From Candidatus Brocadia pituitae (lineage in GTDB: Bacteria; Planctomycetota; Brocadiia; Brocadiales; Brocadiaceae): 64,000 nt of DNA. The notes beneath the pieces are model-generated. The model did not search any database. It saw only the letters and a list, made by a program, of their open reading frames with translations, and was not told where the DNA came from. The stretch spans positions 2,178,613-2,242,612 of the forward strand of contig AP021856.1 in NCBI GenBank assembly GCA_017347445.1, read 5' to 3'. Below are positions 1 through 64,000 of this stretch, one piece after another. Numbering within the stretch: the first letter of the stretch is position 1; every line of letters starts with the position of its first letter. The position numbers were made by a program, and so were the translations under genes.

Positions 1-33
1 CGATATTGACGAACCATAATTTGATTGCACTTT

Positions 34-1344
34 TTACTTGTGGATTTTTCTGTGGTTAAATTGGGTTTTCCATTGCAAAAGAGGTCTGACTATCCCAGGC
101 AGATCCCCGGTAAAATCAACACGAGCAGTGTCACCGTCAAGGCTGTCAATGACCTGAAACGCAACCGCATCGGCAACGCGTAAACGAGGAGTATTTGGAT
201 TCAGTGTTCTTATACCTGGTGTAATAAAGAAAATTCCTTCCGGCATTAAATTTCCGGGGATCCACGCAGTGCTCACGTAGTCTCCGGCAGAACGAGGGTT
301 CTGACGCCAGACATGGTCATTATCCAGAGATGTAAAAACCTTTACACCTTCCTCATTAACTACGTGAAAGTAAATCATAAATATATGGCCCGGCTGCAGC
401 ACCTCATATTCCATTTCGATCCCAATCGGTTTACGGATATCCACAGCTTCTGTAATCTCTCCGTCTTCCGTTCGAACACGAATAGCAAGTAAACGAACGA
501 CATCATCACCTGGCGTTTCTGTTATATCAGTCCACTTTCGTTCAGCCTTTACTGCTTTTTCAGAACCCATATACACACTGACAACTTTGTGTGATGGGCC
601 ATCTGCCAATACTTTCCCTTTATTAAGCAAAATTGTTCTGGGGCAGAGTCGTGTAACCGCTGGCATATTGTGTGATACAAAAAGCACAGTACGTCCTTCT
701 TGCCCCACATCCTGCATTTTATTTAAACACTTCTTCTGAAAATTTGCGTCTCCTACTGCCAGTACCTCGTCTATAATCAGTATTTCAGGTTCTAAATGAG
801 CTGCTACGGCAAAGGCAAGTCGCAGATACATTCCACTTGAATAGTGCTTTACCGGAGTATCAATAAATTTTTCAACTTCTGCAAAAGCAACAATTTCATC
901 AAATTTTCTATCAATCTCATCACGTTTCATCCCTAATATTGCGCCATTCAGATACATGTTCTCCCGTCCTGTCAACTCAGAATGGAAACCGGTACCGACC
1001 TCTAAGAGTGAGGCAACAGTTCCGTGAATTTCTGCAAATCCTATTGTAGGTTCGGTTATGCGTGAAAGAACCTTTAGTAATGTACTTTTTCCAGCACCAT
1101 TGCCTCCAATAATGCCAACAACTTCTCCCCTTTTTATCTCAAACGATACGTCCTTAAGCGCCCATATCGTTTCGTCCAGTTCCGCTGCACCTGTTGTCTG
1201 ACCACGCAAAAGCTTACCTGCTCTGCGGAAAGGAGCAACAAAGGCATCAGCAAGGTTATCTCTCAGCGTTCGGTGCTTCTGCTGTAGCCTGCCAATATAA
1301 AATTTTTTACTAAGTCCTTCCACGTGAATTGCAATATCATTCAT
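34..1344 (-). CDS. Polysaccharide ABC transporter, ATP-binding subunit (Wzt-like)
   Basis: Cytoplasmic ATPase that powers export of a lipid-linked surface polysaccharide through the membrane partner encoded just upstream at 1510-2346. The 436 residues hold a Walker A motif GGNGAGKST (about residues 80-88), a signature YSSGMYLRLAFA and a Walker B ILIIDEVLAVGD. An extra C-terminal domain of about 180 residues follows, as in Wzt/TagH proteins, where it binds the end of the glycan chain and selects the substrate. The N-terminal extension before the Walker A loop (RTLRDNL, residues 25-31) is also typical. It is the last visible gene of the minus-strand polysaccharide cluster. A hairpin at 1459-1495 separates it from the permease, so its expression may be tuned separately. 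The family is clear; the exported glycan is not. Confidence 0.92.
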   Translation of the reverse strand: MNDIAIHVEGLSKKFYIGRLQQKHRTLRDNLADAFVAPFRRAGKLLRGQTTGAAELDETIWALKDVSFEIKRGEVVGIIGGNGAGKSTLLKVLSRITEPTIGFAEIHGTVASLLEVGTGFHSELTGRENMYLNGAILGMKRDEIDRKFDEIVAFAEVEKFIDTPVKHYSSGMYLRLAFAVAAHLEPEILIIDEVLAVGDANFQKKCLNKMQDVGQEGRTVLFVSHNMPAVTRLCPRTILLNKGKVLADGPSHKVVSVYMGSEKAVKAERKWTDITETPGDDVVRLLAIRVRTEDGEITEAVDIRKPIGIEMEYEVLQPGHIFMIYFHVVNEEGVKVFTSLDNDHVWRQNPRSAGDYVSTAWIPGNLMPEGIFFITPGIRTLNPNTPRLRVADAVAFQVIDSLDGDTARVDFTGDLPGIVRPLLQWKTQFNHRKIHK

Positions 1345-1458
1345 AGTCGATAATGGATTAAAGATGTGTGCTAAGCGCTTAGAGACAAAAAATCAATAGT
1401 ACTACAGGTATTTCATTATGTTCGTAGAAATCCGTTCATTAAATTAGGCCTTCGGCGA

Positions 1459-1495
1459 AATCCTCCCCCGTAAACGGTGGGTTATGGGGAGGATT
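1459..1495. repeat. Inverted repeat between Wzm and Wzt genes
   Basis: AATCCTCCCC (1459-1468) pairs perfectly with GGGGAGGATT (1486-1495), and a smaller inner hairpin CCGT/ACGG sits in the loop. It lies in the 163-base gap between the permease and ATPase genes, followed on the minus strand by no T-run, so it is not a clear intrinsic terminator. It could be an mRNA-processing or stabilising hairpin or a dispersed palindromic repeat; a related C/G-rich palindrome lies at 60836-60876. Confidence 0.55.
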
Positions 1496-1509
1496 GAAAT
1501 TCATTAACA

Positions 1510-2346
1510 TTAAATCACATCAGCAAAGTTTTTTTCCATGCGTCGAAAATAAAAAGCACCGCTGATTAGGAGTATCAAAGCCGCCGCCGCAGAAACAATC
1601 ATTGCCAGTCCAGGTGGTGTGCTCGTTCCCAACAATGCCCAGCGAAAACCATCTACAACGCCTACCATTGGATTAATACCATAGATAGTTTTCCATGGTT
1701 CAGATAGCAGGCTACTGGGATAAGCAATAGGTGTTGAAAAGAGCCAGAACTGGGTCAAAAATGGTATCGTATAGCGTACATCACGAAACTCCACATTCAG
1801 GGCGGAAAACCAAAGAGATACACCAAGAGAAGTCGTTAAAGCAAGTAATAAGAAAAGAGGAAGCCACAACACATTATATGTTGGGAAAAAACCAAAGTAT
1901 GCCATCATACCGATAAGTACGATAAATGATAATATAAAATCTACTACACCAGCCAAAACAGAGGCAATAGGTATCGCCAGACGTGGGAAATAGACTTTCT
2001 TAATGAGATTAGCACTCCCCACTAAACTATTAGATGCCTGATTTAGTCCATTGGCAAAAAATGTCCATGGCACCAACGCAGCATAACTAAAGATCGGATA
2101 AGGGATACCTTCGGATGGTATCTTTGCCAAACGTCCAAAGAAAAGGCTAAAGATTACCATGGTAAAAAACGGCTGGATAATAGCCCATGCTACCCCCAAC
2201 ACCGTTTGTTTGTAACGAACCTTGATGTCTCGCCATGCAAGGAAAAAAAGTAATTCACGGCAATTAATCAGTTCCTTCAGATTTAATGTTTGCCAACCCT
2301 TTTTTGGTCTGATAACAGTCAATGAAACATTACTTATTTTTGTCAT
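1510..2346 (-). CDS. Polysaccharide ABC transporter, permease subunit (Wzm-like, ABC-2 family)
   Basis: Inner-membrane channel subunit of the polysaccharide exporter, working with the Wzt-like ATPase downstream. The 278-residue length and about six hydrophobic segments fit the ABC-2/Wzm family. The family hallmark near the N terminus is visible: a cytoplasmic amphipathic stretch with RDIKVRYKQT (about residues 39-48) and then GVAWAIIQPFF leading into the first membrane span. The gene follows the nucleotidyltransferase by 28 bases on the minus strand and is probably co-transcribed with the sugar-nucleotide genes. Wzm/Wzt exporters move glycans that are completed in the cytoplasm, so the cluster probably uses this route and not Wzx/Wzy. 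Confidence 0.92.
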   Translation of the reverse strand: MTKISNVSLTVIRPKKGWQTLNLKELINCRELLFFLAWRDIKVRYKQTVLGVAWAIIQPFFTMVIFSLFFGRLAKIPSEGIPYPIFSYAALVPWTFFANGLNQASNSLVGSANLIKKVYFPRLAIPIASVLAGVVDFILSFIVLIGMMAYFGFFPTYNVLWLPLFLLLALTTSLGVSLWFSALNVEFRDVRYTIPFLTQFWLFSTPIAYPSSLLSEPWKTIYGINPMVGVVDGFRWALLGTSTPPGLAMIVSAAAALILLISGAFYFRRMEKNFADVI

Positions 2347-2374
2347 ATTCTTTAATCCCTTTCACCCAATTGCA

Positions 2375-3175
2375 TTACATATTTACCTGTAAAGCTTTTA
2401 TCAAATCTTCAGGTGTACCAATATCCAGACACTTGCCATCTTTAAAAAGTACAGAGTCAATCTGTATTGTATCCTTCAGTGCAGCCTGAATAACATCTCC
2501 AACATACAATTCATTTTGATGCTCTAACTTACCACGCCCTTTTCTGTCTGACACATAATTATGCAAGTAATCCGTAAAAGTAGGCGTCCAAACGGCAATC
2601 TGCCATGTGTAAATCAATTGAGTGTATTTCGGTTTTATATGCAGTGTTCTGACCTTACCGTTTTCATCCAGTTCCACCATATCCGTTTTGTGAGGATTAT
2701 TGGTTGGAAACAATCCCAATACTATATCGGCATTTGTTTCGGCTTGTTTTCTTATTATTTTTATATATGCGTCGTCTGGTTCGAAAATTATATCGGGGAA
2801 TCCGATGGCAATAAGTGAATCCTTTACAAATGGATATGCATGATCCAATGTAAACGGCACTCCATATGATAAATCCATCATCAGGTAGGCAATGTCCATA
2901 TCAAACATCTTCCCATCGCCAAAATATCTGGGAATGTCCCATTTCTCTGCTCGCAATATCATAAATACCTTCGTGATATCCGCCTGTCGCATTTTTTCAA
3001 GCAAATAATGAGTTACGACTTTTGGCCTTATCTCATTCCCTCCGTTAACGGATCGAAAGCCTATAGGATATAATTCCTTACTGCACGGTAGTGGAGCTAT
3101 TCGCGAAGCCGTTCCCGCTGCAGGTATTAAACCGATTATCTCCCAGAATGCCTTGCTATTTTGAGCAGTGTTCAT
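2375..3175 (-). CDS. Sugar-1-phosphate nucleotidyltransferase-like protein
   Basis: Predicted to join a sugar 1-phosphate to a nucleotide, supplying an activated sugar to the cluster. The N terminus has the nucleotidyltransferase loop IPAAGTASRIAPLPCSKEL (about residues 17-35), a variant of the usual GxGTR...K signature with Ala-Ser in place of Thr-Arg spacing. Later motifs include GFPDIIFEPDD and a C-terminal DIGTPEDL typical of RmlA-like enzymes. The start ATG overlaps the stop of the upstream peptidase-like gene by four bases (ATGA), indicating translational coupling. The exact nucleotide and sugar cannot be read from sequence. A broken copy of its C-terminal end lies at 6448-6534. Confidence 0.85.
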   Translation of the reverse strand: MNTAQNSKAFWEIIGLIPAAGTASRIAPLPCSKELYPIGFRSVNGGNEIRPKVVTHYLLEKMRQADITKVFMILRAEKWDIPRYFGDGKMFDMDIAYLMMDLSYGVPFTLDHAYPFVKDSLIAIGFPDIIFEPDDAYIKIIRKQAETNADIVLGLFPTNNPHKTDMVELDENGKVRTLHIKPKYTQLIYTWQIAVWTPTFTDYLHNYVSDRKGRGKLEHQNELYVGDVIQAALKDTIQIDSVLFKDGKCLDIGTPEDLIKALQVNM

Positions 3176-4488
3176 AAACTCTGTTCTTTTAATAAACCGG
3201 CCATAAGCAAAGCTCGGGATGCTTCATAAATTTTATCAAAACAGATTTCTGCTTTTTTTGCAATGTCAAGCAATGTGTGCTGACCATCCGACAAATTCAG
3301 AGTCCACAGCAATGCCATCTGATCGTTAACGGTATGACTTTTACCGCCGGTTGTGGTATACAGGCCTCTTTTCCCCAACTGCGGTTCGCATTTTGGATTT
3401 GTATTGATGTAGGTTTTATTATTTTCAAGGACGTTGAAAACTGAAAGGTACTTCGCGAAAGAATCAGTCAGAGACTCAGGTTTCACATAATCGCAATTGT
3501 CTGCCGAAGTATGATATTCGGGATACCCGCCGTGTGGCGTTCTCTGCAGGCATCCGACCGGAAGGTTAAACCCCGGAGAACAATATTGCCTTTCATCATA
3601 GCCGTAAGGTGAAAAATCGACTACCTTGTATGAATTGCCGGAATGTTTTAATATATGTTCAACTGCTATATCAATTTCAGCATTGCCGATACGGCTTTTC
3701 TTGTAAGTGGACATACCTGGGTCGCCAACACATGTTACAACAAGGCCATGTTTAATATATGACACGTCAGTTTCGTTCAGAGAAAGCCATGTAATAGATC
3801 CTATAGTGCCTGGAATAAAAAGTATACGATATGAATAACGCAGGGACAGTGTGCTTAAATATTTACCCAGTAAAGACGTTAATGCTATACCAGCCACATT
3901 GTCGTTACAAAGAGACGGATGACAGGCATGACACGATAACAGGATTTCCTGCGTGGTCTGTCCTTTTACAAAATACTCGCCATAAGTTAAATGACCATCT
4001 TCAAGCGTTGAATCAATGAATACTTCGTAGGTATCATCCTGAAGATTCTGAAATTCGTTATGACTCAGACAGAACCCCCAATCTTCTTTATAGTATGAAG
4101 TTCTATACGGGATCCAATCGGGGTGATCGGACAGGGTATGAAGGTGTTTTTTTAGTTCTGCTAAAGGTATACGTAAGTGAACAGGCACACTGTAACCCAT
4201 AACATGTAAATTGGATTTTTTGAAATCAATTTTTCGCTCGCCATTTGAATCCTTAACGTATGCATCATATATATTCCACTCTTTAGGCACTGTCCAGTCA
4301 AAAACCTTTGTCCCTGTGGGTATTTCGTGCATCGTGAGTGGAATATACTCCCTGATTATTCTGAGTGTTTCCCGGAAACCGTTTCCAGTAATACTTCGAC
4401 AGATGGGGTATAGTTTGTGTATAAGCCTATCCATTATCTCACCTGCCGTGTTCAGATCGATCGTCTTTTTGAGCTCGTATATTTCCAT
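3172..4488 (-). CDS. Aminopeptidase-like (M28/DUF4910-type) protein with C-terminal winged helix
   Basis: A 438-residue protein of the aminopeptidase-like family often found in polysaccharide clusters, whose biochemical role is not established. Metal-site type motifs are visible: HACHPSLCNDN in the middle, DERQYCSPGF, and EYHTSADN toward the C terminus. The last 65 or so residues (TTGGKSHTVNDQMALLWTLN onward) look like the winged-helix tail found in this family. I chose ATG at 4488; a GTG at 4533 would overlap the upstream epimerase by 32 bases and only adds a hydrophobic, non-conserved stretch. It overlaps the nucleotidyltransferase start by four bases. It may act on an acylated or amide-linked sugar precursor; that is speculation. 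Confidence 0.82.
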   Translation of the reverse strand: MEIYELKKTIDLNTAGEIMDRLIHKLYPICRSITGNGFRETLRIIREYIPLTMHEIPTGTKVFDWTVPKEWNIYDAYVKDSNGERKIDFKKSNLHVMGYSVPVHLRIPLAELKKHLHTLSDHPDWIPYRTSYYKEDWGFCLSHNEFQNLQDDTYEVFIDSTLEDGHLTYGEYFVKGQTTQEILLSCHACHPSLCNDNVAGIALTSLLGKYLSTLSLRYSYRILFIPGTIGSITWLSLNETDVSYIKHGLVVTCVGDPGMSTYKKSRIGNAEIDIAVEHILKHSGNSYKVVDFSPYGYDERQYCSPGFNLPVGCLQRTPHGGYPEYHTSADNCDYVKPESLTDSFAKYLSVFNVLENNKTYINTNPKCEPQLGKRGLYTTTGGKSHTVNDQMALLWTLNLSDGQHTLLDIAKKAEICFDKIYEASRALLMAGLLKEQSL

Positions 4489-4501
4489 GTCTATATCTGT
4501 T

Positions 4502-5032
4502 TCATGACTCAAAGTCAGGACAATTACGATCACGTTCAGATAAGATGTTTACCTCAGTTGGCCACTTAATTGAAAATGCAGGATCATTCCACCGAACACT
4601 TCTTGCATATTCCGGATAATAAGACTCGGACATGTAATACAACACTTCGGTATTATCTTCCAGTGTAAGAAAACCGTGCGCAAAATTTTCTGGTATATAA
4701 AGCATTTTATAATTATCCCTATTCAATTCAACGGCAAGCCAGTTTTTATAGGTTATTGAGTTCTGTCTTAAATCAATAATTACATCATAAAGAGATCCCT
4801 GGGTACATCGAACCAACTTTGCTTCAGCATGGGGATCGGACTGGTAATGCATTCCCCTTAATGTACCCTTAATCTTATTGAAGGATATATTACATTGCAT
4901 TAGGTTCGAATTCAGCCCATGAACTTCAAACTCTCTTTTACACCATGTGCGAGCGAAGAAACCGCGGTCATCTTCTAATCTTTCGGGTTCAATTATGAAT
5001 ACTCCCTTTAGTTTTGTTTCCTTGAAGATCAT
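4502..5032 (-). CDS. dTDP-4-dehydrorhamnose 3,5-epimerase-like protein (RmlC/RfbC family)
   Basis: Cupin-fold sugar-nucleotide epimerase of 176 residues, close to the usual length of about 180. Family motifs are visible: FIIEPERLEDDRGFFART near the N terminus, GTLRGMHYQ carrying the catalytic His, and YIPENFAHGFLTLEDNTEVLYY. The known reaction is epimerisation at C3 and/or C5 of a 4-keto-6-deoxysugar nucleotide. No rmlB or rmlD lies in this window and the neighbours include a CDP-glucose pyrophosphorylase and a C-methyltransferase, so the substrate may be a branched CDP- or dTDP-deoxysugar and not rhamnose. It begins immediately after the methyltransferase stop, with no gap. Confidence 0.88.
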   Translation of the reverse strand: MIFKETKLKGVFIIEPERLEDDRGFFARTWCKREFEVHGLNSNLMQCNISFNKIKGTLRGMHYQSDPHAEAKLVRCTQGSLYDVIIDLRQNSITYKNWLAVELNRDNYKMLYIPENFAHGFLTLEDNTEVLYYMSESYYPEYARSVRWNDPAFSIKWPTEVNILSERDRNCPDFES

Positions 5033-6271
5033 TTAGTCTATTACCCTTACCACAGGAATAAATACTATGAACTTACCGCCCCACTCACGTATATATGACA
5101 TCTGTTCCATGATCTCATCCTTAAGGTTCCAGGGGAGTATGACCAGGTAATCAGGCCTGGTCTCTTTAATTTTATCAGGTTCACAAATCGGAATATGGAC
5201 CCCAGGCAAAAAATGACCTTGTTTATGAGGACTCCGATCAACAGTATAATCAATAAAATCCGTTCTGATGCCGCAATAGTTCAAAAGGGTGTTCCCTTTT
5301 GCGGGCGCACCATAACCGACAAATGATTTCCCCCTTTCTTTTTCACGTATCATAAAATCCAGGATATTCCGTTTTGTTTGCTTCACCTTTTCGGCAAAGG
5401 ATACATAGTGTTCCAGTTTATTGAATCCTGTATCGTTTTCTCTTTTTATAAGAGCGCTTACGCTCTGTTCAATTAGTTTTGAGCTGTTATCTGAATGGCA
5501 TGCGTATATTCTTAAAGATCCGCCATGGGTCGATAGTTCGTCTACATCAAATATTTTCAACCCATGAGAAGCAAAGACCTCCTTTACAGTGATAAAAGAA
5601 AAGTATGAAAAATGTTCATGATAGATAGTATCGAATTGATTCTCTTCCATCAGCCGCATTAAATGAGGAAATTCCATGGTAATAATTCCATGCTGTTTTA
5701 ATGCTATCTTCATACCTTTTACAAAATCATTCAGGTCCGGCACGTGCGCTAGCACATTGTTTCCAAGGAGCAGATCGGCATGTCTGCCTTCATCTGCCAA
5801 TTCCCCGGCAGTCCCTGTCCCAAAGAATTTCACTATTGTTGGGATCTGTTTTGCAATTGCTGCCTCAGCCACGTTCGCTGCTGGTTCAATCCCTAACACC
5901 GGGACTTTTTTTTCTTTAAAGTATTGGAGAAGATAGCCATCATTGCTGGCAATTTCGATTACCTGACTATGTTGATCAAACCCAAATCGTGAGATCATCC
6001 TGTCTGTATAATCCCTGGCGTGTTTAAGCCATGAATCAGAATAGGATGAGAAATAGGCATAGTCACTGAAAATGTGTTCCGGAGACTCGAATTCAGGCAG
6101 TTGAACAAGATAGCATTTCCCGCAGACATAGGTATGTAACGGATAAAAAGGCTCCATCCGCTGAAGTTGCTCTGCTTTCAAATACGAATTCGCCATTGGT
6201 GACATACCAAGGTCAACAAAAGTATGTTGCAAAGGGTTTGCACAGAAACGACATTGTTTTTTATTATTCAT
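5033..6271 (-). CDS. SAM-dependent sugar C-methyltransferase (NDP-hexose C-methyltransferase type)
   Basis: The 412 residues show the three-part layout of NDP-ketosugar C-methyltransferases. The N-terminal zinc site has CRFC (residues 7-10) and a second pair CGKC near residue 50. The central SAM domain has VIEIASNDGYLL. The C-terminal domain contains VGYGAPAKGNTLLNYCGI. Known relatives (TylC3, NovU) add a methyl branch to a 4-keto sugar. It abuts the RmlC-like epimerase without a gap, so both probably act on the same intermediate. The predicted product is a branched deoxysugar in the surface glycan. Family confident, precise carbon position unknown. Confidence 0.88.
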   Translation of the reverse strand: MNNKKQCRFCANPLQHTFVDLGMSPMANSYLKAEQLQRMEPFYPLHTYVCGKCYLVQLPEFESPEHIFSDYAYFSSYSDSWLKHARDYTDRMISRFGFDQHSQVIEIASNDGYLLQYFKEKKVPVLGIEPAANVAEAAIAKQIPTIVKFFGTGTAGELADEGRHADLLLGNNVLAHVPDLNDFVKGMKIALKQHGIITMEFPHLMRLMEENQFDTIYHEHFSYFSFITVKEVFASHGLKIFDVDELSTHGGSLRIYACHSDNSSKLIEQSVSALIKRENDTGFNKLEHYVSFAEKVKQTKRNILDFMIREKERGKSFVGYGAPAKGNTLLNYCGIRTDFIDYTVDRSPHKQGHFLPGVHIPICEPDKIKETRPDYLVILPWNLKDEIMEQMSYIREWGGKFIVFIPVVRVID

Positions 6272-6447
6272 TCAAAATTTTTGCTATTTTCTGAAAATAG
6301 TATTTATTTTGGAATGACCCACTTAGTCTTTCCTTTACTGAAGAATATTGTCTAATAATGTTATTGAAATAATTGATAAATCCAGAGTGATAACATTACC
6401 TATTTTGACATATCACTTAGTCTCCTTTACTCATTTACTCATTTACA

Positions 6448-6534
6448 CTACGTGTTTATATCTAACGACGTCACCAAATCTTCAGGTGTATCAACATCCT
6501 ACATATTGCCGTTTACAAACAGAACAGAATCTAT
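6448..6534 (-). pseudogene. Remnant of a nucleotidyltransferase C terminus
   Basis: The 297-base gap between the aminotransferase and methyltransferase holds a short minus-strand stretch reading IDSVLFVNGNM, an in-frame TAG, then DVDTPEDLVTSLDIN and a stop. It matches the C-terminal end of the intact gene at 2375-3175 (IDSVLFKDGK...DIGTPEDLIKAL) both in protein and in bases such as AAATCTTCAGGTGTA. It is therefore the tail of a second, lost copy. Nothing else recognisable is in the gap. Confidence 0.7.
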
Positions 6535-6568
6535 ATGCATTCAGTTCTATTTCGTTTCGTTATAACTT

Positions 6569-7876
6569 TCAATTAAACTTTCGCCAGACGGGTTTAACTG
6601 GCCTACCGAAGAGGTATTTTTCAATCCCTTCATTCAGTGCTTTACGATAAATCCGAAAAGCTTCATGAAATGCTTCAACTGTTCTGTCAATATCTGCATC
6701 CGTATGAGAATAACTGACGACAAGGCTCGTGGCCATAATGCCTCGCTTCATGGTCTCCTGTAACAATAAGGTTCTGAATAACTGAGAGGGCTTCTTCTCT
6801 TGATCTTTTGACCCATAAACAAGACAACATGGTTTACCCAGTATTGGTATATACTCAACCAGTTGATTTTCATCTATAGATTTTTGGATCTTCTTTGCCA
6901 GTAGTTTACCCCTGTGCCACAATGTTTCTACAACTGGTTCTCGCTCATATATCTTCATTGTTTCCAGTGCCGCAGCAAGTCCGTGTGTTTCAGCTCCGTT
7001 TGTTAATGACATCAGGAATACCCTCTCTTTGTCATGTTTGAGCCCCCCAAGCTGCATTATTTCCCTTTTCCCAACCAGTGCAGATACAGAAAAACCGTTG
7101 GCCAGAGCTTTCCCAAAAGTAGACAGATCAGGAATTATACCGTAAACCCTTTGCGCTCCGCCATTGTGCCAGCGAAATCCTGTAATCATCTCATCCAAAA
7201 TGAATACGGTACCATTTTCCTTACATAGTTTCTGTAATTCATGTAAAAAATTACCTTTCGGTTCGTCTTCTTTTTCAGGCTCAAGAATAACACATGCTAT
7301 TTTGCCTGAGTACTGCTGAAAAAGTTTTTTTGCAGTCTCAATATCGTTATACTGAAATTTAACCGTTAGGTTCTGAATTACTTCTGGAATGCCTGCTGAC
7401 ATCGGGGTAGTTCCAATAAACCAATCATCAACTGAAAAGAATGGATGATTACCGCATATTGCAATCATGTCTCTACCGGTATAAGCCCGAGACAGTTTGA
7501 TTGCTCCACTCGTGGCATCAGAACCATTTTTCCCGAATTTAACCATCTCTGCGCCTTTTATCATGTTTAACAACTGCTCAGCACATTCAATTTCAATTGC
7601 TGCTGGTCGTGTGAAGTTGCTTCCCTTCAACATCTGTTTATATGCAGCATCCACAACCGGTTTATACGCATGTCCAAGAGTTACCGAACGGAGCCCCATA
7701 CCATATTCTATGAATTCATTACCATCCACATCCCAGACATGACAACCCTCCCCTCTTACCATGTAGGGAAATGCAAACTCCGGGTATTGATCATCGCCTT
7801 TTGCATAGGTGTGTGCTCCCCCGGGAATGACAAGCTGAAACCTTTCATTCATCTGCAAAGATTTTGAGAAATCCAT
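6569..7876 (-). CDS. Glutamate-1-semialdehyde aminomutase-like class III aminotransferase
   Basis: PLP-dependent enzyme of 435 residues. Class III features are visible: ILDEMITGFRW, then STFGKALANGFSVSALVG with the expected Schiff-base lysine, and an N-terminal GGAHTYAKGDDQYP resembling HemL. Inside a polysaccharide cluster the likely role is transfer of an amino group to a keto sugar or a similar cell-envelope precursor and not haem synthesis. I chose ATG at 7876: it is preceded six bases upstream by AAGGGGTG, a good ribosome binding site, and gives MDFSKS. A start 30 bases upstream lacks this. The 3' end faces the ghost gene at 6448-6534. Confidence 0.85.
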   Translation of the reverse strand: MDFSKSLQMNERFQLVIPGGAHTYAKGDDQYPEFAFPYMVRGEGCHVWDVDGNEFIEYGMGLRSVTLGHAYKPVVDAAYKQMLKGSNFTRPAAIEIECAEQLLNMIKGAEMVKFGKNGSDATSGAIKLSRAYTGRDMIAICGNHPFFSVDDWFIGTTPMSAGIPEVIQNLTVKFQYNDIETAKKLFQQYSGKIACVILEPEKEDEPKGNFLHELQKLCKENGTVFILDEMITGFRWHNGGAQRVYGIIPDLSTFGKALANGFSVSALVGKREIMQLGGLKHDKERVFLMSLTNGAETHGLAAALETMKIYEREPVVETLWHRGKLLAKKIQKSIDENQLVEYIPILGKPCCLVYGSKDQEKKPSQLFRTLLLQETMKRGIMATSLVVSYSHTDADIDRTVEAFHEAFRIYRKALNEGIEKYLFGRPVKPVWRKFN

Positions 7877-7952
7877 TAATGCACCCCTTAACTTTCGCGC
7901 TAACATAGCCTAATTCATATTTAATAGATGATATCGCATCCAAAAAACAGTG

Positions 7953-9008
7953 TTATTTGTTTTTACTTGTCCATTCAAGTGTTTCAGAAAGCATTCCTGT
8001 TTCTCTTAAATGATTTAATACCTTTAATCTCATAAACATGGAGGTTCTAAAATTTTGATCATTGAAATGCATAGCCTCTAAACCTCTTTTCAGCTCAAGG
8101 ATAGTCGTAATAATATCGACATCAGGCTGATAATTAGAAGCTAATTTCCTGAAAAGTTCAAAACTCACCCTATAGGAACGTTTATCAGGTTGCGCATTTT
8201 TGTTGATAGAAATCTTTACATCAGGTATAGCTTTTGCTACAAATTCTGCTAACTCTCTGACCTGGTAATTCCATCCATCACTTCCAACATTAACTGCCAG
8301 AAATTCTCCTCCGTTGTTTATGTCTCTTTTTATTGCCCAATCTATCGCTTTCGCCATATCCTTGATATTTATCAGAGGTCTCCAAGGTGTGCCGTCACTC
8401 AAAATAGTAATCTGTTTTGAGGTTATAGCACAGGCAACAAAATCATTCAAAACCAAATCGAGCCGTAAACGTTCACTCATTCCGCATGCAGTAGAAAATC
8501 TCAGAGATGTTACTTTAAATTTATTATCTGCTATTGTTTGCAAATCTTTCTCTGTCGCAATTTTAGATCTTGCATACGCTGTAAGAGGATTGACCGGGGA
8601 TGCCTCAGTCCTCGGACCATCATCCGCTGCACCGTACATGCTGCAGCTTGAAGCATATACAAAACTTTTAACTCCCGCATCCTTGGCTTTTCTCGCCAAA
8701 TCAATACTTGCTAAATAGTTGATCTCGTGGGTCACCTTTTCATAGGTATTTCCCATTGGATCATTGGACACAGCAGCGAGGTGAATTATTGCATCAATAT
8801 CCTTCAGCAGATCAATCGAAACCTTTCTTACGTCTTCAAAATATTGCATATTAACTCTACACTCGGGAAGTATTTCTGAATTTGTTAAACAGTTAGCAAA
8901 AAAGCCCGTATCAAGCCCAATAATTTTTGCTTCAGGGTAAGATGTGCGTAGACGTTGTACCACACACGGTCCAATGTAACCCATATTCCCGGTAATAAGT
9001 ATTTTCAC
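7953..9008 (-). CDS. NAD-dependent epimerase/dehydratase (extended SDR)
   Basis: Rossmann-fold sugar-nucleotide enzyme. The NAD loop ILITGNMGYIGP (GxxGxxG) is at the N terminus. Later come HLAAVSNDPMG, the serine motif VYASSCSMYG and the catalytic YARSK. Extended SDR enzymes of this type dehydrate, epimerise or reduce NDP-sugars. The start is best placed at GTG 9008, since AAAGGAG sits six bases upstream of it; an in-frame ATG at 9029 has no ribosome binding site and lies on the wrong side of that signal. It follows the CDP-glucose pyrophosphorylase by about 80 bases. It may take the place of the absent CDP-glucose 4,6-dehydratase, but this is inference. Confidence 0.87.
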   Translation of the reverse strand: MKILITGNMGYIGPCVVQRLRTSYPEAKIIGLDTGFFANCLTNSEILPECRVNMQYFEDVRKVSIDLLKDIDAIIHLAAVSNDPMGNTYEKVTHEINYLASIDLARKAKDAGVKSFVYASSCSMYGAADDGPRTEASPVNPLTAYARSKIATEKDLQTIADNKFKVTSLRFSTACGMSERLRLDLVLNDFVACAITSKQITILSDGTPWRPLINIKDMAKAIDWAIKRDINNGGEFLAVNVGSDGWNYQVRELAEFVAKAIPDVKISINKNAQPDKRSYRVSFELFRKLASNYQPDVDIITTILELKRGLEAMHFNDQNFRTSMFMRLKVLNHLRETGMLSETLEWTSKNK

Positions 9009-9092
9009 CACTTTCTCCTTTAATTTCATTCAATAATAATCGCGATCATATTTTGTTAACTACGTGTTGTGAAATCAGAAATGATAATATTA

Positions 9093-9866
9093 TTACCATA
9101 CCTTCCAAGGGGCATTCTCAGAATTCCAAAGGTCTTCCAGGTACATCTTATCTCTCAGAGTATCCATTGGCTCCCAGAATCCAACATGCCTATATGCGGA
9201 CAGCATACCATCTCTCGCGAGGTTTTCCATTGGTTCTTTTTCCCAAACAGTCGAATCTCCTTCTATATAATCCATTACACGTGGTTCAAGCACAAAGAAT
9301 CCACCATTGATCATTGCGCCATCTCCCTGAGGCTTCTCTTTAAATGTCCTGATCATGCAATTGTCCTTATTCAGTTTAAATGCCCCAAAACGTCCTGGAG
9401 GTTGGACCGCAGTCAACGTTGCTAATGTATTCTGTCTCTTGTGAAAAGCAATCAATTCTTTTATATTAATATCAGAAACTCCATCACCGTAAGTCAGACA
9501 GAACGTTTCATTGCCCACATAGTCTTTAATCCGTTTTATTCTACCCCCGGTCATTGTTTTTTCACCGGTATCAATCAACGTGACCTTCCATGGCTCCACA
9601 CTATTATTATGGACATGCATACTATTATTTTTCAGATCATATGTGACATCAGACATATGTAAAAAATAATTTGAAAAATATTCCTTAATAATATCTCCCT
9701 TGTAACCAAGACAGATAATAAACTCATTCAGGCTATAGGCAGAATAGATTTTCATGATATGCCAGAGAATAGGCTTCCTGCCAATTTCCACCATAGGCTT
9801 AGGTCGTATGGTAGTCTCTTCAGTTATACGGGTGCCATAGCCCCCGGCGAGTATCACAGTTTTCAT
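9093..9866 (-). CDS. rfbF: Glucose-1-phosphate cytidylyltransferase
   Basis: Makes CDP-glucose from CTP and glucose 1-phosphate, the first step to CDP-linked deoxysugars. At 257 residues it matches the family length. The N terminus [18 protein letters not shown] carries the nucleotidyltransferase loop, followed by [17 protein letters not shown]. The middle has [10 protein letters not shown] and the C terminus contains [11 protein letters not shown], both characteristic of RfbF. It is the first gene of the minus-strand polysaccharide cluster, so a promoter for the cluster should lie in the 9867-10206 gap, where I see no confident consensus. Confidence 0.93.
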
Positions 9867-9982
9867 TGATGATCACTCCCTTCCGATTGCATTATAAACG
9901 TTGGTCTTTGCTACGAAAGCAAGACAGATTTGCACAGTGTGGGAAATAGGTTGTTCAAAAAGACATCTGGATTGTTATACAC

Positions 9983-10097
9983 ATGACTCTGTTGATTCAC
10001 TCTCATTTCACAATAGGTAATATAGCAAAATGCGAGAAACATGGGATTCTCTGTGGTATACCAATGTGGTTTGAAAGGGCTTAATCAGCAGAGTCAT
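9983..10097. repeat. Imperfect 15-bp inverted repeat in the 9867-10206 gap
   Basis: ATGACTCTGTTGATT (9983-9997) and AATCAGCAGAGTCAT (10083-10097) form an inverted repeat with one mismatch, enclosing about 85 bases. It may be the ends of a miniature inverted-repeat element or a regulatory hairpin. The rest of the 340-base gap is AT-rich with no gene that I can support. Confidence 0.4.
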
Positions 10098-10206
10098 ATA
10101 TTCTATATAAAATTCTGTTTTTTAAACTTTTTGGACGGCCACTACCATGTAACACTGTATCACATGGAGCGTAATTATATAGTTGTTACCATAGGAAAAT
10201 CAACAA

Positions 10207-13200
10207 TTAAAGTGAATTACCATAATACAAATCCAATATTTCTTGATCATTCAGTGCCCTATTGTAAACTTGGACATCGTCAACTTTGCCATCCATATGG
10301 CCATAATTCCAAGATAATGTCCCTATGGCCATATTGGATGTAGCGGTATATGGCACGACTGTATTCCCCGCCGGGTGGATCTGCGTATTCACGAGTTGTC
10401 CATCCACATATAGTTTCTGCTCCCCCGTAGTTTTATTGTAAGTGCCCGCAACGTGAAACCACTTATCGGTCGAAGTAATTAAATCCTTAATCGCATACTT
10501 TTGAGTTTTCGTACCCCCGGATGTTTTACTCGTTACAATAAATCGTATGGTATTTTTTGTACTGCTGTACTGATCAAAATATAATCCGTACCCTTCACCC
10601 CCTGCATTCCATGACCAGCCTCCATAAATAGTATCCGGGTCCACTGTATCGACTGAATTCCGGTAAAACCATGCTGAGACTGAAATCTCATCATAGTTTA
10701 AGGAAGGAGTCGATACATAATTACTGGTACCATTAAAATTCAATGCCCCCCCGAATTTCCCGGTAGTCCATGTGGCACCATTGATAGTGCCATTCCTGCT
10801 ATTTCCTGATGAATCAGCCGTAGTCGACCCAGTTCCTTCATCAAATGTATAGTAAGCCTGTTGGCCACCAATACCATTAGACGCTTCTGTTGTAAAGCTC
10901 CAGGTGTAATTGGCTGCCATGGGATTGCCAGCCACATCCGTTACCCCCGTGGTAATTGTTGCCGTGTACGTAGTGGAATATGCCAGAGGACCTGACGGCG
11001 TAAATGTGGCCGTCATCCCACTGTATGATACTGTTCCCGTCACACCGCTTATAGTAAAGGTGGTGTTGTTTATAGTAGCAGAGGTCATCGCCTCGCTGAA
11101 TGTAGCGGTAATGGCATTGCCGACAGCGATATTTACTCCTCCACTTACTGGGTTCGTTGCACTCACAATTGGCGGTATCATATCAGACCCTGTACCGTCA
11201 TTAAACAGAGACAACACATCCCCGGCACTCAGTGCCCTATTATAAACATGAACCTCATCGACTTTGCCATTCATATGGCCATAATTCCAAGATAATGTCC
11301 CTATGGCCATATTGGATGTAGCGGTATATGGCACGATCGTATTCCCCGCCGGGTGGGTCTGTGTATTCACGAGTTGACCATCCACATATAACTTCTGTTC
11401 ACCCGTGGTTTTATTGTAAGTGCCCACAACATGAAACCACTTGCCAGTCGATGTTATCAAATCCTTGATCGCATACTTTTGAGTTTTCGTACCCGCAGAT
11501 GTTTTACTGGTTACAATAAATCGTATGGTATTTTTCGTACTACCGTACTGATCAAAATACAATCCATACCCCTGTACATTAGACCATGACCAGCCTCCAA
11601 AAATGGTATCAGGGTCCACCGTATCGACTGAATTCCGGTAAAACCATGCTGAGACTGAAATCTCATCATAATTTAAGGAAGGGACCGATACATAATTACT
11701 GGCACCATTAAAATTCAATGCCCCTGCAAATTTCCCTGTAGTCCAGGTAGCTCCGCTAACAGTTCCATGCCTTCCATTTCCTGAAGAATCCGTTGCCGTA
11801 GTTCCGTTTCCCTCATCGAACGCATACAGCGCCTGAACACTGCTTGAATTATTTGTGGTGGTGCTGCTCAAGGTCATAAAAGACATTTCATTTCCGCAAG
11901 TTATCCCTGCACTGTTCTTTCCCACTATCCGGTAATAATACGTCTCGCCTTCTAATAATCCGTTTATGACGATACTTACAGTCGTATCACTCGACCCATT
12001 GATACTCTGTGTCGATGATTTGTTTTCATATGATCCGCTGCTCATGCCGTACTCAAACCATATCGTTGTTATTAATCCATTAGCTTTCACCGTTCCATTT
12101 AATGTGACAGAATTCAATGTAATATTGGTTGCTAGCCCAGTCGTCACCGTAGATACAGTACCAGCAATGTAGTTTACGGTAATTGTAGCGCTGCCCGAAT
12201 TACTCGCCCCATCTGTTGCTGTTACTGTAATTGTGTTCTCACCGGTTGTTAGACTTATACCAGAAATACTCCAGCTAGTGGTACCCGTGGCCATACCATT
12301 TCCACCTTTATCATTACTCCAGCTTACACCCGTTACACCACTGGTACTATCTGAAGCATTTCCCTCAAGGTTTAATGTGTTGCTTGTCGTCGTGTAAATA
12401 ACATTTGATTTAGGATTATTGATCGTTACCTTGGGAACGGTTGTATCCAATGTGATGGAATCGCTGACGGTATTTGATACATTTCCTGATGCATCCTTGT
12501 ACCACACATAGACCGTCTTTTTCCCATCCTCACTGCTTAACGTGTAGGAAACGCTCTCGGTATAATTGGGAGTAGAAGTAATAGGCGTCCAATTCGTAGC
12601 AGATGCCAAGGGTTTGGTTGAACTCATTGAGAGATAATACCCTGTTACTCCCACGTTGTCCGTAGCCGAAAGTGTTAATGTAACCGTCGTTGAATTGGTA
12701 TAGGTAGCGTTACTGTTGATACTGACTGAACACTGCGGTGCTATAATGTCCACGCTTGAGGTAGATGATGGTGGCGGCAATTTCCATGTGCCTGTTGGGC
12801 CATTTAAGTAAACGAAACTATCAAAGGGATTAACTGTAAGATTGTGAATATTTAAATATGCACCGAGATTTCCGTTAATATTTACCCAGGTATTGCCTTT
12901 GTCTAGTGACCGAAATACTCCATTTGACTTGCCGGCCCAACCAGCAAAAGCACCTGCATAAACAATATTGGAATTATTAGGATCTACTGTTACCGCGAGA
13001 ATATTAATCCCTCCGAATTGGTCTTTTGCAATGCCGTTTTCAGCATTTTTTAATATTGCAGTACCACCTTTTGCGACAGTGTTGTTTATTATATAAACAC
13101 CCTTGCCCTTGACAGCAACGTAAATCCTGTCTTGATCAGTAGGGTCTATTGCAATTTGAGAGATAGAAAATCCATTTGTGAGATTTAGTGGCGGGTAAGG

Positions 13201-16200
13201 ATTTGTCCATGTATTTCCCTGATCAATAGATTTATAAATCGTGCTGCCACTATGAGAGTAAACTATGTTTCCATCCCCTTTGAAAATTTCAAGTATCGGT
13301 CGTGTAAGAGTGGTAAACGTGTTGCTAGTTTGAATATTAGTAAATTTAAATTTTTGCGCATATACAATATTAGAATTTTGTGGATGAGCAAATATAGCTT
13401 TATAATCAGCGTCTTCTGTCCCACTAACAATGGCCCAACTCGTTCCAGATGATCTTGATATTACAACAACAGAACTGTCCCATTGACCAACCGATTGCAC
13501 AACAATATCATCAAGCATAGCAACGGCATGAGACGCTTTTTTGCCTTTCCAAGTAACATCCATGATAGCTGTAAACGTATCTTCATTGTTTGTAGTAATA
13601 AGCGAACCAAAATCGGTATGAGAAAAAACAGCCCGCTTAGAATTGTTTCGATCCCAGGCAATAGGAGTAGCACTCATCTGCGTTCCCGCCGACGCTCCAG
13701 AATAACCGGTGTTTGAGTATTTCCAGGTGACACCTCCATCTGTTGTCCGTTTAATCTGATTGCCCCATCCAGCCACCAGAGCGATATCTTGATTTGCCGG
13801 GTGAAAAGCTATAGACGGAGTTCCGTTGTCAATACCAGACAAATTATTAGTCCAGCCGAATAACGATCCTGAGATCCATCCATAAGCATTTTGTTCGTCC
13901 ATATTAGCTGTTTGAGTCCAACTCGCTCCACCATCATTGGTATAATACAAATGCTTTCCAAATATTTCTTTAAAGGTAACTATTAACCTATTTGAATTAA
14001 CCGGAGACATAACAAGAAAACATGCTGTGCCGCCAAGACTTATGGGGTTTGATAAACCATTATTTCTTGCACTGAAATTGAGCCCTCCGTCAGTAGAACG
14101 ATACACCCCTTTAGATCCTGCTGCAATATACATAGTATTTGGTGTGCGTGGATCAATTTGCAACTGATACACGGCGCCCACTGGCAATCCAGTTCCTATC
14201 TTAGTTACCGTAGCAGAACTACCGCTATCAACTATCTTATAAAGTCCATCAGTCGCAGACACAAACAAAATAGTATTGTCAGTTGGATGAACAACAATGT
14301 TGTTTAAATTCAGGGTGTCAAGTATATATCCACCACCAGACTTATTTAGTAGATTCCAGGTAGTGCCGTTTGTTGATTTCAAAATACCGCCTGTAGCTGG
14401 TGCTGCATAAATAGTAGAGCCAGCAAAAGCAAGCTTTTTCCCATTAGAATGACTTCTGTGAAAATGAGCTTTTTTGACCAATGTCCATGTGTTCCCGCCA
14501 TCAGTTGATCTTATTATACCTTCTATATGGTCTGCTACACAAGACCACCAACCCATTACACTGCCAGCGACATAAACGATATTTTCGTTATTTGGATCAA
14601 CCACTATTGAAGCTCCACCTTGTGCTGGATAGTCACCACCTTTTCTCTGCCAGCTTATACCGCCATCTGTGCTCTTCCATACCTGAGTAGTGTCGGTAAC
14701 GAAATATACCACATTAGGATTCGACGACGCATAGCTTATATCAAAAATCATTTGCCACCCTTCACCACCAGATAATCCTGCTGCTTTTTGAGCACTCGTT
14801 CTTATAGGTACCTGTTGCCAGATATGCGAAGAGACAGCTTGCTGAGCGAGCGTAGCTTTTGTGCCGATATCTTTTTTATTCCGCTTTTTGGAAGAAACAG
14901 ACTCAACCCACGCCATATCCGACAATCCATTGTTATTTTCTCCTCCACGAGAAGCCTCGCTACCGGACGTTCTGTCTGGCTCTGAATTGGTGGCCACGGT
15001 TGACTGACTACCCCCAGATCGATCAACATCCGTTGATACCGTTACAATGTACCCCTTCCCCAAATCATCTTTGCTCTTTAATCGTATCTCGTTGCCAACA
15101 ATACTAACGTCATTCTTCCCATCCCCCGACTCAATAAAATGGCTATTCGCACGCTGTACCGTGGTTACCGTTTCACCGGCATTGAGTGTTATTGCCCCCG
15201 ACAGTGTTAAAAATACCGCAAATAATTTTTCTGTCACCGGATGCCGTGAATACATAACATCTCCACTCGCATAACTCTTTGTGCTTCTATACACACTTCC
15301 GTCCCATGCCCGATCAGGAAGCGTCACCTTATTAAGATTATCCCAGTTGGGTAAACACCGGATGAGTTTCAGCCGGGGATGTATCTCAGAGATGTCATGA
15401 AACTCAGGCATGCCATCCCCACACCAATTATACCATGCCCCGTGAATGCCCGCCTTGGCTGCAAAGAGACGATTCTTATATTCATCCGCTTCGCCAGACT
15501 GGGAGATGCCAACCGCATCTTTCGTAATATCCACCCCCGAATTAAAATTCTTCTCTTCATCCACAAAATCCGCGTGCCCTCCATGTTTCTGACTAAGCAT
15601 GTCTGGCGTTAGCGCATCCTTATCTGCACGATCCTTTATCTGATAGATCCATTCATCCGTATCCACTTCACTATACAGTACTGATGGCTGGACAATCCAT
15701 CTCGGATTCTCAAACTCCTCGGCAAGTCTTGCCCTCAATTGCCTATAAAAGGCAACCTTTCCATCCGAATACGTCGCATACTCATGGGTAATAGTATCAT
15801 GCACCAAACCAGAATCTGTTCCAGTCCAATAAGACAAACCGACCGGTATGTTCTTTCCCTTTTCATCTAACCGATAGAACTCACCCTCAAGCCTCGGCTC
15901 ATCCATTATATATCCACCAAAGGTAAATGGCAAACCCTCATCCTCATAACTCTTTGCCAGACGAATAATCTGCTCCACAACCTCATCAATAACCGCCTGC
16001 TGCTGAAAATCCCATATCACGGAAATTTTCTCAGCATCACCGGCATGCTGATACCCTGTCGCCAAATTATGGGGAAATGGATCGTTACTCCTCCATACCA
16101 TCCGCTGATTATAATATTCCTTTGCTGCCTCTGAAACAGGTTTAGTAATATCGATATCCCTCTCATACCCTGCTAAGACTTGTGGATAAAAATGGGGATT

Positions 16201-16452
16201 GACAAGATAAAATTTAAGGCCAGCACATTCGGTGTTTCTATGGTACTCTTTGGGAGAAACCGATGGATTTATAGCAATATACTCATATCCCATCTGTCGT
16301 GCATATTTGATATCCCCGTCTGGTTTTGTATTCCCTGCCATGCCATAATAATTCCGGTAACCTTGCTCCGACGCTGTAACCTGCTGACTTATAAAAAACG
16401 ACTGCGTGAAAAGAAAAAATAAACACCAGAAAAGATTCATAGTGGACTTCAT
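10207..16452 (-). CDS. Giant exported multidomain protein: glycosidase-like barrel, BNR/sortilin-type propeller, Ig, FN3, LamG and Big_5 domains
   Basis: A 2,081-residue secreted or surface protein. The start is taken at ATG 16452, eight bases after AGGAG, giving MKSTMNLFWCLFFLFTQSFF, a clear signal peptide. Approximate layout: TIM-barrel-like hydrolase region (25-480, with GGYIMDEPRLEGE); Ser/Asp/Gly-rich linker (490-545); a beta-propeller with many STDGG.W BNR motifs as in xyloglucanases and sortilins (548-1228); two Ig-like domains (1233-1430); FN3-like domain (1431-1525); LamG lectin-like domain (1533-1748); Big_5 domain (1755-1858); second LamG (1864-2080). The two LamG copies are close to identical in DNA. 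The domains suggest glycan binding and possibly cleavage outside the cell. Two c-di-GMP riboswitch aptamers occupy its leader, so expression should follow c-di-GMP. The substrate is unknown. Confidence 0.85.
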   Translation of the reverse strand: MKSTMNLFWCLFFLFTQSFFISQQVTASEQGYRNYYGMAGNTKPDGDIKYARQMGYEYIAINPSVSPKEYHRNTECAGLKFYLVNPHFYPQVLAGYERDIDITKPVSEAAKEYYNQRMVWRSNDPFPHNLATGYQHAGDAEKISVIWDFQQQAVIDEVVEQIIRLAKSYEDEGLPFTFGGYIMDEPRLEGEFYRLDEKGKNIPVGLSYWTGTDSGLVHDTITHEYATYSDGKVAFYRQLRARLAEEFENPRWIVQPSVLYSEVDTDEWIYQIKDRADKDALTPDMLSQKHGGHADFVDEEKNFNSGVDITKDAVGISQSGEADEYKNRLFAAKAGIHGAWYNWCGDGMPEFHDISEIHPRLKLIRCLPNWDNLNKVTLPDRAWDGSVYRSTKSYASGDVMYSRHPVTEKLFAVFLTLSGAITLNAGETVTTVQRANSHFIESGDGKNDVSIVGNEIRLKSKDDLGKGYIVTVSTDVDRSGGSQSTVATNSEPDRTSGSEASRGGENNNGLSDMAWVESVSSKKRNKKDIGTKATLAQQAVSSHIWQQVPIRTSAQKAAGLSGGEGWQMIFDISYASSNPNVVYFVTDTTQVWKSTDGGISWQRKGGDYPAQGGASIVVDPNNENIVYVAGSVMGWWSCVADHIEGIIRSTDGGNTWTLVKKAHFHRSHSNGKKLAFAGSTIYAAPATGGILKSTNGTTWNLLNKSGGGYILDTLNLNNIVVHPTDNTILFVSATDGLYKIVDSGSSATVTKIGTGLPVGAVYQLQIDPRTPNTMYIAAGSKGVYRSTDGGLNFSARNNGLSNPISLGGTACFLVMSPVNSNRLIVTFKEIFGKHLYYTNDGGASWTQTANMDEQNAYGWISGSLFGWTNNLSGIDNGTPSIAFHPANQDIALVAGWGNQIKRTTDGGVTWKYSNTGYSGASAGTQMSATPIAWDRNNSKRAVFSHTDFGSLITTNNEDTFTAIMDVTWKGKKASHAVAMLDDIVVQSVGQWDSSVVVISRSSGTSWAIVSGTEDADYKAIFAHPQNSNIVYAQKFKFTNIQTSNTFTTLTRPILEIFKGDGNIVYSHSGSTIYKSIDQGNTWTNPYPPLNLTNGFSISQIAIDPTDQDRIYVAVKGKGVYIINNTVAKGGTAILKNAENGIAKDQFGGINILAVTVDPNNSNIVYAGAFAGWAGKSNGVFRSLDKGNTWVNINGNLGAYLNIHNLTVNPFDSFVYLNGPTGTWKLPPPSSTSSVDIIAPQCSVSINSNATYTNSTTVTLTLSATDNVGVTGYYLSMSSTKPLASATNWTPITSTPNYTESVSYTLSSEDGKKTVYVWYKDASGNVSNTVSDSITLDTTVPKVTINNPKSNVIYTTTSNTLNLEGNASDSTSGVTGVSWSNDKGGNGMATGTTSWSISGISLTTGENTITVTATDGASNSGSATITVNYIAGTVSTVTTGLATNITLNSVTLNGTVKANGLITTIWFEYGMSSGSYENKSSTQSINGSSDTTVSIVINGLLEGETYYYRIVGKNSAGITCGNEMSFMTLSSTTTNNSSSVQALYAFDEGNGTTATDSSGNGRHGTVSGATWTTGKFAGALNFNGASNYVSVPSLNYDEISVSAWFYRNSVDTVDPDTIFGGWSWSNVQGYGLYFDQYGSTKNTIRFIVTSKTSAGTKTQKYAIKDLITSTGKWFHVVGTYNKTTGEQKLYVDGQLVNTQTHPAGNTIVPYTATSNMAIGTLSWNYGHMNGKVDEVHVYNRALSAGDVLSLFNDGTGSDMIPPIVSATNPVSGGVNIAVGNAITATFSEAMTSATINNTTFTISGVTGTVSYSGMTATFTPSGPLAYSTTYTATITTGVTDVAGNPMAANYTWSFTTEASNGIGGQQAYYTFDEGTGSTTADSSGNSRNGTINGATWTTGKFGGALNFNGTSNYVSTPSLNYDEISVSAWFYRNSVDTVDPDTIYGGWSWNAGGEGYGLYFDQYSSTKNTIRFIVTSKTSGGTKTQKYAIKDLITSTDKWFHVAGTYNKTTGEQKLYVDGQLVNTQIHPAGNTVVPYTATSNMAIGTLSWNYGHMDGKVDDVQVYNRALNDQEILDLYYGNSL

Positions 16453-16485
16453 AGGCATTTCTCCTAACAAAAGATTATCCAAACA

Positions 16486-16575
16486 AATATGGCAACCTGG
16501 CAATCTTCTCGCTTTTGCTGAAGACCCATGGCTTTGCGTCCCAACCTCACGGTTGGTTTGCCCTTTTCAAATTCG
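16486..16575 (-). promoter_or_regulatory. c-di-GMP-I (GEMM) riboswitch aptamer, gene-proximal copy
   Basis: Read on the minus strand the RNA has the GEMM-I core in order: GGGCAAACC, a hairpin CCAACC-GUGA-GGUUGG with a GNRA tetraloop, the invariant GGACGCAAAGCC, a second stem (GGUCUUC paired to GAAGAUU), and the closing GCCAGGUUGCC. It ends about 25 bases before the AGGAG ribosome binding site of the giant gene. No terminator hairpin is visible in between, so control is more likely at translation. GGG precedes CAAA, which favours c-di-GMP over cGAMP, but a structural alignment is needed to be sure. Confidence 0.92.
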
Positions 16576-16604
16576 CTTCTTGATTCTTTTGTCCTTTCAG
16601 TACC

Positions 16605-16692
16605 TATGGCAACCCGGCTGTCTTCCATGGAGACCCGTGGCTTTGCGTCCTAATCTCACGATTAGTTTGCCCTTTACAAAGTTACTATTTAT
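16605..16692 (-). promoter_or_regulatory. c-di-GMP-I (GEMM) riboswitch aptamer, distal copy
   Basis: A second aptamer lies directly upstream of the first in the same transcript. The core is GGGCAAAC, hairpin CUAAUC-GUGA-GAUUAG, GGACGCAAAGCC, a second stem around GGGUCUCC-AUGG, and GCCGGGUUGCC. All invariant blocks are present, and the paired bases differ from the proximal copy in a compensated way (CCAACC/GGUUGG against CUAAUC/GAUUAG). Both are therefore under selection as folded RNAs. The promoter should lie between here and the insertion sequence at 16862; I see no confident match. Confidence 0.92.
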
Positions 16693-16861
16693 CTTAACTC
16701 GATCTTGCCTATTAGTACTATGAACAGGACGTTATCTCCTCCTTTTTCAAGAATACCACATTGAAATACATATCTTTTTTACAACTGCTTATTTTGGACT
16801 ATTTGTAATAATTAATTACGGCATGGATTTAAAAAAGTTTAAATAAATGTAACAATTTAGT

Positions 16862-16897
16862 GGGTCTTCAGGCAAGTGAGTGGGTAAAATTGAGCAG
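16862..16897 (+). repeat. Left terminal inverted repeat of the ISL3 element
   Basis: Begins GGGTCTTCAGGCAAGTGAGT and runs 36 bases. It is the reverse complement of 18176-18211 apart from one T/C difference. Confidence 0.9.
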
Positions 16898-16899
16898 TT

Positions 16900-18098
16900 T
16901 TATATCTCCTTCAGCATGCAAGTAAGAATTTTTAGCCGAAGATATTCCTCATCTCTCAAGCCGTATGCCCTCCTCTGGATCACCCGAATCTTGTTATTGA
17001 GACCTTCGACAAAGCCTAATGAGACTTTATTTACAGGTCTGCTGTAAGCTGCAATACCATCCCAGTGCTTTTCTATCATTTCTGCAAACTTCTCGTAAGG
17101 CTTTAACCGTTGCCACTTCAACGATTCCTTCCAGTTATCGAAAAACTTCCTTGCCCATCCCTCTGTCCGATAGCTCCATAATTGTCCAAACGACTCCCTT
17201 AATACATAAGCAGTATTGAGTCGTTTATTTGCCGTAAGCAATTTCTTTAACGCCTTGCGCCCATAATCTCTCTGTTTGATAAAAGCGTATACTTCTGCCC
17301 TTTGATATAAGAACGGTCTTTACCAGAAAGCCGTGCATATTCCATCTTCCGCACCGTATCCAACGCATCACCCAAATGTCTCATTACATGAAACTTGTCA
17401 TAGACAATAGCAGCTTGGGACACATTCTCTCTCGTTGACTTCTCAAATGCCTTCCACATATCCATCACTGCCAACCGTATCTTTTTTACTTTTTTTGCGC
17501 CAAGCCATTGGTAAAATATATCAAGGCTCTCTTTCGACCTATCCTTTCCTCCAAACCAAATCGGCCTTCTACGCTCCAAATCGCTTACTACTATCCGATA
17601 ACTATGCCCTTTCCGCAAGGATACTTCGTCTATCCCAATTACACGAGGCGCTGCTACTGGATATCTCCGAAGCTGCTCCTGCATGTAATGTCTTCACCGT
17701 ATCCCAGTCCAGCTGGAACTCCTTCGCTACATCCTTGACCGTCATAGTTCGACACTTCCGTCCCACAGAATAGGCAAATCGTTTCGTGTAAAAGGGATTG
17801 TTCCCTAGCCATTCCAGTTTTTCCCGCTTCACGTTCCCACACTGCCGACAGAATATTCGCCGAACCTCCACTTCCAGGTAAATCCGTGCATCCCCACAGG
17901 ATAAATCCCGTACCCGACGCACCTTCTTGTCGTAATGACTCCAATGTATCTTTCCACAACACCCGCATACCGTTTTTTTTGTGTCCGCTTAAGTTGAATA
18001 ACACGCGCCTTCGAGTCTCCAAATATCCCCCTTATTTCTGCTTTCGGACCAAATCCGGGGAACTGATATTCGTCCAGCAGTCTCCTCTTTTTTCCCAT
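16900..18098 (-). pseudogene. ISL3-family transposase, frameshifted
   Basis: All parts of an ISL3 DDE transposase are present but in different frames. The N-terminal part MGKKRRLLDEYQFPGF starts at ATG 18098. The zinc-finger region CGCCGKIHWSHYDKK and CRQCGNVKREKLEWL follow, then the DDE core VIGIDEVSLRKGHSYR with VMDMWKAFEKS and YDKFHVMRHL, and a C-terminal part ending at 16900. At least three single-base frame changes separate them: at an A8 run near 17970, near 17690 (KTLH/YMQEQ) and near 17260 (NRE/GRKALKK). Several shifts make decay more likely than programmed frameshifting, although the A8 site alone could allow slippage. Confidence 0.87.
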
Positions 18099-18175
18099 AG
18101 AGAAATCTTACAGGTTTTTTTGCTCATATAAAACTTCTTTTTCTCCTTATTTCATGCTATATTATAACCAATTTA

Positions 18176-18211
18176 CTGCTCAATTTTACCCACTCGCTTG
18201 CCTGAAGACCC
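18176..18211 (-). repeat. Right terminal inverted repeat of the ISL3 element
   Basis: Reverse complement of 16862-16897 with one mismatch. The sequence outside it is a run of seven T. Confidence 0.9.
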
Positions 18212-18275
18212 TTTTTTTAGTGAATAGATTTACAATCTCAGTATAAATTTCATCAGCATAAAATTGAACACGAGA

Positions 18276-18398
18276 TTACAACGTGTGACCACAAGCGTTA
18301 CAACAATATCGATTCACCGTTTTTTTAAGAGCGCCTGTTATGCGATACGTAGTAACCGTACGATGCCCATTTTTCTTAAAATTTACCGATGAATGTGG
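18276..18398 (-). pseudogene. Transposase N-terminal fragment with zinc finger
   Basis: A short open stretch reads SSVNFKKNGHRTVTTYRITG and continues to YCCNACGHTL before a stop at 18276. The Cys-x-x-Cys and the basic Gly-His-Arg block resemble the N-terminal zinc-binding domain of insertion-sequence transposases. It is joined directly, in the same frame, to the end of the IS630 remnant, suggesting one element inserted into or recombined with another. The family is not identified. Confidence 0.45.
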
Positions 18399-19148
18399 TC
18401 ACTCCTCAAGACTCATACGGAAATGCGTGTCAAGATTGTCCATCACCAAATGAATTATCTGTGCTCCGGCATAGACTTTTTCTACCAGCAGGCCCATGAA
18501 TCGCACAAAATCAGGCTTTGTGCGCCGGGCGGTCACCTCCGCTTGGCGATGTCCTCCCTTTGGATCGACTGCCAGTCAGATGTTGTGCGTACCAGCGCAC
18601 TGATATTCGTTGATTGGCGCACCCGACTTGGCTGCAATCGGTGTCCGGGTCTGTTGTAAGAACTGTTTGCTTTTCTCATCTACGCAGATCACCAGTTCCT
18701 CTTTCCGATATAGCTGTGCATAGAGTTCCAACAGTACATACATCCTTTGTCGATACTCCACGGTAATTTTGCTAATACACCACATTACCATACACCAGGG
18801 TTTTGCAGTCGTTTTCTTTAGAAACCAGCGAATGCTTTCACGGCTGATGTTTTTCAGCTTGGGACGCCGACGTGCCGCCTTGACGAGCAAGCGGATCGTC
18901 CATTGCTTTGCACCCTTCGGAGGCGCACTATAAGCCAATACTACAACCGCAGCTTGTCGATCAGTTCCGTACCGTCGTGATTGCCCAGGACGAGCCCTAT
19001 CATACAAAGCATAATCCAACCCTTTCTTTTCATACGTCAAACGCGTGCGCCAAATGGCGGTGCGCCTAGTTGACTTCCCTTGCCCAGTGCTGTACCTTCG
19101 AACGAAAAGCCATGTTCTCTTCGGTTAGATGAATTTCGGTTTGTCTCA
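18399..19148 (-). pseudogene. IS630-family transposase remnant
   Basis: Starts at ATG 19148 (MRQTEIHLTEENMAFRSKVQ), changes frame near 19065, and then reads through an IS630-type core: TYEKKGLDYALYDRARPGQ, SRESIRWFLKKTTAK, VICVDEKSKQFLQQT (first catalytic Asp-Glu region) and, after an in-frame TGA at about 18573, LAVDPKGGHRQAEVTARRTK and LVMDNLDTHFRMSLEE. The 3' end is missing. The frameshift, the internal stop and the truncation show a dead copy. Confidence 0.8.
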
Positions 19149-19746
19149 TACATCATATTAAATGTCTTGATATTAATAAGTCATTATACTGATGCTAAAG
19201 AGCTTGGAAGGCAGATAAAGTTACAGGAGGCATTGCCAAACAGGAACCAACGTTTAGTCACGAGAAAAATACTTATCACTTAACGATAAAATTAATAAGA
19301 TCAAGACTTGTGTACTCGCCCGAACATAAAACCATCCCTATAGGATTATGCACTATGATGGACAACAGTCCGATGAACATCGTTTGGTGCTTTCCGTTGT
19401 TATTGTAGTTATGATGCTACTTCCGGTAAGTGTTTTTCTTGTGATCTCTAAGTATATATGAAAAATTGGTATGGTATTTCAAGACTTTGCCATCAGGCTG
19501 CATATGGCTGCTTATGGAAGCATTGAATTTAGATTAAAGATACGAAGTTTCATAAAAGCCGAGAGAAAGAATAGAGTCGAAGCTGTTTTTGGCAGGGTCA
19601 ACACGCAAAAATATACCAGAAAATTTTGGAATGACAACAGCGTTGATTACTATTGCTCGGACAATAGTTAGCAAGTCCGAGCTGTTCCTGATGGATGAAC
19701 CCTTATCGAAAGAGATAGAAAATTACGCTTTTGTTTTTCTGAGGTA
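19149..19746. other. Gene-poor stretch with short coding remnants
   Basis: No intact gene. On the plus strand, 19348-19461 encodes MHYDGQQSDEHRLVLSVVIV and a hydrophobic tail, similar in style to the start of bacterial PH-domain membrane proteins, then stops after 37 residues. Further on, around 19632-19740, one frame reads ALITIARTIVSKSELFLMDE, which resembles the signature-to-Walker-B region of an ABC ATPase. Both look like pieces of decayed genes next to the dead transposons; confidence in their identity is low. Confidence 0.35.
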
Positions 19747-20379
19747 TTAAAAAAAGGGATTATGCTGTTTCTCATCTCCAATGGTGGTGAATGTCCCGTG
19801 TCCAGGATATACGATTACATGATCTTCCATGGTGAAGAGGCGTGTTTTTATTGAGTTAATGAGCTTCGTATACGAACCACCGTAGAGATCTGTCCTCCCG
19901 ATCGAGCCTGCAAAGAGCGTGTCTCCTACAAATACCGCGTTATCAATGAAGAAACAAATGCTACCTGGAGAATGCCCGGGGGTGTGTATAACACGCAGCG
20001 TCTTTTCTCCAATAAATATTTCTTCATTGTCAACAAGTGATTTGTCAATCATGGGAATAGCTATGGAAGGCAGACCAAAAGCAGCCGTTTGTTCATTGAG
20101 ATGATTCAGAAGAGGAATATCTTCCTGGTGAAGCAGAAATTTTGCGCCGGTCAAATCCTGTAAAAGCCGCACTCCACCCACATGATCAAAATGAGCATGA
20201 GTATTTATGAGAAATTGCAGGGTGAGATCATGTTTCTTGAGGAGTTTCAGAATTTCTTCGTGGTCTCCGCCGGCATCAATGACTACCGCCTTATTATCTT
20301 TTTTAGATCCAATAATAAAGCAGTTTACCGCGAGGGGGCCTACCGCCAGTGTTTCAAAGATTATATCAGGCAATTTCAT
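19747..20379 (-). CDS. Metallo-beta-lactamase-fold hydrolase (glyoxalase II-like)
   Basis: Cytoplasmic two-metal hydrolase of 210 residues. The metal-binding motif THAHFDHVGG (HxHxDH) is near residue 60, followed by VIHTPGHSPGS, VGDTLF and a C-terminal VYPGHGTFT, the full set of metal ligands for this fold. Relatives hydrolyse thioesters such as S-lactoylglutathione or are of unknown role; the C-terminal glutathione-binding domain of true glyoxalase II is absent because the protein ends soon after the last ligand. The start overlaps the stop of the upstream zinc-ribbon gene by four bases (ATGA), so the two are translationally coupled. Confidence 0.9.
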   Translation of the reverse strand: MKLPDIIFETLAVGPLAVNCFIIGSKKDNKAVVIDAGGDHEEILKLLKKHDLTLQFLINTHAHFDHVGGVRLLQDLTGAKFLLHQEDIPLLNHLNEQTAAFGLPSIAIPMIDKSLVDNEEIFIGEKTLRVIHTPGHSPGSICFFIDNAVFVGDTLFAGSIGRTDLYGGSYTKLINSIKTRLFTMEDHVIVYPGHGTFTTIGDEKQHNPFF

Positions 20380-20621
20380 CCGTTAGCAAATCTGCTTTTG
20401 CAGTAATATTGAAAAGCTCTTTTATTAAAAGATTCATTTTCCATGGATTTTTTTACGTCTATTGTTTCCTTGGCAAATGTGCCACGACAACTCTTGCAGC
20501 ACCACAACTCGTGATTTTCGAATAGCCCCTTTTGTTTGTGCAACCCGATAAAGGTAAAAGAATAACCCTTACAATGAGGACATACAAACTCATTTTGCAT
20601 ATTATTCCCATTAATAACCAT
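20376..20621 (-). CDS. Small zinc-ribbon protein
   Basis: An 81-residue protein of unknown role. Two Cys pairs, FVCPHC near the N terminus and LWCCKSCRGTF about 30 residues later, form a zinc ribbon. The tail is basic and aromatic. I chose ATG 20621, which has AAGGA nine bases upstream; the longer frame from 20711 begins with a hydrophobic stretch and lacks a comparable signal. It is coupled to the metallo-hydrolase downstream by a four-base overlap, which is good evidence that it is a real gene. Confidence 0.7.
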   Translation of the reverse strand: MVINGNNMQNEFVCPHCKGYSFTFIGLHKQKGLFENHELWCCKSCRGTFAKETIDVKKSMENESFNKRAFQYYCKSRFANG

Positions 20622-20789
20622 ATTATCAATTCCTTTCTTCGCAGGACACATAGTTATTAAGATTCTTATGACACTACATATGATGCTTATAGCTGAGACA
20701 ATCTTCTTCAAAATGGGAGGTCTATACTTTATCCATTAGTGGCATGGATGATCTTTGTATGCCTCGGAATTACCCTTGTACACAACAAA

Positions 20790-20954
20790 TTAATTGTTGT
20801 ATACTATCCCATTGTCTTTTTTAAAATCACGCTTTTTATTATTACGATAGCGAGATTTTACATAGACCGATGCCTTTACCTCACTACAACAGACATCACA
20901 CTCATGAGGATATTCATTACAATGCGAGCAATCGCTCTTAAAGTGCTTTTTCAT
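20790..20954 (-). CDS. Small Cys-rich protein, 54 residues
   Basis: A short frame from ATG 20954 encodes MKKHFKSDCSHCNEYPHECD followed by VCCSEVKAS and a basic tail KSRYRNNKKRDFKK. Five cysteines are arranged CxxC-x6-CxxCC, suitable for binding a metal. AAGGA lies about ten bases upstream. The frame ends at an inverted repeat (ACAACAA/TTGTTGT, 20782-20800). I recognise no family. The Cys pattern, basic tail and placement near another zinc-ribbon gene support it; small size is the main reason for doubt. Confidence 0.45.
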   Translation of the reverse strand: MKKHFKSDCSHCNEYPHECDVCCSEVKASVYVKSRYRNNKKRDFKKDNGIVYNN

Positions 20955-21183
20955 GCAAAATCTGTTCCTTCTTATTCATTATATAAGTGTTTGCTTCTGT
21001 AATATTCATTTGAATGCGTATGCTCCAGAAACAGTTTATAATTCATATATTTTATCCATATTTTCAATTCTTGAAATCCTTTATCATCATCTAGGATATG
21101 CATGCTGATACATTGGTTGACAGCAAATACGTTCATCATAACAATAATTGGCTGCAATTTGTTTCTCTAAAATAACCATTGAA

Positions 21184-21402
21184 CTAATGAAGCAATTTCA
21201 TCCTTTTGTGTGCGTAAATAGTATTGCGGGAATATAAGATGTTATTATGCCGAGCTAATTCCACAGCTTTTTTTAAGCTTCTTTTTATTGCACAAAGTAC
21301 ATAAAATTCTGAATAACGGTCATTCAATACTTCGCGTTCTTTTTTGGTATAATTACATATTTGATGATTACCTCCTGATGCTATAATTTTTTTGTTCTTC
21401 AT
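21184..21402 (-). CDS. Small hypothetical protein, possible helix-turn-helix
   Basis: A 72-residue frame with ATG at 21402, about nine bases after GGGG. It is basic, and the C-terminal half (KKAVELARHNNILYSRNTIY) resembles a short helix-turn-helix. It is divergently placed from the Lon-like gene at 21510, as a local regulator might be. No family recognised. The rest of the 20712-21509 interval is AT-rich and holds only this, the Cys-rich frame and weak frames that I do not support. Confidence 0.35.
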   Translation of the reverse strand: MKNKKIIASGGNHQICNYTKKEREVLNDRYSEFYVLCAIKRSLKKAVELARHNNILYSRNTIYAHKRMKLLH

Positions 21403-21509
21403 GAAATATTAACCCCAGGTTTTAATATGCAGAACAATTTTGTCTATTTATATATCGGTAAAAACATTTTTATTATCGGTCTTTTGTTTCAGTAATTTAG
21501 AAAAATATT

Positions 21510-22451
21510 ATGGACTTCAACCCAAAGCAACATCTAGATATCGGCAACTATATTAAATACCTTGACGAGATTCTTAATAAATGTGATAAGGGCATTGAGT
21601 ACTGCAAGATATGTCCCAATGAATTTGTGTGCTCCGAGTTGGAAAAAGATGATTATGGTTTACCGGGTTCAACGATATCAGACGTATTAACTGCCATTCA
21701 ATATGCCCTCAATAAGATCCCAGGATATCTCAATCCCGATAAACGAAAGGCGCTGAGAGATCATATAAAAAATTACATTAATGAATCACCTTTCCATGAA
21801 AGGAGAATTTGGGAGGATAGCATCCTGGATATCCTATTGGATGATAAGCTTGCGAATCCGGTATACAAACCTAAATCAAAAATGGGCGAGGTGAGAACAC
21901 TACTCACATATCATTCCAGGATAAACTTTTCTACTTGCCTGAAGTGTCTATTCTTAGAAGAGGTAACTGCATTCCAAGACACCACTACAATCTTACCCGA
22001 AGATGTTTTTTTGTGTAGTGTTATGGTGGTAAACCAATTTGCCCAGTCCAAACGCATCGACAATATATGCCTGCCGCCGACAAGCCATATAAAATATCGC
22101 ATTGAAGAAGACATAATGAAAATAGTTGCCGGATGCGACATGCAAAATGCAGGGCTTTCAGCTGCCCTCTGTTATTACTCTTTGCTTACCAATCTACCTA
22201 TCCCCGGAAATATTGCAATAACTGGCGGACTGGACGTACAAGGGAGGATAATCCCTTCAAATTTTCTTGATGGTAAAATAGAAGTCGTTTTAAGGGAATT
22301 GCATTTTATTGAAGAAATCCTCGTTGCTAAAGACTCTTCCCTAAGCATTGCTATCCCTAACAAAATAAAAATAACTGAGGTTGGCAACTTTGAACAAGCG
22401 TTAGATGTCGTACGAAACAGGAATACCTTAGCGAAAGGAGAGAAACCGTAA
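21510..22451 (+). CDS. Lon-like (S16-fold) protein with Ser-to-Asn at the catalytic position
   Basis: A 313-residue protein. The C-terminal part (about 165-305) matches the proteolytic domain of Lon: DMQNAGLSAALCYYSLLTN aligns with Lon's DGPSAGLAM..., and ITGGLDVQGRIIPSNFLDGK aligns with TGEITLRGRVLPIGGLKEK. At the nucleophile position Lon has Ser, here Asn213; the partner Lys256 is kept. Peptidase activity is therefore not expected. The N-terminal part has a Cys cluster (C25, C32, C35, C41) and further pairs (C143/C146), suggesting metal binding. There is no AAA+ domain. It is followed without a gap by an exported protein at 22452, with which it probably works. No clear ribosome binding site is seen before ATG 21510. 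Confidence 0.75.
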   Translation: MDFNPKQHLDIGNYIKYLDEILNKCDKGIEYCKICPNEFVCSELEKDDYGLPGSTISDVLTAIQYALNKIPGYLNPDKRKALRDHIKNYINESPFHERRIWEDSILDILLDDKLANPVYKPKSKMGEVRTLLTYHSRINFSTCLKCLFLEEVTAFQDTTTILPEDVFLCSVMVVNQFAQSKRIDNICLPPTSHIKYRIEEDIMKIVAGCDMQNAGLSAALCYYSLLTNLPIPGNIAITGGLDVQGRIIPSNFLDGKIEVVLRELHFIEEILVAKDSSLSIAIPNKIKITEVGNFEQALDVVRNRNTLAKGEKP

Positions 22452-22904
22452 ATGTTAAAACCGCTTTGTAGCATCACGCTATCTAGCCTCTTGATCATTT
22501 GGCTAAAGACCGAAAATATGCATGCGGATACACCAAGAGCTTCGACTAAAAACATCCAGTACTCGTCAAGTCCCCAGATTGATATCGACCGCCGCCCTGA
22601 TACTGATGATATTTTAAGAACCCCCTTGAGCAAGATTGAATACGTAACAAGCCAGGTTACTGGTATAGGCTATGGCCGTCCCGGCACTGAGGAATATCTC
22701 AATGCTGAAATCCTGATTAAACTCAAGGACGATAATAATATATACGGGTTTAGTCTGTTATTTGCTGACTCTTACGGCCACGGAACGAGTAAGGCAATGT
22801 TTGATACCCTCCTGGCTGCTTTTGTCAGCGATCTGAAAGTAGAAATCTTCTATTACAAGAAAAACGGGGCAAAACAAATTGTGAGGGTTACGGTTAAGAA
22901 ATAA
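22452..22904 (+). CDS. Exported hypothetical protein
   Basis: A 150-residue protein whose ATG directly follows the stop codon of the Lon-like gene. The first 25 residues (MLKPLCSITLSSLLIIWLKT...) look like a signal peptide. A polar linker follows, and the C-terminal 90 residues form a compact alternating region with YGRPGTEEYLNAEILIKLKD and FADSYGHGTSKAMFDTLLAA. I do not recognise a family. Back-to-back placement with the Lon-like gene suggests a two-gene unit. Confidence 0.7.
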   Translation: MLKPLCSITLSSLLIIWLKTENMHADTPRASTKNIQYSSSPQIDIDRRPDTDDILRTPLSKIEYVTSQVTGIGYGRPGTEEYLNAEILIKLKDDNNIYGFSLLFADSYGHGTSKAMFDTLLAAFVSDLKVEIFYYKKNGAKQIVRVTVKK

Positions 22905-23001
22905 AGACGTTCTGTGGAAATTAATGCAATTTTTGCACGCGTATTCCAGTAATACAAGGTAGTCCAGGGATATAACAATCCGTTTTTTTTTAGGATCCAA
23001 A

Positions 23002-24483
23002 CTATAACTTCACCGTTAATCCCTGGGCCATCTTGATTTCTTTTGCATAATTCATCGTCCATGCGGTACGGTGGGTAACGACATCGATCAGCGTACTTGC
23101 CGAAGGCAAACCGGTCCCGCTCTTTTTTACTCCACCAAAGGGCAGATGCACCTCTGCCCCGATGGTTGGCAGATTTACATACCCAAGACCGTATTCACAA
23201 TCATCGCGTATCCTCTTCGCCTTCCTGTAATCCTCAGTAATCACTGCACAGGAAAGACCGTAATCGGTATCGTTATGCACCTCAATAGCCTCGTCAATAT
23301 CTTTTACCGGAATTATTGCGACATGTGGCCCAAATACCTCCTCCCGGAGTACACGACTCTTCAGATTGTTTCGCATACGGTACACAAAGGGAGACATGAA
23401 GTATCCCTTTGTATACGGTTCACCAGCAAGAATCCCTCCATTACACAACACCTCTGCCCCTTCTTTCCGGGCCAACTCATTGTATCGTGTGATCTTTTCC
23501 GTTGCCGCCTGATTAATCACAGGCCCCATAAATACCGTTTCATCCAGAGGATTGCCAATCTTTATTCTTTTCGTGAGTTCTACAAACTTCGTTTCAAAGA
23601 CGCTGAGAACTTTTTCATGCACAATAAGCCTGCTTGCGGAGGTACATCTCTGTCCTGACGTTTTAAAAGCACTGATAATAGCTGCATTTACTGCAATATC
23701 GAGGTTGGCATCATCAAGAACAATCACGGCATTTTTCCCACCCATTTCACAGGCACACATCTTGTCATGAAACCCGGCGACAATATGCTTGATTCCAGAA
23801 CCAACATCATTCGAACCGACAAACAACACAACATGAACATCAGGGTGCTTTACCAGGTAATCGCCACATCCCCCATGCACAACATTAATAACGCCAGGGG
23901 GAAATCCTGCCTTATGTGCATATTCGGCAATCTTGTGTGCCGTACACGCTGTCTCCCTGGAAGGTTTGAGAACAACCGTATTCCCCTCTACGACTGAGGG
24001 ACAGACCAACCACAGAGGAATAGCAAAAGGAAAATTCCAGGGTGTAATTGCCGCAACCACTCCCTTTGGTTTTCTGCGTAAGAATGCGTCCTTTTCAGGA
24101 ATCTCAGAGTCAATCACATCACCATGCGTCATCCTCACTGTACCAAAAACATATTGACACATGTGGATCCCTTCCGTCACGTCTGCCCTCCCCTCTATGA
24201 TCCCCTTTCCGCACTCCTTTGTAACCAGCCGGGATATTTCCTCATGGTCTGCCTTCAGGAGCTGAGTAAATGCATCAAGATACTCACCGCGTTGAATACG
24301 GGACAAAAATCTCCACCCTTGATAGGCGGCTTTTGCTGCGTTGACAGCGGTATCCGCGTCTTTCCCTGCGGAAAGAGGAAATGTTCCCAATACCTCATCA
24401 CTGTTCGCAGGATTCCTGCTTTCAAACCGGTCCCCGGAGGAACCGTCCACAAATACTCCATTGATATAATTTTTCCCTTCCAT
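23002..24483 (-). CDS. Aldehyde dehydrogenase family protein
   Basis: NAD(P)-dependent oxidation of an aldehyde to an acid. The 493 residues contain the cofactor region TPWNFPFAIPLW, the general-base Glu in CEMGGKNAVIVLDD, the catalytic Cys in GQRCTSASR, and EEVFGPHVAIIPV near the C terminus. By overall feel it is closest to the semialdehyde dehydrogenase branch (KGSADH/GapN-like), but the substrate cannot be fixed by eye. I chose ATG 24483, ten bases after GGAGG; an ATG 18 bases further upstream lies before that signal. It stands alone with no metabolic neighbours. Confidence 0.93.
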   Translation of the reverse strand: MEGKNYINGVFVDGSSGDRFESRNPANSDEVLGTFPLSAGKDADTAVNAAKAAYQGWRFLSRIQRGEYLDAFTQLLKADHEEISRLVTKECGKGIIEGRADVTEGIHMCQYVFGTVRMTHGDVIDSEIPEKDAFLRRKPKGVVAAITPWNFPFAIPLWLVCPSVVEGNTVVLKPSRETACTAHKIAEYAHKAGFPPGVINVVHGGCGDYLVKHPDVHVVLFVGSNDVGSGIKHIVAGFHDKMCACEMGGKNAVIVLDDANLDIAVNAAIISAFKTSGQRCTSASRLIVHEKVLSVFETKFVELTKRIKIGNPLDETVFMGPVINQAATEKITRYNELARKEGAEVLCNGGILAGEPYTKGYFMSPFVYRMRNNLKSRVLREEVFGPHVAIIPVKDIDEAIEVHNDTDYGLSCAVITEDYRKAKRIRDDCEYGLGYVNLPTIGAEVHLPFGGVKKSGTGLPSASTLIDVVTHRTAWTMNYAKEIKMAQGLTVKL

Positions 24484-24560
24484 AATCTTTATTCCTCCCA
24501 TAAAGTCTTTTCATAACCCCGCTATTGGCAATAAGAAGGATCGGATTGGTCTCCTTTAGG

Positions 24561-24704
24561 TTAAAAAAGATTTAGCAACCGTGGTGACCATCGCTGAGAA
24601 TGAGGAAATAAAACTGCATATCCGTTTAGATAGCGGTATGCACTGACAGATTGGTGATGTCGTACAGGTGTTCATTTGCTATTTTGCGAGTTGCCCGTGT
24701 TTAT
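24561..24704 (+). other. Possible coding remnant between ALDH and the Big_5 giant
   Basis: One plus-strand frame reads LKKDLATVVTIAENEEIKL, HIRLDSGMH, an in-frame TGA, then QIGDVVQVFICYFA. The amphipathic pattern looks protein-like but has no start codon and contains a stop, so it would be the tail of a lost gene. No family can be named with confidence. Confidence 0.2.
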
Positions 24705-24770
24705 AAGCTTGCTTGTTCAGCCGTTAGCCAAAAACAATGGCCATGATCAAAGCAATTCCTATTGGAGCGA

Positions 24771-27700
24771 TTACTCTACGATCTTTACTTTTACTGCCGT
24801 CTTTACGTTGCCTGACTTAAATTTCACCGTTGCCCTCCCGGTATTATTCAAGGCTTTTATGGTAAACACTGCCTGGCCAGCATGATTAGTAATTGAGAAT
24901 TGTGGCGAAACAACAATACGTCGCTTTCCCTCTGTTATCTTTGCACGTATTGTCTCTCCTTTTACGGGACAATCGTTTGCACCTGTTATGGTAGCAGTCA
25001 CAATATCAATCTCTCCTCTTTCAATCTCCATCTTTTCCGGAAGCATCTCTATCTTATCTGTGCTGCATTCAGATGGAGGGGGAGTTGACGATGGTGTTGT
25101 AGTCGGTGGTACTATTGGTGTCGGTGTCGGTGTTTCTGTATGGCCAGGAGTCGGGGTACTAGGCACCAACTCAGTAGTAAAACTCCAAGTATAGGCAGAC
25201 GCTATTGGATTGCCAGCTATATCACGCGCCCCCGTAGTAATCGTTGCTGTATATATGGTATTGAAATCCAGATTTGTATTTGGGGTAAATGTAATAATTT
25301 TATCACGATAGGATACTACTCCACCAAGATTATTACTGCCATTATTTATACTATAGGTATCTGTACCAAGCGTAGAAGCATCCAGCATCTCGCTAAATGT
25401 TGCGGTAATAGCGCTGCTGACATTCACGCCTGCTGCACCGTTAGCAGGACTTGTATAAATGACCGTAGGGGCTGTAAAATCCCCAGTTGTCGTAAAGCTC
25501 CAGGTGTAATGAGAGATCATGGGATTGCCGGCTAAATCCTTAATCCCTTTGGTGATTTTTGCCGTATGTGTGATATAGGCGGAAAGGTTGTTTGAAGGAA
25601 TAAATGTGGCGGTTGTTTGGTTGTATGACACTATTCCGCTAATATTATCACTGCCATCATTTACGAGAAAAGTATCCGTAGTAACATCAGTAGCATCAAT
25701 CATCTCGCTGAATGTGGCGGTAACAACACTACTCACCTCCACCCCCGCAATGCCATTAACCGGATTGGTTAAAATGACTTTTGGCGCCATACTATCAACA
25801 TCCCCGGATGTCTCAAAACTCCATGTATAGGGTGACGCCAGTGCATTGCCAGCCAAATCTCTCGCCCCTGTGGCAATCCTTGCTTTATATGCAGTGTAAG
25901 GTAATAAATTATTTAATGGAGTAAATGTGGCTGTTGCACCATGACAAGAAACCGTCCCCCTGATGTTATCTTTCTCGTCGTTTACGCTAAAGGTATCTGT
26001 GGTAATGGTGGATTGCTGCATTACCTCACTGAACGTAACCGTAATGCCACGATTAATAGCCACGCCCGCATCACCATTGACAGGACTCGTAGCAATGATT
26101 GTCGGTGCAATAACGTCCCCTGTTGTTACAAAATCCCAGGTATAGTCTGAGGCAATTTCATTAAAGGCTAAGTCCATCATTCCTGTAGTAATTCTTGCTG
26201 TATACATGGTAGAATGGGACAGATTGCTGGATGGTAAAAAAACAGCTGTCGCGCCATTATACAGAACAGTCCCGCTAATATCCTTGCCACCGGCACTCAC
26301 GACAAAGGTATTTGTATTAATACTGGAAGCCAGCATTGCCTCGCTAAATAAGACGGCAATTGCACTGTTAATTGCTACCTCTGCAGCACCATTGAGGGGA
26401 TTCGCTGAAATTACCCTTGGTGAAGTAGTATCAATTGTTGTAAAGCTCCAAGTATGGTCTGAGATCAGCATATTACCCGCCACATCTCCCGCAGATGTAG
26501 TAATCCGAGCTGTATAGGTAGTTGAATCGGACAGCTTGCTCAAGGGAGTAAATGTTGCTGTTGTACCGCTGTAGGAAACCGTACCGCCGATATTACCCTT
26601 GCCATTACTTACCGTAAACGTGTTCGTATTAATCGTCGATGACTGCATTGCCTCACTGAATATGGCGGTAATGATGCTGGTAATGGCAACGCCGGTTGCT
26701 CCATTGAAAGGATTCATGGAAACAACCATAGGTGCAGTAAAGTCTCCCGTTGTAAAGCTCCAGGTATAATCTGAGATTAATGCGTTACCCGCCAAATCCT
26801 TCACTCCATTGGTAATACGTGCCGTATACGTAGTTGAATCGGACAGCTTGCTTAGAGGGGTAAATGTAGCTGTTGCGCCACGGTAAGAAACCGTACCGCC
26901 GATATTACCCTTGCCATCGCTTACTGTAAATGTGTTTGTATTAATCGTTGATGACTGCATCGCCTCGCTGAATGTAGCAATGATGACGCTGTTTATGGTT
27001 ACACCGTCAGTGCCATTCAGAGGACTCGTTGAACTGACTATCGGCGTCGTTATATCAACCGTTGTAAAACTCCAGCTATAATCAGAGGCCATTGCGTTGC
27101 CCGCTAAATCCTTCACGCCGTTGGTAATACGTGCCGTATACGTAGTTGAATCGGACAGATTGCTTAGAGGAGTAAATGTGGCTGTTGTGCCGCTGTAAGA
27201 AACCGTACCGCCGATATTACCCTTGCCATCGCTTACCGTAAATGTGTTTGTATTAATCGTTGATGACTGCATCGCCTCGCTAAATGTAGCAGTAATGACG
27301 CTGTTTGTGGTTACACTGGCAGCGCCATTCGGAGGACTCGTTGAACTGACTTTCGGTGTCGTTATATCAACCGTTGTAAAACTCCAGCTATAATCAGAGG
27401 CCATTGCGTTGCCCGCAAAATCCTTCACGCCGTTGGTAATACGTGCCGTATACGTAGTTGAATCGGACAGATTGCTTAGAGGAGTAAATGTAGCTGTTGT
27501 GCCGCTGTAAGAAACCGTACCGCCGATATTACCCTTGCCATCGCTTACCGTAAACGTGTTTGTATTAATCGTTGATGACTGCATCGCCTCGCTGAATGTA
27601 GCAATGATGACGCTGTTTATGGTTACACCGTCAGTGCCATTCAGAGGACTCGTTGAACCGACTTTCGGTGGGTTTGAATCCCCGGTCGTCATAAAGCTCC

Positions 27701-29246
27701 AGGTGTAGTCATTATCCAGCGTTGTTCCTGCATAATTTGATGCCTGAGCTCCTGTTGTGATTTTTGCCGTATAGATAGTGTTATACTTAAGATTTGCTAA
27801 TGGAGTAAAAGTGGCGGTTTCTGCATGGGTAGTTACTGCACCAGATACTTTCTCTTCTCCTTCGATTAGCTGAAACGTATCCGTGGTAAGAGTGGAACCA
27901 TTCATGAACAGTGAAAAGATCGCCGATACGGTTGTATTAACTGCCACACCTGCTGCTCCATTGGTTGGGATTGTAGAATCTACGGTAAGAATAACCCTTG
28001 GTGGGGGTGGAGGCGGCAAAGGTGGTATCAAATCTGCAATTGTATCACCAAAAAGAGCATCAGGAGTAGCGCTATACCACGTCACGTAGAGGCGCTCATT
28101 TGACATACTATTAATTCTGGCACCGTAAATATCATCAGCAGTGGCATTGACTGGCCCCTGTTCTGCATTCCACGTTGTCATTTCGTCTGTCGATTTTGCC
28201 CAGTAGATATTTCCCGTATTAGCGGTACCCGCAGTAGTTTGTGCGCTGTATACGACATATACATCACCGGTATTTTCATCAAAAGAGATTTTCGCACCGG
28301 TAATACCTTTTGTATCGTTGGTTAACACATTTGATTTGGATGTCCACGTCCCGTTAGCATAGAGAGCTGTCCGAACATCATCATTTGTGCCAAGGATGAC
28401 AATGTCTGCGGCATAGGCAAGATAAATGTTACCGGTAGTCTTGTCAATGGTTGCCCCAAATGCTCCATCATAGGTGGTATTATCAGCAGCGCTGGTATCA
28501 ATGTTCGTCCAGCCAGCATCCCAGGTACTGCCGTTAAACACCTTTGACTGGATATCATCGGCCGAAATATCCCATCGTATCGCCATAATATTCCCACCGG
28601 ATAGTGGTATCAGGATGAGGAAATCATCGGCTAGATCAAAAGGATTCGTGCCTGCCTCCGTCCAAACTGATCCGTCAGCGCTTTTCATAACAAAGGAGTC
28701 TGACCCGTCTTGGATTCCAATATAAAGAATACCGTCGGTACTTTTTGTAATAGAAGGAAGGTTGGCCCCTGCAGTATAAGACCCAGACTGGCTGGCTCCC
28801 GTTGCATTAACCGTACTCACTAACGCATCGTTGCTGGAATCAAGTCTTGTGTACCAAAGGTCATCACTGCCTGAGTCAAAGGTTACGATGTGAACAAATG
28901 TACCCGTCGAATCACCCGGAGTCCATTGGTCATACCAGATACCAACACCCAGACAGTCTGTTTGGCTATCAACCGTTACCGGCGACCCCCACACAACACC
29001 ACCATCGGTGGTCTTACGATAAACACAAGAACCGTTAAAGTCCAGGTAAAACGTGTAGCCAGTTTGATCAGAAATAAAAACCGTTGTGGGGGAAATACCG
29101 TTGTGATAGGTGGCAGTTGTTCTTACGGTACTGTCAATGGTTACTTCCGTTGCCAATACCATTCGGCTCAAAATAAGCATAAAACAAATAATGAAAAAAC
29201 TCAAGAAGACATATTGCCATTGGTGCTTCTTGATAATTTCTGTCAT
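24771..29246 (-). CDS. Giant exported protein with nine Big_5 (SbsA Ig-like) repeats
   Basis: A 1,491-residue surface or secreted protein, with AAAGGAG ten bases before the ATG. The N terminus QYVFLSFFIICFMLILSRMV is a signal peptide. Residues 35-405 form a repetitive propeller-like region (KTTDGGVVWGSP, KSTDEMTTWNAE). A proline-rich hinge precedes nine Big_5 domains (about 420-1353), each with NG...GV.....I.ATFSEAM and a closing YTWSFTT. A Thr/Pro linker (1356-1389) follows, then a C-terminal Ig-like domain (IERGEIDIVTATITG). It resembles the downstream giant at 10207-16452, which has one Big_5 domain of the same type. Role: probably adhesion or a cell-surface layer; no enzyme motif seen. 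No riboswitch is visible in its leader. Confidence 0.85.
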   Translation of the reverse strand: MTEIIKKHQWQYVFLSFFIICFMLILSRMVLATEVTIDSTVRTTATYHNGISPTTVFISDQTGYTFYLDFNGSCVYRKTTDGGVVWGSPVTVDSQTDCLGVGIWYDQWTPGDSTGTFVHIVTFDSGSDDLWYTRLDSSNDALVSTVNATGASQSGSYTAGANLPSITKSTDGILYIGIQDGSDSFVMKSADGSVWTEAGTNPFDLADDFLILIPLSGGNIMAIRWDISADDIQSKVFNGSTWDAGWTNIDTSAADNTTYDGAFGATIDKTTGNIYLAYAADIVILGTNDDVRTALYANGTWTSKSNVLTNDTKGITGAKISFDENTGDVYVVYSAQTTAGTANTGNIYWAKSTDEMTTWNAEQGPVNATADDIYGARINSMSNERLYVTWYSATPDALFGDTIADLIPPLPPPPPPRVILTVDSTIPTNGAAGVAVNTTVSAIFSLFMNGSTLTTDTFQLIEGEEKVSGAVTTHAETATFTPLANLKYNTIYTAKITTGAQASNYAGTTLDNDYTWSFMTTGDSNPPKVGSTSPLNGTDGVTINSVIIATFSEAMQSSTINTNTFTVSDGKGNIGGTVSYSGTTATFTPLSNLSDSTTYTARITNGVKDFAGNAMASDYSWSFTTVDITTPKVSSTSPPNGAASVTTNSVITATFSEAMQSSTINTNTFTVSDGKGNIGGTVSYSGTTATFTPLSNLSDSTTYTARITNGVKDLAGNAMASDYSWSFTTVDITTPIVSSTSPLNGTDGVTINSVIIATFSEAMQSSTINTNTFTVSDGKGNIGGTVSYRGATATFTPLSKLSDSTTYTARITNGVKDLAGNALISDYTWSFTTGDFTAPMVVSMNPFNGATGVAITSIITAIFSEAMQSSTINTNTFTVSNGKGNIGGTVSYSGTTATFTPLSKLSDSTTYTARITTSAGDVAGNMLISDHTWSFTTIDTTSPRVISANPLNGAAEVAINSAIAVLFSEAMLASSINTNTFVVSAGGKDISGTVLYNGATAVFLPSSNLSHSTMYTARITTGMMDLAFNEIASDYTWDFVTTGDVIAPTIIATSPVNGDAGVAINRGITVTFSEVMQQSTITTDTFSVNDEKDNIRGTVSCHGATATFTPLNNLLPYTAYKARIATGARDLAGNALASPYTWSFETSGDVDSMAPKVILTNPVNGIAGVEVSSVVTATFSEMIDATDVTTDTFLVNDGSDNISGIVSYNQTTATFIPSNNLSAYITHTAKITKGIKDLAGNPMISHYTWSFTTTGDFTAPTVIYTSPANGAAGVNVSSAITATFSEMLDASTLGTDTYSINNGSNNLGGVVSYRDKIITFTPNTNLDFNTIYTATITTGARDIAGNPIASAYTWSFTTELVPSTPTPGHTETPTPTPIVPPTTTPSSTPPPSECSTDKIEMLPEKMEIERGEIDIVTATITGANDCPVKGETIRAKITEGKRRIVVSPQFSITNHAGQAVFTIKALNNTGRATVKFKSGNVKTAVKVKIVE
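26740..27670 (-). repeat. Three near-identical ~312-bp tandem repeats inside the Big_5 giant gene
   Basis: Big_5 units 2, 3 and 4 of the protein are almost identical in DNA, with a period of about 312 bases. Shared blocks such as TCAACCGTTGTAAAACTCCA and TTGATGACTGCATCGCCTCG recur at that spacing. The neighbouring units are more diverged, so these copies were made or homogenised recently. Confidence 0.85.
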
Positions 29247-29317
29247 CTGCTTAAAGCTCCTTTCAAAAAAAGACTTTTAACCCAGATGAGTGCCTAAGTG
29301 AGGTTCTATAAATAGGA

Positions 29318-30784
29318 TTAAAAAAATTTGTTTATATCAGCGAATTTTTTCATATCCCTCTTGAAGATATCATGCTCAGATTTTCCAAACGAGATAATAA
29401 AGTTTTTTAGCCGGTAATACGGTCTCAAAATGAAGATCCGCACAAGATTAACCATGGCAAAATTTGCCTTAAACACGGGTGTTGTTTTGAAAAAGGTAGA
29501 GTATTTTCTTTTATATTTCCATCGTAAAAATTGCAATTCCTCCGATGAAAGGTGCTTTGTTTTAACGTTTGCCCAGAAGCCATTGTACTTACGGTAATCG
29601 GCAGCATTGGTAACAAGCCCTTCTTTGATTAAAATATCCCGCATGCCGGTTTTGGGATACGGAGTTATAATTTGTTCACCGAAAAAATCAATATTTGCCT
29701 TGTCAAAAAATTCAAAATTTTGGGCAATGTCTTCTTCTTTATCCTCTGCGTGGCCAAGAATCATACCACCTACAATAAGGATATTATTCTGGTGCAGGAA
29801 TTCAATTGCCTTTTTTGTCTTTTCCAGCATGTTTCCCTTATTCATGATCTTTAAATTTTTCTCAGAAACATTTTCAATTCCCAAGAATACAATTTGTATC
29901 CCTGCATGCTTCATTTTTTGTGCTAAGGCAGGAGAAGACGCAATTCCTGAAGTACTTGCCTGCACAATATAACGGAGATCATTGTGCCCTGCTTCTACAA
30001 TGGCGTCACATAAGGATTCAAACCTCTTTACATTTAAGGTGATATTGTCGTCTGAAAAAGTTATATATTTTGCCCCACATTTTTTGGCATTAGCAAGGTC
30101 CTGCATAATTCTCTCAAATCGGTAAGTCCTGAAAGTGCGCCCGTACATGCGGTTCATGCTGCAGAAATTGCATGTCATCGTACACCCACGGGACGTTTCA
30201 ACCATATCGAGTCCTTTTCCCGAAAAAAGATAACCCTTCCAAATGCGGGTATCTCTTCTTGGAAGTTTCAGGTTATCCAGATCTTGTAATGGTCTCGGAG
30301 GGTTATGCAAAAATCCACCATTTTGCCGATAGGACAAACCGGGAACATCTTGCCAGTCCCGTTTACCTTCTATTGCGTCCAATAAATCATGAAAGGTTTC
30401 TTCACCCTCTCCGCGGATGATGTAATCAAAAGGATTGCCATCTTCAGAAGATGCAATTTCTTCATATAAAAGCGTTGCATGATACCCACCAACAGCCACC
30501 TTAATCTCTTTTTGGAAACTTTTTATAAACGCCGCAATCTTTCGCGCCGTATCAAATTGAAACGTCATTGCACTCAACCCTATTATGTCCGGTTGATAAT
30601 CTTCGATCGCCTTTTTCAGCGAAGGCAATAAGGTTGTTCTTTTCAGCACCAGATCAGCAAGTGCCACTTCATGATGCGGCTGTATATTTCCTGCAAGAGA
30701 AGAGATAGCAAGATTTGGCGCCCTCCATGTCTTTGCAGAAAACTGGGGAACTGTATCAGGCATAGAACACAATAAAACCTTCAT
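29318..30784 (-). CDS. Radical SAM protein with N-terminal B12-binding-type domain
   Basis: A 488-residue protein. The N-terminal 150 residues form the Rossmann-like domain seen in B12-dependent radical SAM proteins (IIGLSAMTFQFDTARKIA, KVAVGGYHATLL, YIIRGEGEETFHDL). The Fe-S motif SRGCTMTCNFCSMNRMYG (CxxxCxxC) is near residue 205, and ITFSDDNITLN and VFLGIENVSEKNLK follow. The C-terminal 100 residues are basic and aromatic. Such enzymes perform methylations, ring closures or other radical chemistry on lipids and cofactors. In anammox bacteria, radical SAM proteins of this class have been proposed in ladderane lipid synthesis; whether this one belongs there cannot be told from the neighbours. 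Confidence 0.88.
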   Translation of the reverse strand: MKVLLCSMPDTVPQFSAKTWRAPNLAISSLAGNIQPHHEVALADLVLKRTTLLPSLKKAIEDYQPDIIGLSAMTFQFDTARKIAAFIKSFQKEIKVAVGGYHATLLYEEIASSEDGNPFDYIIRGEGEETFHDLLDAIEGKRDWQDVPGLSYRQNGGFLHNPPRPLQDLDNLKLPRRDTRIWKGYLFSGKGLDMVETSRGCTMTCNFCSMNRMYGRTFRTYRFERIMQDLANAKKCGAKYITFSDDNITLNVKRFESLCDAIVEAGHNDLRYIVQASTSGIASSPALAQKMKHAGIQIVFLGIENVSEKNLKIMNKGNMLEKTKKAIEFLHQNNILIVGGMILGHAEDKEEDIAQNFEFFDKANIDFFGEQIITPYPKTGMRDILIKEGLVTNAADYRKYNGFWANVKTKHLSSEELQFLRWKYKRKYSTFFKTTPVFKANFAMVNLVRIFILRPYYRLKNFIISFGKSEHDIFKRDMKKFADINKFF

Positions 30785-31110
30785 TTTTTTAATGAAACCT
30801 CGATATACAAAAATATTATTAAATCAAACGTATTCAAAAACAATTTATCGGTATCCAAACGGCACAATCTATTTATTTTGTTAAATCTATTCTAAGAACA
30901 TTTTACTTTGTTAGAATATATTGTCAAGCTTACAAACAAAAACTGCCATTATGGAAAGATTCATTTAAATTTATTTAAAATCATGTCGATATATAAGTAT
31001 TATTGTTTATTGACGTTATCAATAGATTAAGCATGGAACACTTGTCTTATTTATGAGTATGGGAACTATAGTAAACGTCTCAAATAAGTATACAGTTACA
31101 TGTCATTTTT

Positions 31111-31155
31111 AGCACATTCGCTTTGCTCCGTGTAAATTCCGCAAAGTAAAGTGCT
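31111..31155 (+). promoter_or_regulatory. Hairpin in the leader of the GGDEF gene
   Basis: The 407-base gap 30785-31191 is AT-rich. Near its end, AGCAC...CTTTGC pairs with GCAAAG...GTGCT around a loop, giving two stacked short stems about 35 bases before the start codon. It could be an operator or a leader hairpin. No confident sigma-70 promoter was found in the gap. Confidence 0.35.
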
Positions 31156-31191
31156 CGTTAGAAAACACCTGTGTTGTCTATAAAATGAATT

Positions 31192-33396
31192 ATGAATTTA
31201 TTCCCCGCAGAAAATAACTCCCCGAAGACTAGGCTGCTTGAACGATGTTATGGGATACTTGCAGCAATGCAAGTCCTGGCTCAGTCAACCACACCGGAGG
31301 AAGCCATCTCTAAAATCCTCCAAACCATTTGTGAAAACCTGGAGTGGACGCTTGGTGAATACTGGGTCGTTGACAATAAAAGTAACACACTACGCTGTTC
31401 TGAAGTCTGGCATAAACCGTCATTCAGTATTCCGGAATACAAGAAACAGGCCATGCAAATCATCTTTTCCCCTGGTATTGGATTGCCTGGTATTGTTTGT
31501 ACTGATAAAAAACCGGTCTGGATCCACGACATCGTTGATACTCCCAAACTTCGTCACACACAAATTGCCGAAGAAGCGCAGTTTCACGGGGCTTTAGGTA
31601 TCCCCGTTCTCCATGATAACGAACCATTAGGTGTTTTTGTATTTCTGAGCAACAAAATACAACCACCCAACAAGAACATCCTCGTGACATTGTCCTCTAT
31701 CGGTAGTCTGACGGGTCTCTTTATAAAGAGAATACAAGCGGGAAATGCATTTCGTCAGGCGTACAAAGCGTTAGAACTTAAAATCAGGAAACGAACGGCA
31801 GCGCTGGTACAAGCCAACAAGAAATTACAGGTGAAGATTGCAGAGCGTAAACAGGCTGAGGATGCATTAAATGAAAGCGAGGCCAGGTACCGTGAACTCT
31901 TTGAAAATTCTCCCGTCTCTCTGTGGGAAGAAGATGCCTCTGAAGTTAAAACTTACATCGATCATTTACGGGCAACAGGAACTAATAATCTCAAGACCTA
32001 TTTTGAAAATCATCCAGAAGAAATTGACAAATGTGTTGCCCTCGTTAAGATCACAGATATAAATAAGGCAACTTTGAAGATGTATGAGGCTGCCAGCAAA
32101 AAGCAGCTATTGACCGGTTTGACTCACATCTTTGACAATGAGGCATTCACTGTATACCGGCAGGCATTGATTGCCCTGGCTGAAGGTCAAACGTTATTTG
32201 AAGCTGAAGCTACCAGCCGTACATTTTGTGGTACAAAGAACTATGTGGATCTGCGATTATCGGTAGCGCCAGGATATGAAAACACGTGGGCAAAAATTTT
32301 TGTTTCTCTTAATGATATCACCGAACGCAAGAAAACCGAGAATGCGCTGAAGCGCAGAATTGACTTTGAAAAAACGGTTGCCAGCATATCTACAAAATTC
32401 CTTGTTTTTTCTGAATTTAGTAATGCTGTTTACAAATCACTGGCTGATGCAGGCCTACTAAGTAGGGCAAGCAGGGCATATCTTTACCAGTTCCGTGATA
32501 GTGGCAGTATCATGGACAATACCCAAGAATGGTGCCATGAAGGGGTGCTTCCGAAAATTCAATATCGTCAAAACCTGTCTTCTGCCATGCACCCCTGGTT
32601 AATGGAAAACTTACACGCCGGCAACATAATTCACATTGCTGATGTTTCTCACATGCCCCTTGAGGCTGCCGCTGAAAAGGAAAAATTTGAAAAGGAGGAG
32701 ATCAAGGCACTCTTGATTCTACCGGTATATGCCGAAAATGAACTGGCAGGATTTATAGGTTTTGACAATGTCGCTACGACTGGTCCATGGAATGAGGAAG
32801 ACATTGCGCGGTTACGCATTATGGCCGAAATCATTGGAAATGCCATTGCACGTAAGAAATCAGAGGCGCTCATCACGCACATGGCCTATCACGACCCCCT
32901 TACCAACTTACCTAACCGCAATTTATTTCAAGACCGTCTCCAGGTGGCAATAGTCCATGCTAAGCGCACAGGAATAATTATGGCAGTTATGGTCATTGAT
33001 CTGGATAACTTTAAAACCATTAATGACTCTTTGGGCCATCACACAGGCGATTTGTTACTTTTGGCAGTTGCCGAACGGCTTAGTAAATGTATACGGGAAA
33101 GCGATACGATTGCCCGTACTGGAGGAGACGAATTTATCATTGTTCTCCCCGAAATTACCTATCCGATAAATGCAGCCATTGTCGCAAATAAAATACTAGA
33201 CACCTTATCAAAACCATTTTTGCTGGAAGGCCACGAACTCTATACCACTGTCAGCATAGGCATCAGCCTGTATCCAGTTGATACCATAGACACAGACGAC
33301 CTGGTCAAAAAGGCAGACATTGCTATGTATCTCTCAAAAGAACAAGGCAAAAACACCTACCGATTCTATAAGTCTGATATGAATACTCATATCTAA
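31192..33396 (+). CDS. Diguanylate cyclase with GAF-PAS-GAF sensor region
   Basis: Makes the second messenger c-di-GMP from two GTP. The 734 residues start with a GAF domain (about 25-185, IFSPGIGLPGIV), then a coiled coil (190-222, LKIRKRTAALVQANKKLQ), a PAS domain (225-385), a second GAF domain (390-560) and a C-terminal GGDEF domain (570-730). The active site is an intact GGDEF at 644-648, and RESD at 635-638 is an inhibitory I-site in the correct position five residues upstream. No EAL domain and no membrane span are seen, so it is a soluble synthase with product feedback. The likely targets in this window are the PilZ protein at 48415 and the riboswitches at 16.5-16.7 kb. Confidence 0.93.
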   Translation: MNLFPAENNSPKTRLLERCYGILAAMQVLAQSTTPEEAISKILQTICENLEWTLGEYWVVDNKSNTLRCSEVWHKPSFSIPEYKKQAMQIIFSPGIGLPGIVCTDKKPVWIHDIVDTPKLRHTQIAEEAQFHGALGIPVLHDNEPLGVFVFLSNKIQPPNKNILVTLSSIGSLTGLFIKRIQAGNAFRQAYKALELKIRKRTAALVQANKKLQVKIAERKQAEDALNESEARYRELFENSPVSLWEEDASEVKTYIDHLRATGTNNLKTYFENHPEEIDKCVALVKITDINKATLKMYEAASKKQLLTGLTHIFDNEAFTVYRQALIALAEGQTLFEAEATSRTFCGTKNYVDLRLSVAPGYENTWAKIFVSLNDITERKKTENALKRRIDFEKTVASISTKFLVFSEFSNAVYKSLADAGLLSRASRAYLYQFRDSGSIMDNTQEWCHEGVLPKIQYRQNLSSAMHPWLMENLHAGNIIHIADVSHMPLEAAAEKEKFEKEEIKALLILPVYAENELAGFIGFDNVATTGPWNEEDIARLRIMAEIIGNAIARKKSEALITHMAYHDPLTNLPNRNLFQDRLQVAIVHAKRTGIIMAVMVIDLDNFKTINDSLGHHTGDLLLLAVAERLSKCIRESDTIARTGGDEFIIVLPEITYPINAAIVANKILDTLSKPFLLEGHELYTTVSIGISLYPVDTIDTDDLVKKADIAMYLSKEQGKNTYRFYKSDMNTHI

Positions 33397-33598
33397 AGCC
33401 CCCTGGCCGGAGTCCCGGATATACACCCCAGCCACGGTCCGGTTGAAAAAAGCAGAGGGTAACAGCATCTAACAGACAATCATCATATCAAACCATGACC
33501 AAGGCACGGTAATAATTATTTTGATAATGCCAGAGTCGCAGATTATAATTACCTAAAAAGTTTGCCAGTTCACACACAATTTATTGCGTCCTTCTCAA

Positions 33599-34312
33599 AT
33601 GCACCCGTCTCATCCCGATATTTCACTTGTTATTCCCGTATACAATGAAATCGAAAATATTGAATTACTGGAGCGTTCTATCATTACTAATTTGGCCGGA
33701 CAAAACTACGAAGTAATTTTTGTAAATGATGGCAGTACTGATGGCAGTACCGTGAGAATAAAAGAATGTTGTGTCAGACATAATAATTTTCGTGCCCTTC
33801 ACTTCAAGAAACATGCTGGCCAAACTTCCGCTATGGATGCAGGTTTTAAACATGCATACGGCAAATATATCGTTTCTATGGATGCAGATATGCAAAATGA
33901 CCCTGCCGATATCCCAAAATTGCTTGAGAAGCTTCATTCGTATGATATGGTATGTGGTTGGAGACAAAAAAGGAATGATCCTTGGATCAAGCGCATTTCT
34001 GCCATCGTTGCTAATTTTATAAGAAATAAAGTTTCACAGGAGAACATTAAAGATACGGGATGCTCCCTTAAAGCATATCGGAGGGAATGTCTTCAGCGAA
34101 TCAGGCTGTATAATGGCATGCATCGTTTTTTACCGACATTGTTTAAAATGGAAGGTTTTACTGTTACTGAAATCATTGTAAACCACTACCCGAGGAAATT
34201 TGGAAAATCAAAATACGGTATAACCAACAGGGCATTCAGGGCTTTTGTAGATCTCCTGGCGGTACAATGGATGAAAAAGCGTAAACTTCATTATGAGGTA
34301 GATAATGATTAA
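33599..34312 (+). CDS. Family 2 glycosyltransferase (polyprenyl-phosphate sugar transferase type)
   Basis: Transfers a sugar from a nucleotide donor, probably to a polyprenyl phosphate at the inner membrane face. Of 237 residues, the N terminus has LVIPVYNEIENIELLE, VIFVNDGSTDGS and SMDADMQNDPADIPKL (DxD region), and the middle has DTGCSLKAYRRE, as in DPM1/ArnC-type enzymes. It lacks the C-terminal membrane segments of ArnC. I chose ATG 33599; a TTG 15 bases upstream is the only alternative. The next gene overlaps its end by eight bases and encodes a membrane protein of the lipid-A N-terminal family, the usual partner. Confidence 0.87.
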   Translation: MHPSHPDISLVIPVYNEIENIELLERSIITNLAGQNYEVIFVNDGSTDGSTVRIKECCVRHNNFRALHFKKHAGQTSAMDAGFKHAYGKYIVSMDADMQNDPADIPKLLEKLHSYDMVCGWRQKRNDPWIKRISAIVANFIRNKVSQENIKDTGCSLKAYRRECLQRIRLYNGMHRFLPTLFKMEGFTVTEIIVNHYPRKFGKSKYGITNRAFRAFVDLLAVQWMKKRKLHYEVDND

Positions 34313-34595
34313 TCTTATAACACATATCAACGCCTGGGTTATCCTAGGGTTTATTGGACAATTTCTTTTTGGATCCAGATTTTTTATACAATGGATTGTT
34401 TCAGAAAGGCGTGGCGAAAGTATTATTCCTGATATATTCTGGTATCTGAGCATGACAGGCAGCGCTCTATTGCTAACATATGCAGTTTATAGGCGAGACC
34501 CGGTGTTTATCATGGGTCAATGTTCAGGACTTTTTATCTATCTGCGCAACCTTATGCTGATTTATAAAAAGAAAAGACATGGATATGGCAGATGA
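34305..34595 (+). CDS. Lipid A biosynthesis N-terminal (LAB_N) domain membrane protein
   Basis: A 96-residue membrane protein with three hydrophobic segments and the family sequence GQFLFGSRFFIQWIVSERRG near residue 20. Free-standing LAB_N proteins are commonly encoded next to polyprenyl-phosphate glycosyltransferases; a flippase-like or anchoring role has been suggested, not proven. It starts inside the last codons of the glycosyltransferase gene, so the two are translationally coupled. A strong hairpin follows at 34661. Confidence 0.9.
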   Translation: MINLITHINAWVILGFIGQFLFGSRFFIQWIVSERRGESIIPDIFWYLSMTGSALLLTYAVYRRDPVFIMGQCSGLFIYLRNLMLIYKKKRHGYGR

Positions 34596-34660
34596 TTAGG
34601 CGTAACAAAAAATCAGAAATGCAGAAGTATCATGATGCATGTCGATCTTCCCAATAAAAA

Positions 34661-34707
34661 AACCACAGACTACAGAAGCATCTTATGCTTGCTGTGAGTC
34701 TGTGGTT
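34661..34707. terminator. Hairpin terminator between convergent LAB_N and peroxiredoxin genes
   Basis: AACCACAGACT pairs perfectly with AGTCTGTGGTT around a further paired loop (AAGCA/TGCTT). On the minus strand it is followed by TTTTTTTATTGG, so it is a good intrinsic terminator for the peroxiredoxin gene. On the plus strand only ACTTATAAAAT follows, a weaker stop for the glycosyltransferase/LAB_N pair. Confidence 0.8.
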
Positions 34708-34793
34708 ACTTATAAAATAAAAAGCTTTTCAAATAACTCTATGAATAAATTTTATAACAACATACATTGCTTGTAAGCCGAATCAAAAGTAAA

Positions 34794-35315
34794 TTATCCC
34801 TTTCCCAAGGTCTTTGCACCAGGCTTCCATTCAACAGGGCAAAGCTCTCCTGTTTGTAATGCCTTTAAAACCCTGAGAATTTCTTCAACACTCCTGCCAA
34901 CACCTAAATCATGGACTAGCTGATATTTTACTTTTCCCTCCGGATCGATGATAAAGGTACCACGTAAGGCAATGCCTTTGTCTTCGATAAGTACGCAATA
35001 TTTTCTCGAAACCTCTTTTGTCATATCACTCAGCCATGGGAAATTTATTTTTCCAAGCTCTTTTAACCACGCCTTATGCGAAAATACACTGTCAACACTT
35101 ATCCCTAATACTTGGGCATTCAAAGTCTTAAACTCACTGTCCCGCTTAGAAAATTCGGTAATTTCCGTGGGGCATATAAAAGTAAAATCAAGGGGATAAA
35201 AGAAAAGGACAACCCATTTGCCTTTAAATTCATCCAGACTCACCTCTTTGAATTTATCACCTACAAGCCCTTGCAAGGTAAACTCAGGTGCATTTTGTCC
35301 AACCCTTACACTCAT
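34794..35315 (-). CDS. Peroxiredoxin, typical 2-Cys (AhpC/Prx1 type)
   Basis: Reduces hydrogen peroxide, peroxynitrite and organic peroxides with a redox cysteine, in the cytoplasm. The 173 residues contain the peroxidatic Cys48 in FYPLDFTFICPTEITEF, the arginine later in GIALRGTFIIDP, and the resolving Cys159 in GELCPVEWKPG, so it is a typical 2-Cys enzyme that works as a dimer. No dedicated reductase lies beside it. It probably protects an organism that handles reactive nitrogen species, which is inference from the presumed host. Confidence 0.95.
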   Translation of the reverse strand: MSVRVGQNAPEFTLQGLVGDKFKEVSLDEFKGKWVVLFFYPLDFTFICPTEITEFSKRDSEFKTLNAQVLGISVDSVFSHKAWLKELGKINFPWLSDMTKEVSRKYCVLIEDKGIALRGTFIIDPEGKVKYQLVHDLGVGRSVEEILRVLKALQTGELCPVEWKPGAKTLGKG

Positions 35316-35419
35316 ATCATCCTCCTTTTTGGTAAAATGTAATCATTGTTAAATAAATATTAATACGTATTATAAGAACGCGATATTATTTGTCAATATA
35401 TTTTTTTATTACTTCTTAT

Positions 35420-35797
35420 TCATTTTTTTATAACAAAAAAGGTTAATGCCATTACCTGGAAAACTAAGGCAAGCAACAGATACGCATGGACATCGCTATT
35501 ACGATTAAGGTAAGCAAAAACAAGTGAACCAAAAACGAAACTTTGGATTACAGAGGCTAGGATACTCAGCCATGAAGCAGGTGCATAGAGTAATGTCCGG
35601 TTTATGTTCTTTACTTCATGTAACAGAGATTCCATAATGAAATCTTTCTCCTCGTATCCTTTTTCCTTCCTGATTTTAACGGTAAAACACTCTCTGCAAA
35701 ATAAAGCTCCGTCTTCCTGAAATACTGCACGTCCGGAGTCTATATCATTCTTCGACAGGCTTCTTTTGCAATTAGAACAGAGTTTAATTTCCAACAT
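35420..35797 (-). CDS. Small membrane protein with N-terminal zinc ribbon
   Basis: A 125-residue protein of unknown function. Two Cys pairs, C7/C10 and C34/C37, form a LIM-like or zinc-ribbon knuckle. A charged linker (KGYEEKDFIMESLLHEVKN) follows, then two hydrophobic segments at about 73-97 and 105-123 ending FFVIKK. It stands between the peroxiredoxin and the response regulator, on the same strand as both. No family recognised. Confidence 0.75.
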   Translation of the reverse strand: MLEIKLCSNCKRSLSKNDIDSGRAVFQEDGALFCRECFTVKIRKEKGYEEKDFIMESLLHEVKNINRTLLYAPASWLSILASVIQSFVFGSLVFAYLNRNSDVHAYLLLALVFQVMALTFFVIKK

Positions 35798-35882
35798 AAC
35801 TATTCCGGTATTTCCAATAGATATTCTCTAAAAAGATGTCTTATAAAAACAGCATGTCTTAATTGATATTAGTTCTGCATCT

Positions 35883-37241
35883 TTATTTTAGGCCGTATCT
35901 ATCCAATTTCCTATAAAGGGTGCGTTCACCAATACCGAGCATCCTTGCCGCTTCCTCTCTATTACCACCTACGGTGGTCAAGGTACTTTTTATCAACTCC
36001 CGCTCAGCCTCTTCAACAGTCATTCCCGGTGCAAAACCAGACGAAAGTGAAGCTTCCTGTCCACGCTGGAAGATATGATCAGGGATGTCGTCAACATCTA
36101 AAATATCATTCGTACTCACAACAACCATACTCTCTATACAATTTTTTAATTCACGTATATTTCCCGGCCATGGATATTTATATAAAATTTTTCTTGCATC
36201 GGGAGATATCTGAGAGATTTTCTTCGCATGTATCTGTATATACTCTCGCAGAAAGGCATCGATGAGCAAGGCTGTGTCTTCAATACGCTCCCGGAGAGGA
36301 GGCAATTTAAGAGAAACGACGTTTATCCTGAAGTACAAATCATTTCGAAATCTTCCTTCCTTGATAAGTTTTTCTAGGTCTTGATTTGTAGCAGCTATCA
36401 ACCGGACATCAACCTCTATGGGCTCATTGCTTCCGATACGGGTAATCACGCCGTCTTCAATAACCCGTAAGAGCTTGACCTGTGTGGAAAGCGGCATATC
36501 ACCAATTTCATCTAAAAACAGAGTACTGTGATGTGCAGACTCGAATTTTCCCTTCCTTTGGTAGAGTGCTCCTGTGAAGGCGCCTTTTTCATGACCAAAG
36601 AGTTCGCTCTCGAGGAGATTTTCCGGTATTGCAGCGGAATTTAATACGACCATTGGCCTATTCTTTCTGGGGCTATTATTATGAATCGTTTTTGCAATAA
36701 GCTCTTTCCCTGTCCCACTTTCACCTGTTATCAATACCGTGGCCGTAGTGCCAGAAATTTGTTTAACGACATTCAAGACCTTCTGTATTTTTGCGCTATT
36801 ACCAATAATGCCTGTCAACCCGAATTTTTCGTCAAGTTGTTTATGAAGTTCTTTGTTGTTCCTAATCAGCGATTGTTTTTCAACGAGTTTAGCTATCTCC
36901 GCACGCAGATGGTTAATATTAATAGGTTTAAGGAGATACGTAGCGGCTCCTCTTTGCATAGCGTCAACCGCAGTTTCTACGGTGCCATACCCAGTAATCA
37001 GAATAACTTCAGCATCAGGCAATCTTTCTTTTGTTGCCTTGAGTATCTGTAAACCATCAACATCATGCATAATTAAATCTGTTATTACAATGTCTACCTC
37101 TCCCGCCTCTATACTTTGCAACCCTTCCTTCCCACTGGTAGCGACAAGGCACGTGTATCCAACCTTTTCAAGCGCCTCAGCAGTCGCGGTTGCATGCTCT
37201 TTTTTATCATCAATAACCAGAATAACGGTATGGTCTGTCAT
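35883..37241 (-). CDS. Sigma-54-dependent response regulator (NtrC/AtoC family)
   Basis: Activates transcription from sigma-54 promoters after phosphorylation. The 452 residues hold a receiver domain (VIDDKKEH, phospho-acceptor Asp in VDIVITDLIMHDVDGL), an AAA+ domain with Walker A GESGTGKE, the sigma-54 contact loop EKGAFTGA, Walker B LFLDEIGDMPL and an arginine finger region, and a Fis-type helix-turn-helix at the C terminus (NREEAARMLGIGERTLYRKL). The histidine kinase gene lies seven bases upstream on the same strand and is its obvious partner. Its targets are unknown. Confidence 0.95.
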   Translation of the reverse strand: MTDHTVILVIDDKKEHATATAEALEKVGYTCLVATSGKEGLQSIEAGEVDIVITDLIMHDVDGLQILKATKERLPDAEVILITGYGTVETAVDAMQRGAATYLLKPININHLRAEIAKLVEKQSLIRNNKELHKQLDEKFGLTGIIGNSAKIQKVLNVVKQISGTTATVLITGESGTGKELIAKTIHNNSPRKNRPMVVLNSAAIPENLLESELFGHEKGAFTGALYQRKGKFESAHHSTLFLDEIGDMPLSTQVKLLRVIEDGVITRIGSNEPIEVDVRLIAATNQDLEKLIKEGRFRNDLYFRINVVSLKLPPLRERIEDTALLIDAFLREYIQIHAKKISQISPDARKILYKYPWPGNIRELKNCIESMVVVSTNDILDVDDIPDHIFQRGQEASLSSGFAPGMTVEEAERELIKSTLTTVGGNREEAARMLGIGERTLYRKLDRYGLK

Positions 37242-37248
37242 AGAGAAT

Positions 37249-38070
37249 TTAATAAATTTTTAAATCTATCGGCAACTTTATTGAAAAGTTACTCCCTTTG
37301 TCCTCTTCACTCAGGACGGAAACCATCCCTTTATGCTCTTCGATAATACGCTTTGCCGTTGGAAGTCCAAGGCCTGTTCCAGTCTTTTTTGTAGAATAAT
37401 ATACCTGGAATATTTTTTCAAGACTATCTTTTGGAATTCCCGACCCGGTATCGGTAATATCGATTTGTATGAATTTATTATTACAAGAGGTACGAATCAT
37501 AAGCTCCCCGCCCTGTTCCATTGCCTGTTCCGCATTGATAACGATGTTCAATATCGCTTGTTTAATGAGATTGACGTCGATACGGCAGTACGGAAGATGA
37601 AGATCGTAGCTTTTGAGTATCAGTATCTTCTTCTGTTTTATCTCCGGGGTAATAAAATCTACTACATCGTCTACAACTTCATTTATATTGCAATTTTCTA
37701 ATTCTAGTTTTTGCCCCTTTGCATATCTGAGAAAATCATTCAAGATTTCCTCTAACCGATGCACCTCTCTTTGTAAAGCCTGTATCCTTGTATACGCCTT
37801 GTTACCGTTTTCCCCTTTCCTGCTTTGCATTTCTTCCATAAGCAGTTGCAGGTTGATACTGAACGTACTTAAAGGATTTTTTATTTCATGGGCAAGTCCA
37901 CCTGCCAGTGTCCCAACAAAAGCCAGCCTTTCAGAATGCATTGCCCTTTTTTCAAGCTCTCTGGTCTTATCAACAGCCCTGCGAATAATGAAAAAAGCCA
38001 AGGGAATAAAAACGGTGCAGGTTACTGCCGCACCAATAAAATACTGAATCACATTCTTTAACCAAAACAA
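37249..38070 (-). CDS. Sensor histidine kinase, short, with no extracytoplasmic sensor
   Basis: Autophosphorylates and passes phosphate to the response regulator encoded seven bases downstream. The 273 residues have one N-terminal membrane segment (IGAAVTCTVFIPLAFFIIRR), the H-box FVGTLAGGLAHEIKNPLSTF, an N-box LNIVINAEQAMEQGG, and G-boxes DTGSGIPKDSLEKIF and GTGLGLPTAKRI. No periplasmic sensing domain is present. The apparent start is a TTG at 38070, right at the T-run of the cold-shock gene's terminator and with no ribosome binding site; the first in-frame ATG is after the membrane segment. The true 5' end may have been lost or may begin at an unusual codon. Confidence 0.85.
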   Translation of the reverse strand: MFWLKNVIQYFIGAAVTCTVFIPLAFFIIRRAVDKTRELEKRAMHSERLAFVGTLAGGLAHEIKNPLSTFSINLQLLMEEMQSRKGENGNKAYTRIQALQREVHRLEEILNDFLRYAKGQKLELENCNINEVVDDVVDFITPEIKQKKILILKSYDLHLPYCRIDVNLIKQAILNIVINAEQAMEQGGELMIRTSCNNKFIQIDITDTGSGIPKDSLEKIFQVYYSTKKTGTGLGLPTAKRIIEEHKGMVSVLSEEDKGSNFSIKLPIDLKIY

Positions 38071-38114
38071 AAAAATAAGCCAGGAAGACGTTTTGACTCA
38101 CTATCTCCCTGGCT
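38071..38114 (-). terminator. Intrinsic terminator after the cold-shock protein gene
   Basis: On the minus strand AGCCAGG (from 38114) pairs with CCTGGCT around a roughly 23-base loop and is followed at once by TATTTTTTT. It lies 24 bases past the cold-shock gene stop. Its T-run touches the apparent start of the histidine kinase. Confidence 0.75.
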
Positions 38115-38137
38115 CAAAGATACCGTTTATATGTAAA

Positions 38138-38344
38138 TTAAGAATTAAGACGCATTACTTTTTGTGCTTGTAAACCTTTGGTCCCTTCAACGATGTCGAA
38201 TTCAACCTTTTCACCGTCTTCCAACGTCTTAAATCCTTCACTTGAAATATTTGAATAGTGAACAAAAACATCTCCGCCGCCTTCTTGTTCAATAAAACCA
38301 AAGCCTTTTTTTGCATCAAACCATTTTACTTTACCGGTTGCCAT
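38138..38344 (-). CDS. Cold-shock domain protein (CspA family)
   Basis: A 68-residue single-stranded nucleic acid chaperone that melts RNA structure. Both RNA-binding motifs are present: KGFGFIEQ (RNP1) and DVFVHYS (RNP2), starting from [14 protein letters not shown]. It has its own terminator downstream and sits between the PNPase gene and the two-component pair. Its neighbours pnp, rpsO, an RRM protein and a DEAD-box helicase form an RNA-handling group. The 230-base gap upstream (38345-38575) could hold a long cold-shock leader, but I see no decisive structure. Confidence 0.95.
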
Positions 38345-38575
38345 TCTCTTGCTCTCCTATTTGAATAAACACTACACAAACCAAGAAAAATATACCTCTA
38401 CCTGATTTTTATCCTTTATGCCTTCTTCATTCTCCTTAAAAAGACCGAAAGATAAACGATAAAATTTCTACCATTCCTCCTTAATCAATAAATAACATGA
38501 AACTATTTTCAATATACTCACAACTTCTATTTCGATAATTCAATAACGTGTTTAGCATTACAGGGTAACATTGGG

Positions 38576-40669
38576 TCATGTTTTTTCTTTCATGGCGGCT
38601 TTTCTGCTTAACTTAACCCTCTTTTGATCATCTATTCCAATCACTTTTATCATGATTTCCTGACCAACCTTTACGACGTCTTCCACCTTATCAACGTAAC
38701 CGTCAGACAATTCAGAAATATGTACCAGCCCATCATGACCCGGAATAATTTCCACAAAAGCTCCGTATTCTTTTAAAGACAAAACTTTTCCCGTATACGT
38801 TTTCCCTACTTGGACCTCTTCCGTCATGCGTTCAATCCATATTTTCGCTTTTTGTGATGCCTCGGCGAGGATAGATGAGATAATCACCGTACCATCGTCC
38901 TGGATCTCAATCTTTGCGCCAGTTTCTTCTTGTATCTTCTTGATATTTTTTCCACCCGGTCCAATAACCATACCAATTTTTTCCGGATTGATCTTGATAT
39001 GCACTAGTTTCGGCGCATATACCGAAATATCTTCCCTGGGTTTATCAATAACCTTTGCCAATTCATCAAGGATATAAAGTCTCCCTTCTTTTGCCTGTGT
39101 CAGTGCGTCCCGCATAATTTTTTCAGTAATTCCTGAAATTTTTATATCCATTTGCAGCGCAGTAACGCCTTTTAATGTACCGGCAACTTTAAAATCCATA
39201 TCGCCCAAGTGGTCTTCGGTTCCCAAAATATCCGACAAAATACATACCTGCTCTCCTTCTTTCACCAAACCCATCGCTATGCCAGCCACCTGCGTAGTGA
39301 TAGGAATACCAGCGTCCATCATAGAAAGCGTCCCCCCACACACTGTAGCCATTGAGGACGACCCGTTAGATTCGGTAATATCTGAAACGATCCGTATTGT
39401 ATAGGGAAAGCTTGCTGCAGGGGGAAGCACTGCCGCTAATGCTCGCTCTGCTAATGCCCCGTGACCAATTTCTCTTCTGCCTGGCCCACGTAATGGCTTT
39501 ACCTCACCGACACAAAAAGGTGGAAAATTATAATCCAGCATAAATTTTTTTGTATATTCTTGATCAAGGGTGTCCACCCGCTGTTCATCCATAGTCGTTC
39601 CCAGTGTCGTAACTACAATAGCCTGTGTTTCACCCCGTGTGAACAATGCAGAGCCATGGGTTCTCGGCAGCATTCCGACTTCACAGGTAATGGGCCGGAT
39701 ATCTTTCAGCCCCCTGCCGTCCGGCCTTTTCTTTTCATGCACAATTTGGTCACGGACGACCATGGTCTCAATCCTCTCAAAGATTGCCTTAATTGCTTTG
39801 TTTGTAGGCGCACCCTCTTTATCCGAGCAATACTCCCGGATAACCCGGCTCTGGATTTCATGCAACGCACATTTTCTGGCATCCTTTCCCGGCGTTTGAT
39901 TTTTTTCTAATATTTCTGCGAAATATTTCTGTTTAATATCATTCAGGAGATCCATATCGAGTTTTAAAGGTGGAACAGGTTGCTTTTTTTTCCCACATTC
40001 GGCCAGTAGTTCTTTTTGGAGTTGAACGATTTCTTTTATGAATGCATGTCCAAACATAATGGCATCCACCATCTGTTCTTCAGGCACCTCCTTACCAGAC
40101 GCCTCAACCATGGTTACCGCGACTTCGGTCCCTGAAACAACAAGATCGATGCTGCTTTGGACAAGCTCAGAATGTGTGGGGTTGACAATAAACTTTCCAT
40201 CGATTTGTCCTACCCTGACGGAACCCGTAGGCCCGCAGAAAGGAATGCCTGACACCGATAGCGCGGCTGAAGCCCCTATCATAGCAAGTATATCCGGGTC
40301 GTTTTCTTTGTCTGCCGAAAGAACCATGGACATGATCTGGACTTCACGAAGGTATGTTTCCGGGAAGAGCGGTCTTATGGGTCGGTCTATTAACCGCATG
40401 GTTAATATTTCCTTTAAGGTTGGCCTACCTTCTCTTTTGAAGAAGCCGCCTGGAAATTTTCCGGCAGCATACGTTTTTTCCCTGTAATCAACGGTAAGGG
40501 GAAAAAAATCTGCTTCTTCATTTTCGTCTGCTGATGATACCGCCGTTGCTAACACCACGGTATCTCCATACCGCACTAACGCTGCACCATCAGCCTGCTT
40601 TGCAATTTTACCTGTTTCTATAACAAGCGTCTCTTTGCCGATCAATCTCTCGACCTTGCAATACCCCAT
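38576..40669 (-). CDS. pnp: Polyribonucleotide nucleotidyltransferase (PNPase)
   Basis: Phosphorolytic 3'-5' exoribonuclease of the RNA degradation machinery. The 697 residues match the normal length. Two RNase PH-type cores are visible (for example VVLATAVSSADENEEADFFP and the second core KKRPDGRGLKDIRPI with GSSSMATVCGG), followed by a KH domain (KIGMVIGPGGKNIKKIQEET) and a C-terminal S1 domain (GKVLSLKEYGAFVEIIPGHD). It lies downstream of rpsO on the same strand, the classic rpsO-pnp order, with a gap of about 115 bases. Confidence 0.97.
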   Translation of the reverse strand: MGYCKVERLIGKETLVIETGKIAKQADGAALVRYGDTVVLATAVSSADENEEADFFPLTVDYREKTYAAGKFPGGFFKREGRPTLKEILTMRLIDRPIRPLFPETYLREVQIMSMVLSADKENDPDILAMIGASAALSVSGIPFCGPTGSVRVGQIDGKFIVNPTHSELVQSSIDLVVSGTEVAVTMVEASGKEVPEEQMVDAIMFGHAFIKEIVQLQKELLAECGKKKQPVPPLKLDMDLLNDIKQKYFAEILEKNQTPGKDARKCALHEIQSRVIREYCSDKEGAPTNKAIKAIFERIETMVVRDQIVHEKKRPDGRGLKDIRPITCEVGMLPRTHGSALFTRGETQAIVVTTLGTTMDEQRVDTLDQEYTKKFMLDYNFPPFCVGEVKPLRGPGRREIGHGALAERALAAVLPPAASFPYTIRIVSDITESNGSSSMATVCGGTLSMMDAGIPITTQVAGIAMGLVKEGEQVCILSDILGTEDHLGDMDFKVAGTLKGVTALQMDIKISGITEKIMRDALTQAKEGRLYILDELAKVIDKPREDISVYAPKLVHIKINPEKIGMVIGPGGKNIKKIQEETGAKIEIQDDGTVIISSILAEASQKAKIWIERMTEEVQVGKTYTGKVLSLKEYGAFVEIIPGHDGLVHISELSDGYVDKVEDVVKVGQEIMIKVIGIDDQKRVKLSRKAAMKEKT

Positions 40670-40785
40670 TTAAATCCTCCCACCCTTTTCGTTTATATCT
40701 TGTTTTTGACCAGCATAAGATACGAATATATTAAATTTTTTTAGCATCTTGAATACGTCTATAGGTTCCTCCTAAAAATTTCACG

Positions 40786-41049
40786 CTACTTTCTGATACC
40801 GAGTTTTTTAATCAACTTTTTATATCTTTCGTTGTCAGTTCTTGATAAATATTTCAATAATGCCGACCTGCGTCCAACCATCAAGAAAAGCCCTCTGCGC
40901 GACGTATGGTCTTTTTTGTGTTCTTTTAAGTGGTCATTCAAATGATTAATTCGCTCTGTTAACAATGCCACCTGAACCTCAGGTGAGCCAGTGTCACTTT
41001 CATGAACCCTAAGATCGCTGATAATTCTTGTTTTTACTTCTTTTGTCAT
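40786..41049 (-). CDS. rpsO: 30S ribosomal protein S15
   Basis: Primary 16S rRNA-binding protein of the small subunit. Family sequences are clear: [20 protein letters not shown], then [20 protein letters not shown] and [13 protein letters not shown]. Consecutive GTG, ATG and ATG codons occur at 41055, 41052 and 41049; I chose 41049 because AGG lies five bases upstream and because MTKEVK matches the family N terminus. This gives 87 residues. pnp follows in the usual order. Confidence 0.96.
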
Positions 41050-41344
41050 CATCACCTTAATTCCTTACGTTAAATATGCTAAGTAAACATTTCTTAGTTA
41101 TGTATCGCATAAATACCCTTAATGCATTTACATAACTGACGTTTCATGTGATAAAGTTTCGGTAGTATAGCAGAGCTTGTCCATCATTTGCAACAAAAAA
41201 ACCATGAATTTCTCTTTAATTTCAGAATAACTAAGGATTGGTGACATAGATTATTTCCGACACACAATACCGTCCGCACAAGTTAGCAGAGTGAAATAAA
41301 TGTGTCTTTTGAAGAGGGGTTGATGATCATATGCCTTGAAAAGG

Positions 41345-42874
41345 TTACAAATTTTTATCATGCGTTCTTAATCTTTTCTCCAGTTTTCTGGCATAGAGAG
41401 CAAGGGGGTAGCTCATCCCAAAATAGAGGAGCGCCGTGATAATGCCCAATTTGAAAAAATCCATTGAGGTAGACGCTAATATACCATAACTCTTCGTGAG
41501 TTCTGTTATGGCAATAACTGAGACGAGAGACGAATCTTTAAACAGAGCAAGAAAATCTTTAGTCGTGGACGGTACGGTAATGCGCAATGCCTGAGGCAGA
41601 ATGATTTGTCTTAAGATCAGGCACCTTGACATACCGAGTGATAACGCAGCCTCGGTTTGCCCCTTGGGAATGGCCAGTATACCGGCACGATAAATCTCCG
41701 CCTCATAAGCGGCATAGTTCATTCCTAACCCAAGAATGGCCGCGGCAAAAGCGCTCAGGGAGATACCAATATCTGGTAAACCATAGTACAAAATGTATAA
41801 CTGGATAAGAAGCGGCGTCCCACGATAAATCTCGATGTATACCGCAGAAATCTTTTGCAACCACCCCTTCCCGTAGCATCTCATAATCGCCAGAATAAGC
41901 CCCAATACCACAGCCAGCATCATGGACAAAAGGGAAATACTTATGGTGACCAAGGCGCCTTTCAGCAAGGTGGACAGAAATTTCGTTGCCGCAAGGGGCG
42001 CCTTTTCAGAAGCAGACGGCAGACTTTCTGTGTATTTTTGCAATAACCCCTCATGCAAAAAAAGCTTTTCCTGCGAACTGTTCCACAACCCCCAACGGCG
42101 GTAAATCTTTTTCAATTCCCCGGTTCTCAAAAGTTTTTCGATAACCTTATTTAACTCTTCCGCCAGAGCAATATCTTCCTTCCGCAGAGCAATCCCGTAA
42201 TACCCTTCACCCACAGGGGATCCAACCATACGCAACTGCGGGTTAGGCATGGCATAGTAAGCAGCGATGGGCAAATCCACGAGAACGGCATCAATGCGGT
42301 TTATAGAAAGATCCTTGAAAGGTTCCACTTGTCCGCTGTAGACACTAATGGCAACATCTCCCATCTCTTCCAGAAGACGCTTTGCCTCCGTATTATACAA
42401 GGTGCCAACCTTTTTGCCGTGAAGGTCTTCCAGATGATTAATACGATTATCTGATGCCCGGACGACGATCTGCTCAGTATATACATAGTATGGGCGGGTA
42501 AACAATACGGATTGTTCTCTCTCCGGCGTGATTTCGATACCGTTTAGTGCAATATCAAAATCGTCACGCTGGAGTGAAAGCAGAAGGCTGTCCCATGCAT
42601 TCTGGAAACAATGAGCCTTAACCCCCAATTCCCTGGCAATGGATTCAGCCAGTTCCACCTCAAAACCAATATGTTTTGTTGGGTGTGCAGAGTCACGAAA
42701 CACATACGGGGCACCCCCTTCTGCATCAAATCCCCAGGTTATTATTCCAGAATTCTTTATCTTTCCAAGGGTATCCTGATATGCACATGCACTCGTTGGA
42801 AAAAAACAGACTACACAAAACCAGATTAATAATACGAAAATACTCCGTATGATAAAAGACTGCTGATATTGCAT
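41345..42874 (-). CDS. Polar amino acid ABC transporter, fused substrate-binding protein and permease
   Basis: One polypeptide of 509 residues that joins two normally separate parts. The start at ATG 42874 gives MQYQQSFIIRSIFVLLIWFC, a signal peptide ending near SACA. Residues about 35-270 form a periplasmic solute-binding domain (SBP_bac_3: IGFEVELAESIARELG, GIEITPEREQ, GKKVGTLYNTEAKRLLEE). Residues about 300-505 form a HisM/GlnP-type permease with the ATPase-contact loop EAALSLGMSRCLILRQIILPQA. An upstream ATG at 42958 would overlap a strong plus-strand promoter and adds no conserved sequence. The ATPase subunit is not in this window. The substrate is probably a polar amino acid. Confidence 0.9.
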   Translation of the reverse strand: MQYQQSFIIRSIFVLLIWFCVVCFFPTSACAYQDTLGKIKNSGIITWGFDAEGGAPYVFRDSAHPTKHIGFEVELAESIARELGVKAHCFQNAWDSLLLSLQRDDFDIALNGIEITPEREQSVLFTRPYYVYTEQIVVRASDNRINHLEDLHGKKVGTLYNTEAKRLLEEMGDVAISVYSGQVEPFKDLSINRIDAVLVDLPIAAYYAMPNPQLRMVGSPVGEGYYGIALRKEDIALAEELNKVIEKLLRTGELKKIYRRWGLWNSSQEKLFLHEGLLQKYTESLPSASEKAPLAATKFLSTLLKGALVTISISLLSMMLAVVLGLILAIMRCYGKGWLQKISAVYIEIYRGTPLLIQLYILYYGLPDIGISLSAFAAAILGLGMNYAAYEAEIYRAGILAIPKGQTEAALSLGMSRCLILRQIILPQALRITVPSTTKDFLALFKDSSLVSVIAITELTKSYGILASTSMDFFKLGIITALLYFGMSYPLALYARKLEKRLRTHDKNL

Positions 42875-42919
42875 AATCACAAATATAAGCCATTCACGAA
42901 ATCTTCTCAAGATAAATCC

Positions 42920-42949
42920 TTGACAATACGAATGAATTTTCGTTATACT
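42920..42949 (+). promoter_or_regulatory. Sigma-70 type promoter upstream of the RRM protein gene
   Basis: TTGACA (42920-42925), a 17-base spacer and TTATAC, or 18 bases and TATACT, form a near-consensus promoter on the plus strand. Transcription would begin near 42956, giving a leader of about 350 bases before the RRM gene at 43305. The 42959-43304 interval has no gene that I can support; it includes a small hairpin ATCCTT/AAGGAT near 42980. Confidence 0.7.
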
Positions 42950-43304
42950 GTGCAACATGAAACCCCATAAAACCCGCGATCCTTAAAAGGATAGGCATTT
43001 TTAAGGCAGTCAATCTTCATGTAAATATTTCTTGCGGAAACAGTTGCCTTCCTTATCTATAATCTTCAACTCGTTACAAAGGTAAAAATAATTCCTGACT
43101 ACCTATTGCATTCTCTAGATAACTTGGCAATCTTCCCAAAACACTGAGGATGTTTACCCGAATCGCAAGAGTCTAAGAAGGAAAAGTAATCCAGTCGGAC
43201 TCTGTTGTGTTTTTTTTAATAGTTCACCCGAAACTAACCCTTCTTTTTCGTGGATGAGATACTGAACTATTACCAACCATTTTAGGACCAAAAAGGAGGT
43301 CGAG

Positions 43305-43613
43305 ATGAATATTTTTGTAGGTAATTTGTCACACGATGTAACAGAAGAAGACTTGCAGCAGGCATTTGAAGCTTTCGGACAGGTAAAATCAGTCAAGGTC
43401 ATAAAGGACCTGTTCAGCGGTGCATCAAAAGGATTCGGATTCGTTGAGATGCAGGCTAAGGCTGAAGCCCAATCCGCAATCTCTGGCTTAAACGGTAAAC
43501 AGTTAAAGGGACGGGCACTGAATGTCAATGAGGCCCGCCCGCGCCCGGAAGGAGGCAGAGGTGGAGGAAGACCGGGCGGCGGAAGGCCGGGAGGGGGTGG
43601 ACGGCGTTTCTAG
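43305..43613 (+). CDS. Glycine-rich RNA-binding protein, single RRM
   Basis: A 102-residue RNA chaperone-like protein. The RRM has MNIFVGNLSHDVTEEDLQQA (RNP2 IFVGNL) and KGFGFVEM (RNP1), and the C-terminal 25 residues are Arg/Gly-rich (GGRGGGRPGGGRPG). A perfect GGAGG lies upstream of the ATG. Similar proteins in cyanobacteria and other bacteria are cold-inducible. A long leader and a DEAD-box helicase gene next door fit a cold or RNA-structure response. Confidence 0.93.
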   Translation: MNIFVGNLSHDVTEEDLQQAFEAFGQVKSVKVIKDLFSGASKGFGFVEMQAKAEAQSAISGLNGKQLKGRALNVNEARPRPEGGRGGGRPGGGRPGGGGRRF

Positions 43614-43640
43614 GAAAACCCTCACTAGGTTTATGGCATC

Positions 43641-43716
43641 AGAGGAGAACTCCGCCAGAGAACGTGAAAAAAGAAAATCCGGGATTTTCTGAAACTATCT
43701 CTGGTGGTCTTCTCTT
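43641..43716 (+). other. Long imperfect hairpin between RRM and helicase genes
   Basis: An outer stem pairs AGAGGAGAACTCCGCCAGAGA with the segment around TCTCTGGTGGTCTTCTCT, with a few mismatches. An inner perfect hairpin AGAAAATCC/GGATTTTCT fills the loop. No clean U-tract follows, so it may be an attenuator or a processing and stability element between the two genes. The rest of the 43614-43888 gap shows nothing else. Confidence 0.5.
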
Positions 43717-43888
43717 GCAAACACAACATGTCGAAATGATGATTGCCGGCGTTTTATCTTTCGTCTGGTCTTTCGCTAAAAGTCTCTTTACTAAATACCG
43801 TGGCCAATAGCTGACCATAAATGATTAGCACTACAATTTATGCTGGTATTAACATTCATGAGTACTTGAGAAATACGATAAGGAGTAT

Positions 43889-45463
43889 ATGAAAAAATTA
43901 GAAAAATTCAGGACCCTGGGATTATCAGAAAATACCTTACAGGCATTGGAAAAAAAAGGGTTTGAAGAACCTACCCCGATTCAGCAAAAGACGATTCCTA
44001 TACTTCTCAAGGGAGAGGTAGACATTATTGGGCAGGCTCAAACGGGAACAGGAAAAACGGCTGCATTTGGACTCCCCATCCTCGAAAGGATACCGGAAAA
44101 ATCAAAGACAGTTCAGACACTGATTCTTGTCCCTACGAGAGAACTGGCTATCCAGGTATCAGAAGAATTAAACTCATTTAAGGGAGACAAAATTCTGCAA
44201 ATCGTGCCTATCTACGGAGGGCAGTCGATGGAAGAACAACTGCGAAGGTTGAGAAAAGGGATCGACGTTGTGGTAGGTACCCCCGGCAGAATACTGGATC
44301 ATCTCAGGAGAAAAAGTTTACGACTGGGAAATATATCCTATCTGGTCCTTGACGAAGCTGATGAGATGTTAAATATGGGATTTATTGATGATGTGGAAGA
44401 AATCATAAAAAATACCAACTCAGAGAAGAGGATGCTGCTCTTTTCAGCAACCATGCCGGAAAAAATCATCAATATCGCGGAAAAATATATGCGAAACTAC
44501 GAGATGATTGGGGTAAAAAAAGAACAGCTTACCACAAACCTGACGGATCAGATCTATTTTGAAGTCGCATCTGCGGATAAATTTGATGCGCTCTGCAGGA
44601 TCATCGATATAGAACATGAATTCTATGGCCTTATATTTTGCAGAACAAAGATTGATGTAGACAACCTCTCAAATAAACTTATAGAAAGAGGGTATGATGC
44701 AGAAGCGTTGCATGGTGATATATCTCAAAATCAGCGGGAAATCATAATAAACAAGTTCAGAAAACAGCGGATTAATATTCTGGTAGCTACAGACGTTGCT
44801 GCCAGAGGGATTGATATTCAAAACTTAACGCATGTCATTAATTATTCTCTGCCTCAGGACCCGGAATCATACATCCACAGGATTGGAAGAACAGGCCGGG
44901 CCGGAAAGGAAGGGACTGCCATAACTTTTGTTACGCACGATGAGTACAGAAGACTTATCATGATTAAAAAAATCGCAAAAACTGACATACGGAAAGAAAA
45001 ACTGCCGAGGATTGAAGATGTCATACACCAAAAAAAATCCAGAATAAAAGCAGAAATTTCCCGGATTATTACCTCGGAAGACATGAACGGATATGTGGAA
45101 CTTGCACAAGAAATGCTGAAGGTAAACGAAGCGGCAAAGGTCCTGGCTGCCCTTTTAAAACACGCTTTTCAGGATGAACTGAACGAAAGCAATTACAATG
45201 AAATCAGGGACGTTTCAATTGACAGGAAAGGGACAACGCGGCTCTTTGTGGCGCTAGGAAAAATTGATGGGATGACGCCCAGAAAATTAGTAGCGTTTTT
45301 CAAGCAACAAGCCAAAGTCCACAGTGAAAAAATAAGAGATATTCAGATATTTGATAAATTTTCTTTTGTAACGGTCCCTTTTGAAGAAGCGGAGATTATG
45401 TTGAATATTTTTAAGAAGAACATGGGCGGGAAAAGGCCGATCGTTGAAAGGGCAAAAAAATAA
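43889..45463 (+). CDS. DEAD-box ATP-dependent RNA helicase (DeaD/CsdA-like)
   Basis: Unwinds structured RNA, with roles in ribosome assembly and mRNA decay. The 524 residues show the full motif set: Q motif FEEPTPIQQKTIP, motif I AQTGTGKT, PTRELA, GTPGR, the DEAD box VLDEADEML, SAT, and motif VI HRIGRTGRAGK. After the helicase core comes a long C-terminal region ending in a DbpA/CsdA-type RNA-binding domain (RLFVALGKIDGMTPRKLVAF). AAGGAG lies six bases before the ATG. It is next to the RRM gene on the same strand. Confidence 0.95.
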   Translation: MKKLEKFRTLGLSENTLQALEKKGFEEPTPIQQKTIPILLKGEVDIIGQAQTGTGKTAAFGLPILERIPEKSKTVQTLILVPTRELAIQVSEELNSFKGDKILQIVPIYGGQSMEEQLRRLRKGIDVVVGTPGRILDHLRRKSLRLGNISYLVLDEADEMLNMGFIDDVEEIIKNTNSEKRMLLFSATMPEKIINIAEKYMRNYEMIGVKKEQLTTNLTDQIYFEVASADKFDALCRIIDIEHEFYGLIFCRTKIDVDNLSNKLIERGYDAEALHGDISQNQREIIINKFRKQRINILVATDVAARGIDIQNLTHVINYSLPQDPESYIHRIGRTGRAGKEGTAITFVTHDEYRRLIMIKKIAKTDIRKEKLPRIEDVIHQKKSRIKAEISRIITSEDMNGYVELAQEMLKVNEAAKVLAALLKHAFQDELNESNYNEIRDVSIDRKGTTRLFVALGKIDGMTPRKLVAFFKQQAKVHSEKIRDIQIFDKFSFVTVPFEEAEIMLNIFKKNMGGKRPIVERAKK

Positions 45464-45475
45464 CCCCCTCCATTT

Positions 45476-47191
45476 TCACGGAGAAACTTCTTTCTGCTTT
45501 TGTTTTGTTTTCAATGTATTGTAGATAGCAAATTCAGCCTCCGCTTCAACGTGCATGCCCTTTTTCCGGTACAGCAAACCTAAATTCTTATGGGCATCCA
45601 CATCAGCCGCATTAATATCCAATGCATTTTTATAGGCATTAATTGCCTCGTCCTGTTTGCCAATCTCCTGGTATACGAGACCCAGATTGTAATAGGCATT
45701 TACCATGCCCGGATCGATTTCAACCGCCTTTTCCCAGTAAGGAATGGCAGTGGTGCGCATATTTTTCCTGGCATAAGCATTCCCTAGTTTATATTGTGTC
45801 TCCGCTTGGTCAGGGTAGGTTTCGACGATCTTTTCCCAGGTATGTATGGCCTTGTCTGTTGAACCCTGCAGATCATAGGCATCCGCTAGACTGCTCATGG
45901 CATCGTAGTCTGATGGATTGATCTCCAGAACTTTGTTCCACATGGAAATGGCCTTGTCCAGCTTTTTCTGATTATAATATGCAACGCCCAGGTTAAAGTA
46001 GGCATCCGTATTTATCGGATCCAGCTCAATCGTTTTCTTCCAGGCGGCAATAGACTTGTCAAGCCTTCCTTTAACAGCGTATAGTTCGCCGTAATGATAA
46101 TATGCGTCTTCATAATCGGGCTTAACCCTGATGGCTTTGTCGTACTCTGATAATGCCTCTTCCAGGAGGTTCTTTTCCATATATACCTCACCCAACTTAA
46201 GATGCGCCTCTGCAATCTTTGGATTCAGTTCCAGTGCTTTTTCCAGAAAAGATACCGCATCTTCAGATTTCCCTTCTTCACTATAGATAAGGCCAAGGTT
46301 ATAGTGCGCTTCTGCAAATTTTGGCTCTAATTCCAACGCCTTTTTGAAGGCATCCGCAGCATCATGCATATTGCCCTTCGCATAGAAGGCAATCCCCAGA
46401 TTATTCCATGCCACAGCATAATTTCTGTCCAGCTGAGTTGCAGATGTGTGTTCGTTGACCGCCTTTTCGAAGTCGCCTTTTTGAAAATAGAGGGTACCAA
46501 GATAATTATGTGCCTCGGCATCCTTTGGGTTGAGATGAATGGTTTCCTGAAACTCGCTTATTGCCTTGTCTATTAACCTCTTTTTGGAGTATGCTAATCC
46601 CAGCATAAAATGGACATCTGCCTCTTTCGGATCGAGTTTAATTGCCTTCTTTAGATAGAGAATACACTCGTCCAGCATTTTTTCATCATAATACAGGAGC
46701 GCTAAATTGTAGTTTGTACTGGCAACCAACGGATTCAATTCGAGGCTCTCTTTGAATGCTGAAAGCGATTCCTTATACGCATTTTTCCTCTTATAAGCTT
46801 GCCCGAGATCGCTGTAAACGTCTGCCTTTTCTACCGACTGATCAGGCTTATAATACGACAGGGCTGCAAGCAATTCAGCAATGGCTTCATCTATTTTATC
46901 ATTTTCATAATAGGCCTTTCCCAGATAATGATGCAACTCCCCGTCTTCTCGTATTCCTTCAGCAGCCAGCTTCAATTCATCCAGGGATTCTTCCATCATC
47001 CCCTTCTGAAAAGAGGCAATGCCCATGGCCTTATGCTGTGCCGGTGTGGCAGCGCCGGTAAACTTACCGGAAATCGAATTGAGGTATCTCCCTGAAGACT
47101 TCTTTTCTTGCCCAGCATAATAAGGAGACTGGCATGCTATCGGTACCGTTATTACGAATAGCAATAGCATGAATTGTGTTTTTATGTTCAC
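45476..47191 (-). CDS. Exported tetratricopeptide repeat (TPR) protein
   Basis: A 571-residue scaffold protein of about 14 TPR units; repeats such as AEAHYNLGLIYSEEGKSEDA and AYYNLGLVYQEIGKQDEAIN are evident through residues 50-560. The N terminus MNIKTQFMLLLFVITVPIAC is a signal peptide and could end in a lipobox at Cys20, though Pro at -3 is not ideal. TPR proteins mediate protein-protein contacts; planctomycetes carry many, and specific roles are generally unknown. It converges with the helicase gene, with only 12 bases between stop codons. Confidence 0.88.
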   Translation of the reverse strand: MNIKTQFMLLLFVITVPIACQSPYYAGQEKKSSGRYLNSISGKFTGAATPAQHKAMGIASFQKGMMEESLDELKLAAEGIREDGELHHYLGKAYYENDKIDEAIAELLAALSYYKPDQSVEKADVYSDLGQAYKRKNAYKESLSAFKESLELNPLVASTNYNLALLYYDEKMLDECILYLKKAIKLDPKEADVHFMLGLAYSKKRLIDKAISEFQETIHLNPKDAEAHNYLGTLYFQKGDFEKAVNEHTSATQLDRNYAVAWNNLGIAFYAKGNMHDAADAFKKALELEPKFAEAHYNLGLIYSEEGKSEDAVSFLEKALELNPKIAEAHLKLGEVYMEKNLLEEALSEYDKAIRVKPDYEDAYYHYGELYAVKGRLDKSIAAWKKTIELDPINTDAYFNLGVAYYNQKKLDKAISMWNKVLEINPSDYDAMSSLADAYDLQGSTDKAIHTWEKIVETYPDQAETQYKLGNAYARKNMRTTAIPYWEKAVEIDPGMVNAYYNLGLVYQEIGKQDEAINAYKNALDINAADVDAHKNLGLLYRKKGMHVEAEAEFAIYNTLKTKQKQKEVSP

Positions 47192-47386
47192 GATATTTTA
47201 GGAATTAGAAAAAGGGAAGGACTCAAACGTTGATTACCAGAATATTTTAGAATATCTTCAGGAAAAAATATTATCCTCTATCTGAAAAATCACTGTATCA
47301 AAGCGACAAAATAATGTCAAATACTTATTATCTCCTCCGGCAAAACACCAGGTCGTCCTATTTTTTTAGTAAAAATTTTCAGAAAA

Positions 47387-47415
47387 TTGGTAAAATTCAA
47401 ATAATGTGATATAAT
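47387..47415 (+). promoter_or_regulatory. Putative promoter of a non-coding RNA
   Basis: TTGGTA (47387-47392), a 17-base spacer and a perfect TATAAT (47410-47415). The predicted start is near 47421, exactly at the 5' strand of the hairpin described next. No coding frame follows before the terminator at 47692. Confidence 0.55.
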
Positions 47416-47419
47416 TTAA

Positions 47420-47532
47420 TTGGAGAGGAACAAAGAGAGAGTTAGTGGGGTTAAACGTTCCTCATGATATAATAAATGAATTTAAAGATGTATGAGTATA
47501 TATCTTATCAACCGCTCTGAGTTCCTCTCCAA
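47420..47532 (+). ncRNA. Candidate structured non-coding RNA
   Basis: TTGGAGAGGAAC (47420-47431) is perfectly complementary to GTTCCTCTCCAA (47521-47532). Inside are smaller possible stems (GGTT/AACC, CTCAT/ATGAG), giving a long rod-like fold. The predicted promoter places the RNA 5' end within the closing stem, as in 6S-like or other stable RNAs whose ends pair. The transcript could continue to the terminator at 47692-47727, making it about 300 bases. No 6S, SRP or RNase P signature was identified, so the family is unknown. Confidence 0.45.
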
Positions 47533-47691
47533 GAGTTCTTTGAAATTATCAGCAATATTAAAGTAAGACACGCCAACAGTTAGTAAAGGTATATAAAGTG
47601 TGTTGTAGTCTTAAGAATGTTACTGTTAATATAATACTTCCATAACCCGATGGAAAAACAGAAAGGCGTATACGTAATGAGGAAGTTAGAA

Positions 47692-47727
47692 AGTAGCCTG
47701 ATATAATATATCAGGCTACTATTGTTT
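47692..47727 (+). terminator. Strong hairpin terminator
   Basis: AGTAGCCTGATATA and TATATCAGGCTACT are perfect complements, followed on the plus strand by ATTGTTTATGTTT. It would end the candidate RNA from 47421. It lies 17 bases beyond the stop of the minus-strand DUF5679 gene and may also end that transcript. Confidence 0.7.
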
Positions 47728-47743
47728 ATGTTTAACATTTTAC

Positions 47744-47932
47744 TTAGTAAGCCTTTTTAGCCTGACCTTCTGATACAGCTTTTTCTGCATCCGTCTTTGA
47801 CATAATCTTACTCATGCCGCATCCACAATCTTTGCATTTACCCTTCGCCATATATCCACCCCTGGCAGTCATTGTCATCTGCGCATCAGACATTTCTTTT
47901 TGAGCCTTACATTTCATGCATCTTGCTTCCAT
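47744..47932 (-). CDS. DUF5679-like small zinc-ribbon protein
   Basis: A 62-residue protein with Cys5/Cys8 in EARCMKCKA and a second cluster KGKCKDCGCGMSKI, joined by an aromatic Gly-rich turn TARGGYMAKG. This is the arrangement of the DUF5679 zinc-ribbon family, whose function is unknown. The C terminus is charged and flexible. It stands alone, with a hairpin downstream. Confidence 0.85.
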   Translation of the reverse strand: MEARCMKCKAQKEMSDAQMTMTARGGYMAKGKCKDCGCGMSKIMSKTDAEKAVSEGQAKKAY

Positions 47933-48294
47933 TTTCTACCTCCTTGTTTAATTGTTACCTATTCCAATTTCACTGTCATAAATTTCTCTTCTAATTCTAC
48001 AACATAACTATTTGCACTACATCAGGAAAAGATAGGCATCTCCTTATGAGGATATATAATATATACGTATATCAAAGAAAGCTATCAAAAAATGCCCATA
48101 TGTGTATGAAAAAGACTTGTGAAGCTTCGCAGGGTTGGGAGAACGCAACAAGGTATATCTTTCTCAAATCTTGAAAGTCAACATTGGGTCTTTCGTTTTT
48201 AATGAGCCGAGGAGTTATCTTAGACATCTACCCAACACATCACCAATAAATTACTTCAAACCTGCATATGGTTTTATATTGATTTATTTCGGTA

Positions 48295-48317
48295 AACTGC
48301 TACGATAACCAGCAGTT
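48295..48317. repeat. Short inverted repeat upstream of the PilZ gene
   Basis: AACTGCT and AGCAGTT flank nine bases, about 100 bases before the PilZ start codon. The size and symmetry would suit an operator. The rest of the 47933-48414 gap is AT-rich and shows no gene. Confidence 0.3.
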
Positions 48318-48414
48318 ATTCCTGCAAAGAGAATTTGATCGACAATAAGAGCATATAAAATAATTCTACTATTTACAGACTCACAAAGAAACAACATCAG
48401 ACAAAGAGGTCATA

Positions 48415-48777
48415 ATGTGCGGCAATCGATATTTTAGCCGTATTAAATTTACAGCTCACGCACAGATGGAATTTAACAATAGCACGTATCCATTAGAACT
48501 GTATGATATCTCCTTGCGTGGTGCGTTATTACACTCACACGCACCTATTCTATTGAGGACGGGTACGTGTTGTGCATTACGAATCTATCTCCCTGCATCT
48601 CATATTACCCTCATATTTCATGCGGAGCTTGTCCATCTCAACGAAAATAATTTTGGATTTAGATTTTTAGACGCAGATGTGGATACTATGACCCATTTGA
48701 AAAATCTGCTCGCCTATAATGTAGGTAATCCTGATCAAATTACCCATGAATTTCACTTCTGGCTCGATTCTGTATGA
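48415..48777 (+). CDS. PilZ domain protein (c-di-GMP receptor)
   Basis: A 120-residue, single-domain protein expected to bind c-di-GMP and pass the signal to a partner by contact. Both halves of the PilZ signature are present: the RxxxR element RYFSR at residues 5-9, and DISLRG (D/NxSxxG) at about residue 31. A hydrophobic beta-barrel pattern and a GFRFLDAD segment follow. AGAGGT lies upstream of the ATG. No effector domain is fused. It links to the GGDEF protein and the riboswitches elsewhere in the window. Confidence 0.88.
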   Translation: MCGNRYFSRIKFTAHAQMEFNNSTYPLELYDISLRGALLHSHAPILLRTGTCCALRIYLPASHITLIFHAELVHLNENNFGFRFLDADVDTMTHLKNLLAYNVGNPDQITHEFHFWLDSV

Positions 48778-49045
48778 TATTATTGAGATATCTACTAAAT
48801 AATACGCAATAAAAAACCTTCATGCCTGAGAAAAAGCATCGGCAACCACTGATTTCTCCAATTTTACAGATAGGCATTGAATGTATTCTTCTTATATAGT
48901 AAAATTTTTGTGAGAGTTCGTCATATCATAGCAACGGAAGATCTCCATGATATCCTGCCATTGCCCCCTTTCGTTAAAGACTCATGGCTGGATAGCACGT
49001 TGCTAATCTTTGAACCTCTGAATATTAACATAAGGGAATATATTT

Positions 49046-50566
49046 GTGACCAATAATAACATCATTATTTTTGATACCACCCTCCGTGACGGAGAGCAGT
49101 CGCCAGGCGCCAGCCTGGATATCAATGAAAAGGTTCAGATTGCACGGCAATTGGTACTCCTGAATGTTGATGTCATCGAGGCCGGATTCCCAGTCTCATC
49201 ACCGGGAGACTTTGAATCGGTACGGAGAATTGCCCGGGAAATTCATGGTGTTTCTGTCGCTGGTCTTGCCCGTGCCGTTGAAAAAGATATCGACAGTGCC
49301 GCCCAGGCACTGGAAAAGGCGGATAAACCACGTATCCATATCTTCCTCGCCACCTCGGAAATCCACCGGAAATACAAACTTCAAAAAGCAAAGGACGAGA
49401 TTCTTCATCTGGCCGTGAAGAGTGTTAAACATGCCCTGCGCTACGTAGATGATGTTGAATTTTCAACGGAAGATGCATCGAGAACAGAACTCGATTTTCT
49501 TATCCAGGTGGTTGAGGCAGTTATTGATGCCGGCGCAAAAACCGTGAATATCCCCGATACGGTAGGTTATGCGGTGCCCGATCAATATGCTGCCGTTATC
49601 AGCGGATTAAAAGAAAATGTTAAAAATATTGATAAGGCAATCATCAGCGTACATTGCCACAATGATCTCGGGCTTGCCGTGGCTAATTCCCTCGCGGCAA
49701 TAAAGGCTGGCGCACAGCAGATCGAGTGCACCATCAATGGGATTGGAGAACGGGCAGGGAATGCAGCGCTCGAAGAGATCGTTATGGCACTAAAGACCCG
49801 CCATGACTTTTACCAGCGAGCCACCCGCATTGCCACCAGGGAACTGATAGCTACGAGCAAACTGGTAAGCACCCTGACAGGGCTGCGGGTACAGCGGAAC
49901 AAGGCCATTGTCGGTGAAAATGCATTTGCACACCAATCAGGGGTGCATCAGGATGGGATAATCAAGGAACGTACCACGTACGAAATTATGAAACCTGAAG
50001 ACGTGGGATATCTCAAAACCCGTCTCGTCCTTGGAAAGCTGTCCGGACGGAATGCCTTAAAAACACGAATTAAGGAATTGGGATATGAATTATCAGAGAA
50101 CGAATTTGAACGCGCCTTTGAGGAATTCAAGCACATCGCTGATAAGAAAAAAGAGATCTTCGATGAAGACATTGAAGCCATTATTGGCATAGAAAAAATG
50201 GAAGTTCCCACCTTCTTTCATCTGGAAAGCATCAGCATCAGTTGTGGACCCAATGCCGTGCCGACCGCCGGGGTAAAACTGAAATTACCAGACAGACGCC
50301 TCGTGGACAACACTACCACGGGCGATGGCCCTATCGACGCCCTTTTTAAGGCGATCGATTTGTCTACTGGCATCACCGGCACGTTGCAGGATTATAATAT
50401 TCGCGCCGTTACCAGTGGAAAAGACGCCATGGGTGAGGTATACGTGAATATTGAAGTGGATGGCAGAACCATAGGAGGCCGTGCCGTAAGCACAGACATT
50501 ATCGAGGCCAGTGCCAAGGCGTACTTAAACGCCATCAATAAAATAGTTGCATTAAAGCCAAAGTAG
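49046..50566 (+). CDS. leuA: 2-isopropylmalate synthase
   Basis: First committed step of leucine synthesis: acetyl-CoA plus 2-oxoisovalerate. The 506 residues have the TIM-barrel motif [16 protein letters not shown], the metal site [36 protein letters not shown], and a C-terminal leucine-sensing regulatory domain (about 380-506). The start is GTG 49046 with AAGGGA upstream. No attenuator with runs of Leu codons is evident. The shikimate genes follow on the same strand after a 72-base gap. Confidence 0.95.
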
Positions 50567-50638
50567 TTGCTCGCCACACAAGAAGAAGTCAAAAGTAAAT
50601 ATCTTTTAACGCCATAGTAGACATTTTTTGATACACCC

Positions 50639-52126
50639 ATGATCTGTATACCCATCATTGCTAACAACCTTGATGACGCCCTCCAGGACATGAAAGAGGC
50701 ATCAAAGGTTGCGGATATTATCGAAGTGCGCCTTGATTACCTGAAAAAACCAGACCTGAAATGCATCCTGGAAAGGCGGACAAAACCTGTCATTATCACA
50801 AACAGACCGGTCCGGGAGGGTGGCAAATTTGAAGGCAGCGAAGAAGAAAGGATCTCCGTCTTAAAACTTGCAATCCAGTTGCAGGCTGATTACGTTGACA
50901 TTGAACATGACAGCATTCAAAGCATACCTGGGGACACAGCGCGCCGTGTCCCTACAAAAACCATTGTGTCCTATCACAATTTTAGAGAAACGCCCGACAA
51001 TCTAATTCCCCTGTATCAGAGGCTCAGACAGAGCGGTGCTGACGTCGTAAAAATGGTTACACATGCAAATACGATTACGGATAATGTCAAAATCTACCGA
51101 TTGCTTCAGCAGGCACACGGGCACCTGATCTCATTTTGTATGGGTGAATGCGGCATGATCAGCCGCATTTTGTATAAAAAGTTTGGTGGTTATCTGACTT
51201 TTGCCTCCCTCAGAAAAGGAAAGGAATCTGCCCCCGGACAGATCGGTATTCAGGATCTTCTTACCATCTACCAGCCCCAGCGACAGGGTAAAGAAACAGA
51301 CGTCTATGGACTGATTGGAAATCCCGTCTCTCACAGCATCAGTCCGCTTATCCATAATACCCTCTTCAAGGAAATGAACCTCAAGAGCACCTATGTTCCC
51401 TTTAAAGTAGAAAATGTTGGCGATTTTATCCAAGCTTTTCGGGAATTGGATGTAAAGGGTTACAGTGTCACGATTCCTCATAAAGAATCGGTTCTGCATC
51501 ACCTGGATGCATTAGAACCAATGGCTAAAAAAATCGGGGCAGTCAATACCATTGTGAACAAAGATGGCCAGCTAATCGGTTTTAATACCGACTGCAAGTC
51601 CGCCATCCAGGCGCTGGAAGACCTTCTGCAGACATCTGGAATGGGCACAGAGAATGATCATTTCACGGGAAGATGTGTTACCTTGTTAGGAGCCGGAGGC
51701 GCATCACGGGCAATCGCCTTTGGTTTACAGGAACGCGGTGCACATGTAACCGTAGTAAACAGAAAATATGAGCGGGCGCAGTCACTCGCCAGAGACGTTG
51801 GTTGTTTATCCAGAGAATTTGGTGATTTGCCGGAAATCAAAACCGACATCCTCATCAACGCCACCCCGGCAGGCATGTTTCCCGTCGTGAATGAAACCCC
51901 GGTTGACAAAAACCAACTCAAACCCAACATGCTCGTTTTTGACACCATTTATAATCCGGCAGAGACACGGCTCCTGCGTGAAGCCAAGGCTCAGGGTTGT
52001 AAAATAGTCGGTGGTTTACCGATGTTCGTAAATCAGGCGGCGGCCCAATTTGAGCTCTGGACAGGGATTAAACCTCCACTCAAGTTAATCGAAGAAATTG
52101 CCGGTAAAAAATTACTTGGAGAGTGA
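50639..52126 (+). CDS. aroDE: Bifunctional 3-dehydroquinate dehydratase (type I) / shikimate dehydrogenase
   Basis: Performs two consecutive steps of the shikimate pathway. Residues 1-215 form a type I dehydroquinase with IEVRLDYL, the His in TIVSYHNF and the Schiff-base Lys in DVVKMVTHA. Residues 220-495 form the NADP-dependent shikimate dehydrogenase with YGLIGNPVSHSISPLIHNTL, the catalytic Lys in TIPHKES, GFNTDCKSA and the Rossmann loop LLGAGGASRAI. Such fusions are known in planctomycetes, chlamydiae and plants. Shikimate kinase, the next enzyme, is encoded 22 bases downstream. Confidence 0.95.
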   Translation: MICIPIIANNLDDALQDMKEASKVADIIEVRLDYLKKPDLKCILERRTKPVIITNRPVREGGKFEGSEEERISVLKLAIQLQADYVDIEHDSIQSIPGDTARRVPTKTIVSYHNFRETPDNLIPLYQRLRQSGADVVKMVTHANTITDNVKIYRLLQQAHGHLISFCMGECGMISRILYKKFGGYLTFASLRKGKESAPGQIGIQDLLTIYQPQRQGKETDVYGLIGNPVSHSISPLIHNTLFKEMNLKSTYVPFKVENVGDFIQAFRELDVKGYSVTIPHKESVLHHLDALEPMAKKIGAVNTIVNKDGQLIGFNTDCKSAIQALEDLLQTSGMGTENDHFTGRCVTLLGAGGASRAIAFGLQERGAHVTVVNRKYERAQSLARDVGCLSREFGDLPEIKTDILINATPAGMFPVVNETPVDKNQLKPNMLVFDTIYNPAETRLLREAKAQGCKIVGGLPMFVNQAAAQFELWTGIKPPLKLIEEIAGKKLLGE

Positions 52127-52148
52127 CTGCGTTCACTTATAGTCAGCA

Positions 52149-52715
52149 TTGAATATTATCTTCATTGGTTTTCGTGGTACTGGCAAAACTACTATAGGCA
52201 AAATGCTGGCACAACAACTTGGTAAGGAATTTATCGATGCAGACGAGTACCTGGAACACAAACAAGGAAAGACCATACAAGACATCTTTACAGATGGCGG
52301 CGAGCCGTTGTTCCGGGATATCGAGACACAAACTATTGCGGAATTATGTCGTCTCGACGGTAAGGTCATCGCCACAGGTGGCGGAGTAATTCTTCGGGAG
52401 GAAAACATAAGAAATCTCAAGAAAAACGGTATCATCATCCTCCTGGATGCCGATGTGGATACCCTGCACAAACGAATTCATGAGGATACCAAGGCACGGC
52501 AGAAAAGGCCAAACCTCACGAATCTCAATGCATATGAGGAGATTGAGTTTCTTTTGGCATACCGGAGGCCGCTCTATGACAGGATAGCAGATTTCGTATT
52601 AAACACCGCCAGCATGTCAAAACATGATGCCGTAAATAAGATAATAGCCTTTATTTTTACCTCTGTAAAGGACTTGAAGAAAGGGAATAGAACGGTGGAA
52701 TACAGGGGAAAATGA
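52149..52715 (+). CDS. aroK: Shikimate kinase
   Basis: Phosphorylates shikimate at the 3-hydroxyl. The 188 residues include Walker A IGFRGTGKTTIG, the substrate-binding DADEYLE, FRDIETQTI, ATGGGVILREENI and the lid arginine in RQKRPNLTN. The start is TTG 52149, with the product MNIIFIGF matching the family N terminus; no ATG fits. It is about 15 residues longer than usual, with a basic C-terminal tail. It follows aroDE in an operon of two pathway genes, possibly also with leuA. Confidence 0.94.
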   Translation: MNIIFIGFRGTGKTTIGKMLAQQLGKEFIDADEYLEHKQGKTIQDIFTDGGEPLFRDIETQTIAELCRLDGKVIATGGGVILREENIRNLKKNGIIILLDADVDTLHKRIHEDTKARQKRPNLTNLNAYEEIEFLLAYRRPLYDRIADFVLNTASMSKHDAVNKIIAFIFTSVKDLKKGNRTVEYRGK

Positions 52716-52784
52716 GGACAAGGTGAAATTTTTTATTGCCATAATGATGTTTGGTAATGGCACCTTTTGAAAGGAGCTTTTGGA

Positions 52785-53324
52785 ATGAAATATAAGAGCA
52801 TATTCGTTATTGCAGTTCTATTTCTTTTCTGTCTGAGTGAACCGGACGGATTCAATTTTACCAATATTTATGGTGATCATAGCCGGGGTAATCATGACGA
52901 TCATGGTGATAGAGGCAACCATGGGATAAGGGGTGCGGTAAGCTCGGTTTTAGGTACAACAGTTTCAATCCTCGGCATGGATATAGATGCAAGCGTTGCG
53001 GAGGTGGTAGTAAAGGATTGTGACGCATTCCTGAGTATTAATGATATAAAAGAAGGCGATATCATAGAGGTAAAAGGGAAGATACAGGATAGTACCTTTG
53101 TTGCCAGTATAATTAAAATAGAGGGCGCTGGAAAACTGGAGGGAACTTTGGAGTCTGTAGGGAACGATTCCATCACACTCCTGGGCAAAGAGATTGATAT
53201 TGCTTCTGCCAAATGCATTAAAGGAAATCTTACGGTAGGGAGAAAGGTCAGGGTTTCCGTGAGGAATTCGGATACCGGTTTAACAGCCCTTGTTGTTCAT
53301 ACTACCCGAATGACGGGGCATTAA
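52785..53324 (+). CDS. Exported DUF5666-type protein
   Basis: A 179-residue secreted or periplasmic protein. The start at ATG 52785 has AAAGGAG nine bases upstream and gives MKYKSIFVIAVLFLFCLSEP, a signal peptide. A His/Asp/Gly-rich segment (YGDHSRGNHDDHGDRGNHG, about residues 30-48) could bind metal. Two repeats of the DUF5666 beta-barrel follow, each with a GTV..VLGxxIDA and a GDxVEVKGK pattern (ILGMDIDASVAEVV; LLGKEIDIASAKCI). Function unknown. It is a single gene with a terminator downstream. Confidence 0.82.
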   Translation: MKYKSIFVIAVLFLFCLSEPDGFNFTNIYGDHSRGNHDDHGDRGNHGIRGAVSSVLGTTVSILGMDIDASVAEVVVKDCDAFLSINDIKEGDIIEVKGKIQDSTFVASIIKIEGAGKLEGTLESVGNDSITLLGKEIDIASAKCIKGNLTVGRKVRVSVRNSDTGLTALVVHTTRMTGH

Positions 53325-53375
53325 TCCGATTACATGAGTTTTCCCTTTTATTTTATGTACTTGTGTTTTTAGGTG

Positions 53376-53404
53376 ACACGGACAAATTCTGTTTGTCCGT
53401 GTTT
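53376..53404 (+). terminator. Hairpin terminator after the DUF5666 gene
   Basis: ACACGGACAAA pairs perfectly with TTTGTCCGTGT around a five-base loop, followed by TTGCC. The U-tract is short, so termination may be partial. The rest of the 53325-53553 gap shows nothing distinct. Confidence 0.65.
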
Positions 53405-53553
53405 GCCTCATTACCAAAATCTTTTCCTAGTGTAGATATTTTATTACTCTGACAAACGCAAAGATAAATTTAAACATCCCTAACTCCTCTCTTGATAGAG
53501 ATGCTTTATTGTAACGGTACAGCATTATAAATTATCAACGTTACCATGAGATC

Positions 53554-56313
53554 ATGAATACATCCTGGCATACGATACAAATTAATGAAGTAGCAAAAAA
53601 CCTTGATACCAATACCGATATCGGGTTGAGTCGTGCTGAAGCAGAAAACAGACTGAGAAAATACGGATACAACCAGCTGGAGGAAAAAGAAGGAATATCC
53701 CCCTTCCTGCTCTTTGTGGGCCAGTTTAATAACATTATTGTCTGGATATTAATGGTGGCAGCCATCGTGTCCGGATTTTTAGGAGAAAGGGTCGATGCAT
53801 TGGCCATTCTTGCTATCGTTGTCATTAACGCCGTCATCGGGTTTATCCAGGAATTTCGGGCAGAGAAATCACTTGCAGCCTTACAAAAAATGGCGGCGCC
53901 TTTTTCAAGGGTAATGCGTGACGGCGAGATACACTCCGTTTCTTCCCGTGAAATTGTGCCAGGCGATATTGTGCTGCTGGAGGCCGGGGATTATGTACCG
54001 GCCGATGGTAGAATTTGCTCTTCCTTTAGCCTGAGAACGCAGGAAGCCTCTCTCACAGGTGAATCAACACCAGTCGACAAATCCACAGAACCGCTTCAAA
54101 ATCCTTCTTTACCGATCGCAGACAGAGAAAACATGGTATTTATGGGAACTTCGGTAACCAGTGGTAAAGGGACGTGCATTATGGTAACCACCGGTATGCA
54201 GACTGAATTGGGCAAGATTGCTGGCCTTATTCAGGAAGCGGGAAAAGAGGAGACACCGCTCCAGCGCAAGCTCGAAGTCTTTGGGAAAAAACTGGTCTAT
54301 TTGTGTTTAGGGATCGTGGCAATTGTCTTCCTTTTGGAGTTATGGCGAAAAGACCCGCTCCTGGAGGCATTTCTTACCTCGGTAAGCCTTGCCGTTGCCG
54401 CTATTCCGGAAGGTCTGCCGGCAATCGTGACTATTGCTCTGGCCCTCGGAGTGCAACGTATGGTAAAACGGCATGTACTGATTCGAAAATTGCCTGCGGT
54501 AGAGACGCTTGGATGCGCTACGGTCATCTGCTCGGATAAAACGGGCACGATAACTCAGAACGAGATGACGCTGAGAAAAATATTTGTTAATGGCAAAACC
54601 GTTGACATTTCAGGAACGGGTTATACACCGGAAGGAAATTTTACGATCAGCGGTATGCCGCTATCGGAAATTGATCAACGAATAGTACAGTTTGTTTTAG
54701 GCATGAGTATTTTATGCAATAATGCCCACCTGAAAAAAGACAATCATACGTGGAAGGTTATTGGGGACCCAACAGAGGGCGCCATTCTGACGGCCGCAGC
54801 TAAAGCAAATATATGGAAACAAGCATTATGGGAAAAATTTCCTCTTCTTTCAGAAATACCTTTTGATTCTGAACGGAAGAAGATGTCGACGATCAGAAAA
54901 ACACCTCATTCAGTTCTGCTTGCTTGTGAAAAGGGAGCGGCTGATGTTATTGTAAATGATTGTACAAAGATTTATATCGAAGGGGAACTAAGAGATCTGT
55001 CCGGTGATGATATTCGCGCAATATTAAACGAAAACAACAAGATGGCTGGTGCGGCCCTGCGTGTGCTCGGTGTAGCATTCAAAACTATCGACCCGGAAAC
55101 TATCAAACAATCCACCGATAGCATAGAAAAAGATATGATTTTTCTCGGGTTATTGGCCATGATTGATCCCCCCAGACCTGAGGCTAAAGATGCTGTTGCT
55201 ACCTGTCACACAGCAGGTATAGCAACCGTTATGATTACCGGAGATCATAAAAATACGGCTAAAGCAATTGCAGAGGAGATAGGATTTCTTGACAATAAGA
55301 GAAAGGCCATCGATGGAGCGGAATTGGACACGCTCCCCGATGAAATTTTAGAAAAGGAGGTGTCAGGCATAGCCGTATATGCACGAGTATCTGCCGAACA
55401 CAAGCTCAGGATCATAAAGGCATGGAAGAGACAAGGAGCTGTTGTTGCTATGACGGGTGACGGTGTGAATGACGCCCCGGCCGTAAAAGAGGCGAGTATC
55501 GGCATATCTATGGGCATTACAGGCACCGACGTCACGAAAGAAGCATCCGATATGGTTATAACTGACGATAACTTTGCTTCTATCGTATCAGCCGTTGAAG
55601 AGGGCAGAGGTATTTATGATAATATAAAGAAATCGATTCACTATCTGCTTTCTTGTAACGCTGGTGAAATTTTAACGATGCTCTTTGCCTCAATATTTAA
55701 TCTTCCCCTGCCATTATTTCCTATCCAGATATTATGGATAAATATTGCTACCGACGGATTCCCGGCTTTAGCATTGGGTGTGGACTCAGTAGCGCCTGAT
55801 ATCATGAAAAGGCCTGCCAGGAGATCAACAGAACAGATCATAGACAAAAGTCTTGGCACATTGATTGTATTTCAGGGTTTTATCATAGCTTTGAGCACCC
55901 TTTTTGCATATCTATTTATTTTGTGTTACACGAGCAGTGTAAAACCAGGTTATTTATCTTCCTGGTTTGTTCATGAATTGATTCCCTGCTGCATGGGTGG
56001 GCAACTCACCGGCGATCTTGAACGGGCAAGGACGGTTGCCTTTTGTGTGATGGTTATTTCCCAGCTATTCAACTCTTTTAACTGCCGGAATACCAGGCGC
56101 TCATTATTTGAAATTGGCATTTTTACCAATACAAAACTCTTGTTGGCAACGGGACTTTCATTGACCATGCAACTCGCTATTGTCTATCTTCCTTTTTGCA
56201 AAGAAGTCTTTAAGGTGACGCCTTTAGGATTGAAGGATTGGATGATCGTCTTTGGTTTTTCCTCTCTTGTTTTTATCATTATGGAAATAATAAAGTTGTG
56301 TAAGAAGGGGTGA
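53554..56313 (+). CDS. P-type Ca2+-transporting ATPase (P2A, SERCA/PacL-like)
   Basis: ATP-driven cation pump of 919 residues in a membrane. Motifs: TGES (168-171), phosphorylation site SDKTGTIT with Asp328, [15 protein letters not shown], and an N-terminal actuator region. The ion-binding residues of the SERCA Ca2+ sites are kept: PEGLP in M4 (285-289), NAGE in M5, and NIATDG in M6, which favours calcium over other cations. The C-terminal membrane half is complete. The stop codon lies five bases before the ATG of the octahaem cytochrome, an unusual coupling for a calcium pump. Confidence 0.92.
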
Positions 56314-56318
56314 TTTTG

Positions 56319-58001
56319 ATGAAAAAACTGCTTATTGTTGCTATCTGTTTCGTCTCATTATTTATGTATCCTTTTGTGTCGTCTGCTCATCACGAAGGCC
56401 CAGGATACATTCCGTCCCTTTTTAATGAATACACTCAAACAAATTTAATATATTACACGAACTATGCGTCAGGAATGCCCGATGATTGGCTTGCCAGCAG
56501 GTATTCAAAGACAATTTCGGATGTGGACCACATAAGACCCGTCTTTGACGGGCAGGTATCAGGAGATACCATTCCGGATACCTCTCGTTCCGTTCTGAGT
56601 GAACAAACCCAGGTGTGTCTGCTATGTCACAAGAAATCCACTCCTGGCATTGTAGAGGACTGGCTTACGAGCAGGCACTCAAAAATAACTCCGGACCTGG
56701 CTCTCTCAAAGCCTGTCCTGGAACGGCGGATTTCGAGCGATACAATTCCTGAAAATTTCAGATCCGTAGTCGTTGGCTGCTATGAATGTCACGGACAGAA
56801 TGCTTCAGCCCACAATGATAACTTTGAACACTTTGGATTTCGGATCAATGTGATTGTTTCACCGAATGACTGCCGTACCTGTCACCCTGTTGAGGCTGAT
56901 CAATTTGCCATGAGCAAAAAGGCACACGCACTGGACAACCTTCAAAAGAATCCCCTGTATCATACGATGGTTGAAACCGGACTCAGTTCAAAAGGAAGCA
57001 GCGATGGTACCATCATCTCCATTACTGCAACAGAAAACTCCAGGGCTGAAAGCTGTTATAGCTGCCATGGTACTGAGGTCACGGTGAATGGAATGAAAAA
57101 GGTTTTTACTCCTTCGGGAGACATCGAGGTTCCTAACCTCACCAACTGGCCTAATCAGGGGGTAGGAAGGATTAATCCCGATGGGAGTTCCGGGGCGTGT
57201 ACTGCCTGTCATCCGCGGCATAGTTTCTCCATAGAAATAGCCAGGAAACCCTATACGTGTTCCCAATGTCATCTCGAGCCGGACACTCCTGCATTTGAGG
57301 TTTACGAAGAAAGCAAGCACGGGAATATTTTTAATTCGAAACAGCATGAATGGAACTGGAACAACGTCCCCTGGAGGATTGGCAAAGATTTCCAGGCCCC
57401 GACCTGCGCCACATGCCATAATAGTCTCATAACCACTTCTGATGGCAGGGTTGTTGCGCAAAGAACTCACGATTTTGGCTCACGCATGTGGGTCAGGCTG
57501 TTTGGGCTCCCTTACTCCCATCCGCAACCAAAGAGTGGAAAGACGTATGAAATCAAAAATAAGGATGGGCAGCCTCTCCCGGTGACATTTACCGGTGAAC
57601 CAGCTTCCGAATATCTCATTAGCAATGAGGAGCAAATGCAACGTCAAAACGAAATGAAAGCGATATGCCGCGGTTGCCATAGCACCGACTGGATCAACGG
57701 GCACTTTGCCAAGATGGACATTACCATTGCTGAAACAGACAAGGCAGTCCTGGCGGCAACCCAGTTACTTCAAAAAATGTGGAACGCGGGATTGGCAGAT
57801 CCATCGAATCCCTTCGATGAAATCATTGAAAATGATTGGGTAAAGCAATGGCTTTACTATGCCAATTCGGTACGATTTGGTTCGGCTATGGGAGGGTATG
57901 ACTACACTACGTTTAAAAATGGCTGGCTGGAGTTGACAGCAAATTTGCGTAAGATGCATGATTTTATCGAAACTCATATCAATGTAAGTATTGATAAATA
58001 G
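56319..58001 (+). CDS. Octahaem cytochrome c, hydroxylamine oxidoreductase (HAO)-like
   Basis: Exported redox protein with eight CxxCH haem sites (Cys100, 154, 185, 246, 294, 314, 363 and 450, numbered from ATG 56319). The signal peptide is KKLLIVAICFVSLFMYPFVS. The segment VYEESKHGNIF, then PTCATCHNS and THDFGSRMWVR, is the pattern of the HAO family, which oxidises hydroxylamine or hydrazine, or reduces nitrite, in nitrogen-cycling bacteria. Whether the cross-linking Tyr of true HAO is present (region GGYDYTTFKNGW) cannot be settled by eye. Residues 55-92 and 113-150 are a duplicated segment (DDWLASRYSK.../EDWLTSRHSK...); only the second copy leads into a CYECH haem in the usual place, while the first is followed by the CLLCH haem. 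GGGG lies eight bases before the ATG. Confidence 0.9.
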   Translation: MKKLLIVAICFVSLFMYPFVSSAHHEGPGYIPSLFNEYTQTNLIYYTNYASGMPDDWLASRYSKTISDVDHIRPVFDGQVSGDTIPDTSRSVLSEQTQVCLLCHKKSTPGIVEDWLTSRHSKITPDLALSKPVLERRISSDTIPENFRSVVVGCYECHGQNASAHNDNFEHFGFRINVIVSPNDCRTCHPVEADQFAMSKKAHALDNLQKNPLYHTMVETGLSSKGSSDGTIISITATENSRAESCYSCHGTEVTVNGMKKVFTPSGDIEVPNLTNWPNQGVGRINPDGSSGACTACHPRHSFSIEIARKPYTCSQCHLEPDTPAFEVYEESKHGNIFNSKQHEWNWNNVPWRIGKDFQAPTCATCHNSLITTSDGRVVAQRTHDFGSRMWVRLFGLPYSHPQPKSGKTYEIKNKDGQPLPVTFTGEPASEYLISNEEQMQRQNEMKAICRGCHSTDWINGHFAKMDITIAETDKAVLAATQLLQKMWNAGLADPSNPFDEIIENDWVKQWLYYANSVRFGSAMGGYDYTTFKNGWLELTANLRKMHDFIETHINVSIDK

Positions 58002-58095
58002 TTCTTTAAAAATGTATTGACATTTTTTTTAGAATATTTACAATAAGTAAAATTTATTTTCTTAACCTTTTTGATTTGAAGGAGGGTAGGAGCGT

Positions 58096-58629
58096 ATGGT
58101 AAACAAGAAAATTTTTGGGATTGCTGCATCTGTAATTATAGTAGTTGGCATAATAATAAGCCAAATAGGTAATTTAACTTATGCCCAGGAAGTACACAAA
58201 CACAGTGATAAGGCAATGGCACCAGAGCATACAACTGGGGAAGAGTTCGTATGTCCTTCCTGTAAACAAGTACGCGTGAGTCCTGTAAAAGGAAAGACAC
58301 TTGCAACTATGCCTATGGTTTGCCCGGATTGTAAACATGAGATAGGGGAACTTTCAGTTCATCATTGTGACTCTTGTGGAAAAGACGTCCTTTCATGCGT
58401 GATGTGCCAAAAAGCCTCAGCCGAGCTTAAAATGGAAGCAAAATGTCCCAAATGCAAGGAGGTGCGTGTAAGGCCTATTAAAGGACATACGTTAGCAAAA
58501 TGGGAAATGAAGTGTCCTGATTGCAAACACAAGACGAAAGAGTGGGACGTTCAACACTGCGACAAATGTGATGTGGACTTCCTGGCCTGTCCGCTTTGCG
58601 AAAAGGAACAAGCGAAATCAAAAAAATAG
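58096..58629 (+). CDS. Exported protein with duplicated four-CxxC zinc-ribbon domain
   Basis: A 177-residue protein with a signal peptide or N-terminal membrane anchor (IAASVIIVVGIIISQIG). Two copies of a 52-residue domain follow, at 53-104 and 117-168, each with four CxxC pairs: CPSC, CPDC, CDSC, CVMC in the first and CPKC, CPDC, CDKC, CPLC in the second. Spacing is identical, so it arose by duplication. Sixteen cysteines outside the cytoplasm could hold metals. GGAGG lies upstream. No family recognised. It follows the octahaem cytochrome on the same strand, separated by 94 bases, and could serve metal or haem handling; that is inference. Confidence 0.8.
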   Translation: MVNKKIFGIAASVIIVVGIIISQIGNLTYAQEVHKHSDKAMAPEHTTGEEFVCPSCKQVRVSPVKGKTLATMPMVCPDCKHEIGELSVHHCDSCGKDVLSCVMCQKASAELKMEAKCPKCKEVRVRPIKGHTLAKWEMKCPDCKHKTKEWDVQHCDKCDVDFLACPLCEKEQAKSKK

Positions 58630-58655
58630 CATAGAAGAACATCAGCACAAAATGC

Positions 58656-58697
58656 AGGCTTACGCAGCCATCTATGGTTGCGTAAGCCTCTTGTTTT
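58656..58697 (+). terminator. Strong intrinsic terminator
   Basis: AGGCTTACGCA pairs perfectly with TGCGTAAGCCT, the inner GCCA/TGGT extends the stem, and CTTGTTTT follows. It ends the transcript of the 16-cysteine protein and probably of the ATPase and cytochrome genes upstream. Confidence 0.88.
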
Positions 58698-58776
58698 AAA
58701 GGTTTGCTAACCTCCCCACCACATAACTTCTTCTGCATAAGAAAGAAGAGTTTTCAGGAAAATCATTTCGTATCAT

Positions 58777-59523
58777 TTAATGTGCAGAAGGCGCACCATG
58801 CGCTGAGGGCATGGCTTTCTCCGCCTCGTATTTTTTGAATTGATTAAACTCCTCTTCAGCCTCGGCGCTCATTCCTTTTAATAAATAGACAACACCGAGA
58901 TAATTGTGTGCAGTTCCTAACTTTGGATCGAGTTCTAATGCTGTCTTATGTGCAGCGATGGCTTCATCTAACTTTTTCTGCTTACCATAGGTTAATCCAA
59001 GCTCGTTGTAGGCTGTGGCAAGGTTAGGATTTATGGACAAGGCCTTTTTTTGCATCTTTACAGCGTCTTCAAATTGCTCATTCATACGATAGACAACGCC
59101 TAAACTATAATAGATCATGGGATCCTCCGGCTTCAATTCTAATTGCTTCCGGTATATTTCACCCGCCTTGTCAAATCTCCCCTGAGTATAGTATGCCTTG
59201 CCTAGCTTTTCGTACGCATTCATCATATTTGGATCGAGTTCTAAAGCCTTCTGCCATGCCGCAATCGCTTCATCAAAACCGCCCTTTTTAATACTTTCCA
59301 CTCCGAACTGGTAATACTCTGCAGCGGTCATCTTTTCCGGTAGGACGACTTCTTTCTTTCCTTCCTGGGTATCAGAACCTTCGTTGCTCACAACCTCCTG
59401 ATTTGTGACTTCAGCATTTTCTGATGTCTCTTTTTTGCTGCAACCATAAACGGATAAACCCACAACGATACTGGCAATTGCTACCAATGGCAAATTCTTT
59501 CCTGTTATTCCCATCTTTCTCAT
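58777..59523 (-). CDS. TPR lipoprotein
   Basis: A 248-residue exported protein with about five TPR units (for example AYEKLGKAYYTQGRFDKAGE, AYNELGLTYGKQKKLDEAIA). The N terminus VAIASIVVGLSVYGCSKKE ends in a likely lipobox with Cys28. A charged linker rich in Glu precedes the repeats. The ATG at 59523 and the one at 59514 are both possible; GGAG sits ten bases before the second. It is shorter than the TPR protein at 45476 but of the same style. Partners are unknown. Confidence 0.85.
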   Translation of the reverse strand: MRKMGITGKNLPLVAIASIVVGLSVYGCSKKETSENAEVTNQEVVSNEGSDTQEGKKEVVLPEKMTAAEYYQFGVESIKKGGFDEAIAAWQKALELDPNMMNAYEKLGKAYYTQGRFDKAGEIYRKQLELKPEDPMIYYSLGVVYRMNEQFEDAVKMQKKALSINPNLATAYNELGLTYGKQKKLDEAIAAHKTALELDPKLGTAHNYLGVVYLLKGMSAEAEEEFNQFKKYEAEKAMPSAHGAPSAH

Positions 59524-59571
59524 TCTCCAGACAAAATCCTTTTAAATTCCTTCTTTATTAATACCAGACGA

Positions 59572-60555
59572 TCAAGACATCCGTTGCGCCATGAAAGAAG
59601 CGATCTCTTTAAATATCGTTTTATTTTCTACCGGAATCTCATCAATCGTCTTATACGCCTGTTCTACTAAAGTATCAGCAAATTTCTGGGCATGTTGTAT
59701 TGCACTATACTTATTATATACATCCAGCACCCGTTGTATATCGGCATCAGTTGTCTCATCCCTGGGTTTTAACATAATATTCCGCAACTGTTTCTTATCC
59801 TCTGTGCTAGCAATCTGCAGGGCATAGGCGTATAAAAAACTTGCCTTGCCTTCCTTTACATCAGAACCAATTACCCCCCCCCGTCCCTTGCCATGGGTAA
59901 GATCAATGAGATCATCGCGAATCTGAAATGCCGGTCCCATGGTTTTTCCCAGCGTCCATATCTTGTCCACAACCTGTTCCGGTACACCGGATACAATAGC
60001 CCCCCCTACCATGCCGCAGGCCAGATAGTAGCCGGTCTTGAGCTCTACCATTCTCATATACTCATCGACCGAAAAATCTTCCGCTGCCCTCGCATTAATA
60101 TCCAGCGCCTGGCCTTCCACAGTCTTTTCATAGGTCGAGGTGAGCGCCTGTAGTAAGGCAATTTTTTTTTCTAATGATATGGGGCTTGCAAGGGTAGTTT
60201 TATAGGCGCATGCCAGAAGGTAGTCTCCTGCATTAATTGCGTTAGCGATACCATACTGTACCCATACGGTTGGCTGATCGCGGCGGACGGTGTCTCCATC
60301 TTCAATGTCATCGTGGATAAGAAACATATTATGCATGGCTTCTATCGCCAGGGCAAAATGGATCGCCTCATGGGGATTGCCTCCCAGCGCCTCACAGGTG
60401 ATCAGACAAAGTGCAGGTCTTACCCGTTTTCCCCCTGTTCGCATGTGGTGCCATATAGGTGCGCTTAAGTAATCGTTGCGATTCGGCGGGATGAGTTCTT
60501 TTAATAACTCATCTATTTTTGCACCATAAATCTTGATCGATTCCTCTATCCGCAT
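59572..60555 (-). CDS. Polyprenyl (geranylgeranyl-type) diphosphate synthase
   Basis: Elongates isoprenoid chains from isopentenyl diphosphate. The 327 residues contain the first Asp-rich motif FLIHDDIEDGD and the second AFQIRDDLIDLTHG, along with MRTGGKRVRPALCLITCEAL. FARM-type reading of the residues before the first motif (AMHNMF) suggests a medium or long product, but chain length cannot be fixed by eye. I chose ATG 60555 over a GTG 30 bases upstream. The product could feed quinones, carotenoids or polyprenyl carriers; ispH at the window end is in the same pathway. Confidence 0.93.
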   Translation of the reverse strand: MRIEESIKIYGAKIDELLKELIPPNRNDYLSAPIWHHMRTGGKRVRPALCLITCEALGGNPHEAIHFALAIEAMHNMFLIHDDIEDGDTVRRDQPTVWVQYGIANAINAGDYLLACAYKTTLASPISLEKKIALLQALTSTYEKTVEGQALDINARAAEDFSVDEYMRMVELKTGYYLACGMVGGAIVSGVPEQVVDKIWTLGKTMGPAFQIRDDLIDLTHGKGRGGVIGSDVKEGKASFLYAYALQIASTEDKKQLRNIMLKPRDETTDADIQRVLDVYNKYSAIQHAQKFADTLVEQAYKTIDEIPVENKTIFKEIASFMAQRMS

Positions 60556-60617
60556 ATCATTTACTTCTTTCTTGTATAAACCCACAAATACGGCTTAACC
60601 GCAGTCTAAAAAGCAAG

Positions 60618-60666
60618 AGAGGCAATTTGCAGTAAAAATAGATAATTCACCTGGCTAATTGCCTCT
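60618..60666. repeat. Perfect 10-bp inverted repeat
   Basis: AGAGGCAATT and AATTGCCTCT enclose about 30 bases in the 60586-60932 gap between the polyprenyl synthase and EF-P genes. It could end the EF-P transcript, though no T-run follows on that strand, or act as an operator for the synthase. Confidence 0.4.
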
Positions 60667-60835
60667 TGTCAATTGCTTATTGCTTACTGTCTACTCCTGA
60701 TGTTCAGACATTTCAATCTTTTTGATTCCCCTCTAGAAAGAGGAGACGCACCCTCCAGCCACTCTTGATTGGGAATGTTAAAAGCGCGTCCGAAGGCAGC
60801 CTAATTCAATGTTTAGGAATTTCAAACGAAAATTT

Positions 60836-60876
60836 CCACCCCCTTAATCCCCCGCCAGCGGGGGTGAAGGGGGTGG
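60836..60876. repeat. C/G-rich palindromic element
   Basis: CCACCCCCTT...CCCCCGC pairs with GCGGGGG...AAGGGGGTGG to form a nearly perfect hairpin of about 18 bp, far richer in G+C than its surroundings. It lies about 57 bases past the EF-P stop. It looks like a dispersed palindromic repeat or a strong RNA stabilising hairpin. Nothing else is recognised in the 60586-60932 gap. Confidence 0.6.
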
Positions 60877-60932
60877 ACTCCAGTCGGGAAAATTTGTATT
60901 TATAAGTAGTCAAAGGCCTAAGTTAAATGACA

Positions 60933-61490
60933 TTACTCTCTCCCAAGAAATTCGCCAGTCCTTGTATCAACCTTAATCATTTCCCCGTTGTTGATGTATA
61001 AAGGAACCTTTACCACAAGCCCTGTCTCCATTTTCGCAGGTTTATACACATTCACTACGGTATCCCCTTTCATCCCTGGGTCTGTCTCAACAATTTTTAA
61101 AACGACCGAAGTCGGTAATTCAACCGAGATCGCCTTACCCTCATAGAAAGCGATTTTTGCCTGACTATTTAGCGTCATGTAAGGCATGGCATCTTCAACC
61201 GCCTCTTTCGGCAACAATATTTGTTCGTAATTTTCCGTGTCCATGAAGCAGTAATTATCACCCTCCTTATAGAGATACTCCATTACCCGATGATCGAGAA
61301 ATATATCCTCCACCTTATCGGTAGACCGGAACCGTTTTTGAACCACGCTTCCCTGTTTTAGACTCTTCAGTTTTGCCTGCACCATACCTCGCCAATTTCC
61401 CGGGGTAACGTGCTGGTAATCAACCACTAAATAGAGTTCGCCGTCCATTTTTATTACCGTACCCCTTTTAAGTTCTGTAGCACTTACCAA
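60933..61490 (-). CDS. efp: Translation elongation factor P
   Basis: Relieves ribosome stalling at proline runs. The 185 residues show the three-domain EF-P layout with the signature PTSVVLKIVETDPGMKGDT and KVDTRTGEFLGRE at the end. The tip of the first domain reads HVTPGNWRGMVQAKLKS. By alignment with E. coli the residue in the place of the modified Lys34 is Asn32, followed by Trp and Arg34. No epmA or epmB genes are visible. It is on the same strand as the HemW-like gene, 37 bases downstream of it. Confidence 0.95.
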   Translation of the reverse strand: MVSATELKRGTVIKMDGELYLVVDYQHVTPGNWRGMVQAKLKSLKQGSVVQKRFRSTDKVEDIFLDHRVMEYLYKEGDNYCFMDTENYEQILLPKEAVEDAMPYMTLNSQAKIAFYEGKAISVELPTSVVLKIVETDPGMKGDTVVNVYKPAKMETGLVVKVPLYINNGEMIKVDTRTGEFLGRE

Positions 61491-61527
61491 TGTAATAACT
61501 CCTCAATAAAATGACTAAAAACCAATG

Positions 61528-62670
61528 CTATAAAAATTCTGTCATTACCGTGTCGGCAACAAATAATCCTTTTTCCGTGAGTTTTAGCCTTTCATCCTCA
61601 TAGGCAACCAATCCATACGCCAGTAATCTGTTTACCTGATTTCCGAATTGATCTTTTATCGTATAACCAAAACGTTCGTGAAAATCAGCATTTGATACAC
61701 CCTGACGCAACCGCAAAGACATAATAATGGTTTCTGATGCTAACTGGTTTTGTGGCAAACACTCGTCGAATGATTTTATGTTTTTATTTTCATCTATCCC
61801 ATGAATGTATTTCAATAGATCTTTTTCGTTTGCAGTTCGCACACCATGAAGAAAAGAATGTGCCCCAGCGCCAACCCCTATGTACCCTTTGTTTTCCCAA
61901 TAAACCCTGTTGTGGCGACACTCGCACTCATCTTTTGCAAAATTTGAAATCTCGTAGTGCTTGAACTGGTTCCTTGTTAGATAACGTATGGCCATTTTAT
62001 ACATTTCCAATTCAACACCTTCTTCCAGTTTATGAAGAACCGCATTCTTCAGATCAAGCGCAAGTGGTGTCTCCTCTTCATACGTAAGAGCATAAGCCGA
62101 TACGTGTTCCGGATCCAATTCAACAGCAGCCGTTAAGTCTTTTTCCCAATCATCAAGCGCCTGTTCCGGGCAACCAAAGATTAAATCAAGATTAATATTC
62201 TGAAAGCCGTTCGTTCTCAGTAGCGTGAATGCTGTTCTTGCATCATCACCAGAATGAATGCGTCCGAGAAGTTTTAACTGGTGATGCTGAAATGACTGGA
62301 CGCCTAAACTGATACGGTTCACGCCATATTCTTTTAGCAACACAACCTTATCTTTTGTTAAGGTACCTGGGTTTATTTCACAGGTATATTCTTTGATTTC
62401 AGATGCCGGAATGTGCTCTATGATACTGGAAAGCACTTTCTCCAACTGAAACTCGTCTAAAACACTGGGCGTACCACCTCCTATATAAACCGTTTTAAAG
62501 AGGTACTGTCCTTGCAGAATGTTTAACTCTTTTTCAAGGGCGTGCAGATAGCGATCAATCGTTTTTGTGTCTGATACCAACGAATTGAAATCACAGTAAT
62601 TACACTTTCTTGCGCAAAATGGAATGTGTATATAAAGGGCGTGAGGAATGGTATCTTTTTTTTCTGTCAT
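61528..62670 (-). CDS. hemW: HemW-like radical SAM protein (coproporphyrinogen III oxidase-like)
   Basis: Radical SAM protein of 380 residues with IHIPFCARKCNYCDFNS (CxxxCxxC) near the N terminus, VYIGGGTPSVLD, INPGTLTKDKV, RISLGVQSFQ and GVGAGAHSF. These are features shared by HemN and HemW. The missing first N-terminal extension and the length favour HemW, a haem chaperone that loads haem onto respiratory proteins, over a true oxidase. Such a role would suit a cytochrome-rich organism. The start is ATG 62670. Confidence 0.88.
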   Translation of the reverse strand: MTEKKDTIPHALYIHIPFCARKCNYCDFNSLVSDTKTIDRYLHALEKELNILQGQYLFKTVYIGGGTPSVLDEFQLEKVLSSIIEHIPASEIKEYTCEINPGTLTKDKVVLLKEYGVNRISLGVQSFQHHQLKLLGRIHSGDDARTAFTLLRTNGFQNINLDLIFGCPEQALDDWEKDLTAAVELDPEHVSAYALTYEEETPLALDLKNAVLHKLEEGVELEMYKMAIRYLTRNQFKHYEISNFAKDECECRHNRVYWENKGYIGVGAGAHSFLHGVRTANEKDLLKYIHGIDENKNIKSFDECLPQNQLASETIIMSLRLRQGVSNADFHERFGYTIKDQFGNQVNRLLAYGLVAYEDERLKLTEKGLFVADTVMTEFL

Positions 62671-62695
62671 TCTGAAACTTTAAATCAGAAAGGTA

Positions 62696-63445
62696 TTAAT
62701 ATCTCACCACTCTTTGCATTCTGCTTCCCGGGGCATTATGATAGCCGGTATCCGAGAGTTCCTTGCGAATGATCGTTTTGTAATACTGCAACCTTGTGTC
62801 CGGATTTTCCAAAATACCATGAAAACGTTTTGTCAGGTCTTTATAAATCAGTTTAACGGGTATTTCCCGTACAAGCAATCCTGCCTTCCATGCCTGCATC
62901 CATAGTTGCAATGGCATTCCGTAACCATGCTCAGTCAGATGCAACAGCTTTAATTTTTCTACCCTATACGCCTTAAAACCGCAAAAGGAATCAGTTAAAC
63001 AAAAACCCGTGATACGGTTTAAGATGGCGGTGATCTTCCTGTTGATGATATATCGCTCCCTGGGCACCTCTTCATCTAATTCGCCGGGGAAAAAATACCG
63101 TGAACCCGACAGAATATCATACGTAAAGAATGGAATCTTCTCCAAAAACAACCGAATCTCTTCAGGTTCATGCTGCCCATCTCCATCAATGGTTAATAAA
63201 TAATCATAGTTATTCTTCCTTGCGTACCTAAACGCACTGATGATCGCCTTGCCGTATCCCAGATTTCTTGGATGCACAATCATACGGATGTTTTCTACCT
63301 TAGTTAATTCCTTATGAAGATTCATGGTTGAACCATCGTCAATCACCAGGACGTCAAGTGCAAAATTTTTGACCTGCTGTACAATGTGAAATACAGCAAC
63401 TTCATTGAAGACGGGTATTGCAACTAGGATATTTTTTCTATGCAT
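62696..63445 (-). CDS. Family 2 glycosyltransferase
   Basis: A 249-residue cytosolic transferase. Motifs: ILVAIPVFNE at the N terminus, VLVIDDGSTMNL, NLGYGKAIISAFRYARK, and LLTIDGDGQHEPEEI (DxD region), then DSFCGFKAYR. It resembles dolichyl-phosphate mannose synthase-like enzymes. No C-terminal membrane segment is seen. It lies 25 bases upstream of the HemW-like gene on the same strand. Substrate unknown. Confidence 0.9.
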   Translation of the reverse strand: MHRKNILVAIPVFNEVAVFHIVQQVKNFALDVLVIDDGSTMNLHKELTKVENIRMIVHPRNLGYGKAIISAFRYARKNNYDYLLTIDGDGQHEPEEIRLFLEKIPFFTYDILSGSRYFFPGELDEEVPRERYIINRKITAILNRITGFCLTDSFCGFKAYRVEKLKLLHLTEHGYGMPLQLWMQAWKAGLLVREIPVKLIYKDLTKRFHGILENPDTRLQYYKTIIRKELSDTGYHNAPGSRMQRVVRY

Positions 63446-63625
63446 AGTGTTTCGATAACGTACGGAAGGAATGAAATAAAAAGAACTTCACTCTCCTTGG
63501 AGAAAAGATTCTCACGATAATCCTGTTTTATGATAGATGTTTTCAAAAGTATCATTATAGAAAAACAGCTAATTATATAGCAAGGAAAAACCTTATTGCC
63601 CTGCTTTTATTCTGACATTAAAACA

Positions 63626-63654
63626 TTGACATCCCTTACGGTACCTGATACAAT
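63626..63654 (+). promoter_or_regulatory. Sigma-70 promoter upstream of ispH
   Basis: TTGACA (63626-63631), a 17-base spacer and TACAAT (63649-63654) on the plus strand, close to consensus. Transcription would begin near 63661, about 195 bases before the ispH start. Confidence 0.7.
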
Positions 63655-63796
63655 TGCCCGCATTTAACACGAATTCACCTTCCTTTTGAAAGAAATTACT
63701 TGAGATACACACCTTATAAGAAACAAGGCAAGTCACCGGTGGCTTTTCCCCTCACGGTAGTCAGCTTGTGGGATATTTCAGATGGGGCTTTATAAT

Positions 63797-63823
63797 AAGA
63801 TGAGAGCACGCATCTTCTTTTTT
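63797..63823 (+). terminator. Possible terminator or attenuator in the ispH leader
   Basis: AAGATG and CATCTT form a six-base stem with an eight-base loop, followed by CTTTTTT. It lies between the promoter and the ispH start codon. The stem is weak, but the T-run is good. Upstream, AAGTCACC/GGTGGCTT forms another hairpin, so the leader is structured and could be a regulated attenuator or a short separate RNA. Confidence 0.45.
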
Positions 63824-63855
63824 GGTTTTCATGGCACCTTGTCCGGGGTAATAAT

Positions 63856-64000
63856 GTGAGAGTTAAAGTTGCTAAAACTGCAGGATTTTGCATGGGTGTC
63901 CGGCGGGCAATGGACATCCTCCTGGACGCTGCAAACGAGAAGAATGGTGATGGCAAGGTGTACACGGATGGTCCTCTGATTCACAATCCTCAAGTGCTAG
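63856..64000 (+). CDS. ispH: 4-hydroxy-3-methylbut-2-enyl diphosphate reductase, N-terminal part
   Basis: Last step of the non-mevalonate isoprenoid pathway, using a 4Fe-4S cluster. The frame reads VKVAKTAGFCMGVRRAMDI with the first cluster Cys, then YTDGPLIHNPQVL, the typical IspH/LytB start. The start is GTG 63856, eight bases after GGGG; an ATG two bases earlier is out of frame. The gene runs off the end of the window. The isoprenoid theme is shared with the polyprenyl synthase at 59572. Confidence 0.9.
   Translation, partial: MRVKVAKTAGFCMGVRRAMDILLDAANEKNGDGKVYTDGPLIHNPQVL

Follow-up and report, generated by a model that had tools for sequence, protein, structure and literature searches.

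A terminator-free pair of c-di-GMP-I aptamers upstream of a giant exported protein gene in an anammox bacterium with about 48 such elements

What do two adjacent copies of the same riboswitch aptamer do in front of a single gene: do they read one ligand, do they share one output, and in which direction does that output respond? We addressed these questions for a leader of Candidatus Brocadia pituitae within a 64,000-nucleotide stretch of its genome (the window, to whose numbering positions refer unless stated otherwise). A sequence-only reading of this stretch had placed two complete GEMM-I cores in tandem on the minus strand, 5' of a gene for a 2,081-residue exported protein in a presumed anammox organism. 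The arrangement was borne out by matches to the Rfam models RF01051 and RF03167, and the genome encodes two HZS_alpha (hydrazine synthase) genes, which identifies the host as an anammox bacterium. The gene and the two aptamers lie as follows.

10207-16452, minus strand: gene for the 2,081-aa exported protein, with a signal peptide-like N terminus, BNR/propeller-like repeats, a Glucodextran_B-like domain, Big_5, and two Laminin_G_3 domains (translation and Pfam)
16604-16680, minus strand: aptamer 1 (5' copy), c-di-GMP-I/GEMM-I core with P1-P2-P3; RF03167 72.2 bits, RF01051 73.2 bits; G20, A47, and C92 kept
16487-16571, minus strand: aptamer 2 (3' copy), c-di-GMP-I/GEMM-I core; RF03167 70.9 bits, RF01051 73.2 bits; G20, A47, and C92 kept

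The giant protein has a weak PDB match to the BNR-repeat glycosyl hydrolase 3b7f, its Laminin_G_3 domains are lectin-like, and a contig search with it returned only distant propeller proteins of Bacteroidota. Two neighbors can be mentioned here. The end of an ISL3-type transposase split over two ORFs (16903-17684, minus strand), presumably a dead insertion, lies about 220 nt 5' of the tandem, and a 1,491-aa protein with at least nine Big_5 Ig-like domains (24774-29246, minus strand) is a giant surface protein whose gene has no riboswitch match.

The two matches are strong. RF03167 gave E-values of 3.8e-15 for aptamer 1 and 8.8e-15 for aptamer 2 (cmscan, 64-kb window), while RF01051 gave 73.2 bits each at 16605-16681 and 16488-16572 (E about 3e-14, whole genome). 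Both aptamers exceed both gathering scores (35 bits for RF01051 and 59 bits for RF03167), and in the RF01051 comparison, to which the sequence-only reading had left its identification, they reach twice the cut-off. The three sequence blocks that it had named, GGGCAAA and GGUUGCC among them, are found in both copies, and the compensatory changes that it saw in the first hairpin (P2) are present as well (CUAAUC/GAUUAG in copy 1 versus CCAACC/GGUUGG in copy 2). In an alignment of 13 related aptamers of this subtype from several genera, P2 is paired in 100% of cells and P1, P2, and P3 together in 93.7%, and 8 pairs in all have changed on both sides, a number reached in 0 of 500 shuffles. When the partner was slid by one column as a control, pairing fell from 94% to 42-50%. 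Covariation in the aligned sequences thus backs the predicted P1, P2, and P3 helices.

The ligand can be approached through the positions that contact it. G20, A47, and C92 have been named as ligand contacts of the c-di-GMP-I class (PMC4744006, PMC3764141); these three positions, together with the P2 and P3 pairs, are intact in both window aptamers. They also share with RF01051 members the P1/P2/P3 architecture, a GNRA-type P2 loop (GUGA), and the interhelical C44 and G83. For both copies, cmscan ranks RF03167 (the GGC variant) above RF01051, and this ranking favors a reading that we regard as very improbable, namely membership in the c-di-GMP-I-GGC variant class, maybe with a ligand other than c-di-GMP, or the sensing of cGAMP. 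The likeness to RF03167 extends to scores above its gathering cut-off (72.2 and 70.9 against 59), but the bit scores for RF01051 are slightly higher (73.2), and the base by which the variant is distinguished is absent. The name GGC presumably refers to positions 20, 47, and 92; the RF03167 consensus GACGCGAAgC has G at position 47 (A47 of the Vc2 structure), where both copies read GACGCAAAGC with A, and the GGC class was rejected on this ground. The cGAMP (GEMM-Ib) class was rejected because position 20 is G rather than A in both copies. The genome encodes 16 GGDEF domains that could supply c-di-GMP, one of them with GAF domains in the window (31192-33396). In all 13 that are legible, the residues that read guanine are canonical (ND and GD motifs), with no Hypr-type change among them, which also argues against a cGAMP system. 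By their sequence, then, both copies appear to be ordinary c-di-GMP aptamers. As both pockets have G20, A47, and C92, both should read the same ligand, which makes the two-ligand form of the two-input response offered in the sequence-only reading unlikely.

The tandem is not isolated: this genome has about 48 c-di-GMP-I sites, a context absent from the sequence-only reading. RF01051 finds 45 of these sites and RF03167 47, and their union of 48 takes in a few truncated or doubtful ones (S03, S06, and S44 have no 3' half in the fetched match). At 35 of the 48, the aptamer's own 3' strand (AGCCUUACUGC) doubles as the 5' arm of an intrinsic terminator whose end lies about 30 nt further on, compared with 1% in shuffles. 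Since a ligand-bound aptamer would keep its 3' strand for itself, these sites are predicted to be ON switches. The window pair, by contrast, falls in a minority subtype that has no terminator (S17, S25, S26, S27). No terminator-like site was found in 16350-17050, and so none follows either window aptamer, and transcription attenuation by an intrinsic terminator was rejected for this pair. The two aptamers, separated by a linker of about 31 nt, form the only close tandem of the genome (the next nearest pair is 394 nt apart), and they precede a single ribosome-binding site and a single start. With no terminator and one ribosome-binding site, both aptamers would share that output unless Rho or RNA decay is involved, and the shared output is probably translational.

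This arrangement can be compared with tandems that are already known. A review counts 347 doublets and 12 triplets of c-di-GMP-I, places them under several expression platforms, and reserves the class of dual aptamers on one platform for glycine and guanidine-II (PMC9481103). The window pair resembles the c-di-GMP-I tandems, including the triple switch of Bacillus thuringiensis (PMC9481103), in having two aptamers of the same class in one leader before a surface-protein gene; it differs in having no terminator and a single ribosome-binding site rather than several platforms. Most tandems that we examined in relatives likewise differ from it, with a terminator of their own after each aptamer (e.g., G002:C122, G003:C1, G018:C6, and G039:C132). 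Neither window aptamer is followed by its own intrinsic terminator, as an independent, pseudo-cooperative arrangement would have it, and a single ribosome-binding site leaves no room for two translational platforms; Rho-dependent termination may still act. What is found instead, two like aptamers close together with one output, is the arrangement of the glycine and guanidine-II riboswitches. That likeness lies in the arrangement and not in cooperativity, and those aptamers are of unrelated classes. The aptamer class and its doublets are known, and within the literature that could be consulted a terminator-free pair on one translational output is new.

Across the family, the orthologous leaders differ in aptamer content: some have none, some one, some the remnant of a second, and some two. 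G002 and the decaying copy G003b each have two, and their flanks of the first P1 are identical to those in the window, which indicates that the pair predates these species and led us to reject an artefactual duplication. Single-aptamer leaders are commoner among the orthologs (PAR, G003a, G030, G024, G004a/c, and G007b), and in G021a and G023 the second aptamer is cut down to its 3' half. Within the same genome, the leader recurs with a single aptamer, also without a terminator, in front of a paralog (S27, at genome position 2295158, minus strand). These patterns favor the view that only one window aptamer works, the other being redundant or decaying and kept by recent descent, so that the leader would behave like its single-aptamer paralog; it gains further from the folding model described below, where forming aptamer 2 has no effect. 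We nevertheless consider it unlikely, as neither copy has lost a ligand contact or a P2/P3 pair, the copies differ by compensatory changes, and the pair has been kept in two congeners besides the window.

Other features of the orthologous leaders deserve mention in their own right. In one leader whose second aptamer is a 3' half only (L143, G023:C63:3824-4125), the stretch from aptamer to gene contains a perfect 12-nt anti-SD (GGUAUUUCUCCU with AGGAGAAAUACC), which independently hints that the giant-gene family is controlled at translation. In four others (L150, L151, L152, and L154), a UUUGCUA copy 5' of the aptamer can pair with the P1 5' strand (UAGCAAA), likely forming an anti-P1 hairpin in these single-aptamer leaders, and possible short leader ORFs end at the same place.

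How, then, might c-di-GMP reach the start codon? The segments on which our model depends are the following.

16677-16686, minus strand: AGUAACUUUG, 5' strand of the extended P1 of aptamer 1, identical in the G002 and G003b tandem leaders
16599-16608, minus strand: CAUAGGUACU, 3' strand of the aptamer 1 P1, which can instead pair with the start-codon region; in all three tandem leaders no segment complements the start region better
16585-16592, minus strand: ACAAAAGA in the inter-aptamer linker, putative 5' strand of a helix P0 around aptamer 2, folding with 16467-16474 in every predicted state
16467-16474, minus strand: UCUUUUGU, 3' strand of P0, which can alternatively pair with the Shine-Dalgarno sequence (UCUUUU/AGGAGA) according to folding and orthologous leaders
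16461-16466, minus strand: UAGGAG, Shine-Dalgarno sequence, 8 nt 5' of the ATG
16450-16460, minus strand: AAAUGCCUAUG, start-codon region with the ATG at 16452-16450, from the sequence and a complement search

In the model, both aptamers would bind c-di-GMP and, as there is one output, both would act on the single ribosome-binding site. Without ligand, CAUAGGUACU would pair with the start-codon region, closing the start over a rod made of aptamer 2, its P1, and helix P0; with ligand, it would pair with its own P1 5' strand (AGUAACUUUG). Binding of c-di-GMP at aptamer 1 would release the start codon and so turn the protein on, while aptamer 2 would keep the rod and the anti-SD segment in place. 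We somewhat favor the general statement, that a double-aptamer c-di-GMP-I leader controls the giant surface protein at translation start and does so as an ON switch through aptamer 1. The more specific version, a dual aptamer on one translational platform in which the closing strand of aptamer 1 pairs either within its own helix or, across aptamer 2, with the start codon, giving two-site control, is put forward tentatively and is itself unlikely to be right in full. Of the parts, control at translation start by the dual aptamer has moderate confidence, and the weakest steps are the sign of the switch, for which ON has little more than an even chance, and the role of aptamer 2.

The tail of the aptamer 1 P1 is the core of this proposal. 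Its last ten bases are CAUAGGUACU in the window and CAUAAGUACU in both G002 and G003b, and its start-region partners are AAUGCCUAUG, AGUAUUUAUG, and AGUACUUAUG, respectively. In each of the three tandem leaders the tail is the top complement of the start region among about 220 segments, and one position of the duplex is A-U in the relatives and G-C in the window. In the window leader, the tail-start duplex (-10.9 kcal/mol) is only 0.7 kcal/mol ahead of the next segment. The AGUACUUAUG start sequence also occurs in relatives with one aptamer or none, so the complementarity may be partly accidental.

We then asked what folding predicts, with energies that refer to secondary structure and ignore aptamer tertiary contacts and co-transcriptional order. 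For a 245-nt leader beginning at about 16697, the start codon is predicted to become cheaper to open once aptamer 1 forms (0.4 instead of 5.5 kcal/mol), as is the whole SD-AUG region (2.6 instead of 8.8 kcal/mol). A double change of tail and start restores the closure in silico. In G002 the corresponding costs fall from 1.9 to 0.5 kcal/mol for the start codon and from 3.6 to 2.1 kcal/mol for the initiation region, whereas in the single-aptamer paralog the opening cost is only 0.6 kcal/mol. Formation of aptamer 1 itself costs 5-9 kcal/mol relative to the free fold. Forming aptamer 2 brought no predicted change in accessibility in short or long leaders, as it is already folded inside the rod of P1 and P0 (ACAAAAGA/UCUUUUGU). 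The ACAAAAGA motif recurs 5' of the aptamer in most orthologous leaders.

The outcome depends on where the transcript begins. In window leaders reaching 300-355 nt 5' of the ATG, AAUAGGCA takes the place of the tail, and forming aptamer 1 no longer opens the start (9.0-9.2 kcal/mol), so the predicted sign depends on the transcription start. A start-codon clamp by AAUAGGCA, which lies 5' of aptamer 1, was rejected as a conserved feature, being confined to the window leader. The closed long leader nonetheless fits an OFF switch, in which binding at aptamer 1 lets the upstream leader shut the start region, or the bound P1 with the P0 rod beside the SD hinders the ribosome. In the single-aptamer orthologs G030, G024, and G007b, the SD opening cost rises by 2-2.6 kcal/mol in the bound state, and window-type aptamers of other genera are followed by what look like OFF-type terminators (L164, L166, and L169). 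A general rule that single-aptamer orthologs switch like the tandem found no support in folding, the effect there being opposite or nil. Against an OFF switch, the G002 tandem leader opens at all leader lengths tried, and the terminator design at most sites of the same genome predicts ON, with which our preferred reading, ON through aptamer 1, agrees. We therefore rate OFF as a serious but rather unlikely reading of the window leader, and folding as fixing the direction of control only weakly.

A candidate promoter upstream bears on the same leader.

16815-16841, minus strand: possible degenerate sigma-28 (FliA)-type promoter, TAAACTTT-N11-GCCGTAAT, agreeing with 12 of 16 consensus positions

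The equivalent site in G002, G003b, G021a, G004, G024, and G030 agrees with 13-15 of the 16, and a TAAA..-N11-GCCGATAA motif lies 5' of the aptamer in most orthologous leaders (L141, L149, L150-L152, L154, and L160) and at S17. The genome encodes one FliA/WhiG sigma factor. A flagellar-type sigma factor combined with a c-di-GMP riboswitch would join two motility signals.

Across the 48 sites, G20 occurs with A47 in 44 and with an unread position 47 in one, while the remaining three have A20, the cGAMP-type base. These three (G000:C1 128045-128172, minus strand; 2823847-2823974, minus strand; and 3564238-3564324, plus strand), one of which precedes a sigma-54 response regulator, occur despite the lack of a Hypr-type change in the legible GGDEF domains. 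The P3 loops of many sites (e.g., G000:C1 1038389-1038523 and 2440883-2441008) hold palindromic GTTTAAAC-type repeats. Genome-wide this pattern matches 46 times, in riboswitch loops and at a few further locations, and its reversed form not once. Repeats of the ACCACCGCAAAGACGCTAAGG type occur in other P3 loops, and mobile palindromes may use P3 as a landing site.

The number of c-di-GMP-I sites per genome is 19-56 in ten congeners, 1-28 in the remaining genera of the family, and 0-5 in most genera elsewhere in the order. The earlier high count known to us is about 30 copies, in Geobacter uraniireducens. The genes downstream in this genome encode cadherin/PKD and RHS giants, an autotransporter, Kelch and SBBP propeller proteins, a GspH pseudopilin, a glycosyltransferase, polysaccharide synthesis proteins, two sigma-54 activators, an amidase, and a cache-domain protein followed by a GGDEF protein. 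We predict that the terminator-type sites are ON switches for adhesins, glycan enzymes, pseudopilins, and regulators. Their design, in which the aptamer 3' strand serves as the terminator 5' arm and the ligand would block the terminator, is that of the cGAMP ON switch of Geobacter pilM (PMC9262584), from which the window pair differs in having no such terminator, and 45 of the 48 sites differ in having the G20 of the c-di-GMP type.

Anammox bacteria live as granules and biofilms held together by surface proteins, and to our knowledge the organisms lack genetics. We found no description of an anammox c-di-GMP riboswitch regulon in the open literature, which is weak evidence of absence. At the level of the single leader, one genome with two-aptamer and one-aptamer versions on paralogous genes offers a natural comparison. 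Of broader significance is how large the anammox c-di-GMP riboswitch regulon is: the roughly 48 sensors together look like a large switchboard for cell-surface and biofilm proteins, and with so many sensors, and up to 56 in congeners, c-di-GMP control of the anammox cell surface would become testable with short RNAs and reporters.

Follow-up and report, generated by a model that had tools for sequence, protein, structure and literature searches.

An exported-looking 16-cysteine protein of anammox bacteria as a candidate soft-metal carrier

What might an exported-looking protein with 16 cysteines do beside an octahaem cytochrome? The gene lies in a window of 64,000 nucleotides of Candidatus Brocadia pituitae (the whole stretch of DNA that was analysed), where the initial annotation had described an exported protein of two 52-residue domains with identical CxxC spacing, adjoining a multihaem cytochrome, and had suggested metal storage, redox buffering or haem-site assembly, with constant occurrence beside HAO-like genes as a point to check.

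Gene, export signal and cysteine units

The gene occupies 58096..58629 on the forward strand, with an ATG at 58096 and a stop codon ending at 58629, and encodes 177 aa; the longest ORF overlapping it on the opposite strand has 86 aa. Both the coordinates and the repeated pattern of the initial annotation were confirmed. The cysteine step pattern 3,20,3,12,3,7,3, that is, CxxC-19-CxxC-11-CxxC-6-CxxC, is present twice: at residues 53, 56, 76, 79, 91, 94, 101 and 104 of unit 1 (residues 53-104; 58252..58407, forward strand) and at 117, 120, 140, 143, 155, 158, 165 and 168 of unit 2 (residues 117-168; 58444..58599, forward strand). The units share 30 of 52 residues, and even a single such unit appeared in none of 20,000 composition-preserving shuffles of the protein. 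In an alignment of 38 family proteins, picked from 52 distinct ones with fragments and three-unit proteins excluded, 15 of the 16 cysteines are invariant: all eight of unit 1 and seven of unit 2, the exception being C165, which is kept in at least 90%. Every cysteine of the protein falls in a regular CxxC pair, in the knuckle-like context CPxCK and CDxCG. Zinc or iron are the usual metals of CxxC pairs of this kind.

Judged by sequence, the export signal is convincing. Residues 1-30 (58096..58185, forward strand) form a predicted signal peptide with a basic n-region and a hydrophobic core, followed by ..YA|E or similar; here cleavage is likely after ..LTYA and before QE, and the structural model has a helix at residues 5-28. 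By simple sequence measures, the basic n-region and core were found in 38 of the 38 aligned members and a small-residue cleavage site in 36, the latter with a loose pattern whose match, for some rows including the window protein, lies inside the core and not at ..TYA|Q. By the same measures, the family has the features of Sec-type signals (basic n-region, hydrophobic core and small-residue cleavage site), in keeping with the export first proposed.

No Pfam or NCBIfam model reached its curated cut-off with the 16-cysteine protein. The sub-threshold Pfam matches were to Cript (PF10235) and Zn_ribbon_6 (PF07191), which scored best (21.3 bits, with the cut-off at 25.5, and 20.3 bits, with the cut-off at 25), and to HypA and DZR_2 (PF18912); at E up to 1, there was no match to a thioredoxin-type model or to the CusF model (PF11604). 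The double zinc ribbon families PF07191, PF18912 and PF10235 have paired CxxC knuckles likewise, whereas our protein lies below their curated cut-offs, looks exported and repeats the unit. Known members of these families are mostly cytoplasmic or nuclear. Profile matches in the PDB were to zinc fingers and zinc ribbons, the best of them to the zinc-finger array 2i13 (E 1e-6); these were caught by CxxC content and were not taken as kinship. AlphaFold2 modelled the full-length protein at a mean pLDDT of 65.9, with values of about 71-88 for the ten-residue blocks of unit 2, and gave the units a largely beta structure at moderate confidence; the model of a lone unit (pLDDT 66.5) was poorer than the same unit within the full-length model. 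Foldseek returned no match at E 1e-3. The VIA-align scores, up to Z 4.8, do not rise above what chance can give; Cren7 came first, and the others included NrdR and zinc ribbons of the RPB9 type, to which unit 1 bore a weak structural resemblance (Z 3.4-4.7). From the CxxC knuckles, we infer that the unit is a double zinc-ribbon-like domain.

The gene probably has its own transcript, despite the preceding ATPase/cytochrome pair that overlaps by 4 bp, because it is flanked by a promoter-like site and a terminator-like hairpin. The former, TTGACA-16-TACAAT (58017..58044, forward strand), is sigma-70-like with an 11/12 match, by consensus only, and ends about 50 bp before the start codon; many family genes of that genome family likewise have a site beginning with TTGACA upstream. 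The hairpin (58656..58689, forward strand), with 15 pairs, a 4-nt loop and a T-rich tail, begins 27 bases past the stop codon and is weak on its own, since shuffles averaged 0.9 such sites. Convergent with the gene, at 58777-59523 on the reverse strand, is a TPR protein with a sub-threshold match to MamA (131 bits, cut-off 200).

A Brocadiales family among metal-export genes

Of 59 Brocadiales (anammox) genomes, 42 encode a relative of the protein at E up to 1e-3. A 40-row profile of the unit, whose search covered Planctomycetota, matched 29 of 392 genomes at E up to 1e-4, of which 26 were Brocadiales and three were weak. The weak matches outside Brocadiales (G211, G261 and G311; G060, G063, G097 and G211) were all treated as probable chance matches or generic zinc ribbons; in two of the five stretches inspected for them (L111-L115), namely L112 and L113, the protein has CxxC pairs but not the spacing of the unit. 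A scan of genome contigs gave 18 loci, all titled Brocadiales or Planctomycetota without a finer name; it used the patterns of one sequence, which distant relatives in other phyla could escape. The plasmid collection held no family match at E 0.01. Within the 392-genome Planctomycetota sample, the family has so far been convincing only in Brocadiales. Its members hold one, two or three units; in one three-unit member (L072:8107-8868), the first two units are near-identical, as after a recent unit duplication. All 17 family-carrying genomes tested match hydrazine dehydrogenase, 16 of them above the cut-off, which marks the carriers as anammox bacteria; hydrazine dehydrogenase also occurs in genomes that have no family member (G002, G034, G035, G036, G037, G039, G046, G047 and G052). 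No description of the family was found in the literature as far as it was covered, including the available parts of PMC7558416 and PMC4429474. We regard these proteins as an unnamed family, seen so far in one order, with a role of a known kind.

The commoner neighbours of the family, compared with the cytochrome, are metal exporters. A metal-handling gene (P-type ATPase, CusA/CusB, YHS or HMA) lies within five same-strand ORFs of 36 of 44 family genes. By class, these neighbours are P2A ATPases (20), CusB (14), YHS (13), CusA (12) and P1B ATPases (6, in four loci); the classes are motif-based, and the P1B count misses a CPC-motif ATPase at L110 that escaped the classifier. The 44 genes come from 39 loci that are related by descent, with a 47-aa fragment (L078) and three 2-kb stretches (L088, L089 and L121) excluded. 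Five of the eight genes without a metal neighbour are near contig ends. The window's own genome (G000) holds only four PF00122 matches in 4.08 Mb, plus nine PF00873 pieces, so chance nearness should be rare.

Three arrangements could be distinguished. The first, as in the window, is P2A ATPase, octahaem cytochrome and 16-cysteine family gene. In the second, a P2A ATPase is followed by the Cys protein, CusB and CusA (G005 and G020), with variants in which the Cys protein precedes CusB and CusA (G001) or follows CusA (G025 and G028). The third, in family f2, runs P1B ATPase, Cys protein(s), OEP, CusB and CusA (G033, G040, G045 and G042), an order that G049 keeps as far as CusB. The P1B ATPase of this arrangement has a CPC motif, and its best solved relatives are copper ATPases. 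Elsewhere, a Penicillinase_R-type regulator and an M48-like membrane peptidase lie upstream of the Cys gene (G018) or downstream of it (G012). The P2A ATPase ORFs of genus g6 (L065, L067 and L086) have 1167 aa, about 240 aa more than elsewhere, and a radical-SAM-like protein (CNxxCDHCYA) adjoins the P2A ATPase in several loci (L052:11095-12129, L061:12084-13145 and L066:14409-15470).

The neighbouring CusA has its best match in E. coli CusA, with 856 bits compared with 551 for ZneA. Methionines aligned with residues 573, 623 and 672 of E. coli CusA, which we take to be its Cu/Ag Met triad, are kept in all 13 anammox CusA proteins compared, namely 11 full-length ones beside the family and two more from the genome of the window, with fragments below 900 aa excluded. 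A Cu/Ag methionine triad in CusA is described in PMC7558416. The CusB neighbours bear heavy-metal-binding segments of the CxMHP type. The Cus context recurs within the family: on a 35-row tree of the two-unit regions, whose bootstrap is not fully settled, the 13 Cus-linked genes require five changes, at least three of them forced by well-supported branches, and none of 500 label shuffles was as low as five; an octahaem label on the same tree is also clustered relative to shuffles, with six changes, at least four of them forced.

Comparison with CusF and a proposed function

The gene order in E. coli is cusC-cusF-cusB-cusA, and in the second and third arrangements the family gene sits where CusF lies. 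At the level of the family, though not for the window copy, the Cys gene is found in a CusF-like position among CusC-B-A genes, 14 of the 44 genes having CusB no more than five ORFs away. A search with PF11604, which detected E. coli CusF in the control, found no free-standing CusF in any of the 59 Brocadiales genomes. Two PF11604 matches (G036 and G039) belong to proteins some 950 aa long, around which no Cus genes were recognised, and the idea that these lineages keep CusF in place of the Cys protein was dropped for that reason. Presence of the family and of CusA does not coincide throughout: at E 1e-150, several family carriers have no CusA match (G014, G021, G053 and others) and the reverse holds for G010 and G037, a mismatch that is in part due to divergence from the query, as G048 has CusA beside its family gene and yet no such match.

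CusF (PF11604) of E. coli cusCFBA resembles the family in being small, exported and set among copper-pump genes, and the hand-over from ATPase to CusB/CusA proposed below is alike. Its ligands are Met, His and Trp. It differs in that it is not Cys-based and is a five-stranded OB-like barrel (PMC7558416), and blastp found no significant similarity between it and the 16-cysteine protein (best E = 9.8 over 8 residues). Two other exported copper proteins invite comparison. CueP has another fold and is not known to have repeats of a CxxC unit. In Salmonella, it uses Cys/His and works with CopA-type ATPases (PMC7558416). The copper storage protein Csp1 is exported, rich in Cys and binds Cu(I) by thiolates, as is proposed here for the Cys family. 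Csp1 carries a Tat signal (PMC7558416) and is a four-helix bundle, compared with a Sec-like signal in the family and CxxC units that are modelled, at moderate confidence, as rich in beta structure; the window protein's signal segment, MVNKKIFG..., is without RR and therefore lacks the twin-arginine feature of Csp1.

On balance, we favour the reading that the protein is a secreted carrier or sink for a soft metal, most likely Cu(I), in the anammox p-side compartment, with the metal binding, the identity of the metal and the direction of transfer all inferred from sequence and gene context. Each unit, as a double zinc-ribbon or knuckle-like domain, would hold metal with its eight thiolates, and the protein would take up metal that a P-type ATPase has pumped out of the cytoplasm. 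Where a lineage has CusCBA close by, it would then pass the metal to CusB/CusA, doing the job of CusF with an unrelated domain. Against this reading count the zinc or iron usual for such CxxC pairs, the Ca/Mn-type P2A ATPases as the commonest neighbours, the eight family genes that lack a metal neighbour, the lack of Cus genes around the window copy and the uneven match between family and CusA. Thiolates could presumably stay reduced in anoxic p-side compartments, which would let a Cys protein fill that place. In E. coli, copper exported by a P1B ATPase passes to CusF and on to CusB/CusA, and mutants in cus are at their most sensitive when oxygen is absent (PMC7558416). More tentatively, CusF might have been replaced in anammox bacteria by a Cys-thiolate, zinc-ribbon-like Cu(I) chaperone, with the P2A ATPases of Brocadiaceae recruited to the same soft-metal export route. 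The p-side would then be the anoxic periplasm or the anammoxosome lumen, and a zinc-ribbon-type domain would be exported there.

Somewhat doubtful, in our estimate, is the reading that the exported protein binds a different soft metal (Zn, Cd or Fe), as sink or chaperone, and serves general metal efflux rather than copper. The sub-threshold matches to Zn_ribbon_6, HypA and DZR_2 and the weak NrdR/RPB9-type resemblance of unit 1 agree with it, as do the P2A ATPases beside 20 of the 44 genes, which to our knowledge are not known copper pumps; on the other hand, the neighbouring transporters whose type can be read, the copper-type P1B ATPase and CusA with its Met triad, are those for Cu/Ag.

The family would also illustrate that a domain of zinc-ribbon-like build can work outside the cytoplasm. 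Copper is both a nutrient and an inhibitor in anammox reactors. The export route for copper in these bacteria seems little described, our literature search having found nothing on point, and the family at the CusF position offers a concrete gene to test and a possible marker of metal stress.

The octahaem cytochrome and the copy in the window

The multihaem cytochrome does adjoin the gene, as first described. It is an octahaem protein of the HAO superfamily (56310..58001, forward strand; 563 aa, 8 CxxCH), whose start overlaps the stop codon of the ATPase gene by 4 bp, an overlap shared by the conserved P2A-ATPase/octahaem gene pair. Its best PDB match is 4qo5, presumably the octahaem cytochrome of Ignicoccus hospitalis, with 465 bits, the other solved HAO-type proteins scoring at most 84 bits. 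HAO/HDH-type matches occur in all 19 genomes searched, which makes a general co-occurrence with HAO uninformative; the comparison was made with the octahaem gene, found at E up to 1e-80 in 25 of the 59 genomes. Of the 59, 24 genomes have both genes, 18 have only the Cys protein, one (G046) has only the octahaem gene, and 16 have neither.

It is improbable that the protein is an accessory of this cytochrome, either delivering metal to it or keeping the haem-site Cys reduced during maturation. In favour of such a role, a cytochrome with at least seven CxxCH lies within five same-strand ORFs of 13 of the 44 family genes (within two in 12 cases), and the two genes are within 1 kb of each other in 15 of the 24 genomes that have both (G000, G001, G003, G004, G009, G011, G015, G019, G021, G022, G026, G027, G029, G030 and G032). 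In another three (G006, G007 and G008), the two genes fall on separate contigs, a Cys gene lying near a contig end. However, 18 of the 42 carriers lack the octahaem gene and G046 has the octahaem gene only, the two are apart in G013, G018, G020, G025, G028 and G031 (G020, G025 and G028 belonging to genus g11), and the Cys gene has promoter-like and terminator-like sites of its own. For example, in G031, the cytochrome and ATPase genes remain together and seven ORFs separate them from the Cys gene. These seven, in the block L126:2110-12956, are perhaps V-type ATPase genes by their look.

The link to the cytochrome is real but local, and metal export is the steadier context. A constant partnership with a neighbouring octahaem gene, by which the cytochrome could have been the key to function, is not what the genomes show: only 24 of the 42 carriers have that gene, and the arrangement varies among them. 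Nor was the opposite outcome found, in which every homologue would be a cytoplasmic protein with no relation to cytochrome genes. Of the initial interpretation, then, export, the metal-site look of the CxxC pairs and metal handling as the best reading survive, and the haem-enzyme partner does not hold as a rule. The case shows that a cytochrome neighbour by itself misleads about function. A thiol-disulfide redox or disulfide-rich structural role is most improbable: CxxC pairs double as redox motifs and the protein looks exported, but all of its cysteines are in regular CxxC pairs of knuckle-like context, its neighbours are metal genes, and thioredoxin-type Pfam models gave no match at E up to 1.

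For the copy in the window, which lies beside a P2A ATPase and the octahaem cytochrome and away from CusCBA, the carrier or sink role would follow from the family as a whole. The ATPase, two genes upstream (53554..56313, forward strand; 919 aa), is of the Ca/Mn-like P2A type by Pfam and by its PEGLP, NAGE and NIATD motifs, and its nearest solved structures are Ca-ATPases. Ca and Mn, the usual ions of P2A ATPases, are poorly suited to thiolates. This pump may be the partner of the window copy, in which case its ion would be other than the usual Ca/Mn. Alternatively, the protein could act in trans for the CusCBA of its genome (L117, at G000:2.00 Mb), which has no Cys gene alongside, just as no Cus gene lies near the window copy. 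Upstream of the ATPase, at 52767-53324, is an exported-looking DUF5666 protein, with related ORFs (cluster c15) in L053, L055 and L060.
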